Source: Crocosphaera watsonii WH 8501
GTDB taxonomy: Bacteria; Cyanobacteriota; Cyanobacteriia; Cyanobacteriales; Microcystaceae
Reading direction: 5' to 3'
DNA: 64,000 nucleotides
NCBI RefSeq assembly: GCF_000167195.1
Contig: NZ_AADV02000002.1
Span: forward strand, 586,269 to 650,268
The notes under the pieces: model-generated
What the model saw: the letters and a program-made list of their open reading frames with translations, nothing else
Databases searched by the model: none
Told to the model about the DNA's origin: nothing
Shown: positions 1 through 64,000 of the stretch, piece after piece
How the letters are laid out: every line of letters begins with the position of its first letter
How positions within the stretch are numbered: position 1 is the first letter of the stretch
Program-made: the position numbers and the translations under genes

Positions 1-69
1 CAAATGTTGATCGGTAAAATTTTTCCAATTTTTTTCTTTCAGACCCACCATTTTACTTCCTCAAAAAAC

Positions 70-99
70 TTGAATTATCTGATCAATTCTGTATATAAT
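70..99 (+). promoter_or_regulatory. Candidate sigma-70 promoter of the SDR gene
   Basis: A TTGAAT hexamer (70-75) and a TATAAT hexamer (94-99) are separated by 18 bases and lie 50 bases upstream of the SDR start codon. The -10 is a perfect consensus. No operator is obvious. The first 149 bases of the window hold no other gene that I can see on either strand. Confidence 0.5.
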
Positions 100-149
100 A
101 TATCCTCAAGGACATAATAAATCCATATTTACCAAAAAATATAAGAATT

Positions 150-986
150 ATGATAAAGAAAGTAGCAATTGTTACCGGAGGAACTCGTGGTATTGGTTTG
201 GGTATTTCTCAACAACTGGCCACAGAAGGATATCATCTGATTCTAGGGTTTAATAGTAATGAAACGGCAGCAGAGGAAGCAAAGAAAACATTAGAAGCTG
301 AATACAAAATCAAGGTATATACTGTCAAAGGAGATGTGGCCGAAGCAGAAACCGTAGATAAATTTTTTGCTTGTTTAGAAAGCAACTTTGAAGGTAAATT
401 AACGGCATTGGTTCATAATGCAGGGTTATATTTAGGAACGACTACTACTCCTGCATCAGAAGAGGCCAAAGCAGCAGCAGATCAACAAAGTAAATTATTA
501 GCAGATGGTAATTTTACCAGTTTAGCTCAATATGAATATTATCAGAACGTTTATCCTAAATGCTTTATTCGTTGTGTAGAAAAAGCCGTTAATTATATGG
601 AAGATGGGAATGGTTATATTGTCGCTACTTCTTCCCCAGGATGTAATATGAATCAAACCCCAAAACTCGCTTATATTTTGCCGGGAACAGGGAAAACAGT
701 GGTGGAATTTTTAACTAGATATTACGCCAAAACATTAGCAGCAAGACAGATTACTGTTAATGTAGTTATTCCTGGGTTTACTAAGACAGAAGCTTGGAAT
801 AGTGTAACCGAAAAATTTGGTGGAGTTGATAGTGAAATGATGCAGCAAACCATTAAAAATACGCCCATGCAACGCTGGTGTTCTCCAACAGAAATCGGTC
901 AATTAGTGGCCTTTTTATGTTCTCCAAAAGCTGCATTTATTACTGGGGTTGCTGTACCGATTGATGGGGGGTTACATTTACAGTAA
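150..986 (+). CDS. SDR-family oxidoreductase, atypical active site
   Basis: This is a classical-size (278 aa) short-chain dehydrogenase/reductase, expected to be a cytosolic NAD(P)H-dependent enzyme with a Rossmann fold. The cofactor motif TGGTRGIG is at residues 9-16 and NAG at 90-92, and the C-terminal IPGF and ITG..VPIDGG motifs are in place. The catalytic YxxxK motif is not normal. Lys182 aligns with the usual lysine, but the position four residues before it is Pro178, and the nearest tyrosine is Tyr175. Ser161 or Ser162 could be the catalytic serine. Displaced or missing tyrosines are known in some SDRs that act on unusual biosynthetic substrates. It is the first gene of an enzyme-rich cluster and converges tightly (10 bp) with the broken VOC gene. 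The substrate is not predictable. Confidence 0.85.
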   Translation: MIKKVAIVTGGTRGIGLGISQQLATEGYHLILGFNSNETAAEEAKKTLEAEYKIKVYTVKGDVAEAETVDKFFACLESNFEGKLTALVHNAGLYLGTTTTPASEEAKAAADQQSKLLADGNFTSLAQYEYYQNVYPKCFIRCVEKAVNYMEDGNGYIVATSSPGCNMNQTPKLAYILPGTGKTVVEFLTRYYAKTLAARQITVNVVIPGFTKTEAWNSVTEKFGGVDSEMMQQTIKNTPMQRWCSPTEIGQLVAFLCSPKAAFITGVAVPIDGGLHLQ

Positions 987-996
987 ATTGAGATAT

Positions 997-2024
997 TTAA
1001 CTTTGTAATAACGTCCAAAAATATCCATCAGGAGCAACAAAAGAAAAGCTTTTTTCTGCAAACTCATTAACAATGATTTCTGTAACTTCTGTTGCTTCAC
1101 TATTACTAACTTTTTGATGATATGAGTCAATATCAGTAACTTTTAAAGTATATAAAGAGGTTCCTAAACAACCAGGACGAGAATAGGTCTGTTTGTTCTC
1201 TAAATTTCCTTCTAAACGTAACACTTCAAAATTACCTGAGTGAACTTGATTTTTTTCTTTCAAATCATAACCAGGAGCAGTAAAATAAGTGTTAAACATT
1301 CTTTCATCTGGATTTTCTTTTTTTACTTCCAGTATGTTACGAGAAGCGAGACTATATCCACTTTCAACATTATCCAAAGTACGAACTAACCCTAAGACTT
1401 GATCATAGAAATCTAACCTTTCACTCTCACAGTCAACAATGAGTCCAGCATGAACAAATTCAGATGCTTTAAAATAAGAATCTGGGTTAACAATACCAGA
1501 ATTAGGCCGATGATAATCATGACGTTGAAAGATAACTTGTCGGGTTAAGGGTTGAATTAAAACCATTTCATGAACACAGGGGTTAGCTTGATAAAACGGG
1601 GTAAAATTTTCAGGACGATTAATTAAATTGCGTTGGGGAGGAACATAATATATCGGAAGTCCCAAAGCTTGTCCATCTTCTGCATGATTAGCAACATTAA
1701 ACACATCTAAACATAAAGAAGTTCCCCAACGACTTCCTACTACTTTTAAAGGACTTAATCCTAATCCTTCGTTCACAGGGTTATCCCAAATCATCAGACG
1801 CAATAAACTTCTATCTGTGACCTTATTCTGAAGACGCAGAGAACGAACATTAGACGAACATTAGAGTCAACCCCATACAACTTTTTAGCTGCTTCTCTAT
1901 CCAGGTTTCCAGAGAGATTAACCGTAAACCCAAACTTGTCCCAATAATTGATTACATTGCTTTCATCTGCTGCTGTGATACCGATGGCAATTTCATATAA
2001 TCCGCTAATGGATGGATTTGTCAT
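997..2024 (-). pseudogene. VOC (glyoxalase/dioxygenase-fold) protein broken by an 11-bp tandem duplication
   Basis: Two reading frames on the minus strand (1794-2024 and 997-1803) together make one vicinal-oxygen-chelate-type protein. The N-terminal part starts MTNPSISGLYEIAIGI and the C-terminal part ends with a glyoxalase-like half. The frames are separated by a perfect 11-bp tandem duplication at 1843-1864. Removing one copy restores a continuous frame across the junction (GVDSNVRSLRLQNKV...LLRLMIWDNP) and gives about 338 aa. As read, translation stops after 76 aa. VOC proteins bind a metal and catalyse isomerisation, ring cleavage or epimerisation, and this one probably had a tailoring role in the surrounding cluster. 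An assembly error or a phase-variable state is possible. Confidence 0.8.
1843..1864. repeat. Perfect 11-bp tandem duplication in the VOC gene
   Basis: The unit ACGAACATTAG occurs twice in direct succession (1843-1853 and 1854-1864). Eleven is not a multiple of three, so the second copy shifts the frame of the VOC gene. Deleting either copy restores it, which points to replication slippage. Confidence 0.95.
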
Positions 2025-2089
2025 TGATTAATACCTAAAAAATCTATATCCACTATAATATAGTCAACAATTTTTATCTGAACAGTGTT

Positions 2090-2827
2090 ATGAATCTACA
2101 ACTTAAAAATTGGAATAATTTCTGTAACTATCATACTGGAGATTGGAAAGGAAGCAAAAAACGCTATTCTCCAGAGGGGAAAGTGATTAGAACTTGGGAT
2201 GTTATTACTCATCTTCATGTGAATCAAGATCAAAGTGAAATAACCCACCAGGATGAATTATTTTATAGTGATGGAACCAATGAGGTTAAGAACTATGGTA
2301 TCTATAAAAAACCTCAAACCAGTGCTTTATTCCTAGATAGTACCTTTTGTTGGGGTTCTAAAATAGTGAAACCTGATGCAATTTTTATTTTTGAATTTGG
2401 GTTTCGACATAAAGATAAACGAGTGCTTTGTTATTTTAGATATGATGAAACTGGAAAATTGGAATATAGTTCCACCGGAATCGAATATTTGAACAATAAA
2501 GATACTCAACAAAACATAAACAACTATCCTGAACTTAAAAAAGCAGATCAAACCTGGATAGGAAGTTTACAAAAAATGACACCTAATCAGGTAATTTCTG
2601 AACCAATAAAAACTAATTGGAAATCAATCAAGGAATTGAATAAAGATTATCTAATACAAGACCTTGGTGAGAATATTATTGCCACTTGTCCCAAAACAGT
2701 GGAGCAAAATAAATCATTTTTAATTGGAGTTGATTGGCAAATTAATGATGAATTACTCAAACGAGGAATTGTGTATTATGAAGCATATGAGTTGAGTTAT
2801 TTTACTGTTGAAAATTTTTCTCTGTAA
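2090..2827 (+). CDS. DUF3598 family protein
   Basis: A 245-residue soluble protein with the features of the cyanobacterial/plant DUF3598 family (allene-oxide-cyclase-like beta barrel). It opens with an aromatic-rich NWNNFCNYHTGDWKG segment, and repeated beta-rich stretches continue to the C-terminus. There is no signal peptide or membrane segment. The start codon lies 65 bp from the divergent VOC gene, so both may share the 2025-2089 control region. It is followed 39 bp later by a methyltransferase, which suggests a two-gene operon. No enzymatic activity is firmly established for the family. In this setting a cyclase or ligand-binding role in a pathway is plausible but is inference. Confidence 0.75.
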   Translation: MNLQLKNWNNFCNYHTGDWKGSKKRYSPEGKVIRTWDVITHLHVNQDQSEITHQDELFYSDGTNEVKNYGIYKKPQTSALFLDSTFCWGSKIVKPDAIFIFEFGFRHKDKRVLCYFRYDETGKLEYSSTGIEYLNNKDTQQNINNYPELKKADQTWIGSLQKMTPNQVISEPIKTNWKSIKELNKDYLIQDLGENIIATCPKTVEQNKSFLIGVDWQINDELLKRGIVYYEAYELSYFTVENFSL

Positions 2828-2866
2828 ATTAATTGAATTTTAAAATATCAAAAAAAAGAAGTTATC

Positions 2867-3670
2867 ATGTCTGAAATAAAAAAATTTGTTCCTTTTACTT
2901 CGTTATTAATTGCTGCTGAACGTGCAATAGAAACAGAACGAGAAAATTCCCTATTTAAAGATCCCTATGCGAGAAAATTAGCAGGAGAAGAAGCGTTTTT
3001 AGCATTAGATCCTAAAAAAAATATTGTTACAAAAGAAAAAGGAAGACCCTATATACCAGTTCGTACTCGTTTCTTTGATGATTTTTTAATTAAGTCAGCT
3101 TCTCAGTGTAATCAAATCATTCTTTTGGGTGCAGGAATGGATACTAGAGCATTGCGTTTAAATTGGCCAGAAAATACTCATATTTATGAAATTGATCAAC
3201 CAGAAGTTTTAGATTATAAAAATACTATACTTCAAGATGTTACTCCTAATAATAATTGTCATAGTATTAAAGCTGATTTACGATTTCCTTGGATTCATTT
3301 ACTATTAGAATCAGGATATTGTCAGGAGCAACCTTCTATTTGGTTATTGGAAGGTTTGTTATATTACTTAACTGAAATCGAGGTTAATCAACTCCTAAAA
3401 ACAACTTCTGATGTGAGTGCTAAAAACAGTTATATAGCTGCTGACTTACTTAACCGAAAATCATTAGAAGGTGATACTAAAATTAGACAACATTGGTGTT
3501 CTGGTTTTGATGAACCAGAAACCCTATTTGCTGATCATGGTTGGACAGCATCAGTAGTTCAACCTGGAGATGAAAATGCTCATTTTGGAAGGTATATAAA
3601 GAAATTACCTCCCCGTCATGTTCCTGATGTTAAACGGGTCTTTTTTGTAACTGCAAAGAAACAATCATAG
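2867..3670 (+). CDS. Class I SAM-dependent methyltransferase (PPM1/LCM type)
   Basis: A 267-residue methyltransferase of the leucine-carboxyl-methyltransferase-like (TIGR00027) family, common in natural-product clusters. The SAM-binding motif I appears as ILLGAGMDTRAL at about residue 85-96, followed by an acidic YEIDQPEV motif. The late WLLEGLLYYL segment is also typical of the family. O- or carboxyl-methylation of a small molecule is expected. It follows the DUF3598 gene by 39 bp in the same direction, so the two are probably co-transcribed. The ATG is preceded by a purine-rich AAAAGAAG. The substrate is unknown. Confidence 0.85.
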   Translation: MSEIKKFVPFTSLLIAAERAIETERENSLFKDPYARKLAGEEAFLALDPKKNIVTKEKGRPYIPVRTRFFDDFLIKSASQCNQIILLGAGMDTRALRLNWPENTHIYEIDQPEVLDYKNTILQDVTPNNNCHSIKADLRFPWIHLLLESGYCQEQPSIWLLEGLLYYLTEIEVNQLLKTTSDVSAKNSYIAADLLNRKSLEGDTKIRQHWCSGFDEPETLFADHGWTASVVQPGDENAHFGRYIKKLPPRHVPDVKRVFFVTAKKQS

Positions 3671-3884
3671 TTGTATTTTTTCAATAAAAGGTAAAGTGTA
3701 GGAAGAATGTTAATCTTTTCAGAGTTATCCCTATCCTACCTGAGTTCGATATAAGTCAATTTGTAGAAAACTGACTCAAATCAGAAGTATCAAACCCTAA
3801 TTCTCTCGCAAAAAAAATCATAACTCCGAAACCCGAACTCCTAACTCCGCGTCTCACGTCTATCCTATACTCTGACTTTAGTTG

Positions 3885-5531
3885 CTACAATTTCTTTAAC
3901 CAATTAATAACATCATTCGCTGCTTGTTGTTCAAAGTTTGCAAAATTATGTCCACATCCCTCATACCAAATAATATCCGTAAGGGGTGAATTGATTGCTG
4001 CTGCTTTGAGGGTATCAAGACGTTGTCGATCATTGAAAAAATCTTGACTACCACAAAGCATTAAAATGGGAATCGTTACCTCAGAAATGGTCTTTAAATT
4101 AGCGGTATCTGCATCAGGGCCCCACCAAGATAACCAAGCATTCGGACGATGAGGAGAAAGCATTTTATCATAGGGTGGTTTCCCAATTAAACCTAGATTT
4201 TCTTGACCATTCTCTACGGCTTTTTGTGCTTGTTCTAATAAACTATTATAGCTATCAGAACCCAAATGCTTAGTTAACCAAGTTGCAGCATCTTGAGTCG
4301 GGGCAAAATGAACCATGGCCTTTATATTCGGAGCAGGATGTTGAACACAATAGCGCATAATACTATTACTCCCTAAACTTTGCCCAGATAAAATAATGTG
4401 CGTATAGCCTCGTTTTAAGATAAATTGAACAAAAAGATGAATATCTTCTACATCCATTTCTGCTGCTGATTCTAGACTACCACCATAACCACTTCTGTGT
4501 AATTCAATCACTAAAGTTGCTATCTTATTGTTAAGATAAACTTCAGCCATTTGTGAGGTTAAAGGTTCCGTAATGGGGGTTCCTGTTTTTCCTCTAACAT
4601 GAATCATAATTGTCTTATTTTCCTGACATCTATCATCTTCCCAAAGTAACCCAATTAAAGAACGATTATCAGATGTTTTAACAGAAATAATCTCATTAAT
4701 CGGTATCATTTCTGTTACATCTAACTGAAACTTAGCTGTCTTATCAACTTCTAATTGATTGAGCCAAGAATCAACAACTGTTTCCACTGTTTCCTTTTCA
4801 TCTAGATTAATAATGCTTGTATTGATCTTGTTTAAAATTATTTCTTGTAAGGGAGAAATAGCTAAAACAGGGGTTGATATTTCAGCCAATAAATCAGATA
4901 TTTTTGTTTCAGCATTAGGACTCCACCAAGATAACCAAGACTCATAAGATTGATACATTAATAAAGATTCTTCGGCAATATAAGGAACTTTAAAATCAAC
5001 CCATAACCCTTCGTTTCCTTCTATGACTTCAGGTGCAGATTTTTCTAATATCGCTTCATATCTTGTTTCCCCTATCTTATTTTTAAGCCAATTATTTAAA
5101 CTATGGAAGGGACGAATTAACACAATTCCTTTTATATCATTATCCTCTTTAGTTAATTGATATTTTAGTACACCTAAAGCACCAATTCCTTCACCCATAA
5201 GAATAATATTATGACAACCATTACCTTTTAAATATTGTATTCCTCGATCAATATCATCAACATCATTATCAGGAATAGCCATCATTTGACCTTCTACTCC
5301 CCGACGATATATCCCTAAACTGATAAAAACATAGCCTTGATTTGCTAATTCTTTACCTAGAGAACAAATTGATGCAGTGTAAGGATATTTATTCCAGTCA
5401 TGTAAATAGATAATTGCTGGTTTTTCTGTGTAAAAAACTTTAGGATAAAATACAATTGAACAAGGAATTCTTTTGCTCAAAGGTTTGCTCAACTCATCTT
5501 TAGATAGTTGTAATAAAGAAGTGTTAATCAT
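3885..5531 (-). CDS. Tandem alpha/beta hydrolase, N-terminal copy lacks the nucleophile
   Basis: The 548-residue protein is an internal duplication of an alpha/beta-hydrolase domain. The C-terminal half has a complete triad: nucleophile elbow GQSLG (Ser385), an acid in CGSQD (Asp497) and His528 in GCGHNF. The N-terminal half keeps the fold, but its elbow reads GEGIG, with glycine (Gly115) where serine should be, and it lacks a clear Asp/His pair. Both halves carry a matching WLSWW(S/G)P(N/D)A(E/D)T motif (199-209 and 467-476), which proves the duplication. There is no signal peptide. It is the last gene of a likely minus-strand operon with the ACAD-like and amidase genes (gaps of about 120 bp). 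An esterase, thioesterase or peptidase role is possible. Confidence 0.85.
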   Translation of the reverse strand: MINTSLLQLSKDELSKPLSKRIPCSIVFYPKVFYTEKPAIIYLHDWNKYPYTASICSLGKELANQGYVFISLGIYRRGVEGQMMAIPDNDVDDIDRGIQYLKGNGCHNIILMGEGIGALGVLKYQLTKEDNDIKGIVLIRPFHSLNNWLKNKIGETRYEAILEKSAPEVIEGNEGLWVDFKVPYIAEESLLMYQSYESWLSWWSPNAETKISDLLAEISTPVLAISPLQEIILNKINTSIINLDEKETVETVVDSWLNQLEVDKTAKFQLDVTEMIPINEIISVKTSDNRSLIGLLWEDDRCQENKTIMIHVRGKTGTPITEPLTSQMAEVYLNNKIATLVIELHRSGYGGSLESAAEMDVEDIHLFVQFILKRGYTHIILSGQSLGSNSIMRYCVQHPAPNIKAMVHFAPTQDAATWLTKHLGSDSYNSLLEQAQKAVENGQENLGLIGKPPYDKMLSPHRPNAWLSWWGPDADTANLKTISEVTIPILMLCGSQDFFNDRQRLDTLKAAAINSPLTDIIWYEGCGHNFANFEQQAANDVINWLKKL

Positions 5532-5653
5532 TGTTAAATAGCCTCTGTATTAATTCCTAGATCAATTAGTTTCTGTGCTAATTTATCAGCCCTTATTTTT
5601 TTGTTGGGCTGTTTCTTCAAGTGATCGGAGGTGTGGGAGGTGTAGACAGTATT

Positions 5654-6772
5654 TTAATTGTAAACCATTTGTTCTAAAGTTGCTTTCATGATGTCAGTTG
5701 TTTGGCCAAAAACCGTAAACACTAATGCTTCTTTATATACCCTTTGAGCAGCATGATTATAATAATTTGCAGCCCCACTAGAAACAATTACTGCTGCATT
5801 AGCACATCGTTGGGCTAAGTTAATTGCCCAAACTCTCAATTTTAAATCATCCTCAAAGGAACGAGAATTTATAGTTATGGCTGTTTGTATTTTTTCCTGA
5901 CAGTAATTTAATTCTTCATTCAGATGATTAAACCCTTCATTAATAAAATCTAATTGCTTAGTCTGAGCTACTTTTTTAACAATATCTAGACCCGCTTTCG
6001 CACAACCTAAAACTAAGAAACTAGGAAAAAGAACGATTTTTTTATCATTTTCATGAATAGCCCCTTCTTTAGCCATAGAAACAACATTTTCTGAAGGTAA
6101 AAACCAATTTTTAAAGGTACCAGTTACCGTATTAGTTGATTGCATTGCTCCTAATTTCATGGGTTCACTAACCAGAAATTCACCCCCTGCATCTTGATGA
6201 CTATTTTGAAAAGGAACCATAGCTCTAATTGTCTGACCATCAGGAAGACTTGCCCCTAATAAAAAAGCATCAAAAAAACCAAATCCAGTAATCCAAGGGA
6301 CAGTTCCATTAATTTCATATCCCCCATTCATAGGAGTTGCTGTAATCATTGGTTTTCCTTTACGCCGTAATTGAGAAAACCCTAAACCACATAATAATTT
6401 TCCTTCTACAATTTTTGATAAATATTGCTCTTTTAATGCCTCATTATTACTGTAAACTATAGATGCAACTGCCCCTTGATGTTGGACTTGTAAAAAGGCT
6501 AATGCCCCTGAATATTGAGAAATTAATTGTTGAAAATGATAAAAAGTTTCCGTATCTGCTTCTAATCCGCCCCAAGCTTTAGGTACTTTTATAGATAATA
6601 ATGATCTCTTTATTAGTCCTTGTAAAGCTTCATTCAGTGCTTCAGAAGATTGATTAATCTCGGATGCAACAGGAGCAACAAATTCTTTTAAATATGATTC
6701 TGTTATTGCTAAAATATTATTGTCTATATTTTTAATACTACTATCTTTTTGCGTTTCTTTAAGTAAAGACAT
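5654..6772 (-). CDS. Acyl-CoA dehydrogenase-family flavoprotein
   Basis: A 372-residue protein with the three-part acyl-CoA dehydrogenase layout: a helical N-terminal domain (about 1-115), a beta domain with the GLGFSQ..G.P...A...GGY.INGTVPWITG pattern (about 130-165), and a C-terminal helical bundle. FAD-dependent oxidation of an acyl-thioester or acyl-carrier-protein-bound substrate, or a monooxygenase-like variant of the fold, is expected. I could not place the catalytic glutamate with confidence. It lies between the amidase and the double hydrolase on the same strand. With no beta-oxidation partners nearby, a role in the cluster's own pathway is more likely than fatty-acid breakdown. Confidence 0.8.
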   Translation of the reverse strand: MSLLKETQKDSSIKNIDNNILAITESYLKEFVAPVASEINQSSEALNEALQGLIKRSLLSIKVPKAWGGLEADTETFYHFQQLISQYSGALAFLQVQHQGAVASIVYSNNEALKEQYLSKIVEGKLLCGLGFSQLRRKGKPMITATPMNGGYEINGTVPWITGFGFFDAFLLGASLPDGQTIRAMVPFQNSHQDAGGEFLVSEPMKLGAMQSTNTVTGTFKNWFLPSENVVSMAKEGAIHENDKKIVLFPSFLVLGCAKAGLDIVKKVAQTKQLDFINEGFNHLNEELNYCQEKIQTAITINSRSFEDDLKLRVWAINLAQRCANAAVIVSSGAANYYNHAAQRVYKEALVFTVFGQTTDIMKATLEQMVYN

Positions 6773-6887
6773 GAGAAATTATTGTTGGGTTAAGATTTTA
6801 AATTTTTATCTTATAACAGACAAGAATATTTATCAGTGTAATCCTATACTTTTTGGGTGATTCTCAAACCAGATACTTATTCGTTTT

Positions 6888-8234
6888 TTAAAATGCTATC
6901 TTTATAATTTCACTTAGTTTTTTAGCAATATTTAAAAGCGTCATATCAGCCCCTCGTTTTCCTACTAATTGAACACCAATGGGTAAACCTTGGGATGATA
7001 GCTGTAAGGGTAGCACAACCACAGGATGACCTGTCAAGTTGAACAAGATTGTATAAGCACCAATTGCTCTAAGATAGGGGTATTTTTCCCCTTCTATTTC
7101 TATGTCACTACCAGAAGGACAATGAGGAAAAGCAGGAATAGGAACAACCGGTATTAACCAAACATCAAAGTTATCAAAAAACTGCTCTATCTTATCAATA
7201 AAAATCTGCCGTTTTTCCAAAGCCATTTTATAATCTGGATATTTATCTTGTTGAGAAAAGTCTCTAAATTCGTAACTCAAAATTGTTTGATATATTTCCC
7301 AAGCTTGACTACAATCAAGATTAGAAGGAGAAGTATTTTCAACATGACATCCTAAGTCAGTTAAGCATAACCCTAAGCTTTCTAAAGCATGGTTAGTTTC
7401 TGAGCAACTGGGAATATCTCCAATCCCTTTTATCCAAGCAAAACGCAAAGATGTTAAAGATTTAATGGGGTCAATTATTTCAGTAAATTCTCTTACCCAT
7501 GATTGTTGAATATCAACCCCCTCTATGATAGATAAACATAACAGTAAATCATCAATACAGTGAGCTAAAGGTCCTACATTTTGTAGATGTTTAATAGTTT
7601 GAGGATTACCCGGTAATTCAGGAATATGACCAAAAGTTGACACCCTATGTTCTGTGGGTTTTAAGGCACAAATTCCACAAAAATGAGCCGGAACACGAAG
7701 GGAACCTCCTAAGTCACTTCCTATCTCTAAAGGGGATAATCTAGCAGCGATCGCAGCTGCTCCTCCTCCTGTACTTCCTCCTGGAGTATAATCTAAATTC
7801 CAAGGGTTATTTGTCCTACCAAATAAAGGACTATTGGTTTGAAAATCTACTGTTAATTTAGGTGTATTTGTCTTCCCTAAAATAATAGCTCCTGCTGCTT
7901 TTAATTTAGCAACAACAGTTGCATCTTTTTTGGGAATATAATTAGCTAAAGGTTCATAACTACAGGTTGTTTTCAGTCCCTGAGTTTCTAGACTATCTTT
8001 AATGGTTATGGGAACACCGTGTAAAGGTCCCATAAGCTCACCTTTGGCTAAAGTTTCATCCGCCTTTTTTCCTTGTTGATAAACTTGCTCTGTATCTAAA
8101 GTGACAATGGCGTTTAGTCGAGGATTATATTGAGAAATACGCTCTAAATAAGCTGTGACCACTTCTTGACAAGAAACATGGCGTTCACGAATTCTTTTTG
8201 CTAAAATATGAGCAGGTAAAAATGTTAAATTCAT
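6888..8234 (-). CDS. Amidase-signature family amidohydrolase
   Basis: A 448-residue amidase-signature enzyme with the Ser-cisSer-Lys catalytic system. The lysine lies in the VPITIKDSLETQGL motif. The two serines fall in GGSTGGGAAAIAA and GSDLGGSLRVPA. It hydrolyses a C-N amide bond of a small molecule. It is shorter than, and lacks the partners of, the GatA subunit, and no gatB or gatC is nearby, so it is unlikely to be the tRNA amidotransferase. It is the first gene of the minus-strand run with the ACAD-like and hydrolase genes, and is divergent (108 bp) from the aminotransferase. The substrate is unknown. Confidence 0.88.
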   Translation of the reverse strand: MNLTFLPAHILAKRIRERHVSCQEVVTAYLERISQYNPRLNAIVTLDTEQVYQQGKKADETLAKGELMGPLHGVPITIKDSLETQGLKTTCSYEPLANYIPKKDATVVAKLKAAGAIILGKTNTPKLTVDFQTNSPLFGRTNNPWNLDYTPGGSTGGGAAAIAARLSPLEIGSDLGGSLRVPAHFCGICALKPTEHRVSTFGHIPELPGNPQTIKHLQNVGPLAHCIDDLLLCLSIIEGVDIQQSWVREFTEIIDPIKSLTSLRFAWIKGIGDIPSCSETNHALESLGLCLTDLGCHVENTSPSNLDCSQAWEIYQTILSYEFRDFSQQDKYPDYKMALEKRQIFIDKIEQFFDNFDVWLIPVVPIPAFPHCPSGSDIEIEGEKYPYLRAIGAYTILFNLTGHPVVVLPLQLSSQGLPIGVQLVGKRGADMTLLNIAKKLSEIIKIAF

Positions 8235-8342
8235 TATTTAGATGTGTTTTTTGGAACTGTTGACTAACTTGAAACCAATTTTAAGATACAGATAGATAAA
8301 AAAATAGAAACATCACTTTTTATACTTTATTAAAGCAAAGAA

Positions 8343-9575
8343 ATGAATCAAGAAAACGCTTTTCTTCCCCATGTTATTGCCCCTAAACTACTCAAGATTA
8401 TTGAATCTCAAACTCCTATAGGTAAATTTTATAAGAAAGCAACTTATATGAGTCTGAAAAATGAGCCTGGCAGTCTTGATTTTACCATAGGAGACTCCCA
8501 TGAAATGCCTTTACATGGCTTTGTAGAAGCCCTACAAAAGAATGCTATCCCACAGAAAATAGGATGGTACGGCTATAAAGTAAGTTTACCTGAAACCAAA
8601 AAAATTGTCTCAGAAGCATTGAAAAAACATCGAGGTATATCTATTGTCCCTGATGATATTTTTATGACCAATGGTACAATTGTCGGTTTAGCAATCTGTT
8701 TAAAAATGTTAGCTGAAGAAGATGATGAAGTTATTCTTAATCTTCCTCCCTGGTTTGGATATCGTAAGATGATACAATCAGTAGGAGCTAATCCTATAGG
8801 TATTCCAGTCAAACCTCAAACCTTTGATTTGGATTTAGAAAAAATAGCTGATTCTATTACAGAAAAAACTCGCGCCATTTTAATTAATTCGCCCCATAAT
8901 CCCACTGGGAAAATTTTCTCTGCAAGTACCTTTGAAAAATTAGCAAATATATTAACTGAAGCTTCTAAACGTTATGGTAAACCAATATATTTAATTTCCG
9001 ATGAAACCTTTAGCCGTATTATCTTTGATAACCAAGAGTGTCTGAGTCCAACCCAATTTTATCCTTATTCTTTTTTAGTTTATGGTTATAGCAAAACTTG
9101 GATGGCACCAGGGCAAAGAATAGGTTATATTGCTCTCCCTGAAACTATGCCCAACCGTCCCGAAATAAGAAGCTTAATTGGTCAATTACAAGGTTTATAT
9201 TTTGGTTGGTGTTTTCCCAGTGCTTTGATGCAATACGCATTAGAAGACTTAGAAAAGTTAGACCTGAACCTTGATAAATTACAAGCAAAAAGGGATCGTA
9301 TGGTAACAGAATTACAGAATATGGGTTATGAAGTTAATATCCCTCAAGGAACCTTCTTTTTATTAGTTAAATCTCCTTGGGAAGATGATGGTGCTTTTGC
9401 CGAATTATTAGCCACTAATTATCAAGTATTTGTGTTCCCTGGAACTCCCCAAGAAATTCCAGGATATTTTCGTCTTTCTTTAACAGCTAATGATGAAATG
9501 ATCACCCAAGCACTACCAAAATTTAAGGCAGCTAGAGAAGAAGCATTGAAAATTGAATCAAAAACGGGATCTTGA
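8343..9575 (+). CDS. PLP-dependent class I/II aminotransferase
   Basis: A 410-residue fold-type I aminotransferase. The key elements are NSPHNPTGK (substrate/PLP contacts), the SDETFSRI aspartate for the pyridine nitrogen, the Schiff-base lysine in YGYSKTWMAPGQRIGY, and the late arginine in FRLSLT. It transfers an amino group between an amino acid and a keto acid. Its position at the end of the enzyme cluster, divergent from the amidase, suggests it supplies or modifies an amino-acid building block. It could instead be an ordinary aspartate/aromatic-type enzyme unrelated to the cluster. Confidence 0.88.
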   Translation: MNQENAFLPHVIAPKLLKIIESQTPIGKFYKKATYMSLKNEPGSLDFTIGDSHEMPLHGFVEALQKNAIPQKIGWYGYKVSLPETKKIVSEALKKHRGISIVPDDIFMTNGTIVGLAICLKMLAEEDDEVILNLPPWFGYRKMIQSVGANPIGIPVKPQTFDLDLEKIADSITEKTRAILINSPHNPTGKIFSASTFEKLANILTEASKRYGKPIYLISDETFSRIIFDNQECLSPTQFYPYSFLVYGYSKTWMAPGQRIGYIALPETMPNRPEIRSLIGQLQGLYFGWCFPSALMQYALEDLEKLDLNLDKLQAKRDRMVTELQNMGYEVNIPQGTFFLLVKSPWEDDGAFAELLATNYQVFVFPGTPQEIPGYFRLSLTANDEMITQALPKFKAAREEALKIESKTGS

Positions 9576-9617
9576 TCTTCTTTTTTCTAATTTTTGCTAC
9601 TTAATGGTTAGACTTCG

Positions 9618-10139
9618 TTACCGACATCCTAAACTATCTCTAGTAGAAACCCCTGTAACCGGGTTAACCCCTTCTGCTCGTTCGCACATTAAAGAGACTT
9701 GATAGCGATCGATCACTGCATCTGTAAAGTCGGCCCCCGTGATCACAGCATCATAAAAACGGGTACGAGTGGCGATAGCATCTATTAAAATAGCGTCAGT
9801 GAGATCCGCAAAATCTAAGGTCACGCGATCGAGTAAAGATGAAGTCAAATTAGCCCCCTTTAAATTCGCTTTTAACAGTGTTGCTTCCGTAAAAATGGCA
9901 TAGGAAAGGTTTGACCCCTCAAAATTGGCTTCTCGCATATCTGCGGCGGCGAATACACCCTTTTCTAAGTCCTTATGGGAGAAGTCTTGCTGCTGCAATT
10001 CTCCATAGGTGTAGTTGACCGTGTTATCTTGAGCAATAACAGGACGAGCATCTAGTAAAATCCAAATTGTGGCCACTAAAACTAGAGCAATTAAAGTTAA
10101 AAAGCGAAAAAACAAGGCTTTAATTAGTTTCATCATCAC
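9618..10139 (-). CDS. Exported pentapeptide-repeat protein
   Basis: A 173-residue protein with an N-terminal hydrophobic segment and an Ala-x-Ala-like cleavage region (about residues 8-36), followed by pentapeptide repeats of the A(D/N)LxX type (about 65-150), such as [20 protein letters not shown] secreted or periplasmic/thylakoid-lumen beta-helix is expected. Its start overlaps the end of the LCP gene by 20 bp on the same strand, so the pair is translationally coupled. The start could be any of three consecutive methionines (MMMKLIK). The molecular role is unknown. Confidence 0.8.
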
Positions 10140-11625
10140 CGACTACAGTTGAAGGTTTCTTCAGGAAACTATCTCCCAAGATCATATCTTTAGCATCTAA
10201 ACCAATGCGAAGAGTTAATTGAGAGTCTAAGTCTCCTGTAGAAGATGCTTCTACTCTACCCATTCCTAAAGTTGTTTGCAAGAAATTAGCTGCTTCAAAG
10301 TCCCCTTTCTGCACTACAATTTCTGTGTCTCGCAATAATTGGGGTGAGTCTTTGATGGTATATACATTACGGATGTTTTGTTCTGCTAAGTATTCCCGAA
10401 CTTGGTTGAGTAGGCCAGGATCATCCGTAGCATTCTGTAGAGCAATTCTAACACGGTTAGGGGAACGACGAGGAGCAGACTGCCATTGGGGAGTCACCCC
10501 GAAATATTGTTCCATAACTTGATCCTTTCCCCTTCTTGACATAACCCAATAACTACGGTTATCAAATTCTTCTTCTTGGCTAAAGCGACCGGGTAACATC
10601 ACCATTTGTACTTTATCTCGCTCTATTTGTCTCCCAAAATTCACTAAGGCCAGCATTTCTTCCCAAGTGAGGTTAGTATCGATATGTTTTTCTACTAACC
10701 CCATCGCTTGAGGAATACGGGGTATAATAGTTGGGCTAGTTAGACGTTGACGTAGGGACTTGAGCAGTATTTGTTGTCTTTGTACTCGGCCAATGTCTCC
10801 ATAAGCATCTTTACGGAAACGGGCAAAATGTTCGGCCTGTTCCCCATTCAAAATTTGTCTCCCTGCTGGTAAGTCAATTTTCAGGTTTTGGGTTTTGTCT
10901 TCATATTCCATGTGATAGGGGACAAACACCTCTATCCCTCCCACTAGATCCACTAATTCGGTAAACGCATCGGTAGTAACTCGAATATAGCGATCGACGG
11001 GTACATCATTCAAGGTTTTGCTCAGGGTTCTAGCAGCTAAACTGGCACCACCATGAACATTCGCATCATTAATCTTCCTGTAACCAACCCCTGGAATATT
11101 AACCCGACTATCTCTGGGTATCGAAAGCATCTTAACGGACTTATCCGCAGGATCGAAGCGCAAAATTAAAATGGTATCACTGCGGCCTCCAAACCCTTCT
11201 AAACTTCCTGGAGGAGCATCTAGCACCCTATCCACCCCTAATACCAGAAGATTGATGGGACGAGATAAATTATATTGTAACAGTGTATTATCAGCGACGG
11301 GTTCGCTTTTCTCCTCCTGTTGGGTTTCAGTGGTATCTGTCCAAGGGTTGGTTATCTTTTGGGTTAGGGGTAGAATCTTGTCTGAAAGGGGGCTAAATAA
11401 GGTCATAGTTGCCCCTAAGGTGGCTGAACAAACAGCAGTACCACCAAAGATCATCCCCCATAATAACCCCCTAAAAAGAGGATTAAATCCCTTAGTTTTA
11501 CTTTGTTTCTGGGCATTACTCTGGGTTGCCTTTCTACTACGGGGTTTGGGAAATTTATACTTAGAATGCCCCTGTTTTTGTCTAAAACCAGAAGTCTTAG
11601 ACACTCTGTTGACACTACTGGCCAT
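10120..11625 (-). CDS. LytR-CpsA-Psr (LCP) family protein with a C-terminal LytR_C domain
   Basis: A basic, Ser/Lys-rich cytoplasmic N-terminus is followed by one membrane segment near residues 50-75. The LCP domain (about 120-310) shows LGVDRV, GRSDTI(L)[22 protein letters not shown] and the late [19 protein letters not shown] motif with its conserved arginines. A LytR_C domain follows at about 390-490. LCP enzymes transfer lipid-linked glycopolymers to the cell wall or process polyprenyl phosphates at the outer face of the membrane. I chose ATG at 11625 over GTG at 11631 because a GAGG lies five bases upstream of the ATG. It overlaps the downstream pentapeptide gene. Confidence 0.9.
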
Positions 11626-11710
11626 ATTCACCTCAACACACCACCTTACTCTTGTTTAGAAGTCTCTTTATGTTAAGATGTTCCCTGTTTGTTCAGTTAC
11701 CAGTTACCAG

Positions 11711-12859
11711 TTAGGGGTTATTAAAACTAATATTTAAGATTAATATCGGTAATACAAAGAAAACAATTATTAGATAAACTAAAGCTAGATAGGTTTTTTC
11801 ACTGGCAACATGGGCTAAAGTTTTAGCCCCGACAATGGGTATTTTTCTTAAGAAAGGAATTCCATAAATAAGAATAACACCAGAGCAATTATATAAGAAA
11901 TGAACTAGGGCTATTTCTAAAGCAGCGATCGCATTTTCCTTAACAGCAGTTGCTGCTAATAATGCTGTAATACAAGTACCAATATTCGCACCTAAGATAA
12001 AGGGATAGATTTTTTCTAAACTCAATAAACCAACTCCTGCTAAGGGAACCATTAAACTGGTAGTAGTAGAAGAAGATTGCACTAACATAGTTACCATTGT
12101 TCCTAAAAGAATGCTGAAAACTGCATTTTTACCCATAGCAGTGTTCAAGATTCCTTTTGCTTGATTGATTAGCAAACTTTTGAGGATCTTACCTATGTAT
12201 AAAATAGAAACAAAAATCAGAACTATTCCGATTGTAATTAAAGCAATACCATCAAAGGGTTGTGGTAAATTTACTGTTACTTGTTTCATCAATTTAAGCA
12301 CGGGAACAGTAATAAATTCAACAAAATTAAATCCGGTTAAATCAGGGGTTTCCGTTCCTTTCAAAAATTGAGCCAAAAACAAAGCTGTTTTTTCTAGAAA
12401 ATGTGTGGTTATTTCTAAGGGTAAAAAAATCAGGACAGCGAGAAGATTAAAAAAGTCATGAATAGTAGCAGCAGCAAAAGCCTTTCTAAACTCTTCTTTG
12501 TTACCAATATGACCTAAACTAACAATAGTATTTGTAATAGTTGTACCAAGATTTGAACCCATAACCATAGGAACAGCAATGCTTACAGGGAGTCCCCCAG
12601 CTACTAAACCCACTATAATAGATGTAACTGTACTCGATGATTGAATTAAAGCAGTTGCCATAATTCCTACAATTAAACCAGCAAAAGGATTAGTAGCAAA
12701 AGTAAATAATTCTTCCGCTCTTTCCCCCACACTTAGTTTAAAACCTGAACTAATTAAAGTAACAGCAACAATAAGGAAATAAACTAAGATAATAACCCCT
12801 AACCACTTGAGAAAATTATTATTTTTACCTGTTATTTTGTCATTAATGGGTTGAATCAT
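11711..12859 (-). CDS. Na+/phosphate symporter (PNaS/NptA family)
   Basis: A 382-residue integral membrane protein with about nine hydrophobic segments and the duplicated QSSS signature of sodium-phosphate cotransporters: ALIQSSSTVTSI near residue 66 and MLVQSSSTTTSL near 260. The conserved MGSNLGTTITN and GANIGTCIT segments are also present. It lacks the C-terminal PhoU-like domain found in many bacterial relatives. It is predicted to move phosphate with Na+ across the plasma membrane. No Pho box could be recognised upstream. It is divergent from the Trp-rich protein gene, with a hairpin between them. Confidence 0.88.
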   Translation of the reverse strand: MIQPINDKITGKNNNFLKWLGVIILVYFLIVAVTLISSGFKLSVGERAEELFTFATNPFAGLIVGIMATALIQSSSTVTSIIVGLVAGGLPVSIAVPMVMGSNLGTTITNTIVSLGHIGNKEEFRKAFAAATIHDFFNLLAVLIFLPLEITTHFLEKTALFLAQFLKGTETPDLTGFNFVEFITVPVLKLMKQVTVNLPQPFDGIALITIGIVLIFVSILYIGKILKSLLINQAKGILNTAMGKNAVFSILLGTMVTMLVQSSSTTTSLMVPLAGVGLLSLEKIYPFILGANIGTCITALLAATAVKENAIAALEIALVHFLYNCSGVILIYGIPFLRKIPIVGAKTLAHVASEKTYLALVYLIIVFFVLPILILNISFNNP

Positions 12860-12910
12860 GATATAATTAGAGTGGTGTTATTTAATTAAGGAATATCTTT
12901 AATTATAAGA

Positions 12911-12930
12911 CCCCGTCGTTGACGATGGGG
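12911..12930. terminator. Hairpin between divergent genes
   Basis: CCCCGTCG and CGATGGGG form an eight-base-pair stem (one G-U) around a four-base loop. It lies between the divergent Na/Pi symporter and TIGR02450 genes, so it is not an obvious terminator for either. It may be part of a leader or a small dispersed repeat. Confidence 0.3.
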
Positions 12931-12965
12931 TTTAGATGAAAAATGATTTTTGAGGTACTAAGAAA

Positions 12966-13226
12966 ATGGCCAAAAAACAAAAATTTCCTCACCTATTGGG
13001 TTCAAAATGGACAGCAAAACAAAAAACATGGGGATGGCGACATTTTCAAGTAGTTAACCGCAAAAATCAAGGTAAGTTTGTCTTTGCTGAAATGGTAGCT
13101 TCTTGTGATGAAAATGTACGTTTTTGGATCAATGCAAAACAATTTAAAGATCGTTCTTTATGGCAACCTGGATGGCAAACCTTGGAAGAAATGAACGAAC
13201 CAGAAGAAGGATTAGATATTCTTTAA
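12966..13226 (+). CDS. TIGR02450 family Trp-rich protein
   Basis: An 86-residue soluble basic protein with the conserved tryptophan-rich pattern of the TIGR02450 family (LLGSKWTA..KTWGWRHFQV, then VRFWINAKQFKDRSLWQPGW). The family is common in cyanobacteria and marine proteobacteria and has no assigned function. The gene stands alone, 11 bp before the convergent FkbM methyltransferase gene. Confidence 0.85.
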   Translation: MAKKQKFPHLLGSKWTAKQKTWGWRHFQVVNRKNQGKFVFAEMVASCDENVRFWINAKQFKDRSLWQPGWQTLEEMNEPEEGLDIL

Positions 13227-13237
13227 ATAGAGTTATT

Positions 13238-14026
13238 TTAATTTTGTTTATTTTCTTGTTTTTCCTTGACATAAAAAGCATCTCCCCAAGATGGGTGAAA
13301 TGGGGTTACTGTTGCCACACGCTGAAAGCCTTTATTGTTCAAAAATTCATCAATTTGCTCAATTATTGCACAGCCTTCATACAGTTCTTGATAATTGACT
13401 TCCGTATTAATTGCTTCAATATATTTTAACGTATTGATTGCACCTTGAAAAGCCAGAAGTTCGGCACCTTGAATATCAATATTAATCATATTAAAATCAG
13501 ATGGCTCAAGATTTTGTTCATTAAGTAGCTGATCAAGTGTCTTGGACTGAATTTTTATTTGACGGGACTCTACAATAAATGGGTAAATTTGTTTGACTTT
13601 TTTCAACGGTAAGAGAGAACTACTTTGATCGAATGAAGTCACATATAAAACTGTTTCTCCATTAAAGTTATTGATTGCACAATTGACGGCTATAGCATTA
13701 GAAAAATCCTTGATAGTTTCTTTTAATCTTTCAAAAACAACGGGGTTTGCTTCAATAAACAAAATATTTTGAAACCCCATCTTTTGATATAAGTCAATTT
13801 CTTGACCTTCATGTGCGCCAATATGAATGACACCACGGGTTTCTAAAGAGTGTTTATGACAAAGATGCTCAAGATCGAGCATTAGAGTATTATTTATAGG
13901 TAGTCCAATTAAAGAGCGAACCACCCTATTAACGATCTTGACCAGGGTTAAGAAAAATAAAATGGGGAAGAATAATAACCGAGTTATATTTTCTGAGGAA
14001 TATCGACTCATTATTTTTTCTATCAT
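13238..14026 (-). CDS. FkbM family methyltransferase (membrane-anchored)
   Basis: A 262-residue FkbM-type SAM methyltransferase. A hydrophobic segment near residues 14-35 could anchor it. The catalytic domain begins with GVIHIGAHEGQEIDLYQKMGF and FIEANPVVFERL (SAM-binding motifs I and II), and later has INIDIQGAELLAFQGA. FkbM enzymes O-methylate sugars or polyketide-type substrates. It forms a pair with the next FkbM gene (20-bp gap, same strand), so the two probably act on the same glycan or metabolite. Confidence 0.85.
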   Translation of the reverse strand: MIEKIMSRYSSENITRLLFFPILFFLTLVKIVNRVVRSLIGLPINNTLMLDLEHLCHKHSLETRGVIHIGAHEGQEIDLYQKMGFQNILFIEANPVVFERLKETIKDFSNAIAVNCAINNFNGETVLYVTSFDQSSSLLPLKKVKQIYPFIVESRQIKIQSKTLDQLLNEQNLEPSDFNMINIDIQGAELLAFQGAINTLKYIEAINTEVNYQELYEGCAIIEQIDEFLNNKGFQRVATVTPFHPSWGDAFYVKEKQENKQN

Positions 14027-14045
14027 GAGTATTTTGACTAGATAT

Positions 14046-14873
14046 CTAACTAGATACTTTTAGGACAAGTGGTTTGATCAATCGACTAATAAAACCATCG
14101 TAGTAGGAAGCGCATATTTTACTCATGTCAACTTCTTTCGGGTGAAAATTACGACAGGAAATAATATTCCCATAAATGGCATTTGACTGAAAAATCCTAT
14201 CAAGATTGAGATCGGATGCTTGTAAGTCAAAGATTAGCTCTTTTGCATTCGGGGCAAAATCAATGATAATACTAAAGTCATAACCACAATTCTTTAGGAT
14301 AGATAGACAATCCTTGGTTGCATTGAGGAACTGGGATGACCATCCAGCTTGGTTACTCTGTCTATTCCCTCCACCTCCATACTCAAACATAATGACCTTT
14401 GGCAATGAGGATTCTGGTAATTCGGTCAACTGTTTAATAACCACAGATTCCCAGCCTTCAATATCTAGTTTAAGACAGGTGATTTCTGGGACTGCAAGCT
14501 GATCTAACAAATTAGCTAAGGTGATGGATGGAACTGGTTTTGCATTCTTTGAAGATCCAAACCAGTTCGGGTCTAAGGAGCTAAAATTACGGTTTAAAAA
14601 CCCAGCAAATTTGCCCATATACAAGTTTTGGATATCGTTAGTATCGGAAAGACAAGATTCAATTAAGTTAATGTCATGAGTCTGGCATATCTTAAGTAAT
14701 TTATCGTTAGGGAGAGGTTCTACAGCAACAGTCTCAAATCCACAACGAGCAAATACCTCACAATAGAAGGCAAAAGTTCCTACACCAACATCTATACACA
14801 TTCCTGTTTTCTTTTTATCGATCTCTAGGATAATTTGTTCTAGTAAATCTTGACAACAGGTTTCAACATTCAT
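14046..14873 (-). CDS. FkbM family methyltransferase
   Basis: A 275-residue FkbM-type SAM methyltransferase without a membrane segment. Motif I is CIDVGVGTFAFYCEVFARCGF, followed by AVEPLPNDKLL, with CLKLDIEGWESVVIKQL as the conserved later motif. It precedes the second FkbM gene in a two-gene run. The two proteins share the fold but are not close copies. Sugar O-methylation in exopolysaccharide or glycolipid is a reasonable guess. Confidence 0.85.
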   Translation of the reverse strand: MNVETCCQDLLEQIILEIDKKKTGMCIDVGVGTFAFYCEVFARCGFETVAVEPLPNDKLLKICQTHDINLIESCLSDTNDIQNLYMGKFAGFLNRNFSSLDPNWFGSSKNAKPVPSITLANLLDQLAVPEITCLKLDIEGWESVVIKQLTELPESSLPKVIMFEYGGGGNRQSNQAGWSSQFLNATKDCLSILKNCGYDFSIIIDFAPNAKELIFDLQASDLNLDRIFQSNAIYGNIISCRNFHPKEVDMSKICASYYDGFISRLIKPLVLKVSS

Positions 14874-14951
14874 AAACTAAGTTTTTTGTTGAGACTACGC
14901 CATTTAGTTTATCGGTTGGGATTCATCCCCATCTAAAATATAGATATTTTT

Positions 14952-15065
14952 TTAATAATTTATAGATAGGGACTTCTGCCAACATTTTGTTAAACCTTTA
15001 ACTGTTGCTACATCAACTTTATAATCAAGATAATCTTCTAAGTCTTGTGTAGTAAACGCTATGGT
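14952..15065 (-). pseudogene. Possible nucleotidyltransferase C-terminal remnant
   Basis: A minus-strand open stretch without a start codon reads TTQDLEDYLDYKVDVATVKG and then ends after a short tail. This resembles the C-terminus of MNT-type small nucleotidyltransferases, where EDLLGxKVDLVT is typical. It lies in the menD upstream region and has no intact partner toxin. Weak call from pattern only. Confidence 0.3.
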
Positions 15066-15108
15066 GCTATTTTTACTCTCAGACAAATAATTACCCGGTT
15101 AATAAAGG

Positions 15109-16857
15109 ATGCAGCTTGATTTTCGTAATATTAATACTTTATGGTCTTCTGTTATTGTAGAGACTTTATCTCGTTTAGGACTAACCACGGCAGTTATTTG
15201 TCCGGGATCTCGTTCAACTCCTTTAACCCTTGCTTTTGCTCGTCATCCTCATATTGAAACTATCCCCATTTTAGATGAGCGATCGGCTGCTTTTTTTGCT
15301 TTAGGAATAGCCAAACGTACCCATCTTCCTACTGCTTTAATTTGTACTTCGGGTACAGCAGGAGCAAATTTTTATCCGGCAGTTATTGAAGCGAAAGAAA
15401 GTCAAGTTCCTTTATTAATTTTTACGGGCGATCGCCCTCCAGAATTAAGAAACTGTCATGCAGGACAAACTATTGATCAAGTTAAATTGTACAGTAATTA
15501 TTGCCGTTGGTACACAGAATTATCTTTACCTTCTCTAGACATAAAAATGTTGTCTTATCTCAGACAAACTATTATTACTGCTTGGGATCATACCTTAGTC
15601 CCTTATCGGGGGGTTGTTCATCTAAACTGCCCGTTTCGTGAACCTTTAGCCCCTATTGTTACTCCTGAGATTAATACTTTATCTTCTACAATAAATTTTG
15701 ATGTTTTTTTTACAAATATTTATCAAGGAGATAAAAAAATATTAGTTAAATATGATTTATCTAATTACTTAGAATATTGGCTTTCTCAATCCAAAGGAAT
15801 TATTATTGCTGGTGTCTTTAATACAAATAATCCTGATTTATACTGCAAGCAAATTTTTTCTTTATCCAAACTCTTGAAATATCCAATTTTAGCAGAGGCA
15901 TTATGTCCTTTAAGAAATTATGCTCAAGATTTACCTAATTTAATCAATACTTATGATATTCTGCTTCGTAATGATAAACTAGCCGATGAATTGCGTCCTG
16001 ATGTAGTTATTCAAATTGGAGAATTTCCCACCAGTAAGCAATTAAGAGGATGGGTAGAGGATAGTAAAGTAGAATATTTTGTGATTGATAATCGTCCTGA
16101 TAATCTTAATCCTCTTCATAATAATACTCATTATATTAGGGCTAATATTCATGATTTAGATATGGAGTATGAGCCAGATAAACTAGCTGAAAAACTAGAT
16201 ATTTCTTATCTAGTTAGATGGAAAACAGACAATGATATAATTAATCAAAAAATAATAGCCTACTTTGAAAGTGAGGAGGAATTACTAGAAGCAAAAATAT
16301 CTTTTATTCTTTCTAAAAAACTACCAGAAAAAACCCCTATCTTTATCGCTAATAGTATGCCCGTGCGTTATGCTGAATTTTTCTGGATGCCGAATGAACG
16401 TCAATTAATGCCTTATTTTAATCGAGGAGCAAACGGAATTGAAGGAACATTATCTACTGCTTTAGGAATAGCTTATCAAGGCAAAAGTAGTGTACTATTG
16501 ACAGGAGATTTAGCTCTTTTACACGATACAAATGGTTGGTTAATTAATAAACACTTTCAAGGTCATTTAACCATAATTTTAATTAATAATAATGGGGGTG
16601 GAATCTTTGAAATATTACCAATTGCTCAAGAAGATTCTTTTTTTGAAGAATATTTTGCGACTCCCCAAAATGTCGATTTTTCTCAATTGTGTACAACTTA
16701 TAATGTTGAACATATTTTAATCAAAAATTGGACACAACTAGAACAATTATTAAGTCCCTTGCCATCAACAGGAATCCGTGTGTTAGAATTAAAAACCGAC
16801 CGAAAAAGAGATGCCCTTTGGCTACAAAATAATCTAGCAAAATTATCAAAAAATTAG
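15109..16857 (+). CDS. menD: 2-succinyl-5-enolpyruvyl-6-hydroxy-3-cyclohexene-1-carboxylate synthase
   Basis: A 582-residue thiamine-diphosphate enzyme that joins isochorismate and 2-oxoglutarate, the first committed step of phylloquinone (photosystem I quinone) synthesis. The N-terminal Pyr domain has CPGSRSTPLTLAFARHP and LDERSAAFFALG, with Glu57 as the ThDP-activating glutamate. The C-terminal PP domain has GDLALLHDTNGW and ILINNNGGGIFEILP for the metal-diphosphate site. Length is normal for the family. No other men genes are in the window, which is common in cyanobacteria. The ATG is preceded by AAAGGA. Confidence 0.95.
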   Translation: MQLDFRNINTLWSSVIVETLSRLGLTTAVICPGSRSTPLTLAFARHPHIETIPILDERSAAFFALGIAKRTHLPTALICTSGTAGANFYPAVIEAKESQVPLLIFTGDRPPELRNCHAGQTIDQVKLYSNYCRWYTELSLPSLDIKMLSYLRQTIITAWDHTLVPYRGVVHLNCPFREPLAPIVTPEINTLSSTINFDVFFTNIYQGDKKILVKYDLSNYLEYWLSQSKGIIIAGVFNTNNPDLYCKQIFSLSKLLKYPILAEALCPLRNYAQDLPNLINTYDILLRNDKLADELRPDVVIQIGEFPTSKQLRGWVEDSKVEYFVIDNRPDNLNPLHNNTHYIRANIHDLDMEYEPDKLAEKLDISYLVRWKTDNDIINQKIIAYFESEEELLEAKISFILSKKLPEKTPIFIANSMPVRYAEFFWMPNERQLMPYFNRGANGIEGTLSTALGIAYQGKSSVLLTGDLALLHDTNGWLINKHFQGHLTIILINNNGGGIFEILPIAQEDSFFEEYFATPQNVDFSQLCTTYNVEHILIKNWTQLEQLLSPLPSTGIRVLELKTDRKRDALWLQNNLAKLSKN

Positions 16858-16871
16858 GCATTGTGCCTGTC

Positions 16872-16888
16872 ACAAGCTAAAAGCTTGT
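16872..16888. terminator. Small hairpin after menD
   Basis: ACAAGCT and AGCTTGT form a seven-base-pair stem with an AAA loop between the menD stop and the next start. It lacks a strong T-run. It may be a dispersed cyanobacterial repeat rather than a true terminator. Confidence 0.35.
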
Positions 16889-16900
16889 TCCACGATTAAC

Positions 16901-18112
16901 ATGATTTCTACCTTTCCTCAAACAAATTCAGTTCATTTCTCACAGATTCGTCTAGAAATTCGTACCCTTCAGGCTCAATTAGTAGAATGGAGGCGTTATC
17001 TACATCAGCGTCCAGAATTGGGCTTTCAAGAAGAAATTACCGCCGATTTTATCCATCAAACCCTCACAAAAATTGGCATTCCCCATGAAACAGGTATCGC
17101 TAAAACGGGAATTGTGGCCACCATTGAAAGTTTTCATCCTGGGCCTGTCTTAGCTATTCGTGCTGATATAGACGCTTTGCCTATCTATGAGGAAAACGAG
17201 GTTCCTTACCGTTCCCTCCACGAAGGGACCATGCACGCTTGTGGACACGATGGCCACACAACGATCGCATTAGGGACTGCTTATTATTTGTGGAAACATC
17301 GTCGAAACTTCAAAGGAACCGTGAAAATTATTTTTCAGCCGGCAGAAGAAAGTCCAGGGGGTGCTAAACCGATGATAGAAGCAGGAGTATTAAAAAATCC
17401 TGATGTAGATAGCATTATCGGGCTACATTTGTGGAATAATCTACCTCTGGGAACTATAGGGGTTCGTAGTGGTCCATTAATGGCTGCCGTTGAGTGTTTT
17501 CGTCTCAACATTTTTGGGAAAGGCGGCCATGGAGCTATGCCTCATCAAACCGTTGATTCTGTGGTGGTTAGCGCACAGATTATTAATGCCTTACAGTCTA
17601 TTGTTTCTCGTAACATTAATCCTATTGATTCTGGGGTAGTAACTGTGGGAGAGTTACACGCAGGAACGGCTTTAAATGTTATTGCTGATACGGCTAGAAT
17701 GAGTGGCACAGTACGTTATTTTAATCCTGAGTTTGAGGGTTATTTTGCTCAAAGAATAGAAGATATTGTTAAAGGTATTTGTCAAGGGTACGGAGCCGAC
17801 TATGAGTTAGATTATTGGCGATTATATCCTCCTGTGATTAATGATGAAAACATGGCTGATTTAGTTAAATCCGTGGCTTTAGAAGTGATAGAAACCCCTA
17901 TAGGTATTGCCCCTGAATGTCAAACAATGGGAGGAGAAGATATGTCTTTCTTTTTAGAAGAAGTGCCAGGATGTTACTTTTTTCTGGGTTCGGCTAATGC
18001 TGAAAAAGGCTTAAATTATCCCCACCATCATCCTCGCTTTGATTTTGATGAAACTGTTTTGCCGTTAGGGGTAGAGATGTTTGTCCGTTGTGTAGAAAAA
18101 TTTTGTGTTTAA
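16901..18112 (+). CDS. M20 family amidohydrolase (N-acyl amino acid / IAA-amino acid hydrolase type)
   Basis: A 403-residue M20D-type metallo-amidohydrolase that removes acyl groups from amino-acid conjugates. Metal-site motifs are MHACGHDGHTTIALG and FQPAEESPGGAKPMIEAG, with the dimerisation-domain GKGGHGAMPHQTVDS and the C-terminal GGEDMSFFLEEVPG and HHHPRFDFDE. No signal peptide. It follows menD by 43 bp but is functionally unrelated. Length is typical of the family. Confidence 0.9.
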   Translation: MISTFPQTNSVHFSQIRLEIRTLQAQLVEWRRYLHQRPELGFQEEITADFIHQTLTKIGIPHETGIAKTGIVATIESFHPGPVLAIRADIDALPIYEENEVPYRSLHEGTMHACGHDGHTTIALGTAYYLWKHRRNFKGTVKIIFQPAEESPGGAKPMIEAGVLKNPDVDSIIGLHLWNNLPLGTIGVRSGPLMAAVECFRLNIFGKGGHGAMPHQTVDSVVVSAQIINALQSIVSRNINPIDSGVVTVGELHAGTALNVIADTARMSGTVRYFNPEFEGYFAQRIEDIVKGICQGYGADYELDYWRLYPPVINDENMADLVKSVALEVIETPIGIAPECQTMGGEDMSFFLEEVPGCYFFLGSANAEKGLNYPHHHPRFDFDETVLPLGVEMFVRCVEKFCV

Positions 18113-18325
18113 TTAGTTCCTGCCCTATCCCTACCCACCCCCACCCCTCCCAGGAGGGGAGCCAGAAAGGGAACTCATATTACTTGGATAAGCCAGAAAA
18201 GTTGATCAAATGGTATATCCTCAAAAATTATAACAGTTTTGAAATATTCAGAATTTCCTCTAGTATTCTTAATATAGCAATCAGTTATCAGTTGTGAGAA
18301 TTAAGTGAATTATGATCCCCCCTAA

Positions 18326-18344
18326 CCCCCCTTATTAAGGGGGG
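18326..18344. repeat. Poly-C/poly-G palindrome in a dispersed intergenic repeat
   Basis: CCCCCCTTA and TAAGGGGGG flank a single T, forming a perfect inverted repeat. It lies in a 300-bp gene-free stretch (18113-18419) that also has a CCCCTCC/GGAGGGG inverted repeat at 18144-18159. The sequence TCATGAATCATT with CTGA and TGCTATA nearby (18370-18395) recurs in direct orientation at about 22593-22620, on the other side of the IS nest. Confidence 0.6.
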
Positions 18345-18419
18345 AACTGAAGGGGGTATCTCGAAGTTCTCATGAATCATTCCTGATTGCTATAGTTTTG
18401 ATTTGAGACATATTTTTTT

Positions 18420-20430
18420 AACCCAGATTCCGCACTTCAAAATGTAGTATAAAAAAATACATAGTTTTAAAAAGTCCGAAAATCATACCTGGGCAAGAAT
18501 ATTTCTCTTTTCATTAAATTTTTAGGAAAAATAATCAAATTAAGAAGATTTATACTCATTGAAAACTTAGCAAGACTCAGCACAAACGAAGGAGATTTTC
18601 CTCTTCTCATTTGATATCATTAGACTCTTATTCTTTTATTATTTTTGCTTTATCCAATTCAATTTATAGATAATATCTTTGACAAGATGCAGGTAATAAA
18701 CTCAATATAAAACGCCTTTCTTCTGTTAAATTGACAATTTGTTTAACTCCGTTTAAAATCACATAATGAATACCTTGAAAACATTGAAATATCCACCTCA
18801 AAGTCGGACGCAATGTTACTTTCCCTACTTGATTATTTATTCCTTTTTTGACTCTTTTTAAACAATTTCTTAATTCTCTTTGCCCCAAGTTATAAATCAA
18901 CAAACACAAAGACATTAAAAATAACATTGTTTCTATTCTTTCTGGTTTTTCAACGAAGAAACTATCAGTAAAAAATAAGGGATCTTTCAAAAATCGAAAT
19001 CCTCTTTCCGTAGATTGCTGGTTTTTATAAGTTATCAGAATTTCACTAGCTTCTAATTTATTTTCCTCTACTAAGTTAGTTGCTAAAATAAATTTTCCTG
19101 CTTCTTTAGTCTTTCTACTTATCTCTTCACCTTTTTTGATGATCAGACTAATCATTTTATAAATCTTTTCCTTTTTTTTCGAGTAAGTTTCAATCAGTTC
19201 AACTTCTTTTATTTCCAACAATCTCAATTTTTTATTAATAGCTTTTAATTTATATCGAGCAGCTTGAGGATGTTCAAATTCTTCAGATTGTATTTCTTTA
19301 AGAAATTTTTGGGATTTCTTCTCTTCTTGGGAAAGTTGTTTTTCTAGTTTTTCCAAATCACTTTTCTGTCTTTTTTCACTCAAGACTATTAACCAAGTTT
19401 GCTTGATTCCACCATAAGTAACAATTTCTTCTTTCCAGGTATAACTTTCTAAATTTAGGTCACTTCTTTTTTCTTTATCTTCATCTTTTACTTCTTCCAC
19501 CTCTATATTTTGCACTAATTCTTTTGCTTTTTTTATGGTCATTGGAACTCTCGTTATCCATTTTAAATGTTGGATTAGTTGGAGATTTTCTTGACCATAT
19601 AAAGCACTATCACAAACCATGATACTATCAAACTTTATTTGCTTTTTGAATTCTACTAAAACTTTTCCAAATACAGATTTATCAGATTCATTTCCATCTC
19701 CTACTCTCACAAATAATGGAATATCTCCATCTTGGCTTGTTATTAAATCCAAGACACATTGTTTTAAGTCTGGTCTATGATCCCGAGAATATCCTTTCTT
19801 AATAAAAATTGGTCTTTCTTTAATAATTTTTTCTTCTTCCTGTTTCTCTTTATCTTCTTCCCTTTTATATTCTCCATCTAAATGAAATGATGTGGAATCT
19901 AAATGGGATTATTTAAGGTCTATTTTTATTTTTTTAATTACTTCTAAAATTACTTCAATAAAAATATCATTTAGTCCATATTTATATAATTCATCCATTA
20001 CTCTCCCAATTTTATCATCATTAAGGTAATCAGGTTTAATTCTTTCTCCTAACAATTTCTCAATGGCTTTATCTTGAAAAAACTGACTGAATAAATATAG
20101 AGGTCTTGAAACAAATCCTAGTCCATTGATTAAAATAGACTTAACTACTGTACCTGCTGAGATTTTTTCTCTAACATCTATTCCTAATTTATTATTAATT
20201 ATTTTGACTATTCCTATTTCATCAATTAAACCAGCTACTATCCCTAAATGGTCTAAATTTTTAACTTGTATTTCTTCTAAATAAGACATTTTTCGCTCTT
20301 TTTTTACAGAGGAAACAACTTAAGCAATTATCCCACTTTTTTGTCTTCAAGAGCTTAAGCAATTATACTTAATTATTAACCCCAGGCTTGTAGTATTTAA
20401 TGCTACTTTTTGAAGTGCGGAATCTGGGTT
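18420..20430 (-). mobile_element. IS1634-like insertion sequence
   Basis: Perfect 23-bp terminal inverted repeats bound the element: AACCCAGATTCCGCACTTC with four more As at 18420-18442, and its reverse complement at 20408-20430. It is 2011 bp long and carries one transposase gene on the minus strand. It is inserted in the accessory gene of a second IS (right flank ATAATGCC corresponds to ATAATACC in the intact copy at 34.9 kb). The part of that IS expected to the left is absent, so no clean target duplication can be read. Confidence 0.85.
18664..20289 (-). pseudogene. IS1634-family DDE transposase with one in-frame stop
   Basis: A 541-codon frame is interrupted by a single TAA at 19909-19911. 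The N-terminal 126 codons match the DUF4277 domain that starts IS1634-type transposases. Immediately after the stop, the same frame continues SHLDSTSFHLDGEYKRE, which holds the first catalytic Asp (LDSTSF). It runs on through VCDSALYG (second Asp) to YKNQQSTERGFRFLK, a variant YREK signature with the Glu. No frameshift is needed: one nonsense change explains the break. Stop read-through or a sequencing error would make it active. Confidence 0.88.
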
Positions 20431-20616
20431 ATAATGCCAGTAGATTGTTCCCTTTCCGTTAACCTGATAACGAATAATATGACAATTAGCTGGTGCTACT
20501 TTCCCTTCCCGTTCAATTTTCTTTATTTTCTGTTTAAGAGAGCGAATTAGACTCTTAATTTGTTTGGCTCTCAGGTGGACATCTTGACTGGTCTTAAGTT
20601 CGGAATGTGATGACAT
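20431..20616 (-). pseudogene. Accessory gene of the two-gene IS, 3'-truncated
   Basis: The first 62 or so codons match the accessory protein of the intact copy (MSSHSELKTSQDVHLRAKQI...), then the gene runs into the inverted repeat of the IS1634-like element. The frame continues about 28 codons into that element before stopping, so a fusion product is possible but unlikely to work. Confidence 0.85.
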
Positions 20617-20650
20617 TAGCCTTAACTGTAACAAACAACCTTTTTTGATG

Positions 20651-20671
20651 TTAGCGTATATATTACGCTAA
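20651..20671. promoter_or_regulatory. Central palindrome TTAGCGTA-N5-TACGCTAA (copy 1)
   Basis: A perfect inverted repeat with eight-base arms and a TATAT centre lies between the divergent accessory and transposase genes. The same palindrome type lies at the IS ends. In the intact copy the corresponding central site (35149-35169) has one mismatch. It is a candidate operator for an IS-encoded protein. Confidence 0.6.
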
Positions 20672-20695
20672 TTTATAAGGTAATAAATTTTAAAA

Positions 20696-22134
20696 ATGAC
20701 CAAAAATGAAACGGCTACGTCTGTCGAGGAATTCCTGGTGTGGAGGTCTAACCTCTTCCAAGGACTAAAAGCTAGAAAAGAAACTATTATAGAATTACTC
20801 GATGCCCTCTCCAGTAACCAACAAGCTCACTCAGTCGTTGAATTGTCTCTCAATCCTTTATTTAGAAGAGATTATAACAGTTTATATAGAGGAATTCAAG
20901 AGTTTTACCCACTCAAACTGACCCTAATTATGAACAGAGAATTGAGACTTTATTTTCAGCGGTATCGAGAACAATTCCTCCCACTTCAAAACATTATAAC
21001 TTATTTGGTATTGACACAACTCCCTGTCCACGACCGTTTGCCGAAACGTTAGCGGATAAAACCTTTATTCATTACCCCAATCCAATTAAGGGAAATAAAC
21101 CCATTAATATTGGACATTGTTATTCCGTTGTCTGCGCTTTACCTGACCAAATAGACACAGAAAAAGTCCCTTGGGCTGTCCCCTTATCAGGAGAGCGAGT
21201 CCCCTCTAAACATAAAGGAGTAAATCAAGGCAATCAACAACTAAAAAAAATCTGGCAAAGTTCTTTATTTTCTGATAAATTATCTGTCTTAGTGGCTGAT
21301 AGTGACTACAGCCAAAAGGATTTTATCGGGGAACAAGTTAAGCATGAAGACGTAGTTACTATTACAAGAGTTAGAAGTGACCGAGTTTTTTATCGTCAAT
21401 TTATTCGGGACCCAAATCAAGCCAAAACTTCGGGACATCCCCGTTGGTATGGGGATAAATTTGACCTTAAAGATGACCAAACTTGGACTGAACCTGATGA
21501 AGTTCATCATGTTCCCTTTACAACGAAAAAAGGTCGTCAATTAACAGTGACTATTTCGGGATGGAAATAGATGTTAATGAGAGGAACTAAAAACTATAAA
21601 ATGAACAATCACCCCTTTACTTTACTCCAGATTGTTGTCAGAGATCAAGAAAGAAATAGTATTTGGAAACCTATGTGGCTTATTGTTATTGGTTCTCGGC
21701 GCGATGAGTTAAGTTTAGTTGATTGTTATCAGTGTTATCGACAACGTTATGACATGGAACATCTTTTTCGATTTGGTAAACAAAGATTATTGATGACATC
21801 TTATTTAACTCCCGATGTACATCATGAAGAAAATTGGTTTAAACTAACACTTCTTTCTTATGTAAATTTGTGGGCTGCCAGAAAATTAGCTGTGGTTTTA
21901 CCCCGTGATTGGGAACAGTATTTGAAGACTAATAAATCCATCAAAATCACCCCTAGTCTAGTTCAAAGAGACTTTTCAAGAATAATTACGACCTTGGGGA
22001 CTTTCGCCAAATTTCCCAAACGTCGAGGTTTTTCTTCCGGACGTATTAAAGGTTACAAAAAAGCCCCACGAACTCGTCATGATGTTATCAAGAAAGGGAG
22101 CAAAAAATCAACTGAAAACTTAAAAGCTCCTTAG
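20696..22134 (+). pseudogene. IS4-type transposase, inactivated by 1-bp deletion and a nonsense codon
   Basis: Compared with the intact transposase at 35194-36633, one T is missing from the T-run in CAAGAGTTTT (near 20905), which shifts the frame after about 69 codons. Further on, a CAG codon is TAG (21568-21570). Missense changes include Arg to Pro just after TTPCPR. Outside these sites the copies are nearly identical, so the decay is recent. Confidence 0.93.
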
Positions 22135-22357
22135 TTTTCCTCAGAATCTATAGATTAGCCCTATTTGTCAGCCAATTTTATTGACTGATACAGAGCCGAT
22201 ATTTTGGGATTTTAGTTTAGCGTAAAATATACGCTGACAAACTTTTTTTGTCCAAAGTCCAAGAATTTGAGAGCAAGGAATTAAAACCTTGTTCTACTTG
22301 TTATACTGAATTTCTGTCACTAAATAGGGGATTCCTATTGACTCAATTTTTCAATTT

Positions 22358-22372
22358 TGATAATCATTATCA
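22358..22372. promoter_or_regulatory. Perfect Zur/Fur-type box without a downstream gene
   Basis: TGATAAT-C-ATTATCA is a perfect 7-1-7 palindrome of the type described as the Zur box in Anabaena, and is close to a Fur box. It lies 97 bp from the right end of IS copy 1 and faces no gene start in either direction. The nearest gene, the FeoB-like transporter, has its 3' end toward it. Confidence 0.65.
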
Positions 22373-22625
22373 TAGTAAAAACAATTCCCTTTAGTCTAAA
22401 ATATTATTGATTTCTGAAACTAGCCATTTTTTCTCTTTTTGAGTCAATAATAATCCTAAATATAAACTTCTTTTCTATTTCCTAAAGTTGGGTGATTATA
22501 ATTAGACTTTAAAGTTATTTACGTTTTCTACTGGGTAAGTTGTCATCTGAACCTATTGACTGACTACGTAAACTAAAGGGGGGATCTTTAGGAGATCATG
22601 AATCATTACTGACTGCTATATATCC

Positions 22626-22653
22626 GTAGGGGTGAACGGCCGTTCACCCCTAC
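22626..22653. terminator. Perfect 28-bp palindrome after the FeoB-like gene
   Basis: GTAGGGGTGAACGG is followed directly by its exact reverse complement, 13 bp beyond the stop codon of the minus-strand FeoB-like gene. It could act as a transcription terminator or be a member of a dispersed REP-like family. There is no long T-run. Confidence 0.5.
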
Positions 22654-22666
22654 AAGATAAACATCT

Positions 22667-24316
22667 TTAACTAATTAATAATCCACCCCAAGCAAGAAAT
22701 AAAGAGAAAATAATCGCTGCGATCGCCTGTTTACCTAACAATAATAAGGCAAATCGAGAAGATTTTTCCTGCATAATGGTTAACAGAGTAACTAAACAAG
22801 GCAACAACACTCCTGCTAAATAAACCCCAGTCAAAACTTGTAATGGGGTCAACATAGCCAAGGTTTCTGGTTCCGCAAACAGCAATAATCCGTCTTTACG
22901 AATGGAAGCTAAAACAATAGGCAATGAAGCTTCAGGAGGTAGATTAAACCATCCCATTAAAGGATTGATAATATTAGCTAAAGTTGCAATCACTCCCAAC
23001 CAATTCAATAGAGAAGCAATAATCGTAATAATTACAAAAATGGGAATCGCATTGAACAAAAATTGCTGAATAGTTGACTTAGCTTCGCGCCAAATAACCG
23101 ACCAACGGGGAAATTCTAAAAATGCTCTTCCTTCAATTACCAGGGCATTTTGAGTCGACTTTGCTGTGGAAGAAGAAATGATGCGAGTATATATTAAAGT
23201 AGTTGCCGTTAGGTAAAGTAAGTAAGGAACTACTAAATAAGTTAAATTAGCAGCACTAAACACCCCTAAAGTTGCACCAAACTGATAGGAACAAGCCGAA
23301 CCAAAAGCGATCGCTGAAATACAAGTTCCTCTAGAACAACTAGAACAGCTACGAGTGTTAATTACCGCAGGAACATTACAGCCAAACCCCATAATTACCC
23401 TTACTAAATCTCTTCCCGATAACCCGAACTTACGCAGTAAAGGATCAAGAGTAATCGTAATCCGTTCGACCAAACCACTAGCTTTATATGCACCCAAAAA
23501 TAAAGCATAAAGAACTACTGTTGGCATTGCCCAAATAAACAGTAACGGCCCCATAGTTACCAGTCCATACTGCCCTATCAATATTTCTCTTAACCAGATC
23601 GGGAGTTGTGATAAAGGTTCAATAATTGAAGCGATCACCCCTTGCATTACCGGGTCTACTATAGTTGCAAAGGAGTTAGCCCCCCAAACAGCAATTATGG
23701 CAGGAATGAGTAATAAGGCGATCGCTACTAACCAGCCCAGGTTCCGATGTTCTAGCAGCGTCGGTTGGGGTTGAATGTGCCAACCGGCCCTTTGAGGAAT
23801 CCATTCTATGGGAAAAGTATGAGATTGTCGTAGAGCCTCTACAATAAAGTTTTGCTGTTGTGCTGTCAGGTAGCGAGCATCTACAGTTAAAATGCTAAGG
23901 TTAGAGGTTTTGCTCCACTCACGGACCACTTTTTGATTGTGGGTAGTCGAGAATAGCTTATCCCAAAAAGTAATCACCACAATACCCCGTTTATCTGCTA
24001 CCAAGGGTAATAAGTCTGCTAAATCTTGATCTACGTCAGTTGCCTTGACTACTAATAACACGGTGTCATTTTCTTGCAACTGTCTCAAAGCTTGCCTAGT
24101 TGTTACGGTGTCGGAACGATAAAGAATTCCAGGGGTATCAATAAAAGTATAGGCTTCAGATTGATAAGTTTCGCAAGCTATTGTAGAGCCACGAAAATTG
24201 TCACTATATGCAGATTTGCCCGTTAGAGAGGCAATTAGTTGGGACTTGCCTGTATTTTCTTTGCCAATGACAACAACACAATCCTGCTCTATTTTTGATG
24301 GCGTAAAAATATTCAT
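22667..24316 (-). CDS. FeoB-like metal transporter with G domain
   Basis: A 549-residue protein. The N-terminal G domain (about 1-165) has a P-loop GKENTGKS (18-25), GSTIA (43-47) and DTPG (60-63), but the usual NKxD reads TFWDK. The membrane part (about 192-549) has the FeoB gate signature GFGCNVPAV at 310-318 and a second nucleoside-recognition-like gate in the C-terminal half. It is shorter than standard FeoB. A cysteine cluster, CSSC at 324-327 with Cys332 and Cys342, directly follows the first gate. Fe2+ import is the family role. The neighbours (COG0523, metallothionein, Zur-type boxes) leave room for another divalent metal. No feoA nearby. Confidence 0.82.
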   Translation of the reverse strand: MNIFTPSKIEQDCVVVIGKENTGKSQLIASLTGKSAYSDNFRGSTIACETYQSEAYTFIDTPGILYRSDTVTTRQALRQLQENDTVLLVVKATDVDQDLADLLPLVADKRGIVVITFWDKLFSTTHNQKVVREWSKTSNLSILTVDARYLTAQQQNFIVEALRQSHTFPIEWIPQRAGWHIQPQPTLLEHRNLGWLVAIALLLIPAIIAVWGANSFATIVDPVMQGVIASIIEPLSQLPIWLREILIGQYGLVTMGPLLFIWAMPTVVLYALFLGAYKASGLVERITITLDPLLRKFGLSGRDLVRVIMGFGCNVPAVINTRSCSSCSRGTCISAIAFGSACSYQFGATLGVFSAANLTYLVVPYLLYLTATTLIYTRIISSSTAKSTQNALVIEGRAFLEFPRWSVIWREAKSTIQQFLFNAIPIFVIITIIASLLNWLGVIATLANIINPLMGWFNLPPEASLPIVLASIRKDGLLLFAEPETLAMLTPLQVLTGVYLAGVLLPCLVTLLTIMQEKSSRFALLLLGKQAIAAIIFSLFLAWGGLLIS

Positions 24317-24416
24317 TCTTCAATGTAAACACTATATCATGGTGATTAGATGGAAAAAATCCTTACAATCAATACTTGGGTAATAATGATTTTTACTATT
24401 CTTGATATAAGGAGTT

Positions 24417-25007
24417 ATGACACAGAAAATTTATCACACACTTGTTGGTCAATTCGCCTCACTCCCCTTTCGTAAAATTATTTGGATTGTGCCTGTGGCA
24501 TTTACTTTCCACGAGATGGAAGAGTGGAACATAATGCCCTGGCGGTTGGATCATTTCTCGAATGCGACTGTGATTTCAGATTTAGCATTGCGCACTTGGT
24601 TGGTGTTTATAACTTTGATCGGATTCCTGTGGACTGGAATTGCCTGTCTTCTGCCTACTGTTCGTGCAACTGGACTCATGGTTTTCCCCTTTTTCGTGAT
24701 GATTCCCTTTTCCGTGATGATTCCCTTTTCAAACTCTTTGCAGCACGTATATTGGCAATTCACCTTTGAAGGCTATGCACCGGCCTTTCTTTCCTGTGCA
24801 ATACTTAATATCCCATCAGTTTTACTGGTTTCCTGGCACGCTGGCCGCAACCGACTTGTCAATCCAATCTTCTTGGGAACATTGTTCGTCCTGGCAATAC
24901 TGTATCTGCTGGGTACAATCCTTGAAAGCCAGAAAGAACCAGCATTTTTTCATGAGATTCTAACTTTTAGTGCCTGGCTAGCAGATCACCTATTTGGAGT
25001 TACTTGA
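24417..25007 (+). CDS. HXXEE-domain membrane protein
   Basis: A 196-residue protein with about five hydrophobic segments and the family-defining motif FHEMEEW at about residues 31-37. The function of HXXEE proteins is unknown. A perfect 18-bp tandem duplication (24695-24730) gives an in-frame VMIPFSVMIPFS repeat inside a membrane segment. A strong AAGGAG lies three bases before the ATG. The base composition seems less AT-rich than its neighbours, which may indicate transfer. It lies between FeoB-like and flavoprotein genes of the metal island but need not share their role. Confidence 0.7.
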   Translation: MTQKIYHTLVGQFASLPFRKIIWIVPVAFTFHEMEEWNIMPWRLDHFSNATVISDLALRTWLVFITLIGFLWTGIACLLPTVRATGLMVFPFFVMIPFSVMIPFSNSLQHVYWQFTFEGYAPAFLSCAILNIPSVLLVSWHAGRNRLVNPIFLGTLFVLAILYLLGTILESQKEPAFFHEILTFSAWLADHLFGVT

Positions 25008-25046
25008 ACCCATTATTATAGATTGGGACTGCGATAACGATTTTGT

Positions 25047-26168
25047 TCAACAAACACAATCGTTATCGCAGCAAGAAAGGTCATCTAAAAACAAACCTTC
25101 TTTACGATAAACTTCCAAGGGAGTAGTGTCGATGTCCAGACGTTGGGCGATCGCATTAACTACCACAGCAAATCGTTGCCGAAATTTGTAAATAAAGCAA
25201 AAAATCAACTCCCCGTGACGTACCGAAGGCCCTACGACAAATAATCCTGGAGTTACGGTAGACTCATCTTCTTGAGTCAATGAGGCATAGCCGTTTGACC
25301 AATCAAACATAGGAGCAATCTGTTTTAAACTGGTATCAAAACCTGTACAGAGAATCGGTGCTGTAGAAGTAAACCACTTTTCATACTCACTCTCTACCAC
25401 ATATCCATTTTTCACAGCCTTAACTTCTTCGATCTGCTTGTCGCCAATTAGTTCCACTCGACCCATAGAATAAGCTATTTCTAGACGCATTAAGCTATAG
25501 GGAGACAAGGAAATACTGGGGTCTGGATCTAAGTTTGACCAGCTACTGTTGCGGTCTAATAACTTGACTTTTTTCCCTAATGCTGCTAGGTTTGAGGCTG
25601 CATCTACACCGCTTTCATAGCCCCCGATAACCACAAATTCATCTCCATCAAGATCGGACCAAGAACGTACTTGAGAATTATGAATACATAAATCTGCACC
25701 TGGAAAGGGGTTTAAATGAGGATATTGGAATTCTCCTGCTGCCCAAATTAGAAACTGCGATCGAAACTCACCTCTATTGGTTTGAATAACAAACCCCTTA
25801 CATTGAGGTAAAGCTTCAATTTTTTCTACATTCGTCTCGGTTTTTATGGGAAGTTGAAAATACTCGACGACAGTCTCCAAATATAAGGCATAATCTTTCC
25901 CCGAAAGATGTTCCTTTCTAAACGTGAGGGCGGGAGAAGTGTTTAAAACTACTGAATTGAGATCAAGGAGTCCAAAACCATGACTGGGAAACGATGGCGT
26001 TATGAATCGCATTTCTTCTGGCCAACGACTAAAAGAAGCTCCCACTTCATGCCGTTCTAAAATAGCAAAGTTTTCAATTCCTAAATCTTTTAAGACTACC
26101 CCACAACCGATTCCAGCAGCCCCAGCGCCGACAATGATCACATCAAATTGGGGATTCTTGGTATTCAT
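25047..26168 (-). CDS. FAD/NAD(P)-dependent oxidoreductase with a Cys-rich tail
   Basis: A 373-residue flavoprotein of the thioredoxin-reductase/flavin-monooxygenase superfamily. Dinucleotide-binding motifs are VIIVGAGAAGIGCG near the N-terminus and VVIGGYESGVDAASNLA near the middle, with a late CTGFDTS and TPGLFVVGPSVRHGE. It ends in SCCDNDCVC, a small cluster of four cysteines that may bind metal or exchange disulfides. I chose ATG at 26168 rather than 26198, because the latter would leave only a few bases to the Zur/Fur-type box at 26203-26217 and GAGG sits well for the later start. The box probably represses it under metal sufficiency. Confidence 0.82.
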   Translation of the reverse strand: MNTKNPQFDVIIVGAGAAGIGCGVVLKDLGIENFAILERHEVGASFSRWPEEMRFITPSFPSHGFGLLDLNSVVLNTSPALTFRKEHLSGKDYALYLETVVEYFQLPIKTETNVEKIEALPQCKGFVIQTNRGEFRSQFLIWAAGEFQYPHLNPFPGADLCIHNSQVRSWSDLDGDEFVVIGGYESGVDAASNLAALGKKVKLLDRNSSWSNLDPDPSISLSPYSLMRLEIAYSMGRVELIGDKQIEEVKAVKNGYVVESEYEKWFTSTAPILCTGFDTSLKQIAPMFDWSNGYASLTQEDESTVTPGLFVVGPSVRHGELIFCFIYKFRQRFAVVVNAIAQRLDIDTTPLEVYRKEGLFLDDLSCCDNDCVC

Positions 26169-26202
26169 CAGCAGACAACCTCGAGATACTTTTTTCAAAG
26201 AA

Positions 26203-26217
26203 TGATAACCATTATCA
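26203..26217. promoter_or_regulatory. Zur/Fur-type box between the flavoprotein and COG0523 genes
   Basis: TGATAAC-C-ATTATCA, flanked by further symmetric AA/TT, is a 7-1-7 palindrome with one mismatch. It lies in the divergent control region 35 bp from the flavoprotein start and about 108 bp from the COG0523 start. In Anabaena this motif is the Zur box and COG0523 genes are Zur targets. Fur binding cannot be excluded from sequence. Confidence 0.7.
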
Positions 26218-26324
26218 TTTTAGCCTTTAATGAGTTAATATACAAACAGAATGTATATCAACCGATAGAATGAATCTACCTGTTGATTGCTTTCTTAATC
26301 CATAAGTTGACTACAGGAACAATT

Positions 26325-27374
26325 ATGCAAATAGTGGACAAAAAGTCAGGAAATAATGACACAATGAATGCAACCAAACAGGGCTTACCTGTAACAGTTA
26401 TTACCGGGTTTCTGGGAAGTGGAAAAACAACACTTCTTAACCATATTCTAACCAATCAAGAAGGAATAAAAACAGCAGTTTTAGTGAATGAGTTTGGAGA
26501 AATTGGCATTGATAATGAGTTAATTATTGGCACTGAAGATAATATAGTGGAACTCAACAATGGCTGCGTCTGTTGCACAATTAATGAAGATTTAGTCGAA
26601 GCGGTTCACAAAATTTTAGATCGTCCTGAGAAGGTAGATTATCTGATTGTTGAAACCACAGGTTTAGCAGATCCGCTCCCAGTTGCTTTAACGTTTTTGG
26701 GAACAGAATTAAGGGAGATGACTCGTCTAGATTCTATCGTTTCTATGGTAGATTGTGCTAATTTTAGCCTTGATTTATTCAACTCTGAAGCAGCATTGAG
26801 CCAGATTACTTATGGAGATATTATTGTTTTAAATAAGACTGATTTAGTAGATGAAGGTGAGGTTGATTCTTTAGAAAAGAGAATTAGAGATATTAGAGAG
26901 TCTGCTAGAATTTTGCGGACTAAGAAATCTCAAGTTTCCTTGCCTTTAATTCTGAGTGTGGGATTATTTGAATCTGATAAATATTTTGAGCATCAAGAAG
27001 TTGAAAATCACCATGATCACGACCACGATCATCATGATCATGACCACGATCATCACCATGATCACCATTCCCATCATTTAGAAAATGATGGTTTCACCTC
27101 TATTTCTTTTGAAAGCGATAAACCTTTTTCTATCCGAAAATTTCAATATTTTCTAGATAAACAACTCCCAAAAAATGTTTTTCGAGCTAAAGGTATTTTG
27201 TGGTTCGATGACACTGACAATCGCCACATTTTTCATCTCAGTGGTAAGCGGTTTAGTTTAGAAGAGGATCAATGGAAAGGGACTCCCAAAAATCAATTGG
27301 TTTTCATTGGACAAAATTTGGATGAGGATACACTATATCAACAGATCGAGCATTGTTTGTCCGTACAACCTTAA
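26325..27374 (+). CDS. COG0523 (CobW/ZNG1-like) GTP-dependent metallochaperone
   Basis: A 349-residue G3E-type GTPase. The P-loop GFLGSGKTT is at 28-36, the metal-binding CxCC motif (GCVCC) at 80-84, ETTGLADP at 111-118 and NKTD at 171-174. A histidine/aspartate-rich linker covers about 230-252, then the C-terminal CobW_C domain. Such proteins hand zinc to client enzymes under zinc limitation. I chose ATG at 26325, which has AGGA seven bases upstream, over a TTG at 26283. The Zur-type box upstream and the metallothionein downstream support a zinc role. Confidence 0.9.
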   Translation: MQIVDKKSGNNDTMNATKQGLPVTVITGFLGSGKTTLLNHILTNQEGIKTAVLVNEFGEIGIDNELIIGTEDNIVELNNGCVCCTINEDLVEAVHKILDRPEKVDYLIVETTGLADPLPVALTFLGTELREMTRLDSIVSMVDCANFSLDLFNSEAALSQITYGDIIVLNKTDLVDEGEVDSLEKRIRDIRESARILRTKKSQVSLPLILSVGLFESDKYFEHQEVENHHDHDHDHHDHDHDHHHDHHSHHLENDGFTSISFESDKPFSIRKFQYFLDKQLPKNVFRAKGILWFDDTDNRHIFHLSGKRFSLEEDQWKGTPKNQLVFIGQNLDEDTLYQQIEHCLSVQP

Positions 27375-27425
27375 AATTCTCCAATACAAGATGGGAAGGC
27401 AAACTAGCGTACTATTCCCTCTCAG

Positions 27426-27450
27426 ATCGGTGACTCGCCGATTTTCTTTT
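27426..27450 (+). terminator. Rho-independent terminator after the COG0523 gene
   Basis: ATCGGTG and CGCCGAT form a seven-base-pair stem (one G-U) with an ACT loop, followed by TTTCTTTTT. It is 51 bp past the COG0523 stop. Confidence 0.65.
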
Positions 27451-27463
27451 TGACAAACATTCT

Positions 27464-27501
27464 AACGTTCACTTGAATGTTGTGATCATTTGTGATAACA
27501 T
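27464..27501 (+). promoter_or_regulatory. Metallothionein promoter with SmtB-like operator
   Basis: AACGTTCA-CT-TGAATGTT (27464-27481) is an imperfect 8-2-8 palindrome with the TTCA/TGAA core of ArsR/SmtB-type operators. It overlaps a TTGAAT -35 (27473-27478). A TAACAT -10 follows after 17 bases (27496-27501), and the metallothionein start is 41 bp further on. Repressor binding would block the promoter until zinc or another metal releases it. Confidence 0.6.
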
Positions 27502-27542
27502 TCTAATATTGGTTTGAATAAATGAATGAAGGAAGGTAAACC

Positions 27543-27716
27543 ATGAGTACAGCTACCATGACTCAAATGAAGTGCGCTTGCCCTTCTTGCCTGTGTATTG
27601 TGAATATCAGTGATGCTGTGGCAAACAATGGACAATATTACTGCTGTGATGCTTGTGCGAATGGACAGCCGAATTGTCCAGGTTGCTCCCATGATGGATG
27701 CAACTGTCAAGCCTAA
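27543..27716 (+). CDS. smtA: SmtA-type bacterial metallothionein
   Basis: A 57-residue protein with ten cysteines and at least one histidine arranged as in cyanobacterial SmtA/BmtA. The N-terminal MKCACPSCLCIV gives CxCxxCxC, then YYCCDACANG, then NCPGCSHDGCNC at the C-terminus. It sequesters Zn, Cd or Cu through cysteine thiolates and histidine in the cytosol. AAGGAAGG is seven bases before the ATG. Its own SmtB-like operator lies upstream and a terminator downstream, so it is a single-gene unit. No smtB gene is adjacent. The nearest ArsR-family regulator in the window is at 33.6 kb. Confidence 0.93.
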   Translation: MSTATMTQMKCACPSCLCIVNISDAVANNGQYYCCDACANGQPNCPGCSHDGCNCQA

Positions 27717-27729
27717 TTCGATTAAATTG

Positions 27730-27766
27730 AGGGTTTTTCTAAGATTTAATTGGCAAAACCCTTTTT
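27730..27766 (+). terminator. Terminator after the metallothionein gene
   Basis: AGGGTTTT and AAAACCCT form an eight-base-pair stem, followed by TTTTT. It overlaps the 3' end of the convergent phosphoesterase fragment and may serve both directions. Confidence 0.7.
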
Positions 27767-28384
27767 CTCGCCATAGTAAACAGTTTTGAACTCCAAGCGG
27801 TCACGCAGTGCCTCGCCTTCGGCGAGACCGCTATTGGGACTATAAAGGGTATAAGTAGCCTTTCCGGGTTCTCTGCCCACATTTCCTACCCCTACAACCC
27901 TTCTTTTGGGTGCAGTCATAGTTTGCATGGGTTGCTGACTATCTAAAGTCATCACCGAACTATTTACCGAACCGCCTTGTAGTACATATTCAAATACTTG
28001 GCCGGAACGACCACAAAAAAGAGAATTGGCCTCTACTCTTTGTAAACGGTCGAGCATTTGCCAGGGTGGGGTTTCAGGGGTTAACTCATCGCTAACACCA
28101 ACACTGCTGCCGTGAATTAACAAACAATCTAATTGAAGGAAGCCAAAATGACGGTTGCGTAACCATTGTACCGTTTCACGGGATACAGAATCCCAAAGAA
28201 GTTTTACGGTTTCCATCCCAAAGCGATCGATTAATTCTGTGGGTTCTGTTGTTGAACCCACAGCGTGTAAAGCAAAGCATTGTTCTTCCCACCAACCTAC
28301 ACATACTTGGGGTTGTAATTCTCCAGGTAAAGGGTTTTGAATTCGTTTAATTACCTTTTCGCTATTGGGGTTTGCTGCGATGAA
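27746..28384 (-). pseudogene. C-terminal fragment of a cyanobacterial metallophosphoesterase-like protein
   Basis: An open frame of 213 codons has no start. It enters directly from the 3' end of the group II intron remnant (FIAANPNSEKVIKRIQNPLPG...) and runs to a normal C-terminus. It contains LDCLLIHGSSVGVSDEL and FVFCGRSG-like elements (SLFCGRSGQVFEYV), which suggest the later part of a calcineurin-like phosphoesterase. The N-terminal part with the first metal ligands is absent. The family call is tentative; the truncation is clear. Confidence 0.65.
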
Positions 28385-28424
28385 TTAGGGGTCGAAGTGG
28401 TAGTCACCTACCACGACTCCCAGT

Positions 28425-28460
28425 CCGAACCGTGCGTGAGACTTTCACCTCACACGGCTC
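28425..28460 (-). ncRNA. Group II intron domain V
   Basis: The minus strand reads GAGCCGTGTGAGGTGAAAGT, continuing through CTCACGCACGGTTCGG. This is the conserved domain V hairpin with its GAAA tetraloop-like cap. It is followed by GTCGTGGTAG/CTACCAC pairing of domain VI. The catalytic RNA core is therefore preserved although the protein is broken. Confidence 0.8.
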
Positions 28461-28519
28461 TCGGCAATTAGTCCCTTGTCTAGGGTACTGTTAATACATC
28501 GTCTTTCCATTCATAGCCA

Positions 28520-29167
28520 TTATAAGTGCCAATCATAGAGGTAGTCATTTTTGCTTTTGGCCTCATGACAGTGACGATGTAGAGCTTGAAGATTGTTGTA
28601 TGTATCCAAACCACCTTTCGATTTAGGGATAATGTGGTCAACTTCTATCAAGTCTTCAGGTGTGAAGTGTTGCTTACATTGAGGGCATATACCTTTTTGT
28701 TTCTTTAAGAGTCTTGATACTCTAGCTGGTGTCCCGGTATATGTTCCCCGTCTTTTACTCCAGTAAGTCCAGTTTCCGTCATAAGGTGATGCGTCAGGTT
28801 TAACCAATTGATGTCTCTTTATTTCCGTTTCGGCATGATAGTAGAGGACTGCTTCTTCTGTTTGAAACGTCCATTTTCCGTACTTTCCGTATGAGAAATA
28901 TTTTCTAAGGGCTTCATACAATGGTGTTTTTTTCTTTTTCCTGTTAACTGTCCAAGCTCTTAGCATATTCCATAGTACGTTGTTTTCGGATGCAAATGTT
29001 TCCTTACTTGCGACCGTTCGATAGTAGTTACACCATCCTAGTATTATGGGATTTAATCTTGCGATTAATGCTGCTTGTGGGGCTTTTTTATTGTCTTTAA
29101 TGACCTCTTTTAAAGCCTCGTGGTGAGCTAGTATTGTTCGGTAATAACTAATTAAGTTATGTAAACT
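28520..29167 (-). pseudogene. Truncated group II intron reverse transcriptase/maturase with HNH domain
   Basis: The open frame extends from 29167, after an in-frame stop, without a credible start. It reads HHEALKEVIKDNKKAPQAAL and LNPIILGWCNYYRTV (maturase X domain), and ends with an HNH endonuclease domain, CPQCKQHF...IEVDHIIPKSKGG...LQALHRHCHEAKS. The whole reverse-transcriptase domain (several hundred residues) is missing, so it cannot support retrohoming by itself. Confidence 0.88.
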
Positions 29168-29337
29168 TTATTAGTTATTGCTTTGTTGGGTGTTGTTTTA
29201 CCCATTCGACCTTCGTATTTACCCCTTTTAAAGAATGCGCTCTAGGCTTTGTTTTCTCTTCGGAGGGTGATTGGTCATTTAACCTTTGGATTACCTTTTA
29301 AAAGGCTCTTGAACGAGCTACACGCTGTATCCTTGTA

Positions 29338-29583
29338 ATGTACTTGGATGTCAGCTTTCTAGCTCAACGAATCGCACTATCCCATTACTATTATGGAATA
29401 ACTGCTGCTTTATTAATGATTTTTTCCTTAGCTATTGTGAAGGACATTTATAAAGATAAGTCAAACCGTTGGAGAAATGCTCATATTATCCTTAATTGTT
29501 TTGCCCTTTTATTATTTATGGGACAGGGTATCACAGGAGCTAGAGATTTACTGGAAATTGGCAAATATAAATTAGGAAGATGA
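29338..29583 (+). pseudogene. DUF4079 protein, C-terminal fragment
   Basis: An 81-residue frame with two hydrophobic segments and the closing pattern of cyanobacterial DUF4079 membrane proteins (RIALSHYYYG, WRNAHIILN, LLFMGQGITGARDLLEI). The N-terminal half is missing: the frame meets the group II intron leader about 15-20 bp upstream of the first ATG, and an in-frame stop lies there. Whether the fragment is translated from 29338 is uncertain. Confidence 0.6.
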
Positions 29584-29649
29584 GACGGGGTGTAGGGTTA
29601 ACAATTAACAATTAATAATTGTGAACCCACCCCAGTCCCCGGTGTCTCC

Positions 29650-30894
29650 CTAGCGGATATATTCTTTGAGAATACTATTGCGGTTGGGATGACGTAACTT
29701 CCGTAACGCTTTGGCTTCGATTTGACGAATGCGCTCACGGGTAACGTTGAAAATCTGGCCGATTTCCTCTAGGGTTTTCATCCGTCCATCATCCAACCCA
29801 TAACGTAACCGCAAAACATCTCTTTCCCGAGGACTTAAGGTATCGAGAACATTCTCTAAATCTTCCCGTAGCAGGTTCTTAGAAACTTCATCTTCTGGGG
29901 TTTCACCATCCGCTTCAATAAAATCCCCCAAACGGGAGTCTTCTTCCTTCCCGATGGGGGTTTCTAGGGATATGGGTAGTTGTGCTGATTTAGCGATGAA
30001 ACGTAACTTCTCAATGGTCATTTCCATGCGAGTTGCAATTTCTTCCTCAGTGGGTTTGCGACGCATTTCTTGGGAGAGGAGTTTTGTCGTTTTCTTGATA
30101 CGGGAAATAGTTTCGTAAAGATGAACCGGAAGGCGAATGGTGCGAGATTGATCGGCGATCGCTCTGGTAATGGCTTGACGAATCCACCAAGTGGCATAAG
30201 TAGAGAACTTATACCCCTTTTCATGGTCAAATTTTTCCGCCGCACGAATCAAACCTAAAGAACCTTCTTGAATCAAATCTTGGAAAGATAAACCACGATT
30301 CATGTATTTTTTGGCGATGGAAACCACCAAACGGAGATTAGAGTGAACCATTTTATCCTTGGCTCTGCGTCCGAGATATAAGCGACGCTTAAACTTCGGC
30401 AGATAAGCCTTGGACTGTTGTTTCCAAGTTTTTTCTAAGTCTGAGATGATTTCTGCCTTGTTCAGTTCAGCAACTATATCAGACCATTTTGGTTCTTTAT
30501 TTTTTTGAGAGCAAAGCCTTTGCTCAATATTTTCCCATTGAAAAATTCTGTGGCCCCATTGATCGTCGTTGGGTTCTTGATCGAGTTCTTCCCATAATGC
30601 TTCTCTGATACGCTCTAGTTGCAGTAAATCAGCAATTTTTCGAGCCAGTTCGATTTCTTCTTCTGCTCTTAAAAGTCGAATGCGACCTATTTCTTGCAAA
30701 TAAACCCGTATCGAATCCTCGGTGTAAGGTTTTTTCTTACTGGGATCCCGACGACGAGAAGCACTTATCTTTCGCGTTTTCTTGGTTTCTGGTTCAACAA
30801 TATCATTGCTAGGTGTCTCCAAATCTTCGTCTATAAAGAACGATACTTCTATCTGAGATTCAGTAAGGGTTAATAGGTCGTTAGCCTGCGTCAT
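29650..30894 (-). CDS. sigA: Primary sigma factor SigA (RpoD), group 1
   Basis: A 414-residue principal sigma factor. Region 1.2 is [22 protein letters not shown]. Regions 2.1-2.4 are [29 protein letters not shown] and [17 protein letters not shown]. Region 3 and region 4.2 ([20 protein letters not shown]) follow, and the protein ends KEYIR as in cyanobacterial SigA. The segment between regions 1.2 and 2.1 is about 79 residues, roughly 40 longer than I expect for cyanobacterial SigA. I chose ATG at 30894, which has GGAG and GAGG upstream, over TTG at 30942. It directs RNA polymerase to housekeeping promoters. Confidence 0.93.
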
Positions 30895-31470
30895 GCCGTT
30901 TTCCTCTTGCTCCTTCGATGCAAAATTAGAAATGATTGTCAATTATCAGTTGAGTTAGTTGGGTAAGTCTTCGCCAACTGTTTTTGGGATAGAGTTAATT
31001 TTCCTCGGTAGTGCGAGATTAGAGGTATATCTGACTATGGGTGCTTGTTCACTCCATTGTCACCAAAACCTCACAATCCTCACTCAAGAAAATTAAATAC
31101 CTATCCGATTGTAGCCTCGATTACTAAAAATCGGGGAGAGTTTTTGCTTTAATATCATCAAGATTGTGTGAATCTTGACTCAAGTTAGCCTAAATGCAGG
31201 GTCGAACAGTTTAACTTACCGTTTAAACCTTCTACTATTCTAGGCCGATTTTCCCCCAAACATTAGGTAATGATCAGTTTGGTTGATTAAGCAAAAGTGG
31301 TACTTTTGTTTTTTAGAGAGAGTGCAATTTAGTCCTTTTACTCATACGTTAGCAAAGTTTTTGAGCTATCGATCTCTTTAAACCTAACAAACAGCAATTA
31401 AATATCAAAGTTTGATGACTCCTTGAGCATCTCAGACCTTGTCGCTCACCGCTTTTAGTCTCATACAAAT
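30895..31470. other. Gene-free leader/control region upstream of sigA
   Basis: Nearly 580 bp without a credible reading frame separate sigA from the next gene on the same strand. A long regulated leader with several promoters is usual for cyanobacterial sigA. I see AT-rich tracts and scattered short inverted repeats but no motif I can name with confidence. Confidence 0.4.
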
Positions 31471-31986
31471 TCAATTGTCCATTAACACTGACCAGTTAGC
31501 GGTTGAAATCCACTGTATAATAGGAGAGTTAAGGAAAGATTGACCTAATTCTCCTGTTTGACCTAAGCTTTGTAGTCTGGTTCCATGATAACTAAATAAA
31601 ACTAACAAAAAAAGAATCTGATAGTTTGAATTTTTAATTATTTTTATATAAGTATTTGATAAATCTTTATTTCTAATGATTTCTTGTATGAGATGGAACA
31701 CTAAAGTTAAAAATATAATAAAAAGAACAGGTCCAAATAAGTGAAAATTGATAGCTTTTGAGATATTTACTCTCGCGATCGCCTGAAACGATCGGGTTAG
31801 TCCCCAACCAGGACAAGGTATCCCTAAATAAGACAATAATGGACATCCTGGTAAGGGGATTTTTAGCCCAAAATTAATTACATAGCTTACTAAAATTGGA
31901 ATTAACAAAATTAATAATTGAATGATTTTTGCTGTTCTTTCTTGAGCCGATAAATGCTTAAATTTTGTTGGTTTTTTAAAGAGCAT
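31471..31986 (-). CDS. DUF2752 membrane protein
   Basis: A 171-residue protein with about four membrane segments and the DUF2752 signature LPGCPLLSYLGIPCPGWGLTRSF near residues 45-67, where a GxxCPxxGLTRS motif is conserved. The function is unknown. It is the last of three minus-strand genes for small membrane proteins (15- and 20-bp gaps), so they are probably one transcript with the two upstream genes. Confidence 0.82.
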   Translation of the reverse strand: MLFKKPTKFKHLSAQERTAKIIQLLILLIPILVSYVINFGLKIPLPGCPLLSYLGIPCPGWGLTRSFQAIARVNISKAINFHLFGPVLFIIFLTLVFHLIQEIIRNKDLSNTYIKIIKNSNYQILFLLVLFSYHGTRLQSLGQTGELGQSFLNSPIIQWISTANWSVLMDN

Positions 31987-32001
31987 TTTCTAGAAAAAAT
32001 T

Positions 32002-32199
32002 TTAGTGCCGACGACTAAATAAATCTTGACCAAAACAAGTTAAATAAATAACCAGTGTCATGAACTGTTGAAAAAAAACTAACTGAATAGTTTTTCTGAG
32101 AAAGTTAACTTCCGATTGAGAATAAGCAGCCATTGATCCCCCTGCTAAGACAGCAATAAGAATCAAAAAAATGATCTTTCTGTATTTCAATTTTATCAT
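32002..32199 (-). CDS. Small membrane protein, unknown
   Basis: A 65-residue protein with a basic start (MIKLKYRKI) and two hydrophobic stretches (about 8-25 and 40-56). I do not recognise a family. The short gaps to the DUF2752 gene (15 bp) and to the disrupted DUF5684-like gene (20 bp) suggest an operon. Confidence 0.5.
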   Translation of the reverse strand: MIKLKYRKIIFLILIAVLAGGSMAAYSQSEVNFLRKTIQLVFFQQFMTLVIYLTCFGQDLFSRRH

Positions 32200-32219
32200 A
32201 AATAACCTAACTATAGTAA

Positions 32220-32611
32220 TTAACCATAAGCGAAATATCCCAGTATTAAAACACTAAAGCAAGGCATTAGTAGTAATAACCAAGGGGATTTATTTATCTT
32301 TTTGCAAATATTTACCCAAGCAATAATTAATTTAATAATTGCAGCAATATTCACGCAAGGGATACAAGCTAATATTGTCCACAAGAGTGGATTTTCTTCA
32401 TCTCCTGCTTGAAAATTTGCATAGGTTCCCAAAATAGGAATAAAAGCAAACCACGGGTTCTCAACCCCACATTTTTCATAAATCTTAAAACAGAAAAAAG
32501 CCCCTGCGAAATAGATAATAATAGAAATTATATTTGCTAATGCAGAAGAGCCATCGGAACCCGATGAAGATTGCGCTAAAATGAAGATTGCGCTAAAATT
32601 AAGGGTAACAT
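32220..32611 (-). pseudogene. DUF5684-like membrane protein broken by a 17-bp tandem duplication
   Basis: The original start appears to be ATG at 32609-32611 (MLPLILAQSS). A perfect 17-bp tandem duplication at 32564-32597 then shifts the frame and gives an immediate TAG. Removing one copy joins the start to SSGSDGSSALANIISIIIYF, then GVENPWFAFIPILGTYANF, and on to the 70-residue frame ending at 32220. The restored protein has about four membrane segments and the proline/aromatic pattern of DUF5684 proteins. As sequenced, only an internally started 3' part could be made. Confidence 0.75.
32564..32597. repeat. Perfect 17-bp tandem duplication
   Basis: ATGAAGATTGCGCTAAA occurs at 32564-32580 and again at 32581-32597. 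It lies at the 5' end of the DUF5684-like gene and breaks its frame. Confidence 0.95.
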
Positions 32612-32709
32612 TCTTTTAAATCTCTAATTAATCTTTGTAACCCCCACATAGTAAATGTAATTCATGGTTATATTCTGTAAAATTTATCTTCTCTAAAGAT
32701 TCAAATAGA

Positions 32710-33426
32710 TTAACCGTGAATATGGCCATTAGGCATAATTGCCCCCCGTAAATCAGCATTAGTTAAAATCGTTCCTGTTAAATCTGCATCCCTTAAATTA
32801 CTATTAACTAAAATCGCATTACTAAGGTCAGCATAACTCAAATCAGCACCTTGCAAATTGGCTTTTGTTAAATCAGTGGGAAAGGGGGATCGATAGGGAT
32901 CAGGTGTTAATTTTGCCCTGCATAATCTTGCCCCTGATAAATTTGTTTGATACAATAAGGCTGAACTTAAACTGGCATAACATAAGTCTGCTTGGCTTAA
33001 ATTTGCCTGTCCTAAATTGGTTCTTCTCTCAGAAGTCGGGCGCAAATCTACTTCATATAAAATAGCCCGCAATAATACTGCCCCTGTTAAGTTGGCCCCA
33101 CACAAACTAGCTTTGCTCAAATAAGCATCCGTTAGGTTAGCGTCAACCAGTTTTGCCCCACTTAGATCCCCATCTCTTAAGATGGCCTCAGATAAGTCTG
33201 CATCTCTCAAGTCAGTACCCCAGAGAATGGACTCACTTAAGTTAACTTTTTTAAAGTTGGCTTGACAAAAAATACTTTTTCCCAGCCGAGATTGTCGTAA
33301 ATCTGCTCCTTGAAAATCTACAGCCGAAAGGTTAATATCAGTTAAATCTGCCTCTCTGAGAACGATATTATGAAATTTTCTGGCTCCTAAATTATATTTA
33401 TTCAATAATTCTTTTAATTCCATCAT
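32710..33426 (-). CDS. Cytosolic pentapeptide-repeat protein
   Basis: A 238-residue protein made almost entirely of A(D/N)LxX repeats from about residue 22 to the end, interrupted by two short loops (RPTSERRTNLG and TPDPYRSPFPTD). There is no signal peptide. A right-handed quadrilateral beta-helix is expected. Cyanobacteria have many such proteins, mostly of unknown role. The first two residues are both Met, so the start could shift by one codon. Confidence 0.85.
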   Translation of the reverse strand: MMELKELLNKYNLGARKFHNIVLREADLTDINLSAVDFQGADLRQSRLGKSIFCQANFKKVNLSESILWGTDLRDADLSEAILRDGDLSGAKLVDANLTDAYLSKASLCGANLTGAVLLRAILYEVDLRPTSERRTNLGQANLSQADLCYASLSSALLYQTNLSGARLCRAKLTPDPYRSPFPTDLTKANLQGADLSYADLSNAILVNSNLRDADLTGTILTNADLRGAIMPNGHIHG

Positions 33427-33562
33427 TTATTTACCTGTTTATTCTCTTTTGATTGTAGTCTTAATCGGGTTGAAACTAGAGGTTCCTTTGACTTCATTTA
33501 ATTTACAACTATTTAGGAATATGAGAATATAGCATTAATTAAGGTATAATTAAGAACTATAA

Positions 33563-33592
33563 TATGTCCACATAGTTGGTTACCTAGATAAC
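33563..33592. promoter_or_regulatory. Two small palindromes upstream of the ArsR gene
   Basis: TATGT-CC-ACATA (33563-33574) and GTTA-N6-TAAC (33579-33592) lie within 33 bp of the ArsR-family start codon. Either could be an autoregulatory operator. The position is very close to the start, so binding would block initiation. Confidence 0.35.
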
Positions 33593-33595
33593 AAT

Positions 33596-34003
33596 ATGGC
33601 AAAAATGACCACCTCGAAATACCCCATAAAAGCGACATTCTTAAAAAACGAGGAGATTTGTAGCTTACCTCCTGCTGCTTTGGCCATGGTTGCTGATTTT
33701 TTTAAAGTCTTATCAGAAATGAGTCGCTTACAGATCATTTGTTCTTTAAAAAATGGGGGAAAAAATGTTTCTGAAATTATTGAAATTACCGAGTTGGGAC
33801 AAGCAAATGTATCTAAACATTTAAAAGTATTAACCCAAGCAGGTATTGTGACTCGAACTCAAGAAGGGGTTAATGTTTTTTATGCGATCGCTAATCCTTT
33901 AGTTTTTTCTTTATGTGATCTTGTTTGTAATTCTATCGCTACACAATTAGAACAGCAAAATCAACAATTAGAATCCCTAAAAAGCTTTAAAAAGTTATTT
34001 TAG
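33596..34003 (+). CDS. ArsR-family winged-helix transcription regulator
   Basis: A 135-residue protein with the ArsR fold: FFKVLSEMSRLQIICSLKNGGKNVSEI, then the recognition helix LGQANVSKHLKVLTQAG and the wing VTRTQEGVNVFYAI. It has no ELCVCDL-type metal-binding motif and few cysteines, so metal sensing by the classical alpha-3 site is unlikely. It may respond to redox or another signal. The C-terminal tail is Gln/Leu-rich and may form a coiled coil. Target genes are not evident, apart from possible autoregulation. Confidence 0.85.
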   Translation: MAKMTTSKYPIKATFLKNEEICSLPPAALAMVADFFKVLSEMSRLQIICSLKNGGKNVSEIIEITELGQANVSKHLKVLTQAGIVTRTQEGVNVFYAIANPLVFSLCDLVCNSIATQLEQQNQQLESLKSFKKLF

Positions 34004-34166
34004 TTTTTCAATAATTGTACGTTACCAGATTTCACTTAAGTCTCAAATAAACTTTAGCACAGTATTTTATTCTGAGAATATTTGACCATGATTGAATATT
34101 TTTTTCTTTTGTAAACCCTTATATTATCTTATTTGTTTAATTATTAATACACTCAAATAAAAACAG

Positions 34167-34460
34167 ATGAAACTAAATAAAATAAAATTAATCTTAGGAA
34201 TTTCTGCTTTAACTATTGCCATCCCATCTTTTGTCTTATTTACCTATTATACTCTTTTAGATTGGTATTTTTTAGATAATGTTACTCAGGAAATTATGAA
34301 AAATAAGGATAAAATAAGTGAAAGAAAAATGAATTATTTATTATCTAGAGAATTATCTCATCGCATTAATGTCACTGCTACTGGAACTTGGACTTTAATG
34401 ACTGCTATTATTGGTTTACAAGCTGTATCTTTAATCACTACTAATGATGATAAAAGTTAA
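34167..34460 (+). CDS. Small membrane protein, unknown
   Basis: A 97-residue protein with two hydrophobic segments (about 8-30 and 74-90) and a charged middle part (MKNKDKISERKMNYLLSREL). I recognise no family. It lies between two remnants of Uma2-type genes (about 34012-34050 and 34483-34585), just left of the intact IS. Confidence 0.55.
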   Translation: MKLNKIKLILGISALTIAIPSFVLFTYYTLLDWYFLDNVTQEIMKNKDKISERKMNYLLSRELSHRINVTATGTWTLMTAIIGLQAVSLITTNDDKS

Positions 34461-34482
34461 ATAAACTTTAAATCATTTACCC

Positions 34483-34585
34483 TCAAAAAATTTCACTTAA
34501 ATCTAAAATAAACCCTGGTAAAACATCTTCTCCTGATAGGTTTTGAGGATGATTTAATATTTCTTTTTCTCGCCCTAATCTATAT
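34483..34585 (-). pseudogene. Uma2-family nuclease, C-terminal fragment cut by the IS
   Basis: The minus strand reads YRLGREKEILNHPQNLSGED followed by VLPGFILDLSEIF and a stop, matching the C-terminus of Uma2 (DUF820) PD-(D/E)XK proteins. It ends exactly at the left inverted repeat of the IS at 34586. The rest of the gene is not on the other side of the IS. Confidence 0.7.
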
Positions 34586-34609
34586 TGGACTTTGGATAAA
34601 AAACAATTG

Positions 34610-34630
34610 TTAGCGTAAATTTTACGCTAA
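34610..34630. promoter_or_regulatory. Left-end palindrome TTAGCGTA-N5-TACGCTAA
   Basis: A perfect inverted repeat with AATTT at the centre lies 24 bp inside the left IS end. It is part of the terminal inverted repeat. Confidence 0.65.
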
Positions 34631-34718
34631 ACATATCTCCAGAGCTAAAATAGAGAATTAAGGTGATTTTAAAAACTCTCTTTCCATCTTTTTAGGGGAT
34701 TTTAAATATTAAATAGCT

Positions 34719-35114
34719 TCATTCAGTTTCGGTTCCAATATAGATATCTAAGTAGCTTTCAGTTAGAGATTGAATGACTCGTTCTAATTCATCAATGAGA
34801 TTTCTTCTAGTGAGTTTTTCTACAGCATCAATATGAGCAGAACTTCCGGCTCGTCCTAAATATTTATATTTGGTTTTTTTCTCATTATTAGTGGCCATAG
34901 GAAAAATTGATTCAGCAGCCTGTAGTTTATAATACCAGTAGATTGTTCCCTTTCCATTAACCTGATAACGAATAATATGACAATTAGCTGGTGCTACTTC
35001 CCCTTCCCGTTCAATTTTCTTTATTTTCTGTTTAAGAGAGCGAATTAGACTCTTAATTTGTTTGGCTCTCAGGTGGACATCTTGACTGGTCTTAAGTTCG
35101 GAATGTGATGACAT
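34719..35114 (-). CDS. IS accessory protein, unknown
   Basis: A 131-residue basic protein (start ATG at 35114 with AAGG just upstream; a TTG at 35132 is possible). The N-terminal half is a Lys/Arg/Leu-rich helix (HLRAKQIKSLIRSLKQKIKK), then CHIIRYQVNGKGTIYWYYKLQA, and a C-terminal ELERVIQSLTESYLDIYI. It is divergent from the transposase and shares its control region with a palindrome. A second copy at 20.6 kb confirms that it travels with the element. A DNA-binding regulator or transposition helper is plausible; I recognise no characterised family. Confidence 0.75.
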   Translation of the reverse strand: MSSHSELKTSQDVHLRAKQIKSLIRSLKQKIKKIEREGEVAPANCHIIRYQVNGKGTIYWYYKLQAAESIFPMATNNEKKTKYKYLGRAGSSAHIDAVEKLTRRNLIDELERVIQSLTESYLDIYIGTETE

Positions 35115-35148
35115 TAGCCTTAACTGTAACAAACAACCTCTTTTGATG

Positions 35149-35169
35149 TTAGCGTATATATTCCGCTAA
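35149..35169. promoter_or_regulatory. Central palindrome of the IS (one mismatch)
   Basis: TTAGCGTA-TATAT-TCCGCTAA lies between the divergent accessory and transposase genes, 25 bp before the transposase ATG. The same site in copy 1 is perfect. It has the same arms as the palindromes at both IS ends. Confidence 0.65.
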
Positions 35170-35193
35170 TTTATAAGGTAATAAATTTTAAAA

Positions 35194-36633
35194 ATGACCA
35201 AAAATGAAACGGCTACGTCTGTCGAGGAATTCCTGGTGTGGAGGTCTAACCTCTTCCAAGGACTAAAAGCTAGAAAAGAAACTATTATAGAATTACTCGA
35301 TGCCCTCTCCAGTAACCAACAAGCTCACTCAGTCGTTGAATTGTCTCTCAATCCTTTATTTAGAAGAGATTATAACAGTTTATATAGAGGAATTCAAGAG
35401 TTTTTACCCACTCAAACTGACCCTAATTATGAACAGAGAATTGAGACTTTATTTTCAGCGGTATCGAGAACAATTCCTCCCACTTCAAAACATTATAACT
35501 TATTTGGTATTGACACAACTCCCTGTCCACGACGGTTTGCCGAAACGTTAGCGGATAAAACCTTTATTCATTACCCCAATCCAATTAAGGGAAATAAACC
35601 CATTAATATTGGACATTGTTATTCCGTTGTCTGCGCTTTACCTGACCAAATAGACACAGAAAAAGTCCCTTGGGCTGTCCCCTTATCAGGAGAGCGAGTC
35701 CCCTCTAAACATAAAGGAGTAAATCAAGGCAATCAACAACTAAAAAAAATCTGGCAAAGTTCTTTATTTTCTGATAAATTATCTGTCTTAGTGGCTGATA
35801 GTGACTACAGCCAAAAGGATTTTATTGGGGAACAAGTTAAGCATGAAGACGTAGTTACTATTACAAGAGTTAGAAGTGACCGAGTTTTTTATCGTCAATT
35901 TATTCGGGACCCAAATCAAGCCAAAACTTCGGGACATCCCCGTTGGTATGGGGATAAATTTGACCTTAAAGATGACCAAACTTGGACTGAACCTGATGAA
36001 GTTCATTATGTTCCCTTTACAACGAAAAAAGGTCGTCAATTAACAGTGACTATTTCGGGATGGAAACAGATGTTAATGAGAGGAACTAAAAACTATAAAA
36101 TGAACAATCACCCCTTTACTTTACTCCAGATTGTTGTCAGAGATCAAGAAAGAAATAGTATTTGGAAACCTATGTGGCTTATTGTTATTGGTTCTCGGCG
36201 CGATGAGTTAAGTTTAGTTGATTGTTATCAGTGTTATCGACAACGTTATGACATGGAACATCTTTTTCGATTTGGTAAACAAAGATTATTGATGACATCT
36301 TATTTAACTCCCGATGTACATCATGAAGAAAATTGGTTTAAACTAACACTTCTTTCTTATGTAAATTTGTGGGCTGCCAGAAAATTAGCTGTGGTTTTAC
36401 CCCGTGATTGGGAACAGTATTTGAAGACTAATAAATCCATCAAAATCACCCCTAGTCTAGTTCAAAGAGACTTTTCAAGAATAATTACGACCTTGGGGAC
36501 TTTCGCCAAATTTCCCAAACGTCGAGGTTTTTCTTCCGGACGTATTAAAGGTTACAAAAAAGCCCCACGAACTCGTCATGATGTTATCAAGAAAGGGAGC
36601 AAAAAATCAACTGAAAACTTAAAAGCTCCTTAG
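35194..36633 (+). CDS. IS4-type DDE transposase (YREK signature), intact
   Basis: A 479-residue transposase. The first Asp is in LFGIDTTPCPRR, the second in VLVADSDYSQKDF, and the Glu lies in a perfect IS4-type Y-x2-R-x3-E-x6-K signature, YRQRYDMEHLFRFGK. The N-terminal 60 residues are helical and may bind DNA. The C-terminus is basic. It cuts and rejoins the element ends. No frameshift or stop is present, so this copy could supply transposase to both elements. Confidence 0.92.
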   Translation: MTKNETATSVEEFLVWRSNLFQGLKARKETIIELLDALSSNQQAHSVVELSLNPLFRRDYNSLYRGIQEFLPTQTDPNYEQRIETLFSAVSRTIPPTSKHYNLFGIDTTPCPRRFAETLADKTFIHYPNPIKGNKPINIGHCYSVVCALPDQIDTEKVPWAVPLSGERVPSKHKGVNQGNQQLKKIWQSSLFSDKLSVLVADSDYSQKDFIGEQVKHEDVVTITRVRSDRVFYRQFIRDPNQAKTSGHPRWYGDKFDLKDDQTWTEPDEVHYVPFTTKKGRQLTVTISGWKQMLMRGTKNYKMNNHPFTLLQIVVRDQERNSIWKPMWLIVIGSRRDELSLVDCYQCYRQRYDMEHLFRFGKQRLLMTSYLTPDVHHEENWFKLTLLSYVNLWAARKLAVVLPRDWEQYLKTNKSIKITPSLVQRDFSRIITTLGTFAKFPKRRGFSSGRIKGYKKAPRTRHDVIKKGSKKSTENLKAP

Positions 36634-36715
36634 TTTTCCTCAGAATCTATAGATTAGCCCTATTTGTCAGCCAATTTTATTGACTGATACAGAGCCGATA
36701 TTTTGGGATTTTAGT

Positions 36716-36736
36716 TTAGCGTAAAATATACGCTAA
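36716..36736. promoter_or_regulatory. Right-end palindrome TTAGCGTA-N5-TACGCTAA
   Basis: A perfect inverted repeat with AAATA at the centre lies 24 bp inside the right IS end, mirroring the left end. The equivalent in copy 1 (22217-22237) has one mismatch. Confidence 0.65.
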
Positions 36737-36762
36737 CAAACTTTTTTTATCCAAAGTCCAAT

Positions 36763-37080
36763 CGGGACAATATCCATAGTTTTGATTTAGTTAATGCTTT
36801 TTATCACTTTTATCAAAACCCCAGAGTAGCAGAGGTTTATAACATTGGAGGTAGTCGTCATAGTAATTGTTCGATGTTAGAAGCTATCCAACATTGTGAA
36901 GCAATTAGTGATAAAAAACTCGATTGGAAGTATGTTGAAACAAATCGCATTGGGGATCATGTTTGGTGGATTAGTGATGTTCAAAAATTCAAAAATCACT
37001 ATCCCAGTTGGGAATTAACCTATAATGTTATCGATATTCTTAAGGAAATTTATCAAGATAACATAGAAAGATGGGTATAA
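36763..37080 (+). pseudogene. CDP-paratose 2-epimerase-like protein, C-terminal fragment
   Basis: The frame starts at the IS border without a start codon and reads [20 protein letters not shown], then [19 protein letters not shown] and a normal C-terminus. This matches the final third of NAD-dependent epimerase/dehydratases of the CDP-tyvelose/paratose epimerase group. The Rossmann half and catalytic residues are absent. It is a remnant of a nucleotide-sugar gene cut during IS-associated rearrangement. Confidence 0.8.
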
Positions 37081-37235
37081 ATTTCTTAAAAAATGCTACA
37101 AATAAAGAAAACATTAAGATTTATGGTCTTTTTATCTAAATGTCAGAAAATGTTGACAGAAAGGAAAATCATGGATAATGTATGAAGTTTAAAGTCGTTA
37201 TTTTTAACTGGTAACTGCTAACTGGTAACTGATAT

Positions 37236-38096
37236 TTAAGCGACTTTAATCAACACTTTTTCTCCACTTCGTTTCACAGGATAAGCTTCTAAAAACATTC
37301 CTGGAGATGTGAGACATTCTCCAGTTTCTAAGCGATACTTAAACCCATGATGTAAACAGGTTAAAACACCGTTTTCTACTTCTCCTGTATCCAATGGCAT
37401 CGCTAAGTGCATACAACTGTTACGATAACCTTTGATTATGTTATTTTTTCTGACTAAAATTAACTTTAACCCTTCAACTTCTAAGGGTAAAATTCCTCCA
37501 TTGGGAATCTCATCTACTCTAGCTAAGGCAACCCAACCAGCGTCTTGTGAAGTAGCAAAAGGACTATCAATTTTTTCTCCTGTATAAGTTACCGTATGAT
37601 TAACAGAAATAACCTTGGTAATTTCAGGACAGTAGGTTTTTATCGCTTGTTCAACACCCTGTTTCATGGTTAAAGTAGAAGCAGGACAATTACTACAAGT
37701 TCCCACTAATTGAACTTCTACAGTATCCGGTAATTTGATGGCAACTAATTCTACGTCACCGTGATGACTTTTCAACCCTGGCCTGACGCTTTCTAATGCT
37801 TGTTCGATACGTTTTTCTAGGGGAGGTGTGGGGGGTTTAATTAAGTCGTGATAGCGCAGAATTCCATAAACTAATTCATCTTCTACTGCCTCACGTAAAG
37901 CAGGTAAGGCTTCTTTTTTAACAGTTTTAATGAGACGAGTTAAAGCTTCTTTGTGTAAGCTTTCAATAGCTTCTTTTAATCTTTCTACTACAACCTGTTG
38001 ATTCTTATCCCATTGAATTACTATCTGTTCATAACGTCCAATTTCTGCAATTAGGTCTTCTAAACTTTGTCTTTTTTCTGTTGTTAATTGTGTCAT
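37236..38096 (-). CDS. NifU-domain / Rieske-domain fusion protein (hydrogenase accessory type)
   Basis: A 286-residue protein. Residues 1-90 are helical. A NifU C-terminal-type domain follows with CSNC at 134-137 (Fe-S scaffold cysteines). A Rieske-type [2Fe-2S] domain has C228-x-H230 and C247-x2-H250. The same fusion is found next to hup/hyp genes in heterocystous cyanobacteria (alr0692-like), where a role in uptake-hydrogenase small-subunit Fe-S assembly has been proposed. Here it is the last of four minus-strand genes with a matching set of neighbours. Confidence 0.82.
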   Translation of the reverse strand: MTQLTTEKRQSLEDLIAEIGRYEQIVIQWDKNQQVVVERLKEAIESLHKEALTRLIKTVKKEALPALREAVEDELVYGILRYHDLIKPPTPPLEKRIEQALESVRPGLKSHHGDVELVAIKLPDTVEVQLVGTCSNCPASTLTMKQGVEQAIKTYCPEITKVISVNHTVTYTGEKIDSPFATSQDAGWVALARVDEIPNGGILPLEVEGLKLILVRKNNIIKGYRNSCMHLAMPLDTGEVENGVLTCLHHGFKYRLETGECLTSPGMFLEAYPVKRSGEKVLIKVA

Positions 38097-38138
38097 TTTT
38101 TTATTATTATTTTAACTAAAAATATTCTGGGGAAGTAG

Positions 38139-38193
38139 GGTGGGCAAAGTTTAAAAAGATTATCATGTAATCAAGAAATTTTTTTTGCCCACC
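38139..38193. repeat. Dispersed hairpin repeat GGTGGGCAAA...TTTGCCCACC
   Basis: GGTGGGCAAA (38139-38148) and TTTGCCCACC (38184-38193) are perfect arms around a 35-base loop, between the NifU-Rieske gene and the small membrane gene. The same arms occur at 58354-58410. Confidence 0.7.
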
Positions 38194-38316
38194 TTAAAAC
38201 CATTAATTATAGCATTACGAATTATGGTCAGGACTTTATACAGATTAAGTCTTTACTAGGAATAACAATTATCAATTATCCACTGTCCATTTTCCATTAT
38301 TTTTGTCCTGCTAAAT

Positions 38317-38547
38317 TTACTTCATTTTCACATCTTTGAGTAAAAATGGCATCATCATTCCTGTTACTAGACTAGAAACGGTAATCACAAAAGCAAGATT
38401 TAAGCCCATCTCACCTAAGCCAACTAATAACAAAGATCCAATCAAAACCCCCAAAGTTAACTGACGATAAAAATAACCAGGGTTGCGGAATAATTTACCT
38501 TTAAAAAATAACTTTGCTGAGTACCAAGCTAAATCTAACATAATCAA
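38317..38547 (-). CDS. Small membrane protein, hydrogenase-accessory neighbour
   Basis: A 76-residue protein with two hydrophobic segments (about 28-43 and 49-68). I infer that it corresponds to one of the small membrane proteins (asr0689/asr0690-type) beside the NifU-Rieske gene in other cyanobacteria. The gap to the upstream small gene is only 6 bp. No catalytic motif. Confidence 0.65.
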   Translation of the reverse strand: MIMLDLAWYSAKLFFKGKLFRNPGYFYRQLTLGVLIGSLLLVGLGEMGLNLAFVITVSSLVTGMMMPFLLKDVKMK

Positions 38548-38553
38548 AAACTC

Positions 38554-38823
38554 CTAGACAAATTTGAGAACAACTAAACCAATAGCAGCCACAGGAAGCA
38601 CTCCTGCCGGACCGAATAAACCCCCTAAAATGGCTGCTAATTCATAGCCTAAATCTTTTCCAGCTAAAAGAATGCCACCGATCGCCCCGGCAATCATAGA
38701 AATAAAACCAGCAAAAAATAACCAAAAAATTCCTGTAATGATAGTAATTTCTCCCGTTACTACATTAGTCAAAAAATCCTGAATACTGGGATTATTGGCG
38801 ACGTATGCGATCAAATCGTTCAT
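38554..38823 (-). CDS. Small Gly-rich membrane protein, hydrogenase-accessory neighbour
   Basis: An 89-residue protein with two Gly/Ala-rich membrane segments (about 27-50 and 58-88; IAGAIGGILLAG, LGGLFGPAGVLPVAAIGL). It lies 61 bp downstream of the TPR gene and 6 bp upstream of the second small membrane gene. It probably forms a membrane site for the neighbouring NifU-Rieske protein; this is inference from gene order. Confidence 0.65.
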   Translation of the reverse strand: MNDLIAYVANNPSIQDFLTNVVTGEITIITGIFWLFFAGFISMIAGAIGGILLAGKDLGYELAAILGGLFGPAGVLPVAAIGLVVLKFV

Positions 38824-38884
38824 AGATACAAGTCTCCTAATATTAACTAGAGTACAAACTTTTTCATCTCAATATTATGTAGCG

Positions 38885-39862
38885 TTATTGAGAAAATGCT
38901 GCTATTTCTCTGTCGATGTCTTGTAACATTTCTGTGACAATATTCACCCGTTCCCATTGTCCATAGTCCCCGAATATTTGTTTAGCTTCTTGATAGTAAG
39001 CTTGGGATTGTTTTAAATTATTGGGGTTTCCTGCTTCTGGGTGTTCAACATCATCCGGTAAGTTAAACAAAACATTGGCTTTATTAGCAATAGTATTTGC
39101 GTATTCCATGGGCGTATCTTGTCGGCTTCTTACCTTCAACGCCTCATCATAAGCTGCTAATGCTTTCAAATTATTGTCAATGGGATGGGTAGTATTAAGA
39201 TACTGTAGGGCGTTGGCTAAATTATTTTGTAGCATGGCGTATTCACTAGGATGATCGATCAATGTCACCCATTTCAAGGCCGCCTCAAATGACTGTACTG
39301 CCATACCTTGACGCATTTTTTCCTGATCGGGACTCAATGGTAAAGACAGATAAGCGATCGCAATATTGTTCTGTAAAATAGCAAATTCTTGGGGATAACT
39401 TTCACCAGTGAACACTTTCGCTGCCTTTTGATAAGCTTGGATGGCCTCTTGCATGGTAGCCTGGCGGAAGTTAACCAAACCCTGTAACACCACCCCTAAG
39501 TTCATTTGCGTTTCTCCTATTTCTTCAGGGGAAGCGTGTTCTTCTAAAATAGGCAAAGCGGTTTCATAGGCGGTTTTAGCCTCTAATAATAATTCTGCTC
39601 CTTCACTGGGAATAGTCCTTAAAGCTGTCCCCATCCCCGATAAACATCTAGCTTTCAATAAAGGCAGATCAGGGGTGGCTAATTCTAAACCTCTGCGGTA
39701 AAGTAAAACAGCATCCTCTAGTTGTTGGCTATTTTTGGGTTTCTTTTGCAACCCGGCCGCCATTTCTATCAACATTTCCACTTTTTCCGCTAAAGTAGCT
39801 GTTTCAGACTCGATCGCAGCTAGGGCAGCCTTTACATTGGCATCACTAATAGTCGGTGTCAC
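38885..39862 (-). CDS. Tetratricopeptide-repeat protein, hydrogenase-accessory neighbour
   Basis: A 325-residue soluble protein made of TPR-like helical pairs, recognisable in LLYRRGLELATPDLPLLKAR, IQAYQKAAKVFT and LQNNLANALQYL. There is no signal peptide. A TPR protein in this position, followed by two small membrane proteins and NifU-Rieske, resembles the asr0689-alr0692 set between hup and hyp genes in Nostoc. It probably acts as a protein-binding scaffold. No hup or hyp gene is in the window. Confidence 0.78.
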   Translation of the reverse strand: MTPTISDANVKAALAAIESETATLAEKVEMLIEMAAGLQKKPKNSQQLEDAVLLYRRGLELATPDLPLLKARCLSGMGTALRTIPSEGAELLLEAKTAYETALPILEEHASPEEIGETQMNLGVVLQGLVNFRQATMQEAIQAYQKAAKVFTGESYPQEFAILQNNIAIAYLSLPLSPDQEKMRQGMAVQSFEAALKWVTLIDHPSEYAMLQNNLANALQYLNTTHPIDNNLKALAAYDEALKVRSRQDTPMEYANTIANKANVLFNLPDDVEHPEAGNPNNLKQSQAYYQEAKQIFGDYGQWERVNIVTEMLQDIDREIAAFSQ

Positions 39863-40513
39863 GGTATTAAATATAATTGATAAGTGTTCGCGAAAACAAC
39901 TAACAAACCTTTGTATACTGGTTCATTAATTAGAGATTGTTTCTAGACTGTACAAGCAGGATGCTGATGTTACAGTTTTTTTATGATTATCTGTCCTACT
40001 CAACTCTATTTAAGCAATAGGTTCATGACTTGTTGATATTTCTTGCTTTTTTCTTAAGATTAGTCTCAGAAAACGTTGTTTTGATGGGAACCAAATAGGT
40101 TTGTCTAGGGCAAAGGTAGGTTTGATGAAGCAGTGGCACAAAATATCTAATCATTACGTCTATGAGTTTGAACGAAATTTTTCGCTCAGTCCCCATATTC
40201 GATCTTTGATTTAGGCTTGTGCTAAGCCGATGGGAAGTATGGGGTTAGCAAAAAGCAGGACTTGTGTTATCTTAAAAGGAACGAGCATATTTACAAGGTA
40301 CGGTGAAGAATTTTATTCACATACAGGACCTTCTGCCCGACCTGCAATTATCTATATCGATTTATTGCTTTTACTGAGGAATTAGTAAGCCAAAGTCTTA
40401 CAATTCGGTGTGGACACCACCTTTCTCGGTAACACCTTTAATCGGTGAAAAAGAATCCCCAACTATAATCTAAGATTTAGTTGGTGGAGTGTTCAAACAA
40501 GGGAGACTGCGCC
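39863..40513. other. 650-bp gene-free region with possible structured leader
   Basis: No convincing gene on either strand. The region holds a 29-codon frame at 40128-40217 (MKQWHKISNHYVYEFERNF...) with a weak AGG upstream. Near the Rieske gene there are short inverted repeats: GGTGT-GG-ACACC (40410-40421) and CACC-N6/7-GGTG (40434-40448). This may be a long regulated leader of the Rieske gene or a small RNA locus. I cannot name one. Confidence 0.35.
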
Positions 40514-41563
40514 ATGACCACCCTATTGCGTAACTGTTGGTATGTTGCCTTACCTGGAAAAGACCTTAAGCCAGGCAAAATGGTGCATAGGAAAATGCTT
40601 GGTGAACCCGTTCTTATAGGACGACGTAAAGATGGACAAGTGTTCGCCATGCGTGATATTTGTCCCCATCGGGGTATCCCTCTACGGTATGGATGGATGG
40701 AGGGGGAAGATGTTTGTTGCTGTTATCATGGTTGGAGATTTAACACCGAAGATGGTGGTTGTCGGGAGATTCCGTCTCTAACAGAACACGATAATTTAGA
40801 TATTAGTCGCATAAAAATTCCTACCTATGCCTGTCGGGAAGTACAAGGACATATTTGGGTTTATTTTGCAGAGGATAGCAAAAAAGAAGTAGATCCAGCG
40901 GATATTCCCCCTGTCCCTACCATTCCTGACTTTGGTAAAATCGGCCCAGGGGTTTCAGAAACTATCCATTTCGCCTGTCACATTGACCATGCTATCATCG
41001 GGCTGATGGACCCGGCTCACGGTCCCTATGTTCATAGTTCCTGGTGGTGGCGTAGCGGCCCTCGTAAGTTCCGTGTCAAGGAAAAACAATACGAACCGGT
41101 TTCCCAAGGGTTTCGTCTTGTTCCTTATGATATGCCTGTGAGTGCGCGACCTTACAAAATTCTGGGTGATAATGTTTCTATTGAAATCGTTTTTGAATTA
41201 CCCAGTGTCAGGACAGAAATACTAAGAGGCGATCGCTATTCTGCTTGTTTATTAACTACGATCACCCCCATCGATGAAACGCAATGTATTGCTTTTCAGA
41301 GTATTTATTGGACAATTCCTTGGATGGGAGTGTTTAAACCTTTATTAAGTCTGTTAACCCGTAAATTCTTGGCACAGGATCGAGATGTGGTCATTCAACA
41401 ACAAGAAGGTTTGGCTTATAATCCTTCTCTAATGTTAATTGATGATGCCGATACTCAAGCTAAATGGTATTTTCGCATTAAATACGAATATCAAAAAGCA
41501 ATAGCGGAAAATCGACCCTTTAAAAATCCTATAGAACCAAAAATCCTACGTTGGAGAAGTTGA
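40514..41563 (+). CDS. Rieske non-heme iron oxygenase (PAO/TIC55-like)
   Basis: A 349-residue ring-hydroxylating-type oxygenase. The Rieske [2Fe-2S] domain has C50-x-H52 and C69-x2-H72. The catalytic domain has HIDHAIIGLMDPAHGPYVH, with His169 and His174 as likely mononuclear iron ligands. There is no clear C-terminal membrane segment, unlike some chloroplast relatives. It probably hydroxylates or oxidises a pigment or aromatic/terpenoid substrate using electrons from ferredoxin. I chose ATG at 40514, with GGGAG about 8 bases upstream, over GTG/ATG-like starts at 40481. Confidence 0.85.
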   Translation: MTTLLRNCWYVALPGKDLKPGKMVHRKMLGEPVLIGRRKDGQVFAMRDICPHRGIPLRYGWMEGEDVCCCYHGWRFNTEDGGCREIPSLTEHDNLDISRIKIPTYACREVQGHIWVYFAEDSKKEVDPADIPPVPTIPDFGKIGPGVSETIHFACHIDHAIIGLMDPAHGPYVHSSWWWRSGPRKFRVKEKQYEPVSQGFRLVPYDMPVSARPYKILGDNVSIEIVFELPSVRTEILRGDRYSACLLTTITPIDETQCIAFQSIYWTIPWMGVFKPLLSLLTRKFLAQDRDVVIQQQEGLAYNPSLMLIDDADTQAKWYFRIKYEYQKAIAENRPFKNPIEPKILRWRS

Positions 41564-41618
41564 ACTTTAAGATCAGTAAAAAACTATACATATACCTAAT
41601 AAAAGTAATCATTTAACT

Positions 41619-42116
41619 ATGTTTGGAACTCAAAAAATTGAACCAAAAGAAGGCCAAGAGTCCGTTTGGGATTATCCTCGGCCACCCCTTTTAGAACCTT
41701 GTAATAAACATATTAAAATTATCTTTAATGGTGTCACCATCGTTGATACAAAAAAAGCCTATCGTGTCTTAGAAACATCTCATCCTCCCTCTTATTATAT
41801 TCCTCCCGAAGATATCAAAATGGAATATGTACAACCTAGCCAACAACAATCTTTTTGTGAATGGAAAGGAGCAGGAAGTTATTACACCCTAAGTGTTAAA
41901 GATAAACAAGTGGTTAATGTTGCTTGGTATTACCCCAACCCTACCCCAGAGTTTACCGCTATCAAGGATTATGTTGCCTTTTATCCTGATCCGATGGATG
42001 AATGTTTAGTGGATGGGGAAACCGTGACACCGCAACCAGGAAACTTTTACGGAGGATGGATCACTTCTGATATCGTCGGACCATTTAAGGGTGGGCCTGG
42101 AAGTTGGGGATGGTAA
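41619..42116 (+). CDS. DUF427 family protein
   Basis: A 165-residue soluble protein with the DUF427 core: IKIIFNGVTIVDTKKAYRV, PPSYYIPPEDIKMEY, CEWKGAGSYYTL, NVAWYYPNP and VAFYP. The family is small and widespread and has no proven activity. It lies 55 bp after the Rieske oxygenase gene in the same direction, so the two may be co-transcribed. Confidence 0.85.
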   Translation: MFGTQKIEPKEGQESVWDYPRPPLLEPCNKHIKIIFNGVTIVDTKKAYRVLETSHPPSYYIPPEDIKMEYVQPSQQQSFCEWKGAGSYYTLSVKDKQVVNVAWYYPNPTPEFTAIKDYVAFYPDPMDECLVDGETVTPQPGNFYGGWITSDIVGPFKGGPGSWGW

Positions 42117-42166
42117 GTGTGGGAAGTGGGGAGTGGAGTGTGGGAAGTGGGGGAGTGTGGGGAGAT
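42117..42166. repeat. G-rich degenerate tandem repeat
   Basis: Immediately after the DUF427 stop, GTGTGGGAAGTGGGG-type units repeat about three times with variations. This is a purine-strand-biased stretch typical of short repeats in cyanobacterial intergenic DNA. Confidence 0.7.
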
Positions 42167-42266
42167 GGGTTAACTTCACAAAAGCTTTTGATTCAACGCC
42201 TTGTTTTAAGATTACAATTCGGTCAATGCCGATATTATTGAGAAGTTGGATTAGGAATTGATAGAT

Positions 42267-43325
42267 ATGGGTGAGTCAGAAAAAATATCAGTGGGAATTA
42301 TTGGTGCTTCGGGATATGGTGGAGTCCAATTAGTTAGACTATTACAAGAACATCCCTTGGTAGAAATTGTCTATTTAGGGGGTAAAGGGAGTGCTGGCCT
42401 TGCCTACTCTGAATTATATCCCCATTTAGGCCATGCAGTGGATCTAACCATTGAACCCATTGATGTCGAAGCGATCACTTCCCGTTGTCAGGTAGTATTT
42501 TTAGGATTACCTAATGGCCTTGCTTGTGATCTGGCTCCCCCACTGATTGAAAAAGGCTGCAAAGTATTAGACCTATCGGCTGATTATCGCTTCAAAAATC
42601 TAGAAACCTATAGCAATTGGTACAATAAAGACCGTAGCGACCTAGAAACTGCTAAAACCGCAGTTTACGGACTGCCTGAGCTATACCGTGATGAAATTAA
42701 ATCCGCTTCTCTGATCGGCTGCCCAGGGTGTTATCCCACTGCCAGTTTAATGGCTTTATCTCCTTTACTCAAACAAGGGTTGATCTTGCCTGAAACCACC
42801 ATCATTGATGCTAAGTCAGGAACATCCGGCGGAGGAAGACAAGCCAAAACCCATCTCTTACTAGCAGAAGCCGAAGGTTCATTCGGGGCTTATGGAGTAG
42901 CTAAACACCGTCATACCCCCGAAATTGAACAAATTTCTTCTGATTTAACAGGTCATGAAGTGAGAGTTCAGTTTACTCCTCATTTATTACCAATGGTTCG
43001 GGGAATTTTAGCCACGGTTTATGCCACCCTCAGAGATCCTGGGCTTGTCAGAGAGGATTTATTGACCATTTACAGTGCTTTTTATCGTTCCTCTCCTTTC
43101 GTGAAAATTTTGTCTAACGGGGTTTATCCGCAAACAAAGTGGGCTTGTTGGACGAATTTGTGTTACTTGGGTATCGAAACCGATCCCCGTACCGATCGCG
43201 TCATTGTTCTTTCTGCTATTGATAACTTGATCAAGGGACAAGCCGGACAAGCGGTACAATGTCTTAACATTATGATGGGATGGGAGGAAACTCTCGGTTT
43301 ACCTCAACTGGCTTTTTATCCCTAA
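42267..43325 (+). CDS. argC: N-acetyl-gamma-glutamyl-phosphate reductase
   Basis: A 352-residue enzyme that reduces N-acetylglutamyl-phosphate to the semialdehyde with NADPH in arginine synthesis. The N-terminal nucleotide motif is [17 protein letters not shown]. The catalytic cysteine is in [11 protein letters not shown]. The substrate-binding [10 protein letters not shown] and the C-terminal ATDNL-like [16 protein letters not shown] are present. Length is normal. I chose ATG at 42267, with AGGA upstream, over TTG at 42258. It is not in an arginine operon, as is usual in cyanobacteria. Confidence 0.95.
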
Positions 43326-43348
43326 ATTATCCCTAAATTAATATCTTC

Positions 43349-43837
43349 TTAGATATTGTTTCTCAAACCACATAATCCTGCGTAGGCAATGGCGATCGCA
43401 TCTACACTATCATCTATTGGTAATGTCTCTAAATCAAACAAAGTTGCGACCATTTCTGCAACTTCTTTTTTGTTAGCTTTTCCGTCCCCTAAATGACATT
43501 TCCAACTGGCTTGATGGAGAAAAATTGCTTCAATTTTTGAATCTCGATAACAAACTAAATTAATTACTCCTAAAGCTTGCATAACTCCTCCTGCTGCTTT
43601 AATTGTACGGTTAAAAAAGGGCATTTCTATGGCAATACCTTGGGGCTTAAATTCTCTCAATAATTCACTTAAATCTGTTTCTATTTCTACCAGTCTTTGG
43701 GAAGTAGATAACTGTTTATTGGTTTCAATGGTTCCATAATCAATAATCAGAGGAAGTTCTTGCTCATTTTCTTGTAACATTGCCCAGCCAACTATTGCGA
43801 GTCCTGGATCAATTCCTAACCAATTTTGCTGAGACAT
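43349..43837 (-). CDS. ruvC: Holliday junction resolvase RuvC
   Basis: A 162-residue RuvC endonuclease. The four acidic catalytic residues are recognisable in LGIDPGLAIVGW, AIEMPFF and the late DDSVDAIAIAYAG. It nicks four-way DNA junctions symmetrically during recombinational repair. No ruvA or ruvB is adjacent. It converges with argC. Confidence 0.92.
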   Translation of the reverse strand: MSQQNWLGIDPGLAIVGWAMLQENEQELPLIIDYGTIETNKQLSTSQRLVEIETDLSELLREFKPQGIAIEMPFFNRTIKAAGGVMQALGVINLVCYRDSKIEAIFLHQASWKCHLGDGKANKKEVAEMVATLFDLETLPIDDSVDAIAIAYAGLCGLRNNI

Positions 43838-43899
43838 TTATTTAGATTAATTCCTAGCTAAGACTAACAATAATACTATTAATGATATCGGCTACTAAT

Positions 43900-43916
43900 A
43901 CAGGCTAGAAGCCTGT
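43900..43916. terminator. Hairpin after the Nudix gene
   Basis: ACAGGCT and AGCCTGT form a seven-base-pair stem with an AGA loop just beyond the Nudix stop codon on the minus strand. It lacks a long T-run and may be a dispersed repeat. Confidence 0.45.
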
Positions 43917-43920
43917 GTTA

Positions 43921-44475
43921 CTATGAAGGATTATTCATAAATTCTAATGCCATAAAAATGGTCGCAATAGTTCCTGCAACACAAATTTCTCCTGACATTA
44001 TTTTCTGAATAACCTGAGCAGCAGGAACTAAAATTACTTCAATTTCTTCTGTAACGTCTAACTCTATTTTCCCTTTTTTCTCTACATTTAAACCTAAAAA
44101 GATGTGAATTTTATTATCATCTTTAACAGGATTGTCATAAATAGTTCTCATAAAGATGAACTCTTGAGCAATGTAGCCCGTTTCTTCTTCTAGTTCTCGT
44201 TTAGCTGCGGTCAAACTATCCTCTTTTTCAGGGTCAAAAGTTCCTGCTGGCAACTCCAATAAAATCTCTTGAACCCCATGACGATATTGACGAACAAAAA
44301 CAATTTCCTTGTTGACAGTAATGGGTAAAATTAAAGCAATTTCAGGACGAACATTAACAAAATAATCATCAATAACTGTACCATCTGATAACTTTACTTG
44401 ATCTTGTCTCACCCGACACCATTGATTATCAACAATAAAATCAGACTTAAGAATTTCCCACTTTTGAAGACTCAT
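43921..44475 (-). CDS. Nudix hydrolase (ADP-ribose pyrophosphatase type)
   Basis: A 184-residue Nudix enzyme with the complete Nudix box GTFDPEKEDSLTAAKRELEE followed by ETGY (G-x5-E-x7-REuxEExGu), at about residues 79-102. The N-terminal beta domain before the box is that of ADP-ribose/GDP-mannose pyrophosphatases. It hydrolyses a nucleoside diphosphate linked to another moiety. It lies 20 bp downstream of the PKHD hydroxylase gene on the same strand, so they may be co-transcribed. Confidence 0.88.
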   Translation of the reverse strand: MSLQKWEILKSDFIVDNQWCRVRQDQVKLSDGTVIDDYFVNVRPEIALILPITVNKEIVFVRQYRHGVQEILLELPAGTFDPEKEDSLTAAKRELEEETGYIAQEFIFMRTIYDNPVKDDNKIHIFLGLNVEKKGKIELDVTEEIEVILVPAAQVIQKIMSGEICVAGTIATIFMALEFMNNPS

Positions 44476-44495
44476 ATTTTTGGTAATAGTTTTAG

Positions 44496-45164
44496 TTATT
44501 CAGCCCACTGACGTAATAGATTAGCATGGGTTTTGGCTAATAAATCAAATTCTGTCGATTTACCCTCTTTAGCAAAGATAGAACGACGTACCGTGTCAAT
44601 ATCAAACAAAATTTCTCGTTTGCTGGTATCTCGGATTAAACTTTGAATCCATCCCACAACCACAAATCTTGTACCTGTCTTAACCTCTGCAACTTGATGC
44701 AAAAAGGTGGAAGGATAGAAAATAATCGAGCCTGGGTTGAGCTTATAGTATAGTTTTGCCTCTGGTTTTTCAATGACCAACTCTCCTCCTTCATAACTTT
44801 CAGGAGAACTCAAGAATAAGGTAAAAGAGACATCCGAGCGGAAAAACTGCTTACCCCCCATCAAAGCGTTATCCGTATGACTGCCATAGTTCATATCTTG
44901 TTGATAGCGACTAAACCGTAGGGAATGAATATGTTTAGGCTGAATAGCTAGTTTGAATAATAAGTTACGCTCTAGGGCCTTAATAACCAAATTTTGTAGG
45001 GTTTTAGTCTCTGGAGAGGTTGTATCCAGTTGGCTGTTATGTTTTACTAATTTAGCGTGCCATCCTGCCGTAGTTTGACCATCAATAAACTTGCCTTTGG
45101 AGAGGGTTTCGGTGAGTTGGGTTAATTCTTCGGCGGTGATAATGTTGTCAACGGTCAAAATCAT
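44496..45164 (-). CDS. PKHD-type Fe(II)/2-oxoglutarate dioxygenase (PiuC/YbiX-like)
   Basis: A 222-residue dioxygenase. The iron triad is seen in NYGSHTDNAL (His-x-Asp) and FYPSTFLHQVAEVKTGTRFV (distal His, and Arg for 2-oxoglutarate). The flanking DVSFTLFLSSPESYEGGELV is diagnostic of the YbiX family. Relatives are often linked to iron-siderophore uptake or oxygen stress, but the substrate is unknown. It is the first gene of a minus-strand pair with the Nudix gene. Confidence 0.88.
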   Translation of the reverse strand: MILTVDNIITAEELTQLTETLSKGKFIDGQTTAGWHAKLVKHNSQLDTTSPETKTLQNLVIKALERNLLFKLAIQPKHIHSLRFSRYQQDMNYGSHTDNALMGGKQFFRSDVSFTLFLSSPESYEGGELVIEKPEAKLYYKLNPGSIIFYPSTFLHQVAEVKTGTRFVVVGWIQSLIRDTSKREILFDIDTVRRSIFAKEGKSTEFDLLAKTHANLLRQWAE

Positions 45165-45307
45165 CTTTACTGTTGAGTCGTAGTTAGATTTTTTCCCATT
45201 ATATCAACTTTTGAGCTATATGTAAGATAAATTCATTGGCAATTTCTGGCAGTCTTTTCTAGAATAGAGACCTTAGGTTAATATTTGATTAATTGAGGAA
45301 ACCAACA

Positions 45308-45574
45308 ATGAATTCTAAAGCTGTCCAACTATTAATTACCCTTGGTTTAGTAACTACTCTTGCTGCTTGTGGCGGCGGTGAAGTTGCTGAAGGCGGTGAA
45401 GGTGGTGAATCTGCTCCTGCAAGAGATGCCACAGAAGAAACTACCGATGCTGAACCCAAAGCTGACGAAGGCGGCGAAGGCGGCGAAGGCGGCGAAGGCG
45501 GCGAAGGCGGCGAAGGTGGCGAAGGCGGTGAAGGCGGTGAAGGCGGCGAAGGTGGTGAAGGTGGTGAAGGTTAA
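45308..45574 (+). CDS. Lipoprotein with Gly-Gly-Glu tandem repeats
   Basis: An 88-residue predicted lipoprotein. The signal sequence has a lipobox LAAC with Cys21, after which the mature protein is acidic. From about residue 55 to the end it is a run of ten or more GGE/EGG triplets encoded by near-identical 9-bp units (45470-45570). I chose ATG at 45308, which has GAGGAAA upstream, over TTG at 45293. The repeat would make a flexible, negatively charged surface tail and could vary in length by slippage without frameshift. The function is unknown. Confidence 0.75.
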   Translation: MNSKAVQLLITLGLVTTLAACGGGEVAEGGEGGESAPARDATEETTDAEPKADEGGEGGEGGEGGEGGEGGEGGEGGEGGEGGEGGEG

Positions 45575-45670
45575 TTCTTCTCCTCCTGCAAAACCTTAGC
45601 TAATACCAATTTCCAAAAGTATGGGATAACACTTCGACTACGCTCAGGGTTAACCCCCATTGCAAATTAC

Positions 45671-45718
45671 AAAAGCTGTTGATTCATGATGAAAAAATCA
45701 GAAGAACCAACAGCTTTT
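45671..45718. terminator. Bidirectional terminator-like hairpin
   Basis: AAAAGCTGTTG (45671-45681) and CAACAGCTTTT (45708-45718) form an eleven-base-pair perfect stem with A/T tracts on both sides. It lies between the convergent GGE lipoprotein and small membrane protein genes. Confidence 0.7.
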
Positions 45719-45746
45719 TAAAGTTTAAAATTTAGACAAAAAGAAA

Positions 45747-45983
45747 TTATTTGCTATTTATATTAACTTGAATTGCGCCGAGAATTGGCGTTTTAAATTT
45801 TAACAAAATAATCAGACTTAGGAGATGAATTAACCAATGAGAAATCACCAGTCCCCAGATAACACAAGCCAAAGCACTGCCACAAGCTAACACTCCAAAA
45901 ATATCATTTCCTGTTCGTTGATACCAAATCACACTGCTTATGCAAGTGATTAAGAATAAAAGTGGGAAAATTGGGAGGATCAT
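45747..45983 (-). CDS. Small membrane protein, unknown
   Basis: A 78-residue hydrophobic protein with about two or three membrane segments (2-20, 28-48, 50-65). No family recognised. It is transcribed alone, convergent with the lipoprotein gene across a shared terminator-like hairpin. Confidence 0.5.
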   Translation of the reverse strand: MILPIFPLLFLITCISSVIWYQRTGNDIFGVLACGSALACVIWGLVISHWLIHLLSLIILLKFKTPILGAIQVNINSK

Positions 45984-46240
45984 GGCAGTTACCTTTGAGT
46001 TATTAATCTGGGTCAGGTTCTTAAAAAATGATTTCTAAGGTCTCATTCCCATATCGTGTGTGTTGTATATCAGGATAACATTACCTTTCTCAAAATTGAG
46101 ATTATATAAACCCTCTAAGGGGGATCTTGTAAAAAATCTTTGCATAACTTAAAACTTGATCCAACTAACTGCCTAAATAAAGCTTGTTTCATGAATAAAT
46201 GTTGAGAATACAATCAGGTTTTAGGGATTTATGACTAGGT

Positions 46241-47738
46241 TCAAAATTCAATTTTGCTGAAGAACTCTTGTAACCAATTTTTGAGGTGAAGGGTAGCCAA
46301 ACAATCGTCCTCATTATAACGTAAAATAGACTCGATAATACTGCGATCTCCTGTGGTTAACCATTGGTCATACCAACAAACGCATTGATCCCCACTGACT
46401 CCGGCATCACGCCAATTAAACCCTAACCAGTTGCCCAAGGACTTGAGAGAGTAGTTTTCAACAGGGAAAATTACGGAAGTGATTACAAAGTGATGAAGGT
46501 CTATTAAACGATTGACTAAATCTTCAACTTGAGGGTAGGGAGTTCCATATAAGTTTCCTAACCGTTTAATTGTGTCTTTTTCGTAGTCTGAAAAGTGAAA
46601 AATAGGAGCTTGATCATAACTATTGACAAACTCAAGAAATTGTTGCCAAATAATCCCTTCTTCTTCGGGAGTTTCTGCTAAAAAAGGATAAAATGTTTGG
46701 GTTTGGCTGAGACGATCGACCATGACAACCCCTAATAAATAATCTAAATTCCGTTCCGGTTCGGCTTCAATATCAAAATAGAGTTCAACTGTTTTCTCGG
46801 CAAGGCTCTCTAAAAGCTGATACTGGGGTTGAGGACGAGGAATGGGATTATTATTAACAATAGAGTAAGCCTGTTGTTGCAATTTTTCCCCTAATTCCCT
46901 GCCGAGCATTTCCTGGATGGTGTCTGAGTTGGCTTGAGCTAAGGACTCAGTGGTGATAATACCAATATCTTGTAAAGATCCATAGCGACTGGGAGTCACC
47001 CCTGGAACTAAAGAAAGATGCCCCTGATATTTAGCGATCGCATAACAGTGACTATGCCAATGACAAAGACTACAGCGTTGCCTGGAAATAAATAATTCTG
47101 GTTCTTGGGGCGTTGTCAGAGTTGTTACACATTCATTGATAATAAGCTCTAGCTTTGGTAACCCTTGGCACCGTATCCACCGAAAACTGTTTAAGGGGAC
47201 GAATAATTAATTCTGGGGTTGGAGGAGAGGTTTCTTGAATAATAGCTAATAATTGGGCATAAAAAGTAGCCAACAGCTTATATTCTGGTTTCGCTTTGCG
47301 GCCTAGATGAATACTGACAGGATAATACAACCAGTTGCCAAATTTAGATTGTCCAGGTTGTTTAATTAATAAGTGAGGTTTTCCTAAATAATCATAACCA
47401 AAAGGCATGATCCTCAGAAAGTTCTCTTGCCACTCAAGGGATGTTGAGGTATTGTCATCAACCCATAATAATCCCTGATAAATACAATCAACTCCTTGCT
47501 CCATCAATGCTATGGTTGCTTGTGCTTTTTCTTTGAGACTTATTTGTGAAAATGGAAGTTTTTCATAATGGGGATAATAGTTATCTAAGACTAAGGCAAT
47601 GTGACGTTTATTTTCTTGTCGCAGTTTGTCTAAAAAGTCTCTTTCTGGATCTTTTTGTTTTGGATCACCATGAATATTAAGAAAAGCACGGCGTGGACAT
47701 CGTTTATAATCCAGTAGGAGAGAATCAGTAATCAGCAT
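46241..47738 (-). pseudogene. TM0106-family RecB-like nuclease, single-base frameshift
   Basis: The N-terminal part (47738 to 47133) starts MLITDSLLLDYKRCPRRAFL, a RecB-like nuclease opening with the first cluster cysteine. The C-terminal part ends at 46241 and contains FDIEAEPERNLDYLLG and YNEDDCLATLHL, an RNase H-like exonuclease domain. Between them the other frame reads LPKLELIINECVTTL, then RQRCSLCHWHSHCYAIAK (Fe-S cluster cysteines). One extra G in the AAGGG near 47160 explains the shift. A restored protein would be about 498 aa. Sequencing error remains possible. Confidence 0.8.
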
Positions 47739-47756
47739 TGTTACTCTTAGTCTAAC

Positions 47757-49634
47757 TTAGGGATTAACAAAAACCCCAATACCGTTGTGAACCCTTGCTG
47801 CTGTCACAGGAGAGCGATCGATCAACTGTCCACCCAAAACTAGGCCGGTGGAACTACCCCCGTCTAAATTAAGAGCATCCGTCGCCCCTAAACTTTGCAT
47901 AATCTGAGCCATTTCATCGAGACTTGCGCCACTGCCCCCAACACGGGTATGAACGGCTACTAACATGATTGTACCGCGCTTAGTCACACCGATCGCACTC
48001 CGAGAAGCTTTTTGTTTCTGGAACCCTTTACTAAACTGTTCACTAACCGCATTTACAATAATTCTACGGTTACTAATTAATAACGGTCCAGCACCTAAAA
48101 TATGGGACAATTGATTAAATTCAGTGGGTATAGTATTACTTTGTAAAGTTAGCTTTGTTCCTGGAGAAAGCAAACTAGAAGCCAGGGCATTTTTGCGAAT
48201 CGTTAAGAGGTAGCCGTTTTTAGGGATAGGATAAGATTGACTTTTTGCTTTTCGAGCTTGTTGTTGATAAATAACTTGGTTATTTTCCACAACAATAATT
48301 ATTTCGTTATCGCTAAGAGGTGTATAACTCTGACCCCATTCAGAGGTGTAACGAGACACTCCAGCTTTAATGTAGCCACTATTTAGAAAAGCAATGGGTA
48401 TATTATTACCTGTCGCTGTAGTAATGGTTTCTCTTAGAGCCAAACGATTGAGATAAACTTGACCTTTATCGTCCCAACCGATGGCACCCCGTCCTAAAAT
48501 GGGACTAGATAACCAGTTATTATCTTGACGAATGGCCCCAAGGGGAAGTTGATTATTGCGGTTAAAAAAGCCCCCATTAATAGCAGCAGCAGCCCGCCAT
48601 TTTTGAGCAGTTGTTACTAGAGGTGCTGTTCCCGTTTGTCCATTAAAATTAGTGGTAATTGGTTTTAGGGAAATACGGGGCGATCGCTGGTCAATTTCTA
48701 ACCAATTGACGGGAAAAGTTGTCTTCTTTCTCCCATTATTAATAGTCACCAGTTGTTGTCGCCAGATAATGCCTGGAGTCCAAACAATTTCTTTAGGAAC
48801 CATGCCATCGGCACGGACATCAATAACAATACGATTAGGGTTAGATAAACTAAAAACATTTAGCCCGTGTGCCGTAGGTAAATCAACATGAACCTTAGTT
48901 AAATTTCCCGTATCTTCTAAAGAGAATAATGAGGATTCTGGAGTTTGAGAAACAGGAGTACCTAAATCGTCTTCATCGGTATTTACTAAAGGTTTAGGGG
49001 AAGAAGAAGCCCCGTAATTAGATAATTTAGTTGCAGAAGCTTTTCCCGAAATCATCACTACACCATGACCTTTTGCCTGACTAATTTGCCAAACCGTAGG
49101 ACGATCAACCTCTAAAACAATACGTTTTCCCCAGGTTTGATTCCCTTGACGAATGTTATTAATTTGTGCTATTGGAAAGTTTAATTCTAAGGTATTATTA
49201 TTAACTTGTAGTTGCCCACCAGCCAACTGAATCAGTTCTGTGATATCGAGATAGCGATAAGGAGCTATGAAACGAGCTAAAATAGGTAAAGGTTGATTAG
49301 AATTTGTCCCAAACCAACGAACAGGTTGTAAACTAGGATCATCGGTGCTTAGTAACTCTAATCCGAGTAAGTTCATCGCGCCAATATCACTAATTCCAAT
49401 TCTAGTTTTATCCCCTTGTTGCCATTGAGTCCAAGGAATTTTATAGGTTTTTCCGTTAAGGATAATTGCTTGTCCTTGCTGGATGGAATTAGATGCTTCA
49501 ACCGGTGCAATGGTTGCTGAAAGGTTAAGGTTAACCGCTTTTTCCGGTTGTGGGTTCCCTATAGCAAGATAGACACATAAGGTAGTAGTTAAGGAAATAG
49601 AAAAAAGACTCAAGGGATACCAGGGGAGTTTCAT
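47757..49634 (-). CDS. Phosphodiester glycosidase (NAGPA-domain) family protein, exported
   Basis: A 625-residue protein with an N-terminal signal/anchor (residues 1-25). Two AMIN/copper-amine-oxidase-like beta regions lie at about 55-275. A C-terminal phosphodiester glycosidase domain (about 340-623) has AAAINGGFFNRNNQLPLGAI, GRGAIGWDDKG and ALNLDGGSSTGLVLGG, all conserved in NAGPA-type enzymes. It probably cleaves glycosidic phosphodiesters in exopolysaccharide or cell-wall polymers in the periplasm. It is followed 19 bp later by the frameshifted nuclease gene. Confidence 0.85.
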   Translation of the reverse strand: MKLPWYPLSLFSISLTTTLCVYLAIGNPQPEKAVNLNLSATIAPVEASNSIQQGQAIILNGKTYKIPWTQWQQGDKTRIGISDIGAMNLLGLELLSTDDPSLQPVRWFGTNSNQPLPILARFIAPYRYLDITELIQLAGGQLQVNNNTLELNFPIAQINNIRQGNQTWGKRIVLEVDRPTVWQISQAKGHGVVMISGKASATKLSNYGASSSPKPLVNTDEDDLGTPVSQTPESSLFSLEDTGNLTKVHVDLPTAHGLNVFSLSNPNRIVIDVRADGMVPKEIVWTPGIIWRQQLVTINNGRKKTTFPVNWLEIDQRSPRISLKPITTNFNGQTGTAPLVTTAQKWRAAAAINGGFFNRNNQLPLGAIRQDNNWLSSPILGRGAIGWDDKGQVYLNRLALRETITTATGNNIPIAFLNSGYIKAGVSRYTSEWGQSYTPLSDNEIIIVVENNQVIYQQQARKAKSQSYPIPKNGYLLTIRKNALASSLLSPGTKLTLQSNTIPTEFNQLSHILGAGPLLISNRRIIVNAVSEQFSKGFQKQKASRSAIGVTKRGTIMLVAVHTRVGGSGASLDEMAQIMQSLGATDALNLDGGSSTGLVLGGQLIDRSPVTAARVHNGIGVFVNP

Positions 49635-49714
49635 GGCTCGTCACACCTCGTTAATAAATTGGCAATATTGTATCATAATTCTCTTGAAACCTCCCCTTTT
49701 ATTATTTCCAATTC

Positions 49715-50644
49715 TCACACTTTAGCTAATTTCTGTATAGTAGGAAGAGAAAATTTTGTACTTTCTTCTAAAAGATAATCAAGAAAAGCTTTGGTAATAA
49801 CTGATAACTGTTTTCCCCCCAAATAAGCAACGTACCAACGACGTTTAATAGGAAAATTTTCTACATCTAAGACAGTTAGTTCACTATCAATTCCTTCAGA
49901 TATTAATGTGTGTTGGGAAAGAACAGAAATACCTAAACTCCCAGCAATAGCTTGTTTAATAGCTTCATTACTACCTAATTCTAACCTTACATGAACAGAG
50001 ACTTTATGTTTATCAAAAAGATTTTGTACAGCCCTTCTTGTTAGTGAACCCTGTTCCCTCATAATAAAGGGTTCCCCTTCTAAAGCGGTAATGGGAATAT
50101 TCTGTTTATTGGCCAACGGATGAGTTTTTAAGGCGACTACCACTAATGGGTTATCAAGAAAAGCTTGAGTACATAAATCTAAGGCTTCTGGGGGATTACT
50201 AACGATGTAAAGATCGTCCTCATTTTCTAACATTCTCCGTTGAATTTGTTGATGATTCGTTACTTTTAGAGAAACATCTATTCCTGGATATTGTTGACAG
50301 AAAGACCCTAAAATACGAGGTATAAAATATTTAGCGGTGGTAATCACCCCTAAGCGTAATTGTCCTTGTCTAGTGCCTTTTAAGTCGGCCACTTTCATCT
50401 CAAAATTATCCAGTCTTTCAAAAATTTCCTGACAAGTTTTCAGTAATTCTTGTCCTGCTTCTGTGAGATAGAGACGTTTGCCAATTTGCTCGAATAAGGG
50501 AAGACCAATGGCTTTAGTAAGTTGTTTAATTTGACTGGAGACTGTGGGTTGAGTGATAAATAATTCTTCGGCCGCACGGGTAAAGCTGCCATGACGTGCT
50601 GTGGCTTCAAAGACCTTCAATTGGTGTAAGGTGGCTTGTATCAA
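49715..50644 (-). CDS. LysR-type transcription regulator (CbbR/CmpR-like)
   Basis: A 309-residue LysR regulator. The N-terminal winged HTH is LHQLKVFEATARHGSFTRAA...QPTVSSQIKQL (residues 6-45). A linker helix and a two-lobed effector-binding domain follow (about 90-300; QGQLRLGVITTAKYFIPRIL, IKQAIAGSLGISVLS). It most resembles cyanobacterial CmpR/RbcR-type carbon regulators, but the neighbours give no target, so I do not name it. No divergent partner gene is adjacent. Confidence 0.85.
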   Translation of the reverse strand: MIQATLHQLKVFEATARHGSFTRAAEELFITQPTVSSQIKQLTKAIGLPLFEQIGKRLYLTEAGQELLKTCQEIFERLDNFEMKVADLKGTRQGQLRLGVITTAKYFIPRILGSFCQQYPGIDVSLKVTNHQQIQRRMLENEDDLYIVSNPPEALDLCTQAFLDNPLVVVALKTHPLANKQNIPITALEGEPFIMREQGSLTRRAVQNLFDKHKVSVHVRLELGSNEAIKQAIAGSLGISVLSQHTLISEGIDSELTVLDVENFPIKRRWYVAYLGGKQLSVITKAFLDYLLEESTKFSLPTIQKLAKV

Positions 50645-50850
50645 TGGTAATGCCCTCTGCTGTGCGATGTGAGTGATAATAGATTTTTAAGAATCCTCGC
50701 CCCCATCATAGACTAAATTCGATAGTAAATCAAGTTTGGGTTGAAATTAATCTATTAAATACACAAAACTTTGTAAAATCAATAACGGTTTTCTGAGGCG
50801 AGTTGTTGTAGTATTTTTCAAAATACTCATGTATCTAGTAATAAATACTT

Positions 50851-51060
50851 ATGTCTAATACTAACTCAAAAACTTGTCCTGTCTGTGGTGTGAAAATTCT
50901 TGGAGGGGATAAAGTTGTCTTTTCATCAGGTCCGATGGGAACTCGGGGGCGTTTGTGGGCGAGGGTTTGTAATTATGCCAAACAGGTCGGATGTATTAAC
51001 CAGGATCAAGAAGAGATCGGTCAAGTACATGAAAATGATTATTATAATCCCATGAAATAA
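50851..51060 (+). CDS. Small zinc-ribbon-like protein
   Basis: A 69-residue protein with a CPVCGVKI knuckle near the N-terminus and a second pair of spaced cysteines (C..AKQVGC) further on, suggesting a small metal-binding fold. It appears to be a conserved cyanobacterial hypothetical. It is followed immediately by a strong terminator. Confidence 0.6.
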   Translation: MSNTNSKTCPVCGVKILGGDKVVFSSGPMGTRGRLWARVCNYAKQVGCINQDQEEIGQVHENDYYNPMK

Positions 51061-51063
51061 GAA

Positions 51064-51089
51064 AAAGCAGGTCATCTTAGACCTGCTTT
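51064..51089 (+). terminator. Terminator hairpin
   Basis: AAAGCAGGTC and GACCTGCTTT form a perfect ten-base-pair stem with a six-base loop, four bases after the stop of the small zinc-ribbon gene. It also faces the 3' end of the convergent gene, so it may act in both directions. Confidence 0.8.
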
Positions 51090-51092
51090 CGG

Positions 51093-51425
51093 TTAAATAA
51101 TAACGTTCATTGGACTACCTGTTTTTGGTGGGGGATAAATACGAATTCTTGCTTGTTCTCCAAGTAGATGTAAATATTGACCAACGTTTTCTAAAGATTT
51201 CAGAATTTGCCAAGTTAAGCCATTTTTGGGACAAATCAAGACCAAAGTTAATCCATCGCGCCCAGTGGTTAAATTCCAGCCACATTTCGATAGTAAACGT
51301 TGGGTTTCTTCATCACAGGAATTATAAAATAAATCGCTAACCACATCATTGAGTTCCCAAGATAATTCGAGATCACTGGGAACCCAAGAGGGTAAGTCAT
51401 CGGGAGGTAAAAAGGATGAATTCAT
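51093..51425 (-). CDS. Conserved hypothetical protein
   Basis: A 110-residue soluble acidic protein (PPDDLPSWVPSDLELSWELN... PKNGLTWQILKSLENVG). I recognise no domain, and there is no signal peptide or membrane segment. It looks like a cyanobacterial conserved hypothetical from its Trp/Pro-rich opening, but no function can be given. Confidence 0.5.
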   Translation of the reverse strand: MNSSFLPPDDLPSWVPSDLELSWELNDVVSDLFYNSCDEETQRLLSKCGWNLTTGRDGLTLVLICPKNGLTWQILKSLENVGQYLHLLGEQARIRIYPPPKTGSPMNVII

Positions 51426-51577
51426 AGTATTGTCAGGGATTTCTTATCTAATCTAAGTTTTGTATAATATATTACAGAAGTCAAGTCCGTAATATTGGGG
51501 AGATAGGGGAACGGGATCACGAACTTAACCTTCTAAAATATGAATAGGGTTGGACACTTTTGATTTCAAAGCTATCA

Positions 51578-52372
51578 ATGAACGATAAACAAAAACAAAG
51601 ATCACGGGAGGATATCCCCGAAGCATTGCGGGATAGTCCTGTTCCTCCTACTCCTACTTCTTCATCCCTAAACCCTAAATGGATGATAATCGGGTTAGCT
51701 GGGGTTATTATGATTGTGCTTGGTACATTAGGGATCATGCGTCTAGTTTCTTCCTTGTCACAGACTAATACTGTGTCTGTTGAACCTACTCCCTCCCCCA
51801 GTCCAACCCCTGAACCTGAAACGATTGAAAATATTTTAGGTCATTTGCCCTATGAAGAAGCTGATCCCAGTCAACTAAAAGCTATCACTAATGATGGCCG
51901 GATTAAACTGAGGAAAAAAGCTGCCGATAGCTTCTTGCAAATGCAGGGAGATGCGCGCGCAAGTGGTATTATTCTAACGGCAATTTCCGGGTTCAGAACG
52001 GTTCAACAACAGGAATATTTATTCTTTGAAATTAAACGTCAAAGAAATCAAGATACTCGCAAACGGGCTGAAGTTAGTGCGCCTCCAAGGTATAGTGAAC
52101 ACCATACAGGATATGCTATTGATATTGGAGATGGTAAGGTTCCTGCTACTAATTTAAGCGAGAATTTTGAACAAACTCCGGCTTTTCGATGGCTGGAAAA
52201 TAACGCAGCTAAATATAGTTTTGAGTTGTCTTTTCCTCGCAATAACATTCAAGGTATTAGTTATGAACCTTGGCACTGGCGATATGTAGGGGATACCGAC
52301 AGTTTAAAGACTTTTTATGAAGCTCAGCAATTGCAAAACAGACCTTCTTCTGAAGAAAATACAGTTAATTAA
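51578..52372 (+). CDS. VanY-type D-alanyl-D-alanine carboxypeptidase, membrane-anchored
   Basis: A 264-residue protein with a cytoplasmic Pro/Ser-rich start, one membrane anchor (about 35-58), a Pro/Thr-rich linker and an M15B peptidase domain. The zinc ligands are in SEHHTGYAIDIGDG (His and Asp) and EPWHWRYVG (His), with SGFRTVQQQEYLF before them. It trims peptidoglycan stem peptides in the periplasm. I chose ATG at 51578 over TTG at 51560, though no strong ribosome binding site is seen. It is followed 17 bp later by the SWIM gene. Confidence 0.88.
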   Translation: MNDKQKQRSREDIPEALRDSPVPPTPTSSSLNPKWMIIGLAGVIMIVLGTLGIMRLVSSLSQTNTVSVEPTPSPSPTPEPETIENILGHLPYEEADPSQLKAITNDGRIKLRKKAADSFLQMQGDARASGIILTAISGFRTVQQQEYLFFEIKRQRNQDTRKRAEVSAPPRYSEHHTGYAIDIGDGKVPATNLSENFEQTPAFRWLENNAAKYSFELSFPRNNIQGISYEPWHWRYVGDTDSLKTFYEAQQLQNRPSSEENTVN

Positions 52373-52389
52373 GGTGAGATTTAATCAAG

Positions 52390-53250
52390 ATGACAAGAGC
52401 TAATGGATTGAACAATGATAGTAATTTAACTCAACAAGAGTGGTGGGTTATTCGGTGGTTAGAATTGTTAGATTCTTATCGGTTTAAAAAGCGGTTAGAA
52501 AGGGCAAGAAATTATGCAAGAGAAGGTCATGTATTAAGCATTGAGTTCTCTGGCTCTGAGGTATTAGCTAAGGTGCAAGGAACAGAAACAGAACCCTATC
52601 AGGTGTCTCTTTCTCTTGAACCTTTTACCGATGAGGATTGGAGTTTTATTCTTCAAAGTTTATCAGAAAAAGCAATTTTTTCTGCTCAATTATTATCTGG
52701 TAAAATGCCAGATGATATTGAAAGGGTTTTTACTGATAATGGTTTAAGTGTCTTTCCTTTTAGATTATCAGATGTTAATTCTAGTTGTACTTGTCCCGAT
52801 AAAGCTAACCCTTGTAAACATATTGGGGCTATTTATTATCAGTTAGCTGAAAGATTTAGTGAAGATCCTTTTATTATTTTCCAGTTACGAGGTAGAAGTA
52901 AACATCAAATTTTGGAAGGGTTGAGAAATCTACGCCAGCAACAAATTAATCTGGAAGAAACTCCTTTAGATAATATTGAAGACACCGTTAATAATACTGA
53001 AGAAATAGAAGAAAAAAATACTCAAGAAAATCAGCCATTAGATGTTCAACAATTTTGGCAATATCAAGAATCTCTTGATCCTTCTCTAGTAGTTATTGTT
53101 CCTCCTACGGATAACAAAACAGTCTTAGATGTTTTGGGTAGAATACCTTTAGCTTATGAAGACGCAAAAATCGTTAAGGACCATTTACAGCAAGTCTATC
53201 AAACAGTCTCACAACAAGGGATGATGAAAGCTTTACAAAGAGATGAATAA
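52390..53250 (+). CDS. SWIM zinc-finger protein
   Basis: A 286-residue protein with a SWIM zinc finger, SSCTCPDKANPCKHIGAIYY (CxC...CxH) near residues 136-155, and an acidic Glu/Asn-rich C-terminal linker. Such proteins often accompany SNF2-type helicases in bacteria. Here an IS5-type element follows within one or two bases of the stop codon, so any downstream partner has been moved or lost. The stop codon itself is intact. Confidence 0.85.
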   Translation: MTRANGLNNDSNLTQQEWWVIRWLELLDSYRFKKRLERARNYAREGHVLSIEFSGSEVLAKVQGTETEPYQVSLSLEPFTDEDWSFILQSLSEKAIFSAQLLSGKMPDDIERVFTDNGLSVFPFRLSDVNSSCTCPDKANPCKHIGAIYYQLAERFSEDPFIIFQLRGRSKHQILEGLRNLRQQQINLEETPLDNIEDTVNNTEEIEEKNTQENQPLDVQQFWQYQESLDPSLVVIVPPTDNKTVLDVLGRIPLAYEDAKIVKDHLQQVYQTVSQQGMMKALQRDE

Positions 53251-54947
53251 TTAGGGTTTGCTGAATAAAAGCAAAACCCTATTCTTTAAAAGGTTACACC
53301 CATATTCGCGATCGCAAAAAAGATCAGCTTTGTCGGCTACAAACCGCTATAATTGGTAGAAACACCTCCCAGTTGTTGGTCAAGAACAAATGTATCGAAA
53401 AGAGGAGCAACCTTTACCGCCCCCAGAAAAATTTGAATTACCTTTCGAGGGCAAATTGTCCCCCAATAATCGCTGGGTAATCATGGCAGAGTTGATACCT
53501 TGGGATGATTTTGAGGAAGAATATGCTAAACTTTTTTCAGCAGAAAAAGGTGCGCCAGCCAAACTATTTAGAATGGCATTAGGGACATTAATTATTAGGG
53601 AAAAATTAGGAACAAGTGATAGAGAAACTATAGAACAGATTAGAGAAAATCCCTATCTACAATACTTTATAGGTTTAAATTGTTATCAACAAGAGCCACC
53701 ACTGGAATCTTCAATGCTAGTTCATTTTAGGAAAAGAATTGATGGAGAATTGATAAACAAAATCAATAAAAAAATAGTAAAAAGAGAAATAGACAAGAGT
53801 GATAAAGAAGTAAAAAAAAAGGATTGTCTCCAAGAAAAAGGAGAAAAAATAAAAAATAAAGGTAAACTAATTTTAGATGCGACTTGTGCGCCAGCAGACA
53901 TCAAATACCCAACGGATTTAGGCATATTAAATCAAGCCAGAATTGAGACAGAAAGAATAATAGATAATCTTTATAAACCATTAAGAGTAAAATTGAGAAA
54001 AAAGCCGAGAACTTCTAGAAAAATTGCTAGAAAGGAATACTTAAAAGTAGCTAAAAAACGAAAAGTATCTTATCAAAAAAGAAGAAAAGCTATCGGGAAA
54101 CAGTTAAAATACCTTAAGAAAAATTTAGGAAATATAGAAGACTTAATTCAAGCTGGGGCTTCCCTGGAAAATCTGAGTAAAAGACAGAAAAATTGTCTAG
54201 AGACTATCAAAAAAGTTTATGAACAACAACAGTCAATGTGGGAGAATAAGACCCAGAGTGTTCCTCAAAGAATTGTAAGTTTAACTCAACCGCATATTCG
54301 TCCAATAGTGAGGGGAAAAGCAGGAAAACCAATAGAGTTTGGAGCTAAACTCTCAGTAAGCTGTGTAGATAACTATGTGTTTCTAGACAAAATAAGTTGG
54401 GAAAACTTCAATGAATCTTGTCATTTAAAAGAACAAGTAGAAAAGTATAAAGAAACGTTTGGCTATTATCCCGAATCCGTCCATGTAGATAAAATTTATC
54501 GAACTAGGGAAAACAGAAATTGGTGTAAGGAAAGAGGGATAAGAATCAGTGGTCCGAAGTTAGGAAGACCTCCGAAAAATGTCAGTGAAGAAGAGAAGAA
54601 ACAAGCCCACTCCGATGAATGCTTCCGTAATGCTATTGAGGGAAAGTTTGGACAAGCTAAACGAAGATTTAGCCTAAATCTCGTGATGACAAAACTCCCT
54701 GAAACCTCCATTACATCTATTGCTATTACATTTTTAGTTGTCAATCTTTCTAAACTTCTGAGGCAGTTTTTGTCGCTTTTTTTGTCCTTATTCACTAATA
54801 ATAGAACAGGGGAACTCATCAAACCGCCTTTCATTAATTTTGATTATACTTTAAACAATTTTTATGTACTAAAACTTATTGATTTGTCAGAAAATTCTTG
54901 GTCAAAAGTGGCATAAATTTTGGAGAAACTTTTTCAGCAAACCCTAA
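53251..54947 (+). mobile_element. IS5-type insertion sequence
   Basis: About 1.7 kb, bounded by inverted repeats TTAGGGTTTGCTGAA (53251-53265) and TTCAGCAAACCCTAA (54933-54947). A TA dinucleotide at the borders could be the target duplication. The left end also forms a hairpin (AGGGTTTGC with GCAAAACCCT) that may stop read-through from the SWIM gene. It encodes one intact transposase. Confidence 0.85.
53390..54916 (+). CDS. IS5/IS1182-type transposase with DUF772 domain
   Basis: A 508-residue transposase. The N-terminal DUF772 domain reads SPNNRWVIMAELIPWDDFEE, then LGTLIIREKLGTSDRETIEQ. DDE residues are seen in LILDATCAPADIKYPTD, ESVHVDKIYRTRENRNWC and RNAIEGKFGQAKRRF. A long Lys/Arg-rich helical insert (about 135-270) lies between the first and second Asp. 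The frame is intact, so the element may be active. Confidence 0.88.
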   Translation: MYRKEEQPLPPPEKFELPFEGKLSPNNRWVIMAELIPWDDFEEEYAKLFSAEKGAPAKLFRMALGTLIIREKLGTSDRETIEQIRENPYLQYFIGLNCYQQEPPLESSMLVHFRKRIDGELINKINKKIVKREIDKSDKEVKKKDCLQEKGEKIKNKGKLILDATCAPADIKYPTDLGILNQARIETERIIDNLYKPLRVKLRKKPRTSRKIARKEYLKVAKKRKVSYQKRRKAIGKQLKYLKKNLGNIEDLIQAGASLENLSKRQKNCLETIKKVYEQQQSMWENKTQSVPQRIVSLTQPHIRPIVRGKAGKPIEFGAKLSVSCVDNYVFLDKISWENFNESCHLKEQVEKYKETFGYYPESVHVDKIYRTRENRNWCKERGIRISGPKLGRPPKNVSEEEKKQAHSDECFRNAIEGKFGQAKRRFSLNLVMTKLPETSITSIAITFLVVNLSKLLRQFLSLFLSLFTNNRTGELIKPPFINFDYTLNNFYVLKLIDLSENSWSKVA

Positions 54948-55160
54948 TTTAGCATCATGGGTTTTGATTACCTTGAAAATAATTTGACGTAATTCTTCAG
55001 CATTATCAGTGTTCATTCCTAAAATTGACGAAAATAAACGAGCTTTATGCTTCCCATGATCATGATCGGGGTTAAGACAGTAATCACGCAGTTTACCAAT
55101 ATCAACCTTAGCATTATCAACATAAGGCAGTAGATTAACGATAATAGTCTTCTCCTTCAA
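54945..55160 (-). pseudogene. DUF6883-family protein, 3'-truncated by the IS
   Basis: The N-terminal 72 residues (VNLLPYVDNAKVDIGKLRDY, then HDHGKHKARLFSSILGM and NAEELRQIIFKVIKTHDAKL) match DUF6883. At 54947 the frame enters the IS end and reads on about 22 codons to a stop at 54876. The native C-terminus is not on the left side of the IS, so sequence was lost. Confidence 0.75.
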
Positions 55161-55181
55161 GAATAATAATTATCAATCTTA

Positions 55182-55620
55182 CCGTAGGGTGGATTAGCGG
55201 TAGCGTAATCCACCATAAAATAGTTTAATATAATAACGAGAATTTGGTGCATTACATTTCATTAATGCACCCTACAAAAAGGCGATGGCAGTTACCGTAG
55301 GGTGGATTAGCGACAGCGTAATCCACAAAAAATAGTTTAATATAATAACAAGAAATTGTTGCATTACATTGCATTATAGCACCCGAAAAAAAGGCGAGCG
55401 CAATTACCGTAGGGTGGATTAGCGAGAGCGTAATCCACCAGAAAATAGGTGAGAATAATAACAATAACTTGGTGTATTAAATTTCATTAATGCACCCTAC
55501 AAAAGAGCGATATAAGTTACCGTAGGGTGGATTAGCGAGAGCGTAATCCACCAGAAAATAGGTGAGAATAATAACAAGGTTTTGGTGCATTACATTTCAT
55601 TAATGCACCCTACAAAAGAG
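55182..55620. repeat. Four tandem copies of a ~113-bp double-hairpin repeat
   Basis: Copies start at 55182, 55295, 55407 and 55520, giving a 112-113-bp period. Each has a first palindrome, CCGTAGGGTGGATTAGCG with AGCGTAATCCACC, and a second, TTGGTGCATTA with TTAATGCACCCTAC. An A/T-rich spacer separates the two. The copies differ by scattered substitutions. They fill the space between the DUF6883 fragment and 55.6 kb. No unique spacers are present, so it is not CRISPR. Confidence 0.92.
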
Positions 55621-55760
55621 CTAATGAACCCTTATATAATAGCTATAATTTCAACATCTAGGTCAATGTTTTCAACTGGTGCGTTATTTGGATTATGTGC
55701 ATAAAGAATAAAATACTCTTCCGTTACAAAGCCAACTGTTAGGATTATTTCAGCACAATT
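55621..55760 (-). other. Short start-less open stretch
   Basis: The minus strand reads EIILTVGFVTEEYFILYAHN followed by PNNAPVENIDLDVEIIAII and a stop, about 44 codons without a start. It may be the C-terminal remnant of a lost small gene. I recognise no family. Confidence 0.3.
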
Positions 55761-56093
55761 TTAACCAGAAATATGTCCCACAATAGCAGCTTTAGGTTTA
55801 GAATCTAGGGGCGATTCTTTCCAATTAATTAATTTTTCCCAGGCTTTAGGATGGTTTTCACTTGAAGAAGGTTCTAACTTTTGTATAGAACCTTGATAAG
55901 TCTGAATCATCAATTTATGATTTCTATTTAATTGTTTTGTAACCCATAATAGCCAATATAAAATCAACAATATTCCTAAACCCAAAACAACAAATACAGC
56001 TTTTACATCCCCATAAAATGCGTTTGCTCCGTAAGATAGTAAAACAGTAATAAAACCTAAAATACCTGAGTATGTCTTTAATTCATTCAACAT
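55761..56093 (-). CDS. Small membrane protein, unknown
   Basis: A 110-residue protein with two hydrophobic segments (about 8-25 and 32-52) and a soluble C-terminal tail. No family recognised. It is followed by the start-less stretch and preceded by an imperfect GGTGG/CCACC hairpin at about 56132-56156. Confidence 0.55.
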   Translation of the reverse strand: MLNELKTYSGILGFITVLLSYGANAFYGDVKAVFVVLGLGILLILYWLLWVTKQLNRNHKLMIQTYQGSIQKLEPSSSENHPKAWEKLINWKESPLDSKPKAAIVGHISG

Positions 56094-56168
56094 ATTCTTT
56101 TAAAAGCTAAGGTAATTTAATTGTAAACGAATAAGGTGGACTCAAAAAAGCCCACCCTAAACTAACAA

Positions 56169-58148
56169 TTAAACTTTCTCTCGCAACTTATCTAAAACAC
56201 TAGGATCAACTACCGTAGACTTATCACCAACAATGTCTTGATCCGCTGCTATTTGACGTAAGAAACGTCGTACAATCTTACCCGATCGCGTCTTGGGAAG
56301 TGCTTCAGCAAACTGAATAGTACCCGGACGAGCGATCGCACCGATCTCACTGACAACGTGCTGCTTTAACTCCTTATTTAACTCATTACTGGGACTGTAA
56401 TGATCTTCTAGGGTAACAAAAGCATAAATATCTTCCCCTTTGATCTCATGGGGAACTCCAACCACCGACGCTTCAGCAACCGCAGGATGAGACACTAAAG
56501 CAGACTCTAACTCCATCGATCCCAAACGGTGTCCAGAGACATTCATCACGTCATCTACCCGGCCCATAATCCAAAAATAGCCTTTTTCGTCCCGTCGCGC
56601 GCTATCACCAGCGAAATAGACTGGTTTACCTTCAACTTCAGGAATAGGGTCCCAATAGGTCTTCTGGAAGCGTTCGGGGTTATTATAGACGGTGCGTAAC
56701 ATACTGGGCCAAGGATGCTTAATAACCAAATATCCTCCGGTGTTATCGGGAACTGCATTACCGTTTTGGTCCACCACATCGGCTATAATGCCAGGGAATG
56801 GTCGTGTAGCTGATCCCGGTTGGGTGGGTGTTGCGCCGGGTAACGGGGTGATCATTACACCTCCGGTTTCGGTTTGCCACCAAGTATCCACAATAGGGCA
56901 TTTTTCCCCACCAATAACGCGGTGATACCAGATCCAAGCTTCGGGGTTGATGGGTTCTCCTACTGTTCCCAATAAACGCAAAGAGGAGAGATCCCTTGCT
57001 TGTGGTAACTCTTCTCCCATTTTGATGAAAGCACGAATAGCAGTGGGTGCGGTATAAAAGACGTTGACTCCGTATTTTTCCACTACATCCCAGAAACAAC
57101 CAGGGTTAGAGGGACGGGGAACTCCTTCGTACATCAAGGAGGTGGCACCGTTGGATAAGGGACCATAGACAATATAACTGTGTCCTGTGATCCAACCTAC
57201 ATCGGCAGTACACCAGTAAACATCGTTGTCTTTGAGATCAAAGATCCATTTTGTGGTCATGTGGGTGTAAAGGTTATAACCTCCGGTGGTGTGAACAACG
57301 CCTTTAGGTTTCCCTGTACTGCCACTGGTATAGAGGATGAAGAGGGGATCTTCGCTATCCATTACTTCTGCATCGCACTTAGGGGAGGCATCTTTTTGGA
57401 GATCGTGCCACCAATAGTCCCGTCCTGAGACCATGGTAATGTCTTGTTTGGTCCGTTGTATTACAATCACTTTTTGGACGCTAGAAGCACCATTTTCTAG
57501 GGCTTTATCCACTTCTGATTTTAGGGGAACGATCTTATCTTTGCGGAAACCTCCATCAGCAGTGACGACGACTTTGGCCTCTGCATCTTCTAAGCGATCG
57601 CGTAATGCTTCGGCACTAAACCCCCCAAAAACGACGCTATGGGGCGCACCTATTCTAGTACAGGCTAACATAGCGATCGCTGCTTCGGGAACCATAGGCA
57701 TATAAATACCCACGCGATCGCCTTTTTCTACTCCCATATCTTTGAGGACATTGGCAAACTGACAAACTTCCCGATGGAGTTCCCCATAGGTTAGGGTACG
57801 AGAGTCTCCTGGTTCCCCTTCCCAGATAATAGCTGCTTTGTTACGTCGCCAAGTGGTAAGATGGCGATCGAGGCAGTTATAGGACATATTGATTTTGCCG
57901 TTGACAAACCATTTGGCAAAGGGTGGCTTCCAGTCTAGCACTTGATCCCATTTTTGAAACCAATGTAATTCTTGTTCTGCTAGTTCTGCCCAAAAGGTTT
58001 CGGGATCGCTTTTGGCTTTTTCGTACAGTTGCTCATAGTCTTGAAGACTTTTTATATGTGCGTTATTAGAAAAGTCCGCAGCAGGAGGAAAGACTCGGTC
58101 TTCATGTAAGATCGATTCAACGGTATTTTTTTCAGAGGATGCGACCAT
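56169..58148 (-). CDS. acsA: Acetyl-CoA synthetase
   Basis: A 659-residue AMP-forming ligase that activates acetate to acetyl-CoA. Motifs are [18 protein letters not shown] (P-loop), [30 protein letters not shown] and the C-terminal [10 protein letters not shown], whose lysine is the usual acetylation control site. Length is standard. I chose ATG at 58148, with GAGG upstream, over TTG at 58166. It is a single-gene unit, and the gene-free stretch upstream (58149-58497) holds a dispersed hairpin repeat. Confidence 0.96.
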
Positions 58149-58353
58149 AATATAGACCTCAACCAAGGTTTATGTAATCTTTATAATTGTAAGTCGGAAG
58201 TGATTACTAGAAAAGGTTTTAAGGGATTTACAAAAATTAATAAAAAAATCTACTTTTTTATCTGACTCTTTATATTAAATAGATAAAGATTCTATTTTAA
58301 AACAACCCTTCATTTTAATTTTAATAGTTAAACCAAATTTTTAAAATCCGTAG

Positions 58354-58410
58354 GGTGGGCAAATGCTGAAGACAGAGGATGAGGACACTTAATAATTAAT
58401 TTTGCCCACC
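58354..58410. repeat. Dispersed hairpin repeat GGTGGGCAAA...TTTGCCCACC
   Basis: GGTGGGCAAA (58354-58363) and TTTGCCCACC (58401-58410) are perfect arms around a 37-base loop, as at 38139-38193. It is preceded by CCGTA, like the tandem repeats at 55.2 kb. It lies upstream of acsA. Confidence 0.7.
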
Positions 58411-58468
58411 TTCATCATGATCATCGTGGACAACCATTGACAACATTTTAATTTGCCGAAAAATTATC

Positions 58469-58491
58469 CCCTTCACTATTAAAGTGAAGGG
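58469..58491 (-). terminator. Terminator after the hydratase gene
   Basis: CCCTTCACT and AGTGAAGGG form a nine-base-pair stem with a five-base loop, six bases beyond the stop codon. On the minus strand it is followed by GATAATTTTT. Confidence 0.7.
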
Positions 58492-58497
58492 TTGTAA

Positions 58498-59427
58498 TCA
58501 TTCAAAAGTAATAAATACTTCTATTACTTGATCTTTTTCCAAACCAGTGTACTGAGCATTAATAGTTTTTCCTATTTCTACTGGTATCAATGGAGTTATA
58601 CTACCCAATGATAATAAATCGCCTTTTTTTAAGGTTTTTCTTTGAGCTTTTAATTGTTCTTTTATCCAGAAAACTACATTTAAGGGATCGCCTAATAAAG
58701 CATTACTGTTTCCTTGAGCAATAATTTCTCCTGACTCATCTATTAACTTAACCGAAATATCCTTAAGCGTATCTTTTTTAATATTTTCTCTATCTATAGT
58801 AATAACCTCACCAACAACTCCTAATCTCGCACCGGCATTAATTGCTATCAACATTTCAGCATTAACCTTGATATTTTTATCATAAACTAAATCAGGTAAT
58901 TCGAGAAAAGGAATTACTGCATCTAAATATTTTAATGTGTCTTGAGGCGTGGTTACTTCGTTAATTTTTTTACTAGCAACTCTCACCATTAAATCCCCTT
59001 CTATCATCGGTTTAGCACCAAAATTAGCAGGAATTGTTATTCCTGAAGGTAATAGCATATTCTCTAATAATATTCCTAGTAGGGGTTCCTTAACTTTAAA
59101 AGTTTCTTGCGCTTTTTTATTGGTTAATGCTGCTTTATAACCAATTAATTCACCTTGAGAATAACTTAAGATATTGATTAATTTTTCTTGTATACTGTTT
59201 GCGTCTTCCCATGTCAAGTTATGGTTAAACTCTGTAATACTTTGCTTAGTTAAATAAGCATCAGCAATTTTTTTTGCAATATTTTCAATCTCCCTAAAAG
59301 ATAAATTACTGAGTAAGATTGATAAATCATCTTGATTGTTTTCATCAATAGTCTGGGTTTGTGCTGTAACAGTTAAAAAAGGGAATAAAATAAGAGAAAA
59401 GACGAAAAATAATTTTATTTTTTTCAT
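58498..59427 (-). CDS. Exported 2-keto-4-pentenoate hydratase-like protein (FAH fold)
   Basis: A 309-residue protein. The first 22 residues (MKKIKLFFVFSLILFPFLTVTAQTQ) form a clear Sec-type signal peptide. The rest is a MhpD/2-keto-4-pentenoate hydratase-type domain: SQGELIGYKAALTNKKAQE, EPLLGILLENML, MIEGDLMVRVA, FLELPDLVYD and LGDPLNVVFWIKEQL, with acidic residues for metal binding. Cytosolic relatives hydrate 2-oxopent-4-enoate in aromatic breakdown, but no catabolic partners are present here. An exported version is unusual. It may act on another substrate in the periplasm. Confidence 0.8.
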   Translation of the reverse strand: MKKIKLFFVFSLILFPFLTVTAQTQTIDENNQDDLSILLSNLSFREIENIAKKIADAYLTKQSITEFNHNLTWEDANSIQEKLINILSYSQGELIGYKAALTNKKAQETFKVKEPLLGILLENMLLPSGITIPANFGAKPMIEGDLMVRVASKKINEVTTPQDTLKYLDAVIPFLELPDLVYDKNIKVNAEMLIAINAGARLGVVGEVITIDRENIKKDTLKDISVKLIDESGEIIAQGNSNALLGDPLNVVFWIKEQLKAQRKTLKKGDLLSLGSITPLIPVEIGKTINAQYTGLEKDQVIEVFITFE

Positions 59428-59649
59428 AGATAGCAGTCAATGATGATATGTAAAAAGTGAAAATATGTCAGGACATAATAGTATTATTTCCCTACGAATG
59501 CGTTTTTTTAGGGGTTTAACACTGAGGGTAGTCGAAGTGTTAAACGCAGAAAACTGATTGCTAGATAAGGTTTAAAGAACAATTATCCCTAAATTTTCGT
59601 CTATCATTGAGTATATTATAATTGAATGCCTTAATTATAACCATTACCT

Positions 59650-62136
59650 ATGTTAGCTAAAAGATTTTCTTCTATTCACACCCCTGCATGGATAATTCTA
59701 GGATTAATATGGTTAGGAGGTAATTTATGCGATCGCTTATGGTTAATCTTAGATCATTCTCTTCCTGCTTGGGATCAAAGTAATCATTTAACTAAGTCTC
59801 TACAATATTTTTACAGTTTGAATTCTCCTGAAATTTTCAACGGAGAATGGTGGCGTAATTTTTGGATGATATCTACAAAATATCCTCCTTTCACTTATAT
59901 TGTTGGTGCCTTTTTTCAGAAGATATTTGGCTTAGGCAACGATCAAGCCCTGCTCTCCAATCTATTATACAACGGAATTTTAATTGTTTCAATTTATTTC
60001 ATCGGAAAAACTTTATTTAGTTCAGAAGTTGGGTTATGGAGTGCGGGGTTATCGATGTTATTTCCTCGTCTATATCAAACCCGTTTACAGTTTCTGATCG
60101 ATACTCCCTCAATGACGTTAACCGTTGCTTGTTTTTGCTGTTTAACCTTCTGGAAAGTGGAAACAAATAGACAAAAACAATGGTTATGGACTATCCTTTT
60201 TGGATTAGGTTGGGGACTTGCTTTATTAAGCAAACAGAGTATTATGTTTTTCCTTTTTATTCCTTTACTTTACTTAGGTATTACTCATCTCTGGAGTAAA
60301 AAGTGGGAAAGAGTTTTACAATTATGGGTTAGTTTTCTTGTCTCTAGTTTACTATGGTTTCCCTGGTATCGAACTAACTGGATTTATTTATTTAGTACGG
60401 TACAAAATTCTAATGCTATTCCTGCTACTTTTGAAGGAGATCCACCCCTTAACACTCTCGCTGCTTGGACTTATTATTGGCAAGATTTACCCAAGGCGAT
60501 CGGTTGGGTTTTATTATTAGTTTCTCTGGTGGGACTATTATTAAATTTCTTGGGAAGATTTCCTAAAAATAAAGAAAAAATTGACAGATCAAAACTTAGA
60601 GAAAGTATTAAATGGTTAGGGATTTATTTTGGTGGTTCTTATTTAATTTGTTCGGCAATCTTTAATAAAGATACACGCTATATCATGTCCTATTTGCCAA
60701 TTTTGGCAGTATTTTTAAGCTATGGTTTAATCCAATGGCGAGGAAAATATAAAGCGGTGCGAGGGGTAACAGTAATCATAGCAATTTTAGTGATGATTAC
60801 TAACTTATTTCCCATTCCTGGAACTGAAAATTTATCCTTACTTTTGAGTCCTGGAGTTAGTTTTCGTCCCTATTTAGGTCAAGAAATACCTGTGAAAAGT
60901 ATTATTAAAACCGCACGAGAAACAAATCCTTATCAAATCGTTAATTTAGGAGTAATTGCTAATACTGATTCTATCAACCATAGTACTATAAATTATTATG
61001 GACAGTTAGCTGATTTTCAGGTTTACGGCAGAGAATTGGGAAATAAGCAGGATTACATTGACAAAGATAGTAAGTCTTTTGATTGGTTTCTCAGCAAAAC
61101 AGGGGATAACGGTTTTGCTAGAGAAAATCAATTAAAATTTGCTGATACTTTAGATAATAATCCAAACTTTAGTATAGTTAAAAGTTGGCAAATGCCAGAT
61201 CAAAGTTTAGTTAAACTATATCACCGTAACCAAATATCGTTTGAGGTTAAACCTCTTGAAAAAGCTATTAATAAAATTAGTTTAGATAAGATTATTTTTC
61301 CTGAAGAAGCTTCTGGTAATTTTCCTATTCCTATTACCTATGAATGGTCAGGAAATTGGTCAGATTTACAACAAGGATTAGTATTATTATCATGGTATCC
61401 TAAAGAAGCAGATCCTAATCAAGTTACTTGGATACATGATCATGGAATTGGAGCCGGAATGTTATGGGGTAACTTAGCTGAAAATAAAGGATTTAAAGTA
61501 ACTGAAAACATGGCAATATTCCCAGGTAAAAATATAAAAGATGGTGAGTATATATTAAAAGCAATTTATCTAAATCGTAACACCAATGAAAGTTATTCAA
61601 TTCCTGTTCCTGATGTAACTTTAAAAATTAATAATAGTCTCGAGCAAATTCCCGCTCCAGAATTAGATTTAAACACGCAATTAAGAGAAATTTCTGTTAA
61701 TTTAGGTCAAGGAATACCAGGGTTAGATCCTATCTTTAAAAAAGTAGGCCGTCTGAATCAATATGATCCCATTCAAGACTATCTTAAACAGACAGAAATT
61801 GCCTTAAAATATCGCTTAAATAATGAGTCCGAAAATCATCAATTAAATTGGAATTATGGTTTAGTATTATCCCAAGTATTACAGGAAAATCCCCAAGGGG
61901 CGATCGCTGCTTTAAAACAACTAATTAAAATTGCTCCAGACAACCCCTATCATCATGCTTATCTTGCCTTTGTTTATCTTTACAACTGGCAACCCAAAGC
62001 AGCAGAAAATGCCCTAATACCTGCCCTTAAAATTGATCCAAATGTAGAAGAATTTAAAATTTTAAAAGCTATTTCTACAGTAATGCAAGGGAATTTAATC
62101 AAAGGATGGAGAATATTATCAATGGATAATCGATAA
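59650..62136 (+). CDS. GT-C (family 39-type) membrane glycosyltransferase with C-terminal TPR
   Basis: An 828-residue protein. The N-terminal half has ten or more membrane segments and an early acidic loop, LPAWDQSNHLTKSLQYF, like the catalytic loop of ArnT/PMT-type enzymes. SKQSIMFFLFIPLLYLG and RYIMSYLPILAVFLSYG follow. A beta-rich periplasmic part (about 530-670) and a C-terminal TPR-like region (about 720-825; LKQLIKIAPDNPYHHAYLAF) complete it. It probably transfers a sugar from a lipid carrier to an envelope glycan or protein. The next gene is a cytosolic glycosyltransferase on the other strand. Confidence 0.85.
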   Translation: MLAKRFSSIHTPAWIILGLIWLGGNLCDRLWLILDHSLPAWDQSNHLTKSLQYFYSLNSPEIFNGEWWRNFWMISTKYPPFTYIVGAFFQKIFGLGNDQALLSNLLYNGILIVSIYFIGKTLFSSEVGLWSAGLSMLFPRLYQTRLQFLIDTPSMTLTVACFCCLTFWKVETNRQKQWLWTILFGLGWGLALLSKQSIMFFLFIPLLYLGITHLWSKKWERVLQLWVSFLVSSLLWFPWYRTNWIYLFSTVQNSNAIPATFEGDPPLNTLAAWTYYWQDLPKAIGWVLLLVSLVGLLLNFLGRFPKNKEKIDRSKLRESIKWLGIYFGGSYLICSAIFNKDTRYIMSYLPILAVFLSYGLIQWRGKYKAVRGVTVIIAILVMITNLFPIPGTENLSLLLSPGVSFRPYLGQEIPVKSIIKTARETNPYQIVNLGVIANTDSINHSTINYYGQLADFQVYGRELGNKQDYIDKDSKSFDWFLSKTGDNGFARENQLKFADTLDNNPNFSIVKSWQMPDQSLVKLYHRNQISFEVKPLEKAINKISLDKIIFPEEASGNFPIPITYEWSGNWSDLQQGLVLLSWYPKEADPNQVTWIHDHGIGAGMLWGNLAENKGFKVTENMAIFPGKNIKDGEYILKAIYLNRNTNESYSIPVPDVTLKINNSLEQIPAPELDLNTQLREISVNLGQGIPGLDPIFKKVGRLNQYDPIQDYLKQTEIALKYRLNNESENHQLNWNYGLVLSQVLQENPQGAIAALKQLIKIAPDNPYHHAYLAFVYLYNWQPKAAENALIPALKIDPNVEEFKILKAISTVMQGNLIKGWRILSMDNR

Positions 62137-62171
62137 TGGATAATGGCTCATTAATTAATATGGTTTGAATG

Positions 62172-63158
62172 TTACTTGCTAACAATTTTTTTCATCACTT
62201 TTCTGAGAAATAATCTAGCCATTTTTATCTTAGTCAAGTCATTAATATCTCCTAAAAATTGTTGCTTATGGTCAAAGAAGAAATTGATTTCTGATAAAAT
62301 AATCTCTAATCGTTTAATAATATTATCACTACGATATTCTGCTAAAATATGGGAAGACAAGCTTAATTTTTGAGGTGAATTAATTGTTTTTAAAATACGT
62401 TTAACATCATACTCTGTTGAATAACCAGCAATTTTATAACAATTAAAACCTGGATCTAAATAATCAGAAAGTCCCCCATTAATACTAGAGAATACTTGAC
62501 AACCACAAGCTAAAGCTTCCATAGGTTGTAGTCCAAAACCCTCACTAACTCGCTGTTGCGCCCAATATTCTGCTGAGTCATAAAGATAAACTTTAGAACG
62601 ATTAAAAAGTTGAGATAAATCATCCACAAAACTATTAATAACTGTAACATTACATTGACTTTGTAAGGCAGGTATTAATTGTTTTAATAAATAATCAGAT
62701 GATTTTCTTGCTTGTACTAAGACATCAATATCTCTAGTTAAATTCAAGTTGCTAAACTCATCAGAAATTTGATTAGGTAAATAGTAGATTAAAGAGTTAG
62801 GTGATTTTTGTCCCCAATAGCCCATGGTATTACGACTAACAGTTATAATAGGAACATGAGAAGGTAATCTAAACCCATAACCAGAACTATGGGCATGATA
62901 AACGACATTATAAAACTGTAATTTTTTAGCTAATTTAGGAACATCAAAACCCCAACTAATAACAAAAATTATGTCATCTAAATTGTTTTGTTTGAGAACA
63001 TCGTCTAAATATAAATGATCTTTTTCTTTTTGCCGATAAGTAACAACCTGAGAAGTAACAACCTGCTTAGCTAACTCAAAAGCTTTTAATTCAGCAAAAA
63101 GCCCCCCACAAGCAAACTTTTTTCCTGTTCCTGGTACTAAAAAATAGAGTTTTCTCAT
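62172..63158 (-). CDS. GT4-like (GT-B fold) glycosyltransferase
   Basis: A 328-residue protein with the C-terminal nucleotide-sugar site of GT4 enzymes, EGFGLQPMEALACGCQVFSS (an E-x7-E-like motif), and YLPNQIS/VLVQARKSSDYLL at the domain boundary. The N-terminal domain begins LYFLVPGTGKKFACGGLFAE. It probably adds a sugar to an exopolysaccharide or lipid precursor at the inner face of the membrane. It converges with the large GT-C gene. Confidence 0.82.
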   Translation of the reverse strand: MRKLYFLVPGTGKKFACGGLFAELKAFELAKQVVTSQVVTYRQKEKDHLYLDDVLKQNNLDDIIFVISWGFDVPKLAKKLQFYNVVYHAHSSGYGFRLPSHVPIITVSRNTMGYWGQKSPNSLIYYLPNQISDEFSNLNLTRDIDVLVQARKSSDYLLKQLIPALQSQCNVTVINSFVDDLSQLFNRSKVYLYDSAEYWAQQRVSEGFGLQPMEALACGCQVFSSINGGLSDYLDPGFNCYKIAGYSTEYDVKRILKTINSPQKLSLSSHILAEYRSDNIIKRLEIILSEINFFFDHKQQFLGDINDLTKIKMARLFLRKVMKKIVSK

Positions 63159-63220
63159 AATTTATATAACGAATTATGCCCAAAAAGTAGACTAACACAA
63201 CCTGAGTTGGGAGTCTTTGG

Positions 63221-63314
63221 TGACGGGGTGACGGGGTGACGGGGTGATGGGGTGATGGGAGGGTGTGGGGAGTGAAAAACTGATAACTGATAACTGATAA
63301 CTGATAACTGATAA
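63221..63314. repeat. Two adjacent short tandem repeats (8-bp and 7-bp units)
   Basis: TGACGGGG repeats three times and then twice as TGATGGG(G/A) at 63221-63260. CTGATAA repeats five times at 63280-63314. They belong to the short tandemly repeated repetitive (STRR) class common in cyanobacterial intergenic DNA. They lie between the GT4 and acyltransferase genes. Confidence 0.9.
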
Positions 63315-63387
63315 CTGACTTCACCCCTAGAAAATCATCAGGATATTGTTGTAACATAAGTTTACAAAGCCTATCAGAAATAACTAT

Positions 63388-64000
63388 ATGAAATCCTCAA
63401 AAACCTCAGAGCAAGGACTGGGATGGTCCCTTGACGAACGAGATCCCAAATTTATAGAAGAGATGATGCCCTACTGGAAATGGTTTTATGACTACTATTT
63501 TCGGGTAAAAACTGACGGTTGGCATCATATTCCGCCCCAAGGACCAATTTTACTGGTTGGTTCCCATAATGGCGGTTTAGCATCTCCAGATACTTCCATG
63601 ATGATGTACGACTGGTTTCGTCGCTTTGGCACCGAACGTTTATGCTATGGGTTAATGCACCAGTCTGCTTGGAAAATGAACTCTCCTGTAGTTGACTGGG
63701 CCATGAAGACTGGTGCAGTGCGAGCCCATCCTAGAAACGCTATTGCTGCACTGAGAAAGGGTGCTAGTGTTTTAGTCTATCCAGGAGGTGCAGAAGATGT
63801 ATTTCGCCCTTACAGAGATCGCCATAAAATTGAATTAGCAGGGCGTAAAGGCTTTATTAAGCTGGCATTACGAGAAAATGTCACTATTATTCCCGTCATT
63901 TCTGTAGGGTCCCACGAAACCTTATTTGTGATCGGCGACTGTTACGAACAATTGAAAATCTTGCATGAGTGGGGAATACTTCGCTTGGATAAAGCTGATC
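63388..64000 (+). CDS. Lysophospholipid-type acyltransferase, partial (runs off the window)
   Basis: The frame is open from ATG at 63388 to the window end (204 codons, no stop). It resembles the PlsC/LPLAT superfamily: VGSHNGGLASPDTSMMM stands in place of the HxxxxD motif, followed by LMHQSAWKM, GAVRAHPRNAIAALRKGASV, VYPGGAEDVFRPYRDRHKIE (acceptor-site motif) and GRKGFIKLALRENVTIIPV. Such proteins acylate lysophospholipids or diacylglycerol at the membrane. The HxxxxD spacing is altered (H-x7-D), as in the DGAT2/PES-like branch. Confidence 0.8.
   Translation, partial: MKSSKTSEQGLGWSLDERDPKFIEEMMPYWKWFYDYYFRVKTDGWHHIPPQGPILLVGSHNGGLASPDTSMMMYDWFRRFGTERLCYGLMHQSAWKMNSPVVDWAMKTGAVRAHPRNAIAALRKGASVLVYPGGAEDVFRPYRDRHKIELAGRKGFIKLALRENVTIIPVISVGSHETLFVIGDCYEQLKILHEWGILRLDKAD

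Follow-up and report, generated by a model that had tools for sequence, protein, structure and literature searches.

An orphaned Zur-type box beside an insertion sequence in Crocosphaera watsonii WH 8501, probable operator of a disrupted hisI2 gene

Among described zinc regulons, paralogues of HisI, CysRS and ThrRS, together with COG0523 proteins, have been placed under predicted Zur sites, COG0523 genes behind such sites have been reported in cyanobacteria too, and the HisI paralogues covered by the passages on this enzyme belong to Zur regulons of gamma- and beta-proteobacteria and keep their zinc ligands (Haas et al. 2009, PMC2770081). The Zur regulon of Anabaena PCC 7120 comprises znuABC, COG0523 genes and thrS2, with hemB2, thrS2 and folE2 named in the passages on its targets (PMC6103462, PMC10957091). 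Zur sites have a 7-1-7 form, given for cyanobacteria as a 15-bp motif (PMC6103462, PMC10957091), and overlap promoters, where zinc-loaded Zur usually acts as a repressor (PMC10957091).

The window, that is, the whole stretch of 64,000 nucleotides of Crocosphaera watsonii WH 8501 DNA that was analysed, carries at 22358-22372 (reverse strand) the sequence TGATAATCATTATCA, which reads TGATAAT-C-ATTATCA and forms a perfect 7-1-7 palindrome of 15 bp. The cyanobacterial Zur operator is of the type represented by the palindrome TGATAATnATTATCA. The letters reported by the first-pass annotation were confirmed, the box being the only match without mismatches in the window, out of four in the whole genome of 6.24 Mb (6,238,068 bases), and it is, as that annotation also held, a better palindrome than the box in front of the COG0523 gene, which was located by pattern search at 26203-26217 (TGATAACCATTATCA) and has one mismatch. 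With up to three mismatches, 26 matches were found in the window, as compared with a mean of 9.9 in shuffled sequences, and the genome as a whole holds 50 sites with one mismatch or none, as compared with 23 for the same pattern read backwards. Under Markov models of orders 1, 2 and 3, fitted to 133,906 bases of the same genome, the expected number of perfect sites is 0.13, 0.16 and 0.48, respectively, for the genome and no more than 0.005 for the window, expectations that are slightly raised by the choice of some training stretches for holding a box. The size of any regulon would be overestimated from plain counts of imperfect sites, since 12 of the 46 one-mismatch genome sites have the identical sequence TGATAGTAATTATCA or its complement. 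This sequence, present at twelve places in the genome (for example C61:697, C198:4631 and C256:11974), resembles a piece of a dispersed repeat more than an operator, and a site at C289:25049, set among broken transposase-like ORFs, is likewise unlikely to be one. Near the box, a palindromic repeat at 22626-22653 (GTAGGGGTGAACGGCCGTTCACCCCTAC) has copies scattered through many of the related genomes that were searched, and positions 22346-22462 have a 76% match on contig C10 of genome G002.

Leftward from the box lie a 21-bp leader (22337-22357, reverse strand, delimited by alignment with five intact gene copies), 74 bp of a decayed gene, hisI2 (22336-22263, reverse strand, codons 1-24), and then an insertion sequence (IS). 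A DNA search with window positions 22170-22670 in 29 genomes, the own genome included, returned homologous matches that start exactly at 22263, right behind the IS end, in four same-genus genomes, namely G008 (88%, to 22380), G002 (89%, to 22371), G007 (86%, to 22339) and G004 (86%, to 22334), only the first two of which reach the box; the other matches were copies of the IS end and of the dispersed palindromic repeat. In all four genomes a gene of about 161 codons, reading away from the box, begins with the matched stretch. The intact product is a histidine-synthesis enzyme, phosphoribosyl-AMP cyclohydrolase (NCBIfam NF000768, 154.1 bits against a cut-off of 126), and the gene was named hisI2 because the four relatives and the own genome each hold a second HisI-type match, 47-48% identical. 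The window copy has AGG at the start codon, a stop at codon 12, a 2-nt insertion that shifts the frame and a truncation by the IS; over 72 aligned coding positions it shows 8-9 differences from the five intact copies, as compared with 0-4 in the ten pairings of intact copies with each other. With homology and inactivating lesions both present, the stretch 22263-22336 is, judged by its sequence, a pseudogene of hisI2 (phosphoribosyl-AMP cyclohydrolase, HisI) that has lost constraint.

The partial insertion sequence, IS-A, occupies 20429-22262, with its right end at 22262, its left part cut at 20429 and its transposase ORFs at 20696-22134 on the forward strand. Its transposase gives a weak DDE_5 match below the cut-off, its stretch 20429-21624 matches contig C317 of the same genome at 98.7%, and its end has at least 21 other copies in the genome, 22 of 457 candidates having been scored. 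The cut side adjoins a second element, IS-B (18412-20428, reverse strand), which encodes a DDE_Tnp_1 transposase and matches a copy on contig C299 at 99.5% over 2,017 bases. To the left of IS-B, no remainder of IS-A was found except short inverted-repeat matches.

A second piece of hisI2, running from codon 23 to about codon 50, is located in the same genome at C317:25783-25887 and begins directly behind an IS-A end. The hexamer AAATTC, an apparent target-site duplication, is present at both junctions between IS-A and hisI2 (22263-22268, reverse strand, in the window and again on C317) and only once in intact hisI2, and the orientation of IS-A relative to hisI2 is the same at both. A single insertion of IS-A after codon 24 explains both pieces. 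That the two ended up on different contigs points to recombination between copies of IS-A, with the reservation that the assembly is a draft and may err at repeats. No reciprocal recombination product was found: when C317 15000-25800 was compared with DNA from around the M20 gene in four relatives, nothing matched. In G002 the M20 gene is followed by DNA part of which is located on contig C257 in the own genome, and the 8 kb examined there show no long stretch matching IS-A or IS-B.

These junctions also bear on the first-pass annotation, in which the palindrome, 97 bp from an IS end and with no gene starting nearby, probably marked the promoter of a metal-response gene removed during IS insertion, or else drove an unannotated RNA. 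The window ORFs indeed show no intact gene starting from the box, and the loss through an IS is borne out, the gene in question being hisI2, whose 5' end still stands between box and IS. Clean removal does not hold, since the gene is broken and split, with codons 1-24 here and codons 23-50 at C317:25783; the adjoining IS end is at 22262, which puts the distance at 95 bp in place of 97.

A comparison with relatives that lack the IS nest was proposed in the same annotation as a check, and the locus L149, from unicellular cyanobacterium SU2, allows it. This locus runs collinear with the window and carries the feoB-like gene, a perfect box, 21 bp and an intact hisI2. Window positions 25957-25014 match L149 1-944 at 92% and positions 25013-22672 match L149 1030-3459 at 87%, the opposite-strand HXXEE gene included, and positions 22372-22263 match L149 3965-4072, where the perfect box stands 21 bp before the intact hisI2. 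On this alignment, L149 is the intact orthologous locus. The genomes G008 and G002 have kept the COG0523, Pyr_redox_3 and FeoB-like genes but have no hisI2 after the last of these; other genes follow there, then metH, and their DNA beyond the feoB-like gene is unrelated to the window. Taken alone, these two genomes would have suggested that no gene had stood behind the box. The genes between feoB-like and metH differ in two relatives (L031:4724-7486 and L032:7212-10319), by eye a type I restriction-type gene in the first and a Uma2-like and a TIR-like gene in the second, a setting that resembles a defence-gene hot spot. On C317, metH follows the hisI2 piece in the same direction, which fits an ancestral order of feoB-like, hisI2 and metH.

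For the wider distribution of hisI2, five HisI2 proteins were scanned against genome contigs and the best 80 of 556 loci were kept, 43 of them cyanobacterial by record title. Among these best 80, a box with at most two mismatches lies within 200 bp upstream of hisI2 in 34 of the 43 cyanobacterial loci, which are not independent, some genomes giving two or three, and in none of the 37 others; the reversed-pattern control gave 0 of 43. The distance from box to start is commonly 21-33 bp and in some loci 150-185 bp. The nine cyanobacterial loci of this set of 80 from which such a box is absent include one in the same-genus genome G007 (L148, six mismatches).

In the window, the neighbourhood of the box comprises, from right to left, a COG0523/CobW-family GTPase gene (26283-27374, forward strand), the one-mismatch box at 26203-26217, a Pyr_redox_3 flavoprotein gene that heads the leftward cluster (25047-26198, reverse strand), the HXXEE-domain gene (24417-25007, forward strand; in the same place in L149) and the FeoB-like gene with GTPase and Gate domains, the upstream neighbour of hisI2 (22667-24316, reverse strand), all of these genes assigned by domain matches. 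Among the same best 80 of 556 loci, a FeoB-like C-terminal part is found upstream of hisI2 on the same strand, 68 to 3,410 bp off, in 15 of the 43 cyanobacterial loci, 39 of which offered at least 3.9 kb of upstream DNA, and a FeoB-like gene is near hisI2 in three of the 37 others (L187, L191 and L224). Both Pyr_redox_3 and FeoB-like genes precede hisI2 in ten of the 43 cyanobacterial loci of that set (L149, L152, L166, L167, L173, L174, L178, L183, L185 and L186). The FeoB-like protein of this cluster is a candidate for a zinc-related role, and the position of the Pyr_redox_3, FeoB-like and HisI2 cluster beside COG0523 suggests that the metal whose nutrition this FeoB-like permease serves is zinc and not iron.

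A further question concerns the regulator. In the own genome, boxes with no or one mismatch lie 30 bp before a znuA-like gene (C322:439236), 224 bp before a fur-family gene (C322:435757), 64 bp before a COG0523 gene (C317:41233; the box at window position 26203 being another of this kind), 121 bp before cysS (C317:36295), 100 bp before metH (C317:25935), before a PEP-CTERM gene (C317:37989) and, in two copies, before thrS (C323:218681 and C323:218709); the intact hisI2 at C317:33717-34199 lies 21 bp behind a one-mismatch box. The znuA-like product falls below the cut-offs of NCBIfam AztC and ZnuA, and its gene is followed, as judged by eye, by those of an ABC ATPase and a permease. Because the boxes precede znuA-like, fur-family, COG0523, thrS and intact hisI2 genes, Zur is likelier than Fur as the regulator, and the 7-1-7 form, the company of zinc genes and the conserved upstream place all match the prediction of a cyanobacterial Zur operator. 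On C317 (22000-41900, locus L097) a zinc-type island packs intact hisI2, cysS, folE, the PEP-CTERM gene and COG0523 into about 9 kb and carries four one-mismatch boxes. A boxed type of metH (L097:4051-7725, that is, C317:26050; L231; L232) is present in three of nine same-genus genomes, with boxes of 0, 1 and 2 mismatches; none of the nine other metH loci (70-73% identical) has a box with up to two mismatches in flanks of up to about 1.5 kb, and the own genome shows the boxed type only.

At the protein level, HisI2 departs from zinc-dependent HisI at its metal site. In zinc-dependent HisI, the zinc ligands are the cysteines of a C-x15-C-x6-C pattern. The nearest solved structure to HisI2, 1zps, and the second HisI of the own genome both read DCD at the first ligand position; in HisI2 (L092:4846-5328 and the other intact copies) this first cysteine is replaced by aspartate (IDDDQDC) and the other two are kept, so that the intact hisI2 products do not have all three ligand cysteines of zinc-dependent HisI. 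A cysteine four residues after the substituted position makes a shifted zinc ligand possible.

The palindrome is best explained, with a probability of roughly 0.9, as the orphaned operator of a dead hisI2 gene, once under Zur-type control and then lost through insertion of IS-A and decay. The ancestor would have had a leftward cluster closing with hisI2, after Pyr_redox_3 and feoB-like, and the box would have lain 21 bp ahead of the hisI2 start codon. Going by established Zur biology, zinc-loaded Zur would bind the box near the promoter and shut hisI2, and zinc shortage would release it. IS-A would then have inserted after codon 24, duplicating 6 bp, whereupon hisI2 would have decayed, its two pieces having come to lie on different contigs most simply by recombination between IS-A copies. 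The loss of this copy was probably tolerable, because an intact hisI2 is present elsewhere in the genome.

The reading closest to this one keeps the fossil and makes Fur, and hence iron, its regulator, which is unlikely. The E. coli Fur box has the same half-sites, a FeoB-like gene is the neighbour of the box, and the fur-family protein near the znuA-like gene, one of four FUR-family proteins encoded in the genome, scores best on the NCBI Fur and PerR models, above the Zur model, with all scores below cut-off. The genes behind the boxes, however, namely znuA-like, COG0523, thrS, cysS and hisI2, are of the kinds found in described Zur regulons, and inspection of about a dozen of the 50 sites showed none with an iron gene behind it. 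Less probable again is a box that is still live, driving either a small RNA or a metal-responsive transcript that runs leftward across the hisI2 remnant and enters IS-A in antisense to its transposase. Such activity would be in keeping with the intact box, with transposase ORFs that run the opposite way and with a promoter-like pair, TAGACT-18-TATGAT (22369-22398, reverse strand), whose -10-like second hexamer overlaps the box, but this pair is a consensus match only (9 of 12) and no better than chance, with 501 bases holding four such sites where 2.3 would be expected. Nor is an intact box surprising: given a remnant diverged by 11-13%, a box of 15 bp would have stayed untouched with a chance of about 0.13-0.17. 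The specific form in which zinc starvation would induce a transcript antisense into the IS-A transposase is, by a small step, more improbable still; if true, a captured Zur switch would tie the transposon to the zinc status of the cell.

Two further readings deserve hardly any credence. An operator serving the FeoB-like gene, the nearest intact gene, or any gene to the right of the box is rejected on orientation, the FeoB-like gene having its 3' end towards the box, and on the leftward flank, where hisI2 begins at the customary spacing. A chance palindrome in AT-rich DNA would have a precedent in one of the four perfect genome sites, C299:7634, which sits within the coding sequence of a dynamin-like protein and may have arisen by chance, but the Markov expectation for the window tells against it, and it is contradicted by the orthologous loci, the flank of the box being homologous to hisI2 promoters with the same box.

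As the orphaned operator of hisI2, the box itself is ordinary, a fossil of a known type of switch, and it illustrates how a member lost from a regulon can leave its operator behind as a trace, here one whose gene can be named. Of greater weight are the by-products of the analysis: in many cyanobacteria Zur-type boxes precede a hisI2 paralogue whose zinc site is altered, and the cluster of Pyr_redox_3, FeoB-like and HisI2 beside COG0523 hints at a part for the FeoB-like permease in zinc nutrition. A search of openly accessible literature turned up no description of a cyanobacterial hisI2 cluster, although one may be in print elsewhere; the words hisI, cyclohydrolase and FeoB are missing from the main texts of the cyanobacterial Zur and FUR papers searched for them.

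Compared with the relevant passages of Haas et al. (2009, PMC2770081), the present locus and genome share HisI, CysRS, ThrRS and COG0523 with Zur-type sites, but the setting is cyanobacterial, the first ligand cysteine of HisI2 has become aspartate and the window copy is dead. With the Zur regulon of Anabaena PCC 7120, the likeness comprises znu, COG0523 and thrS genes and 15-bp palindromic sites that overlap promoters, whereas hisI, cysS, metH and a FeoB-like gene are not named in the passages describing that regulon; the likeness of the sites is one of form. Pseudogenes made by IS elements in cyanobacteria (for example PMC4369082) reportedly arise when a gene is broken by an IS and then decays. 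The fate of hisI2 follows the same course of breakage and decay, with the difference that here the regulatory site stays intact beside the broken gene.
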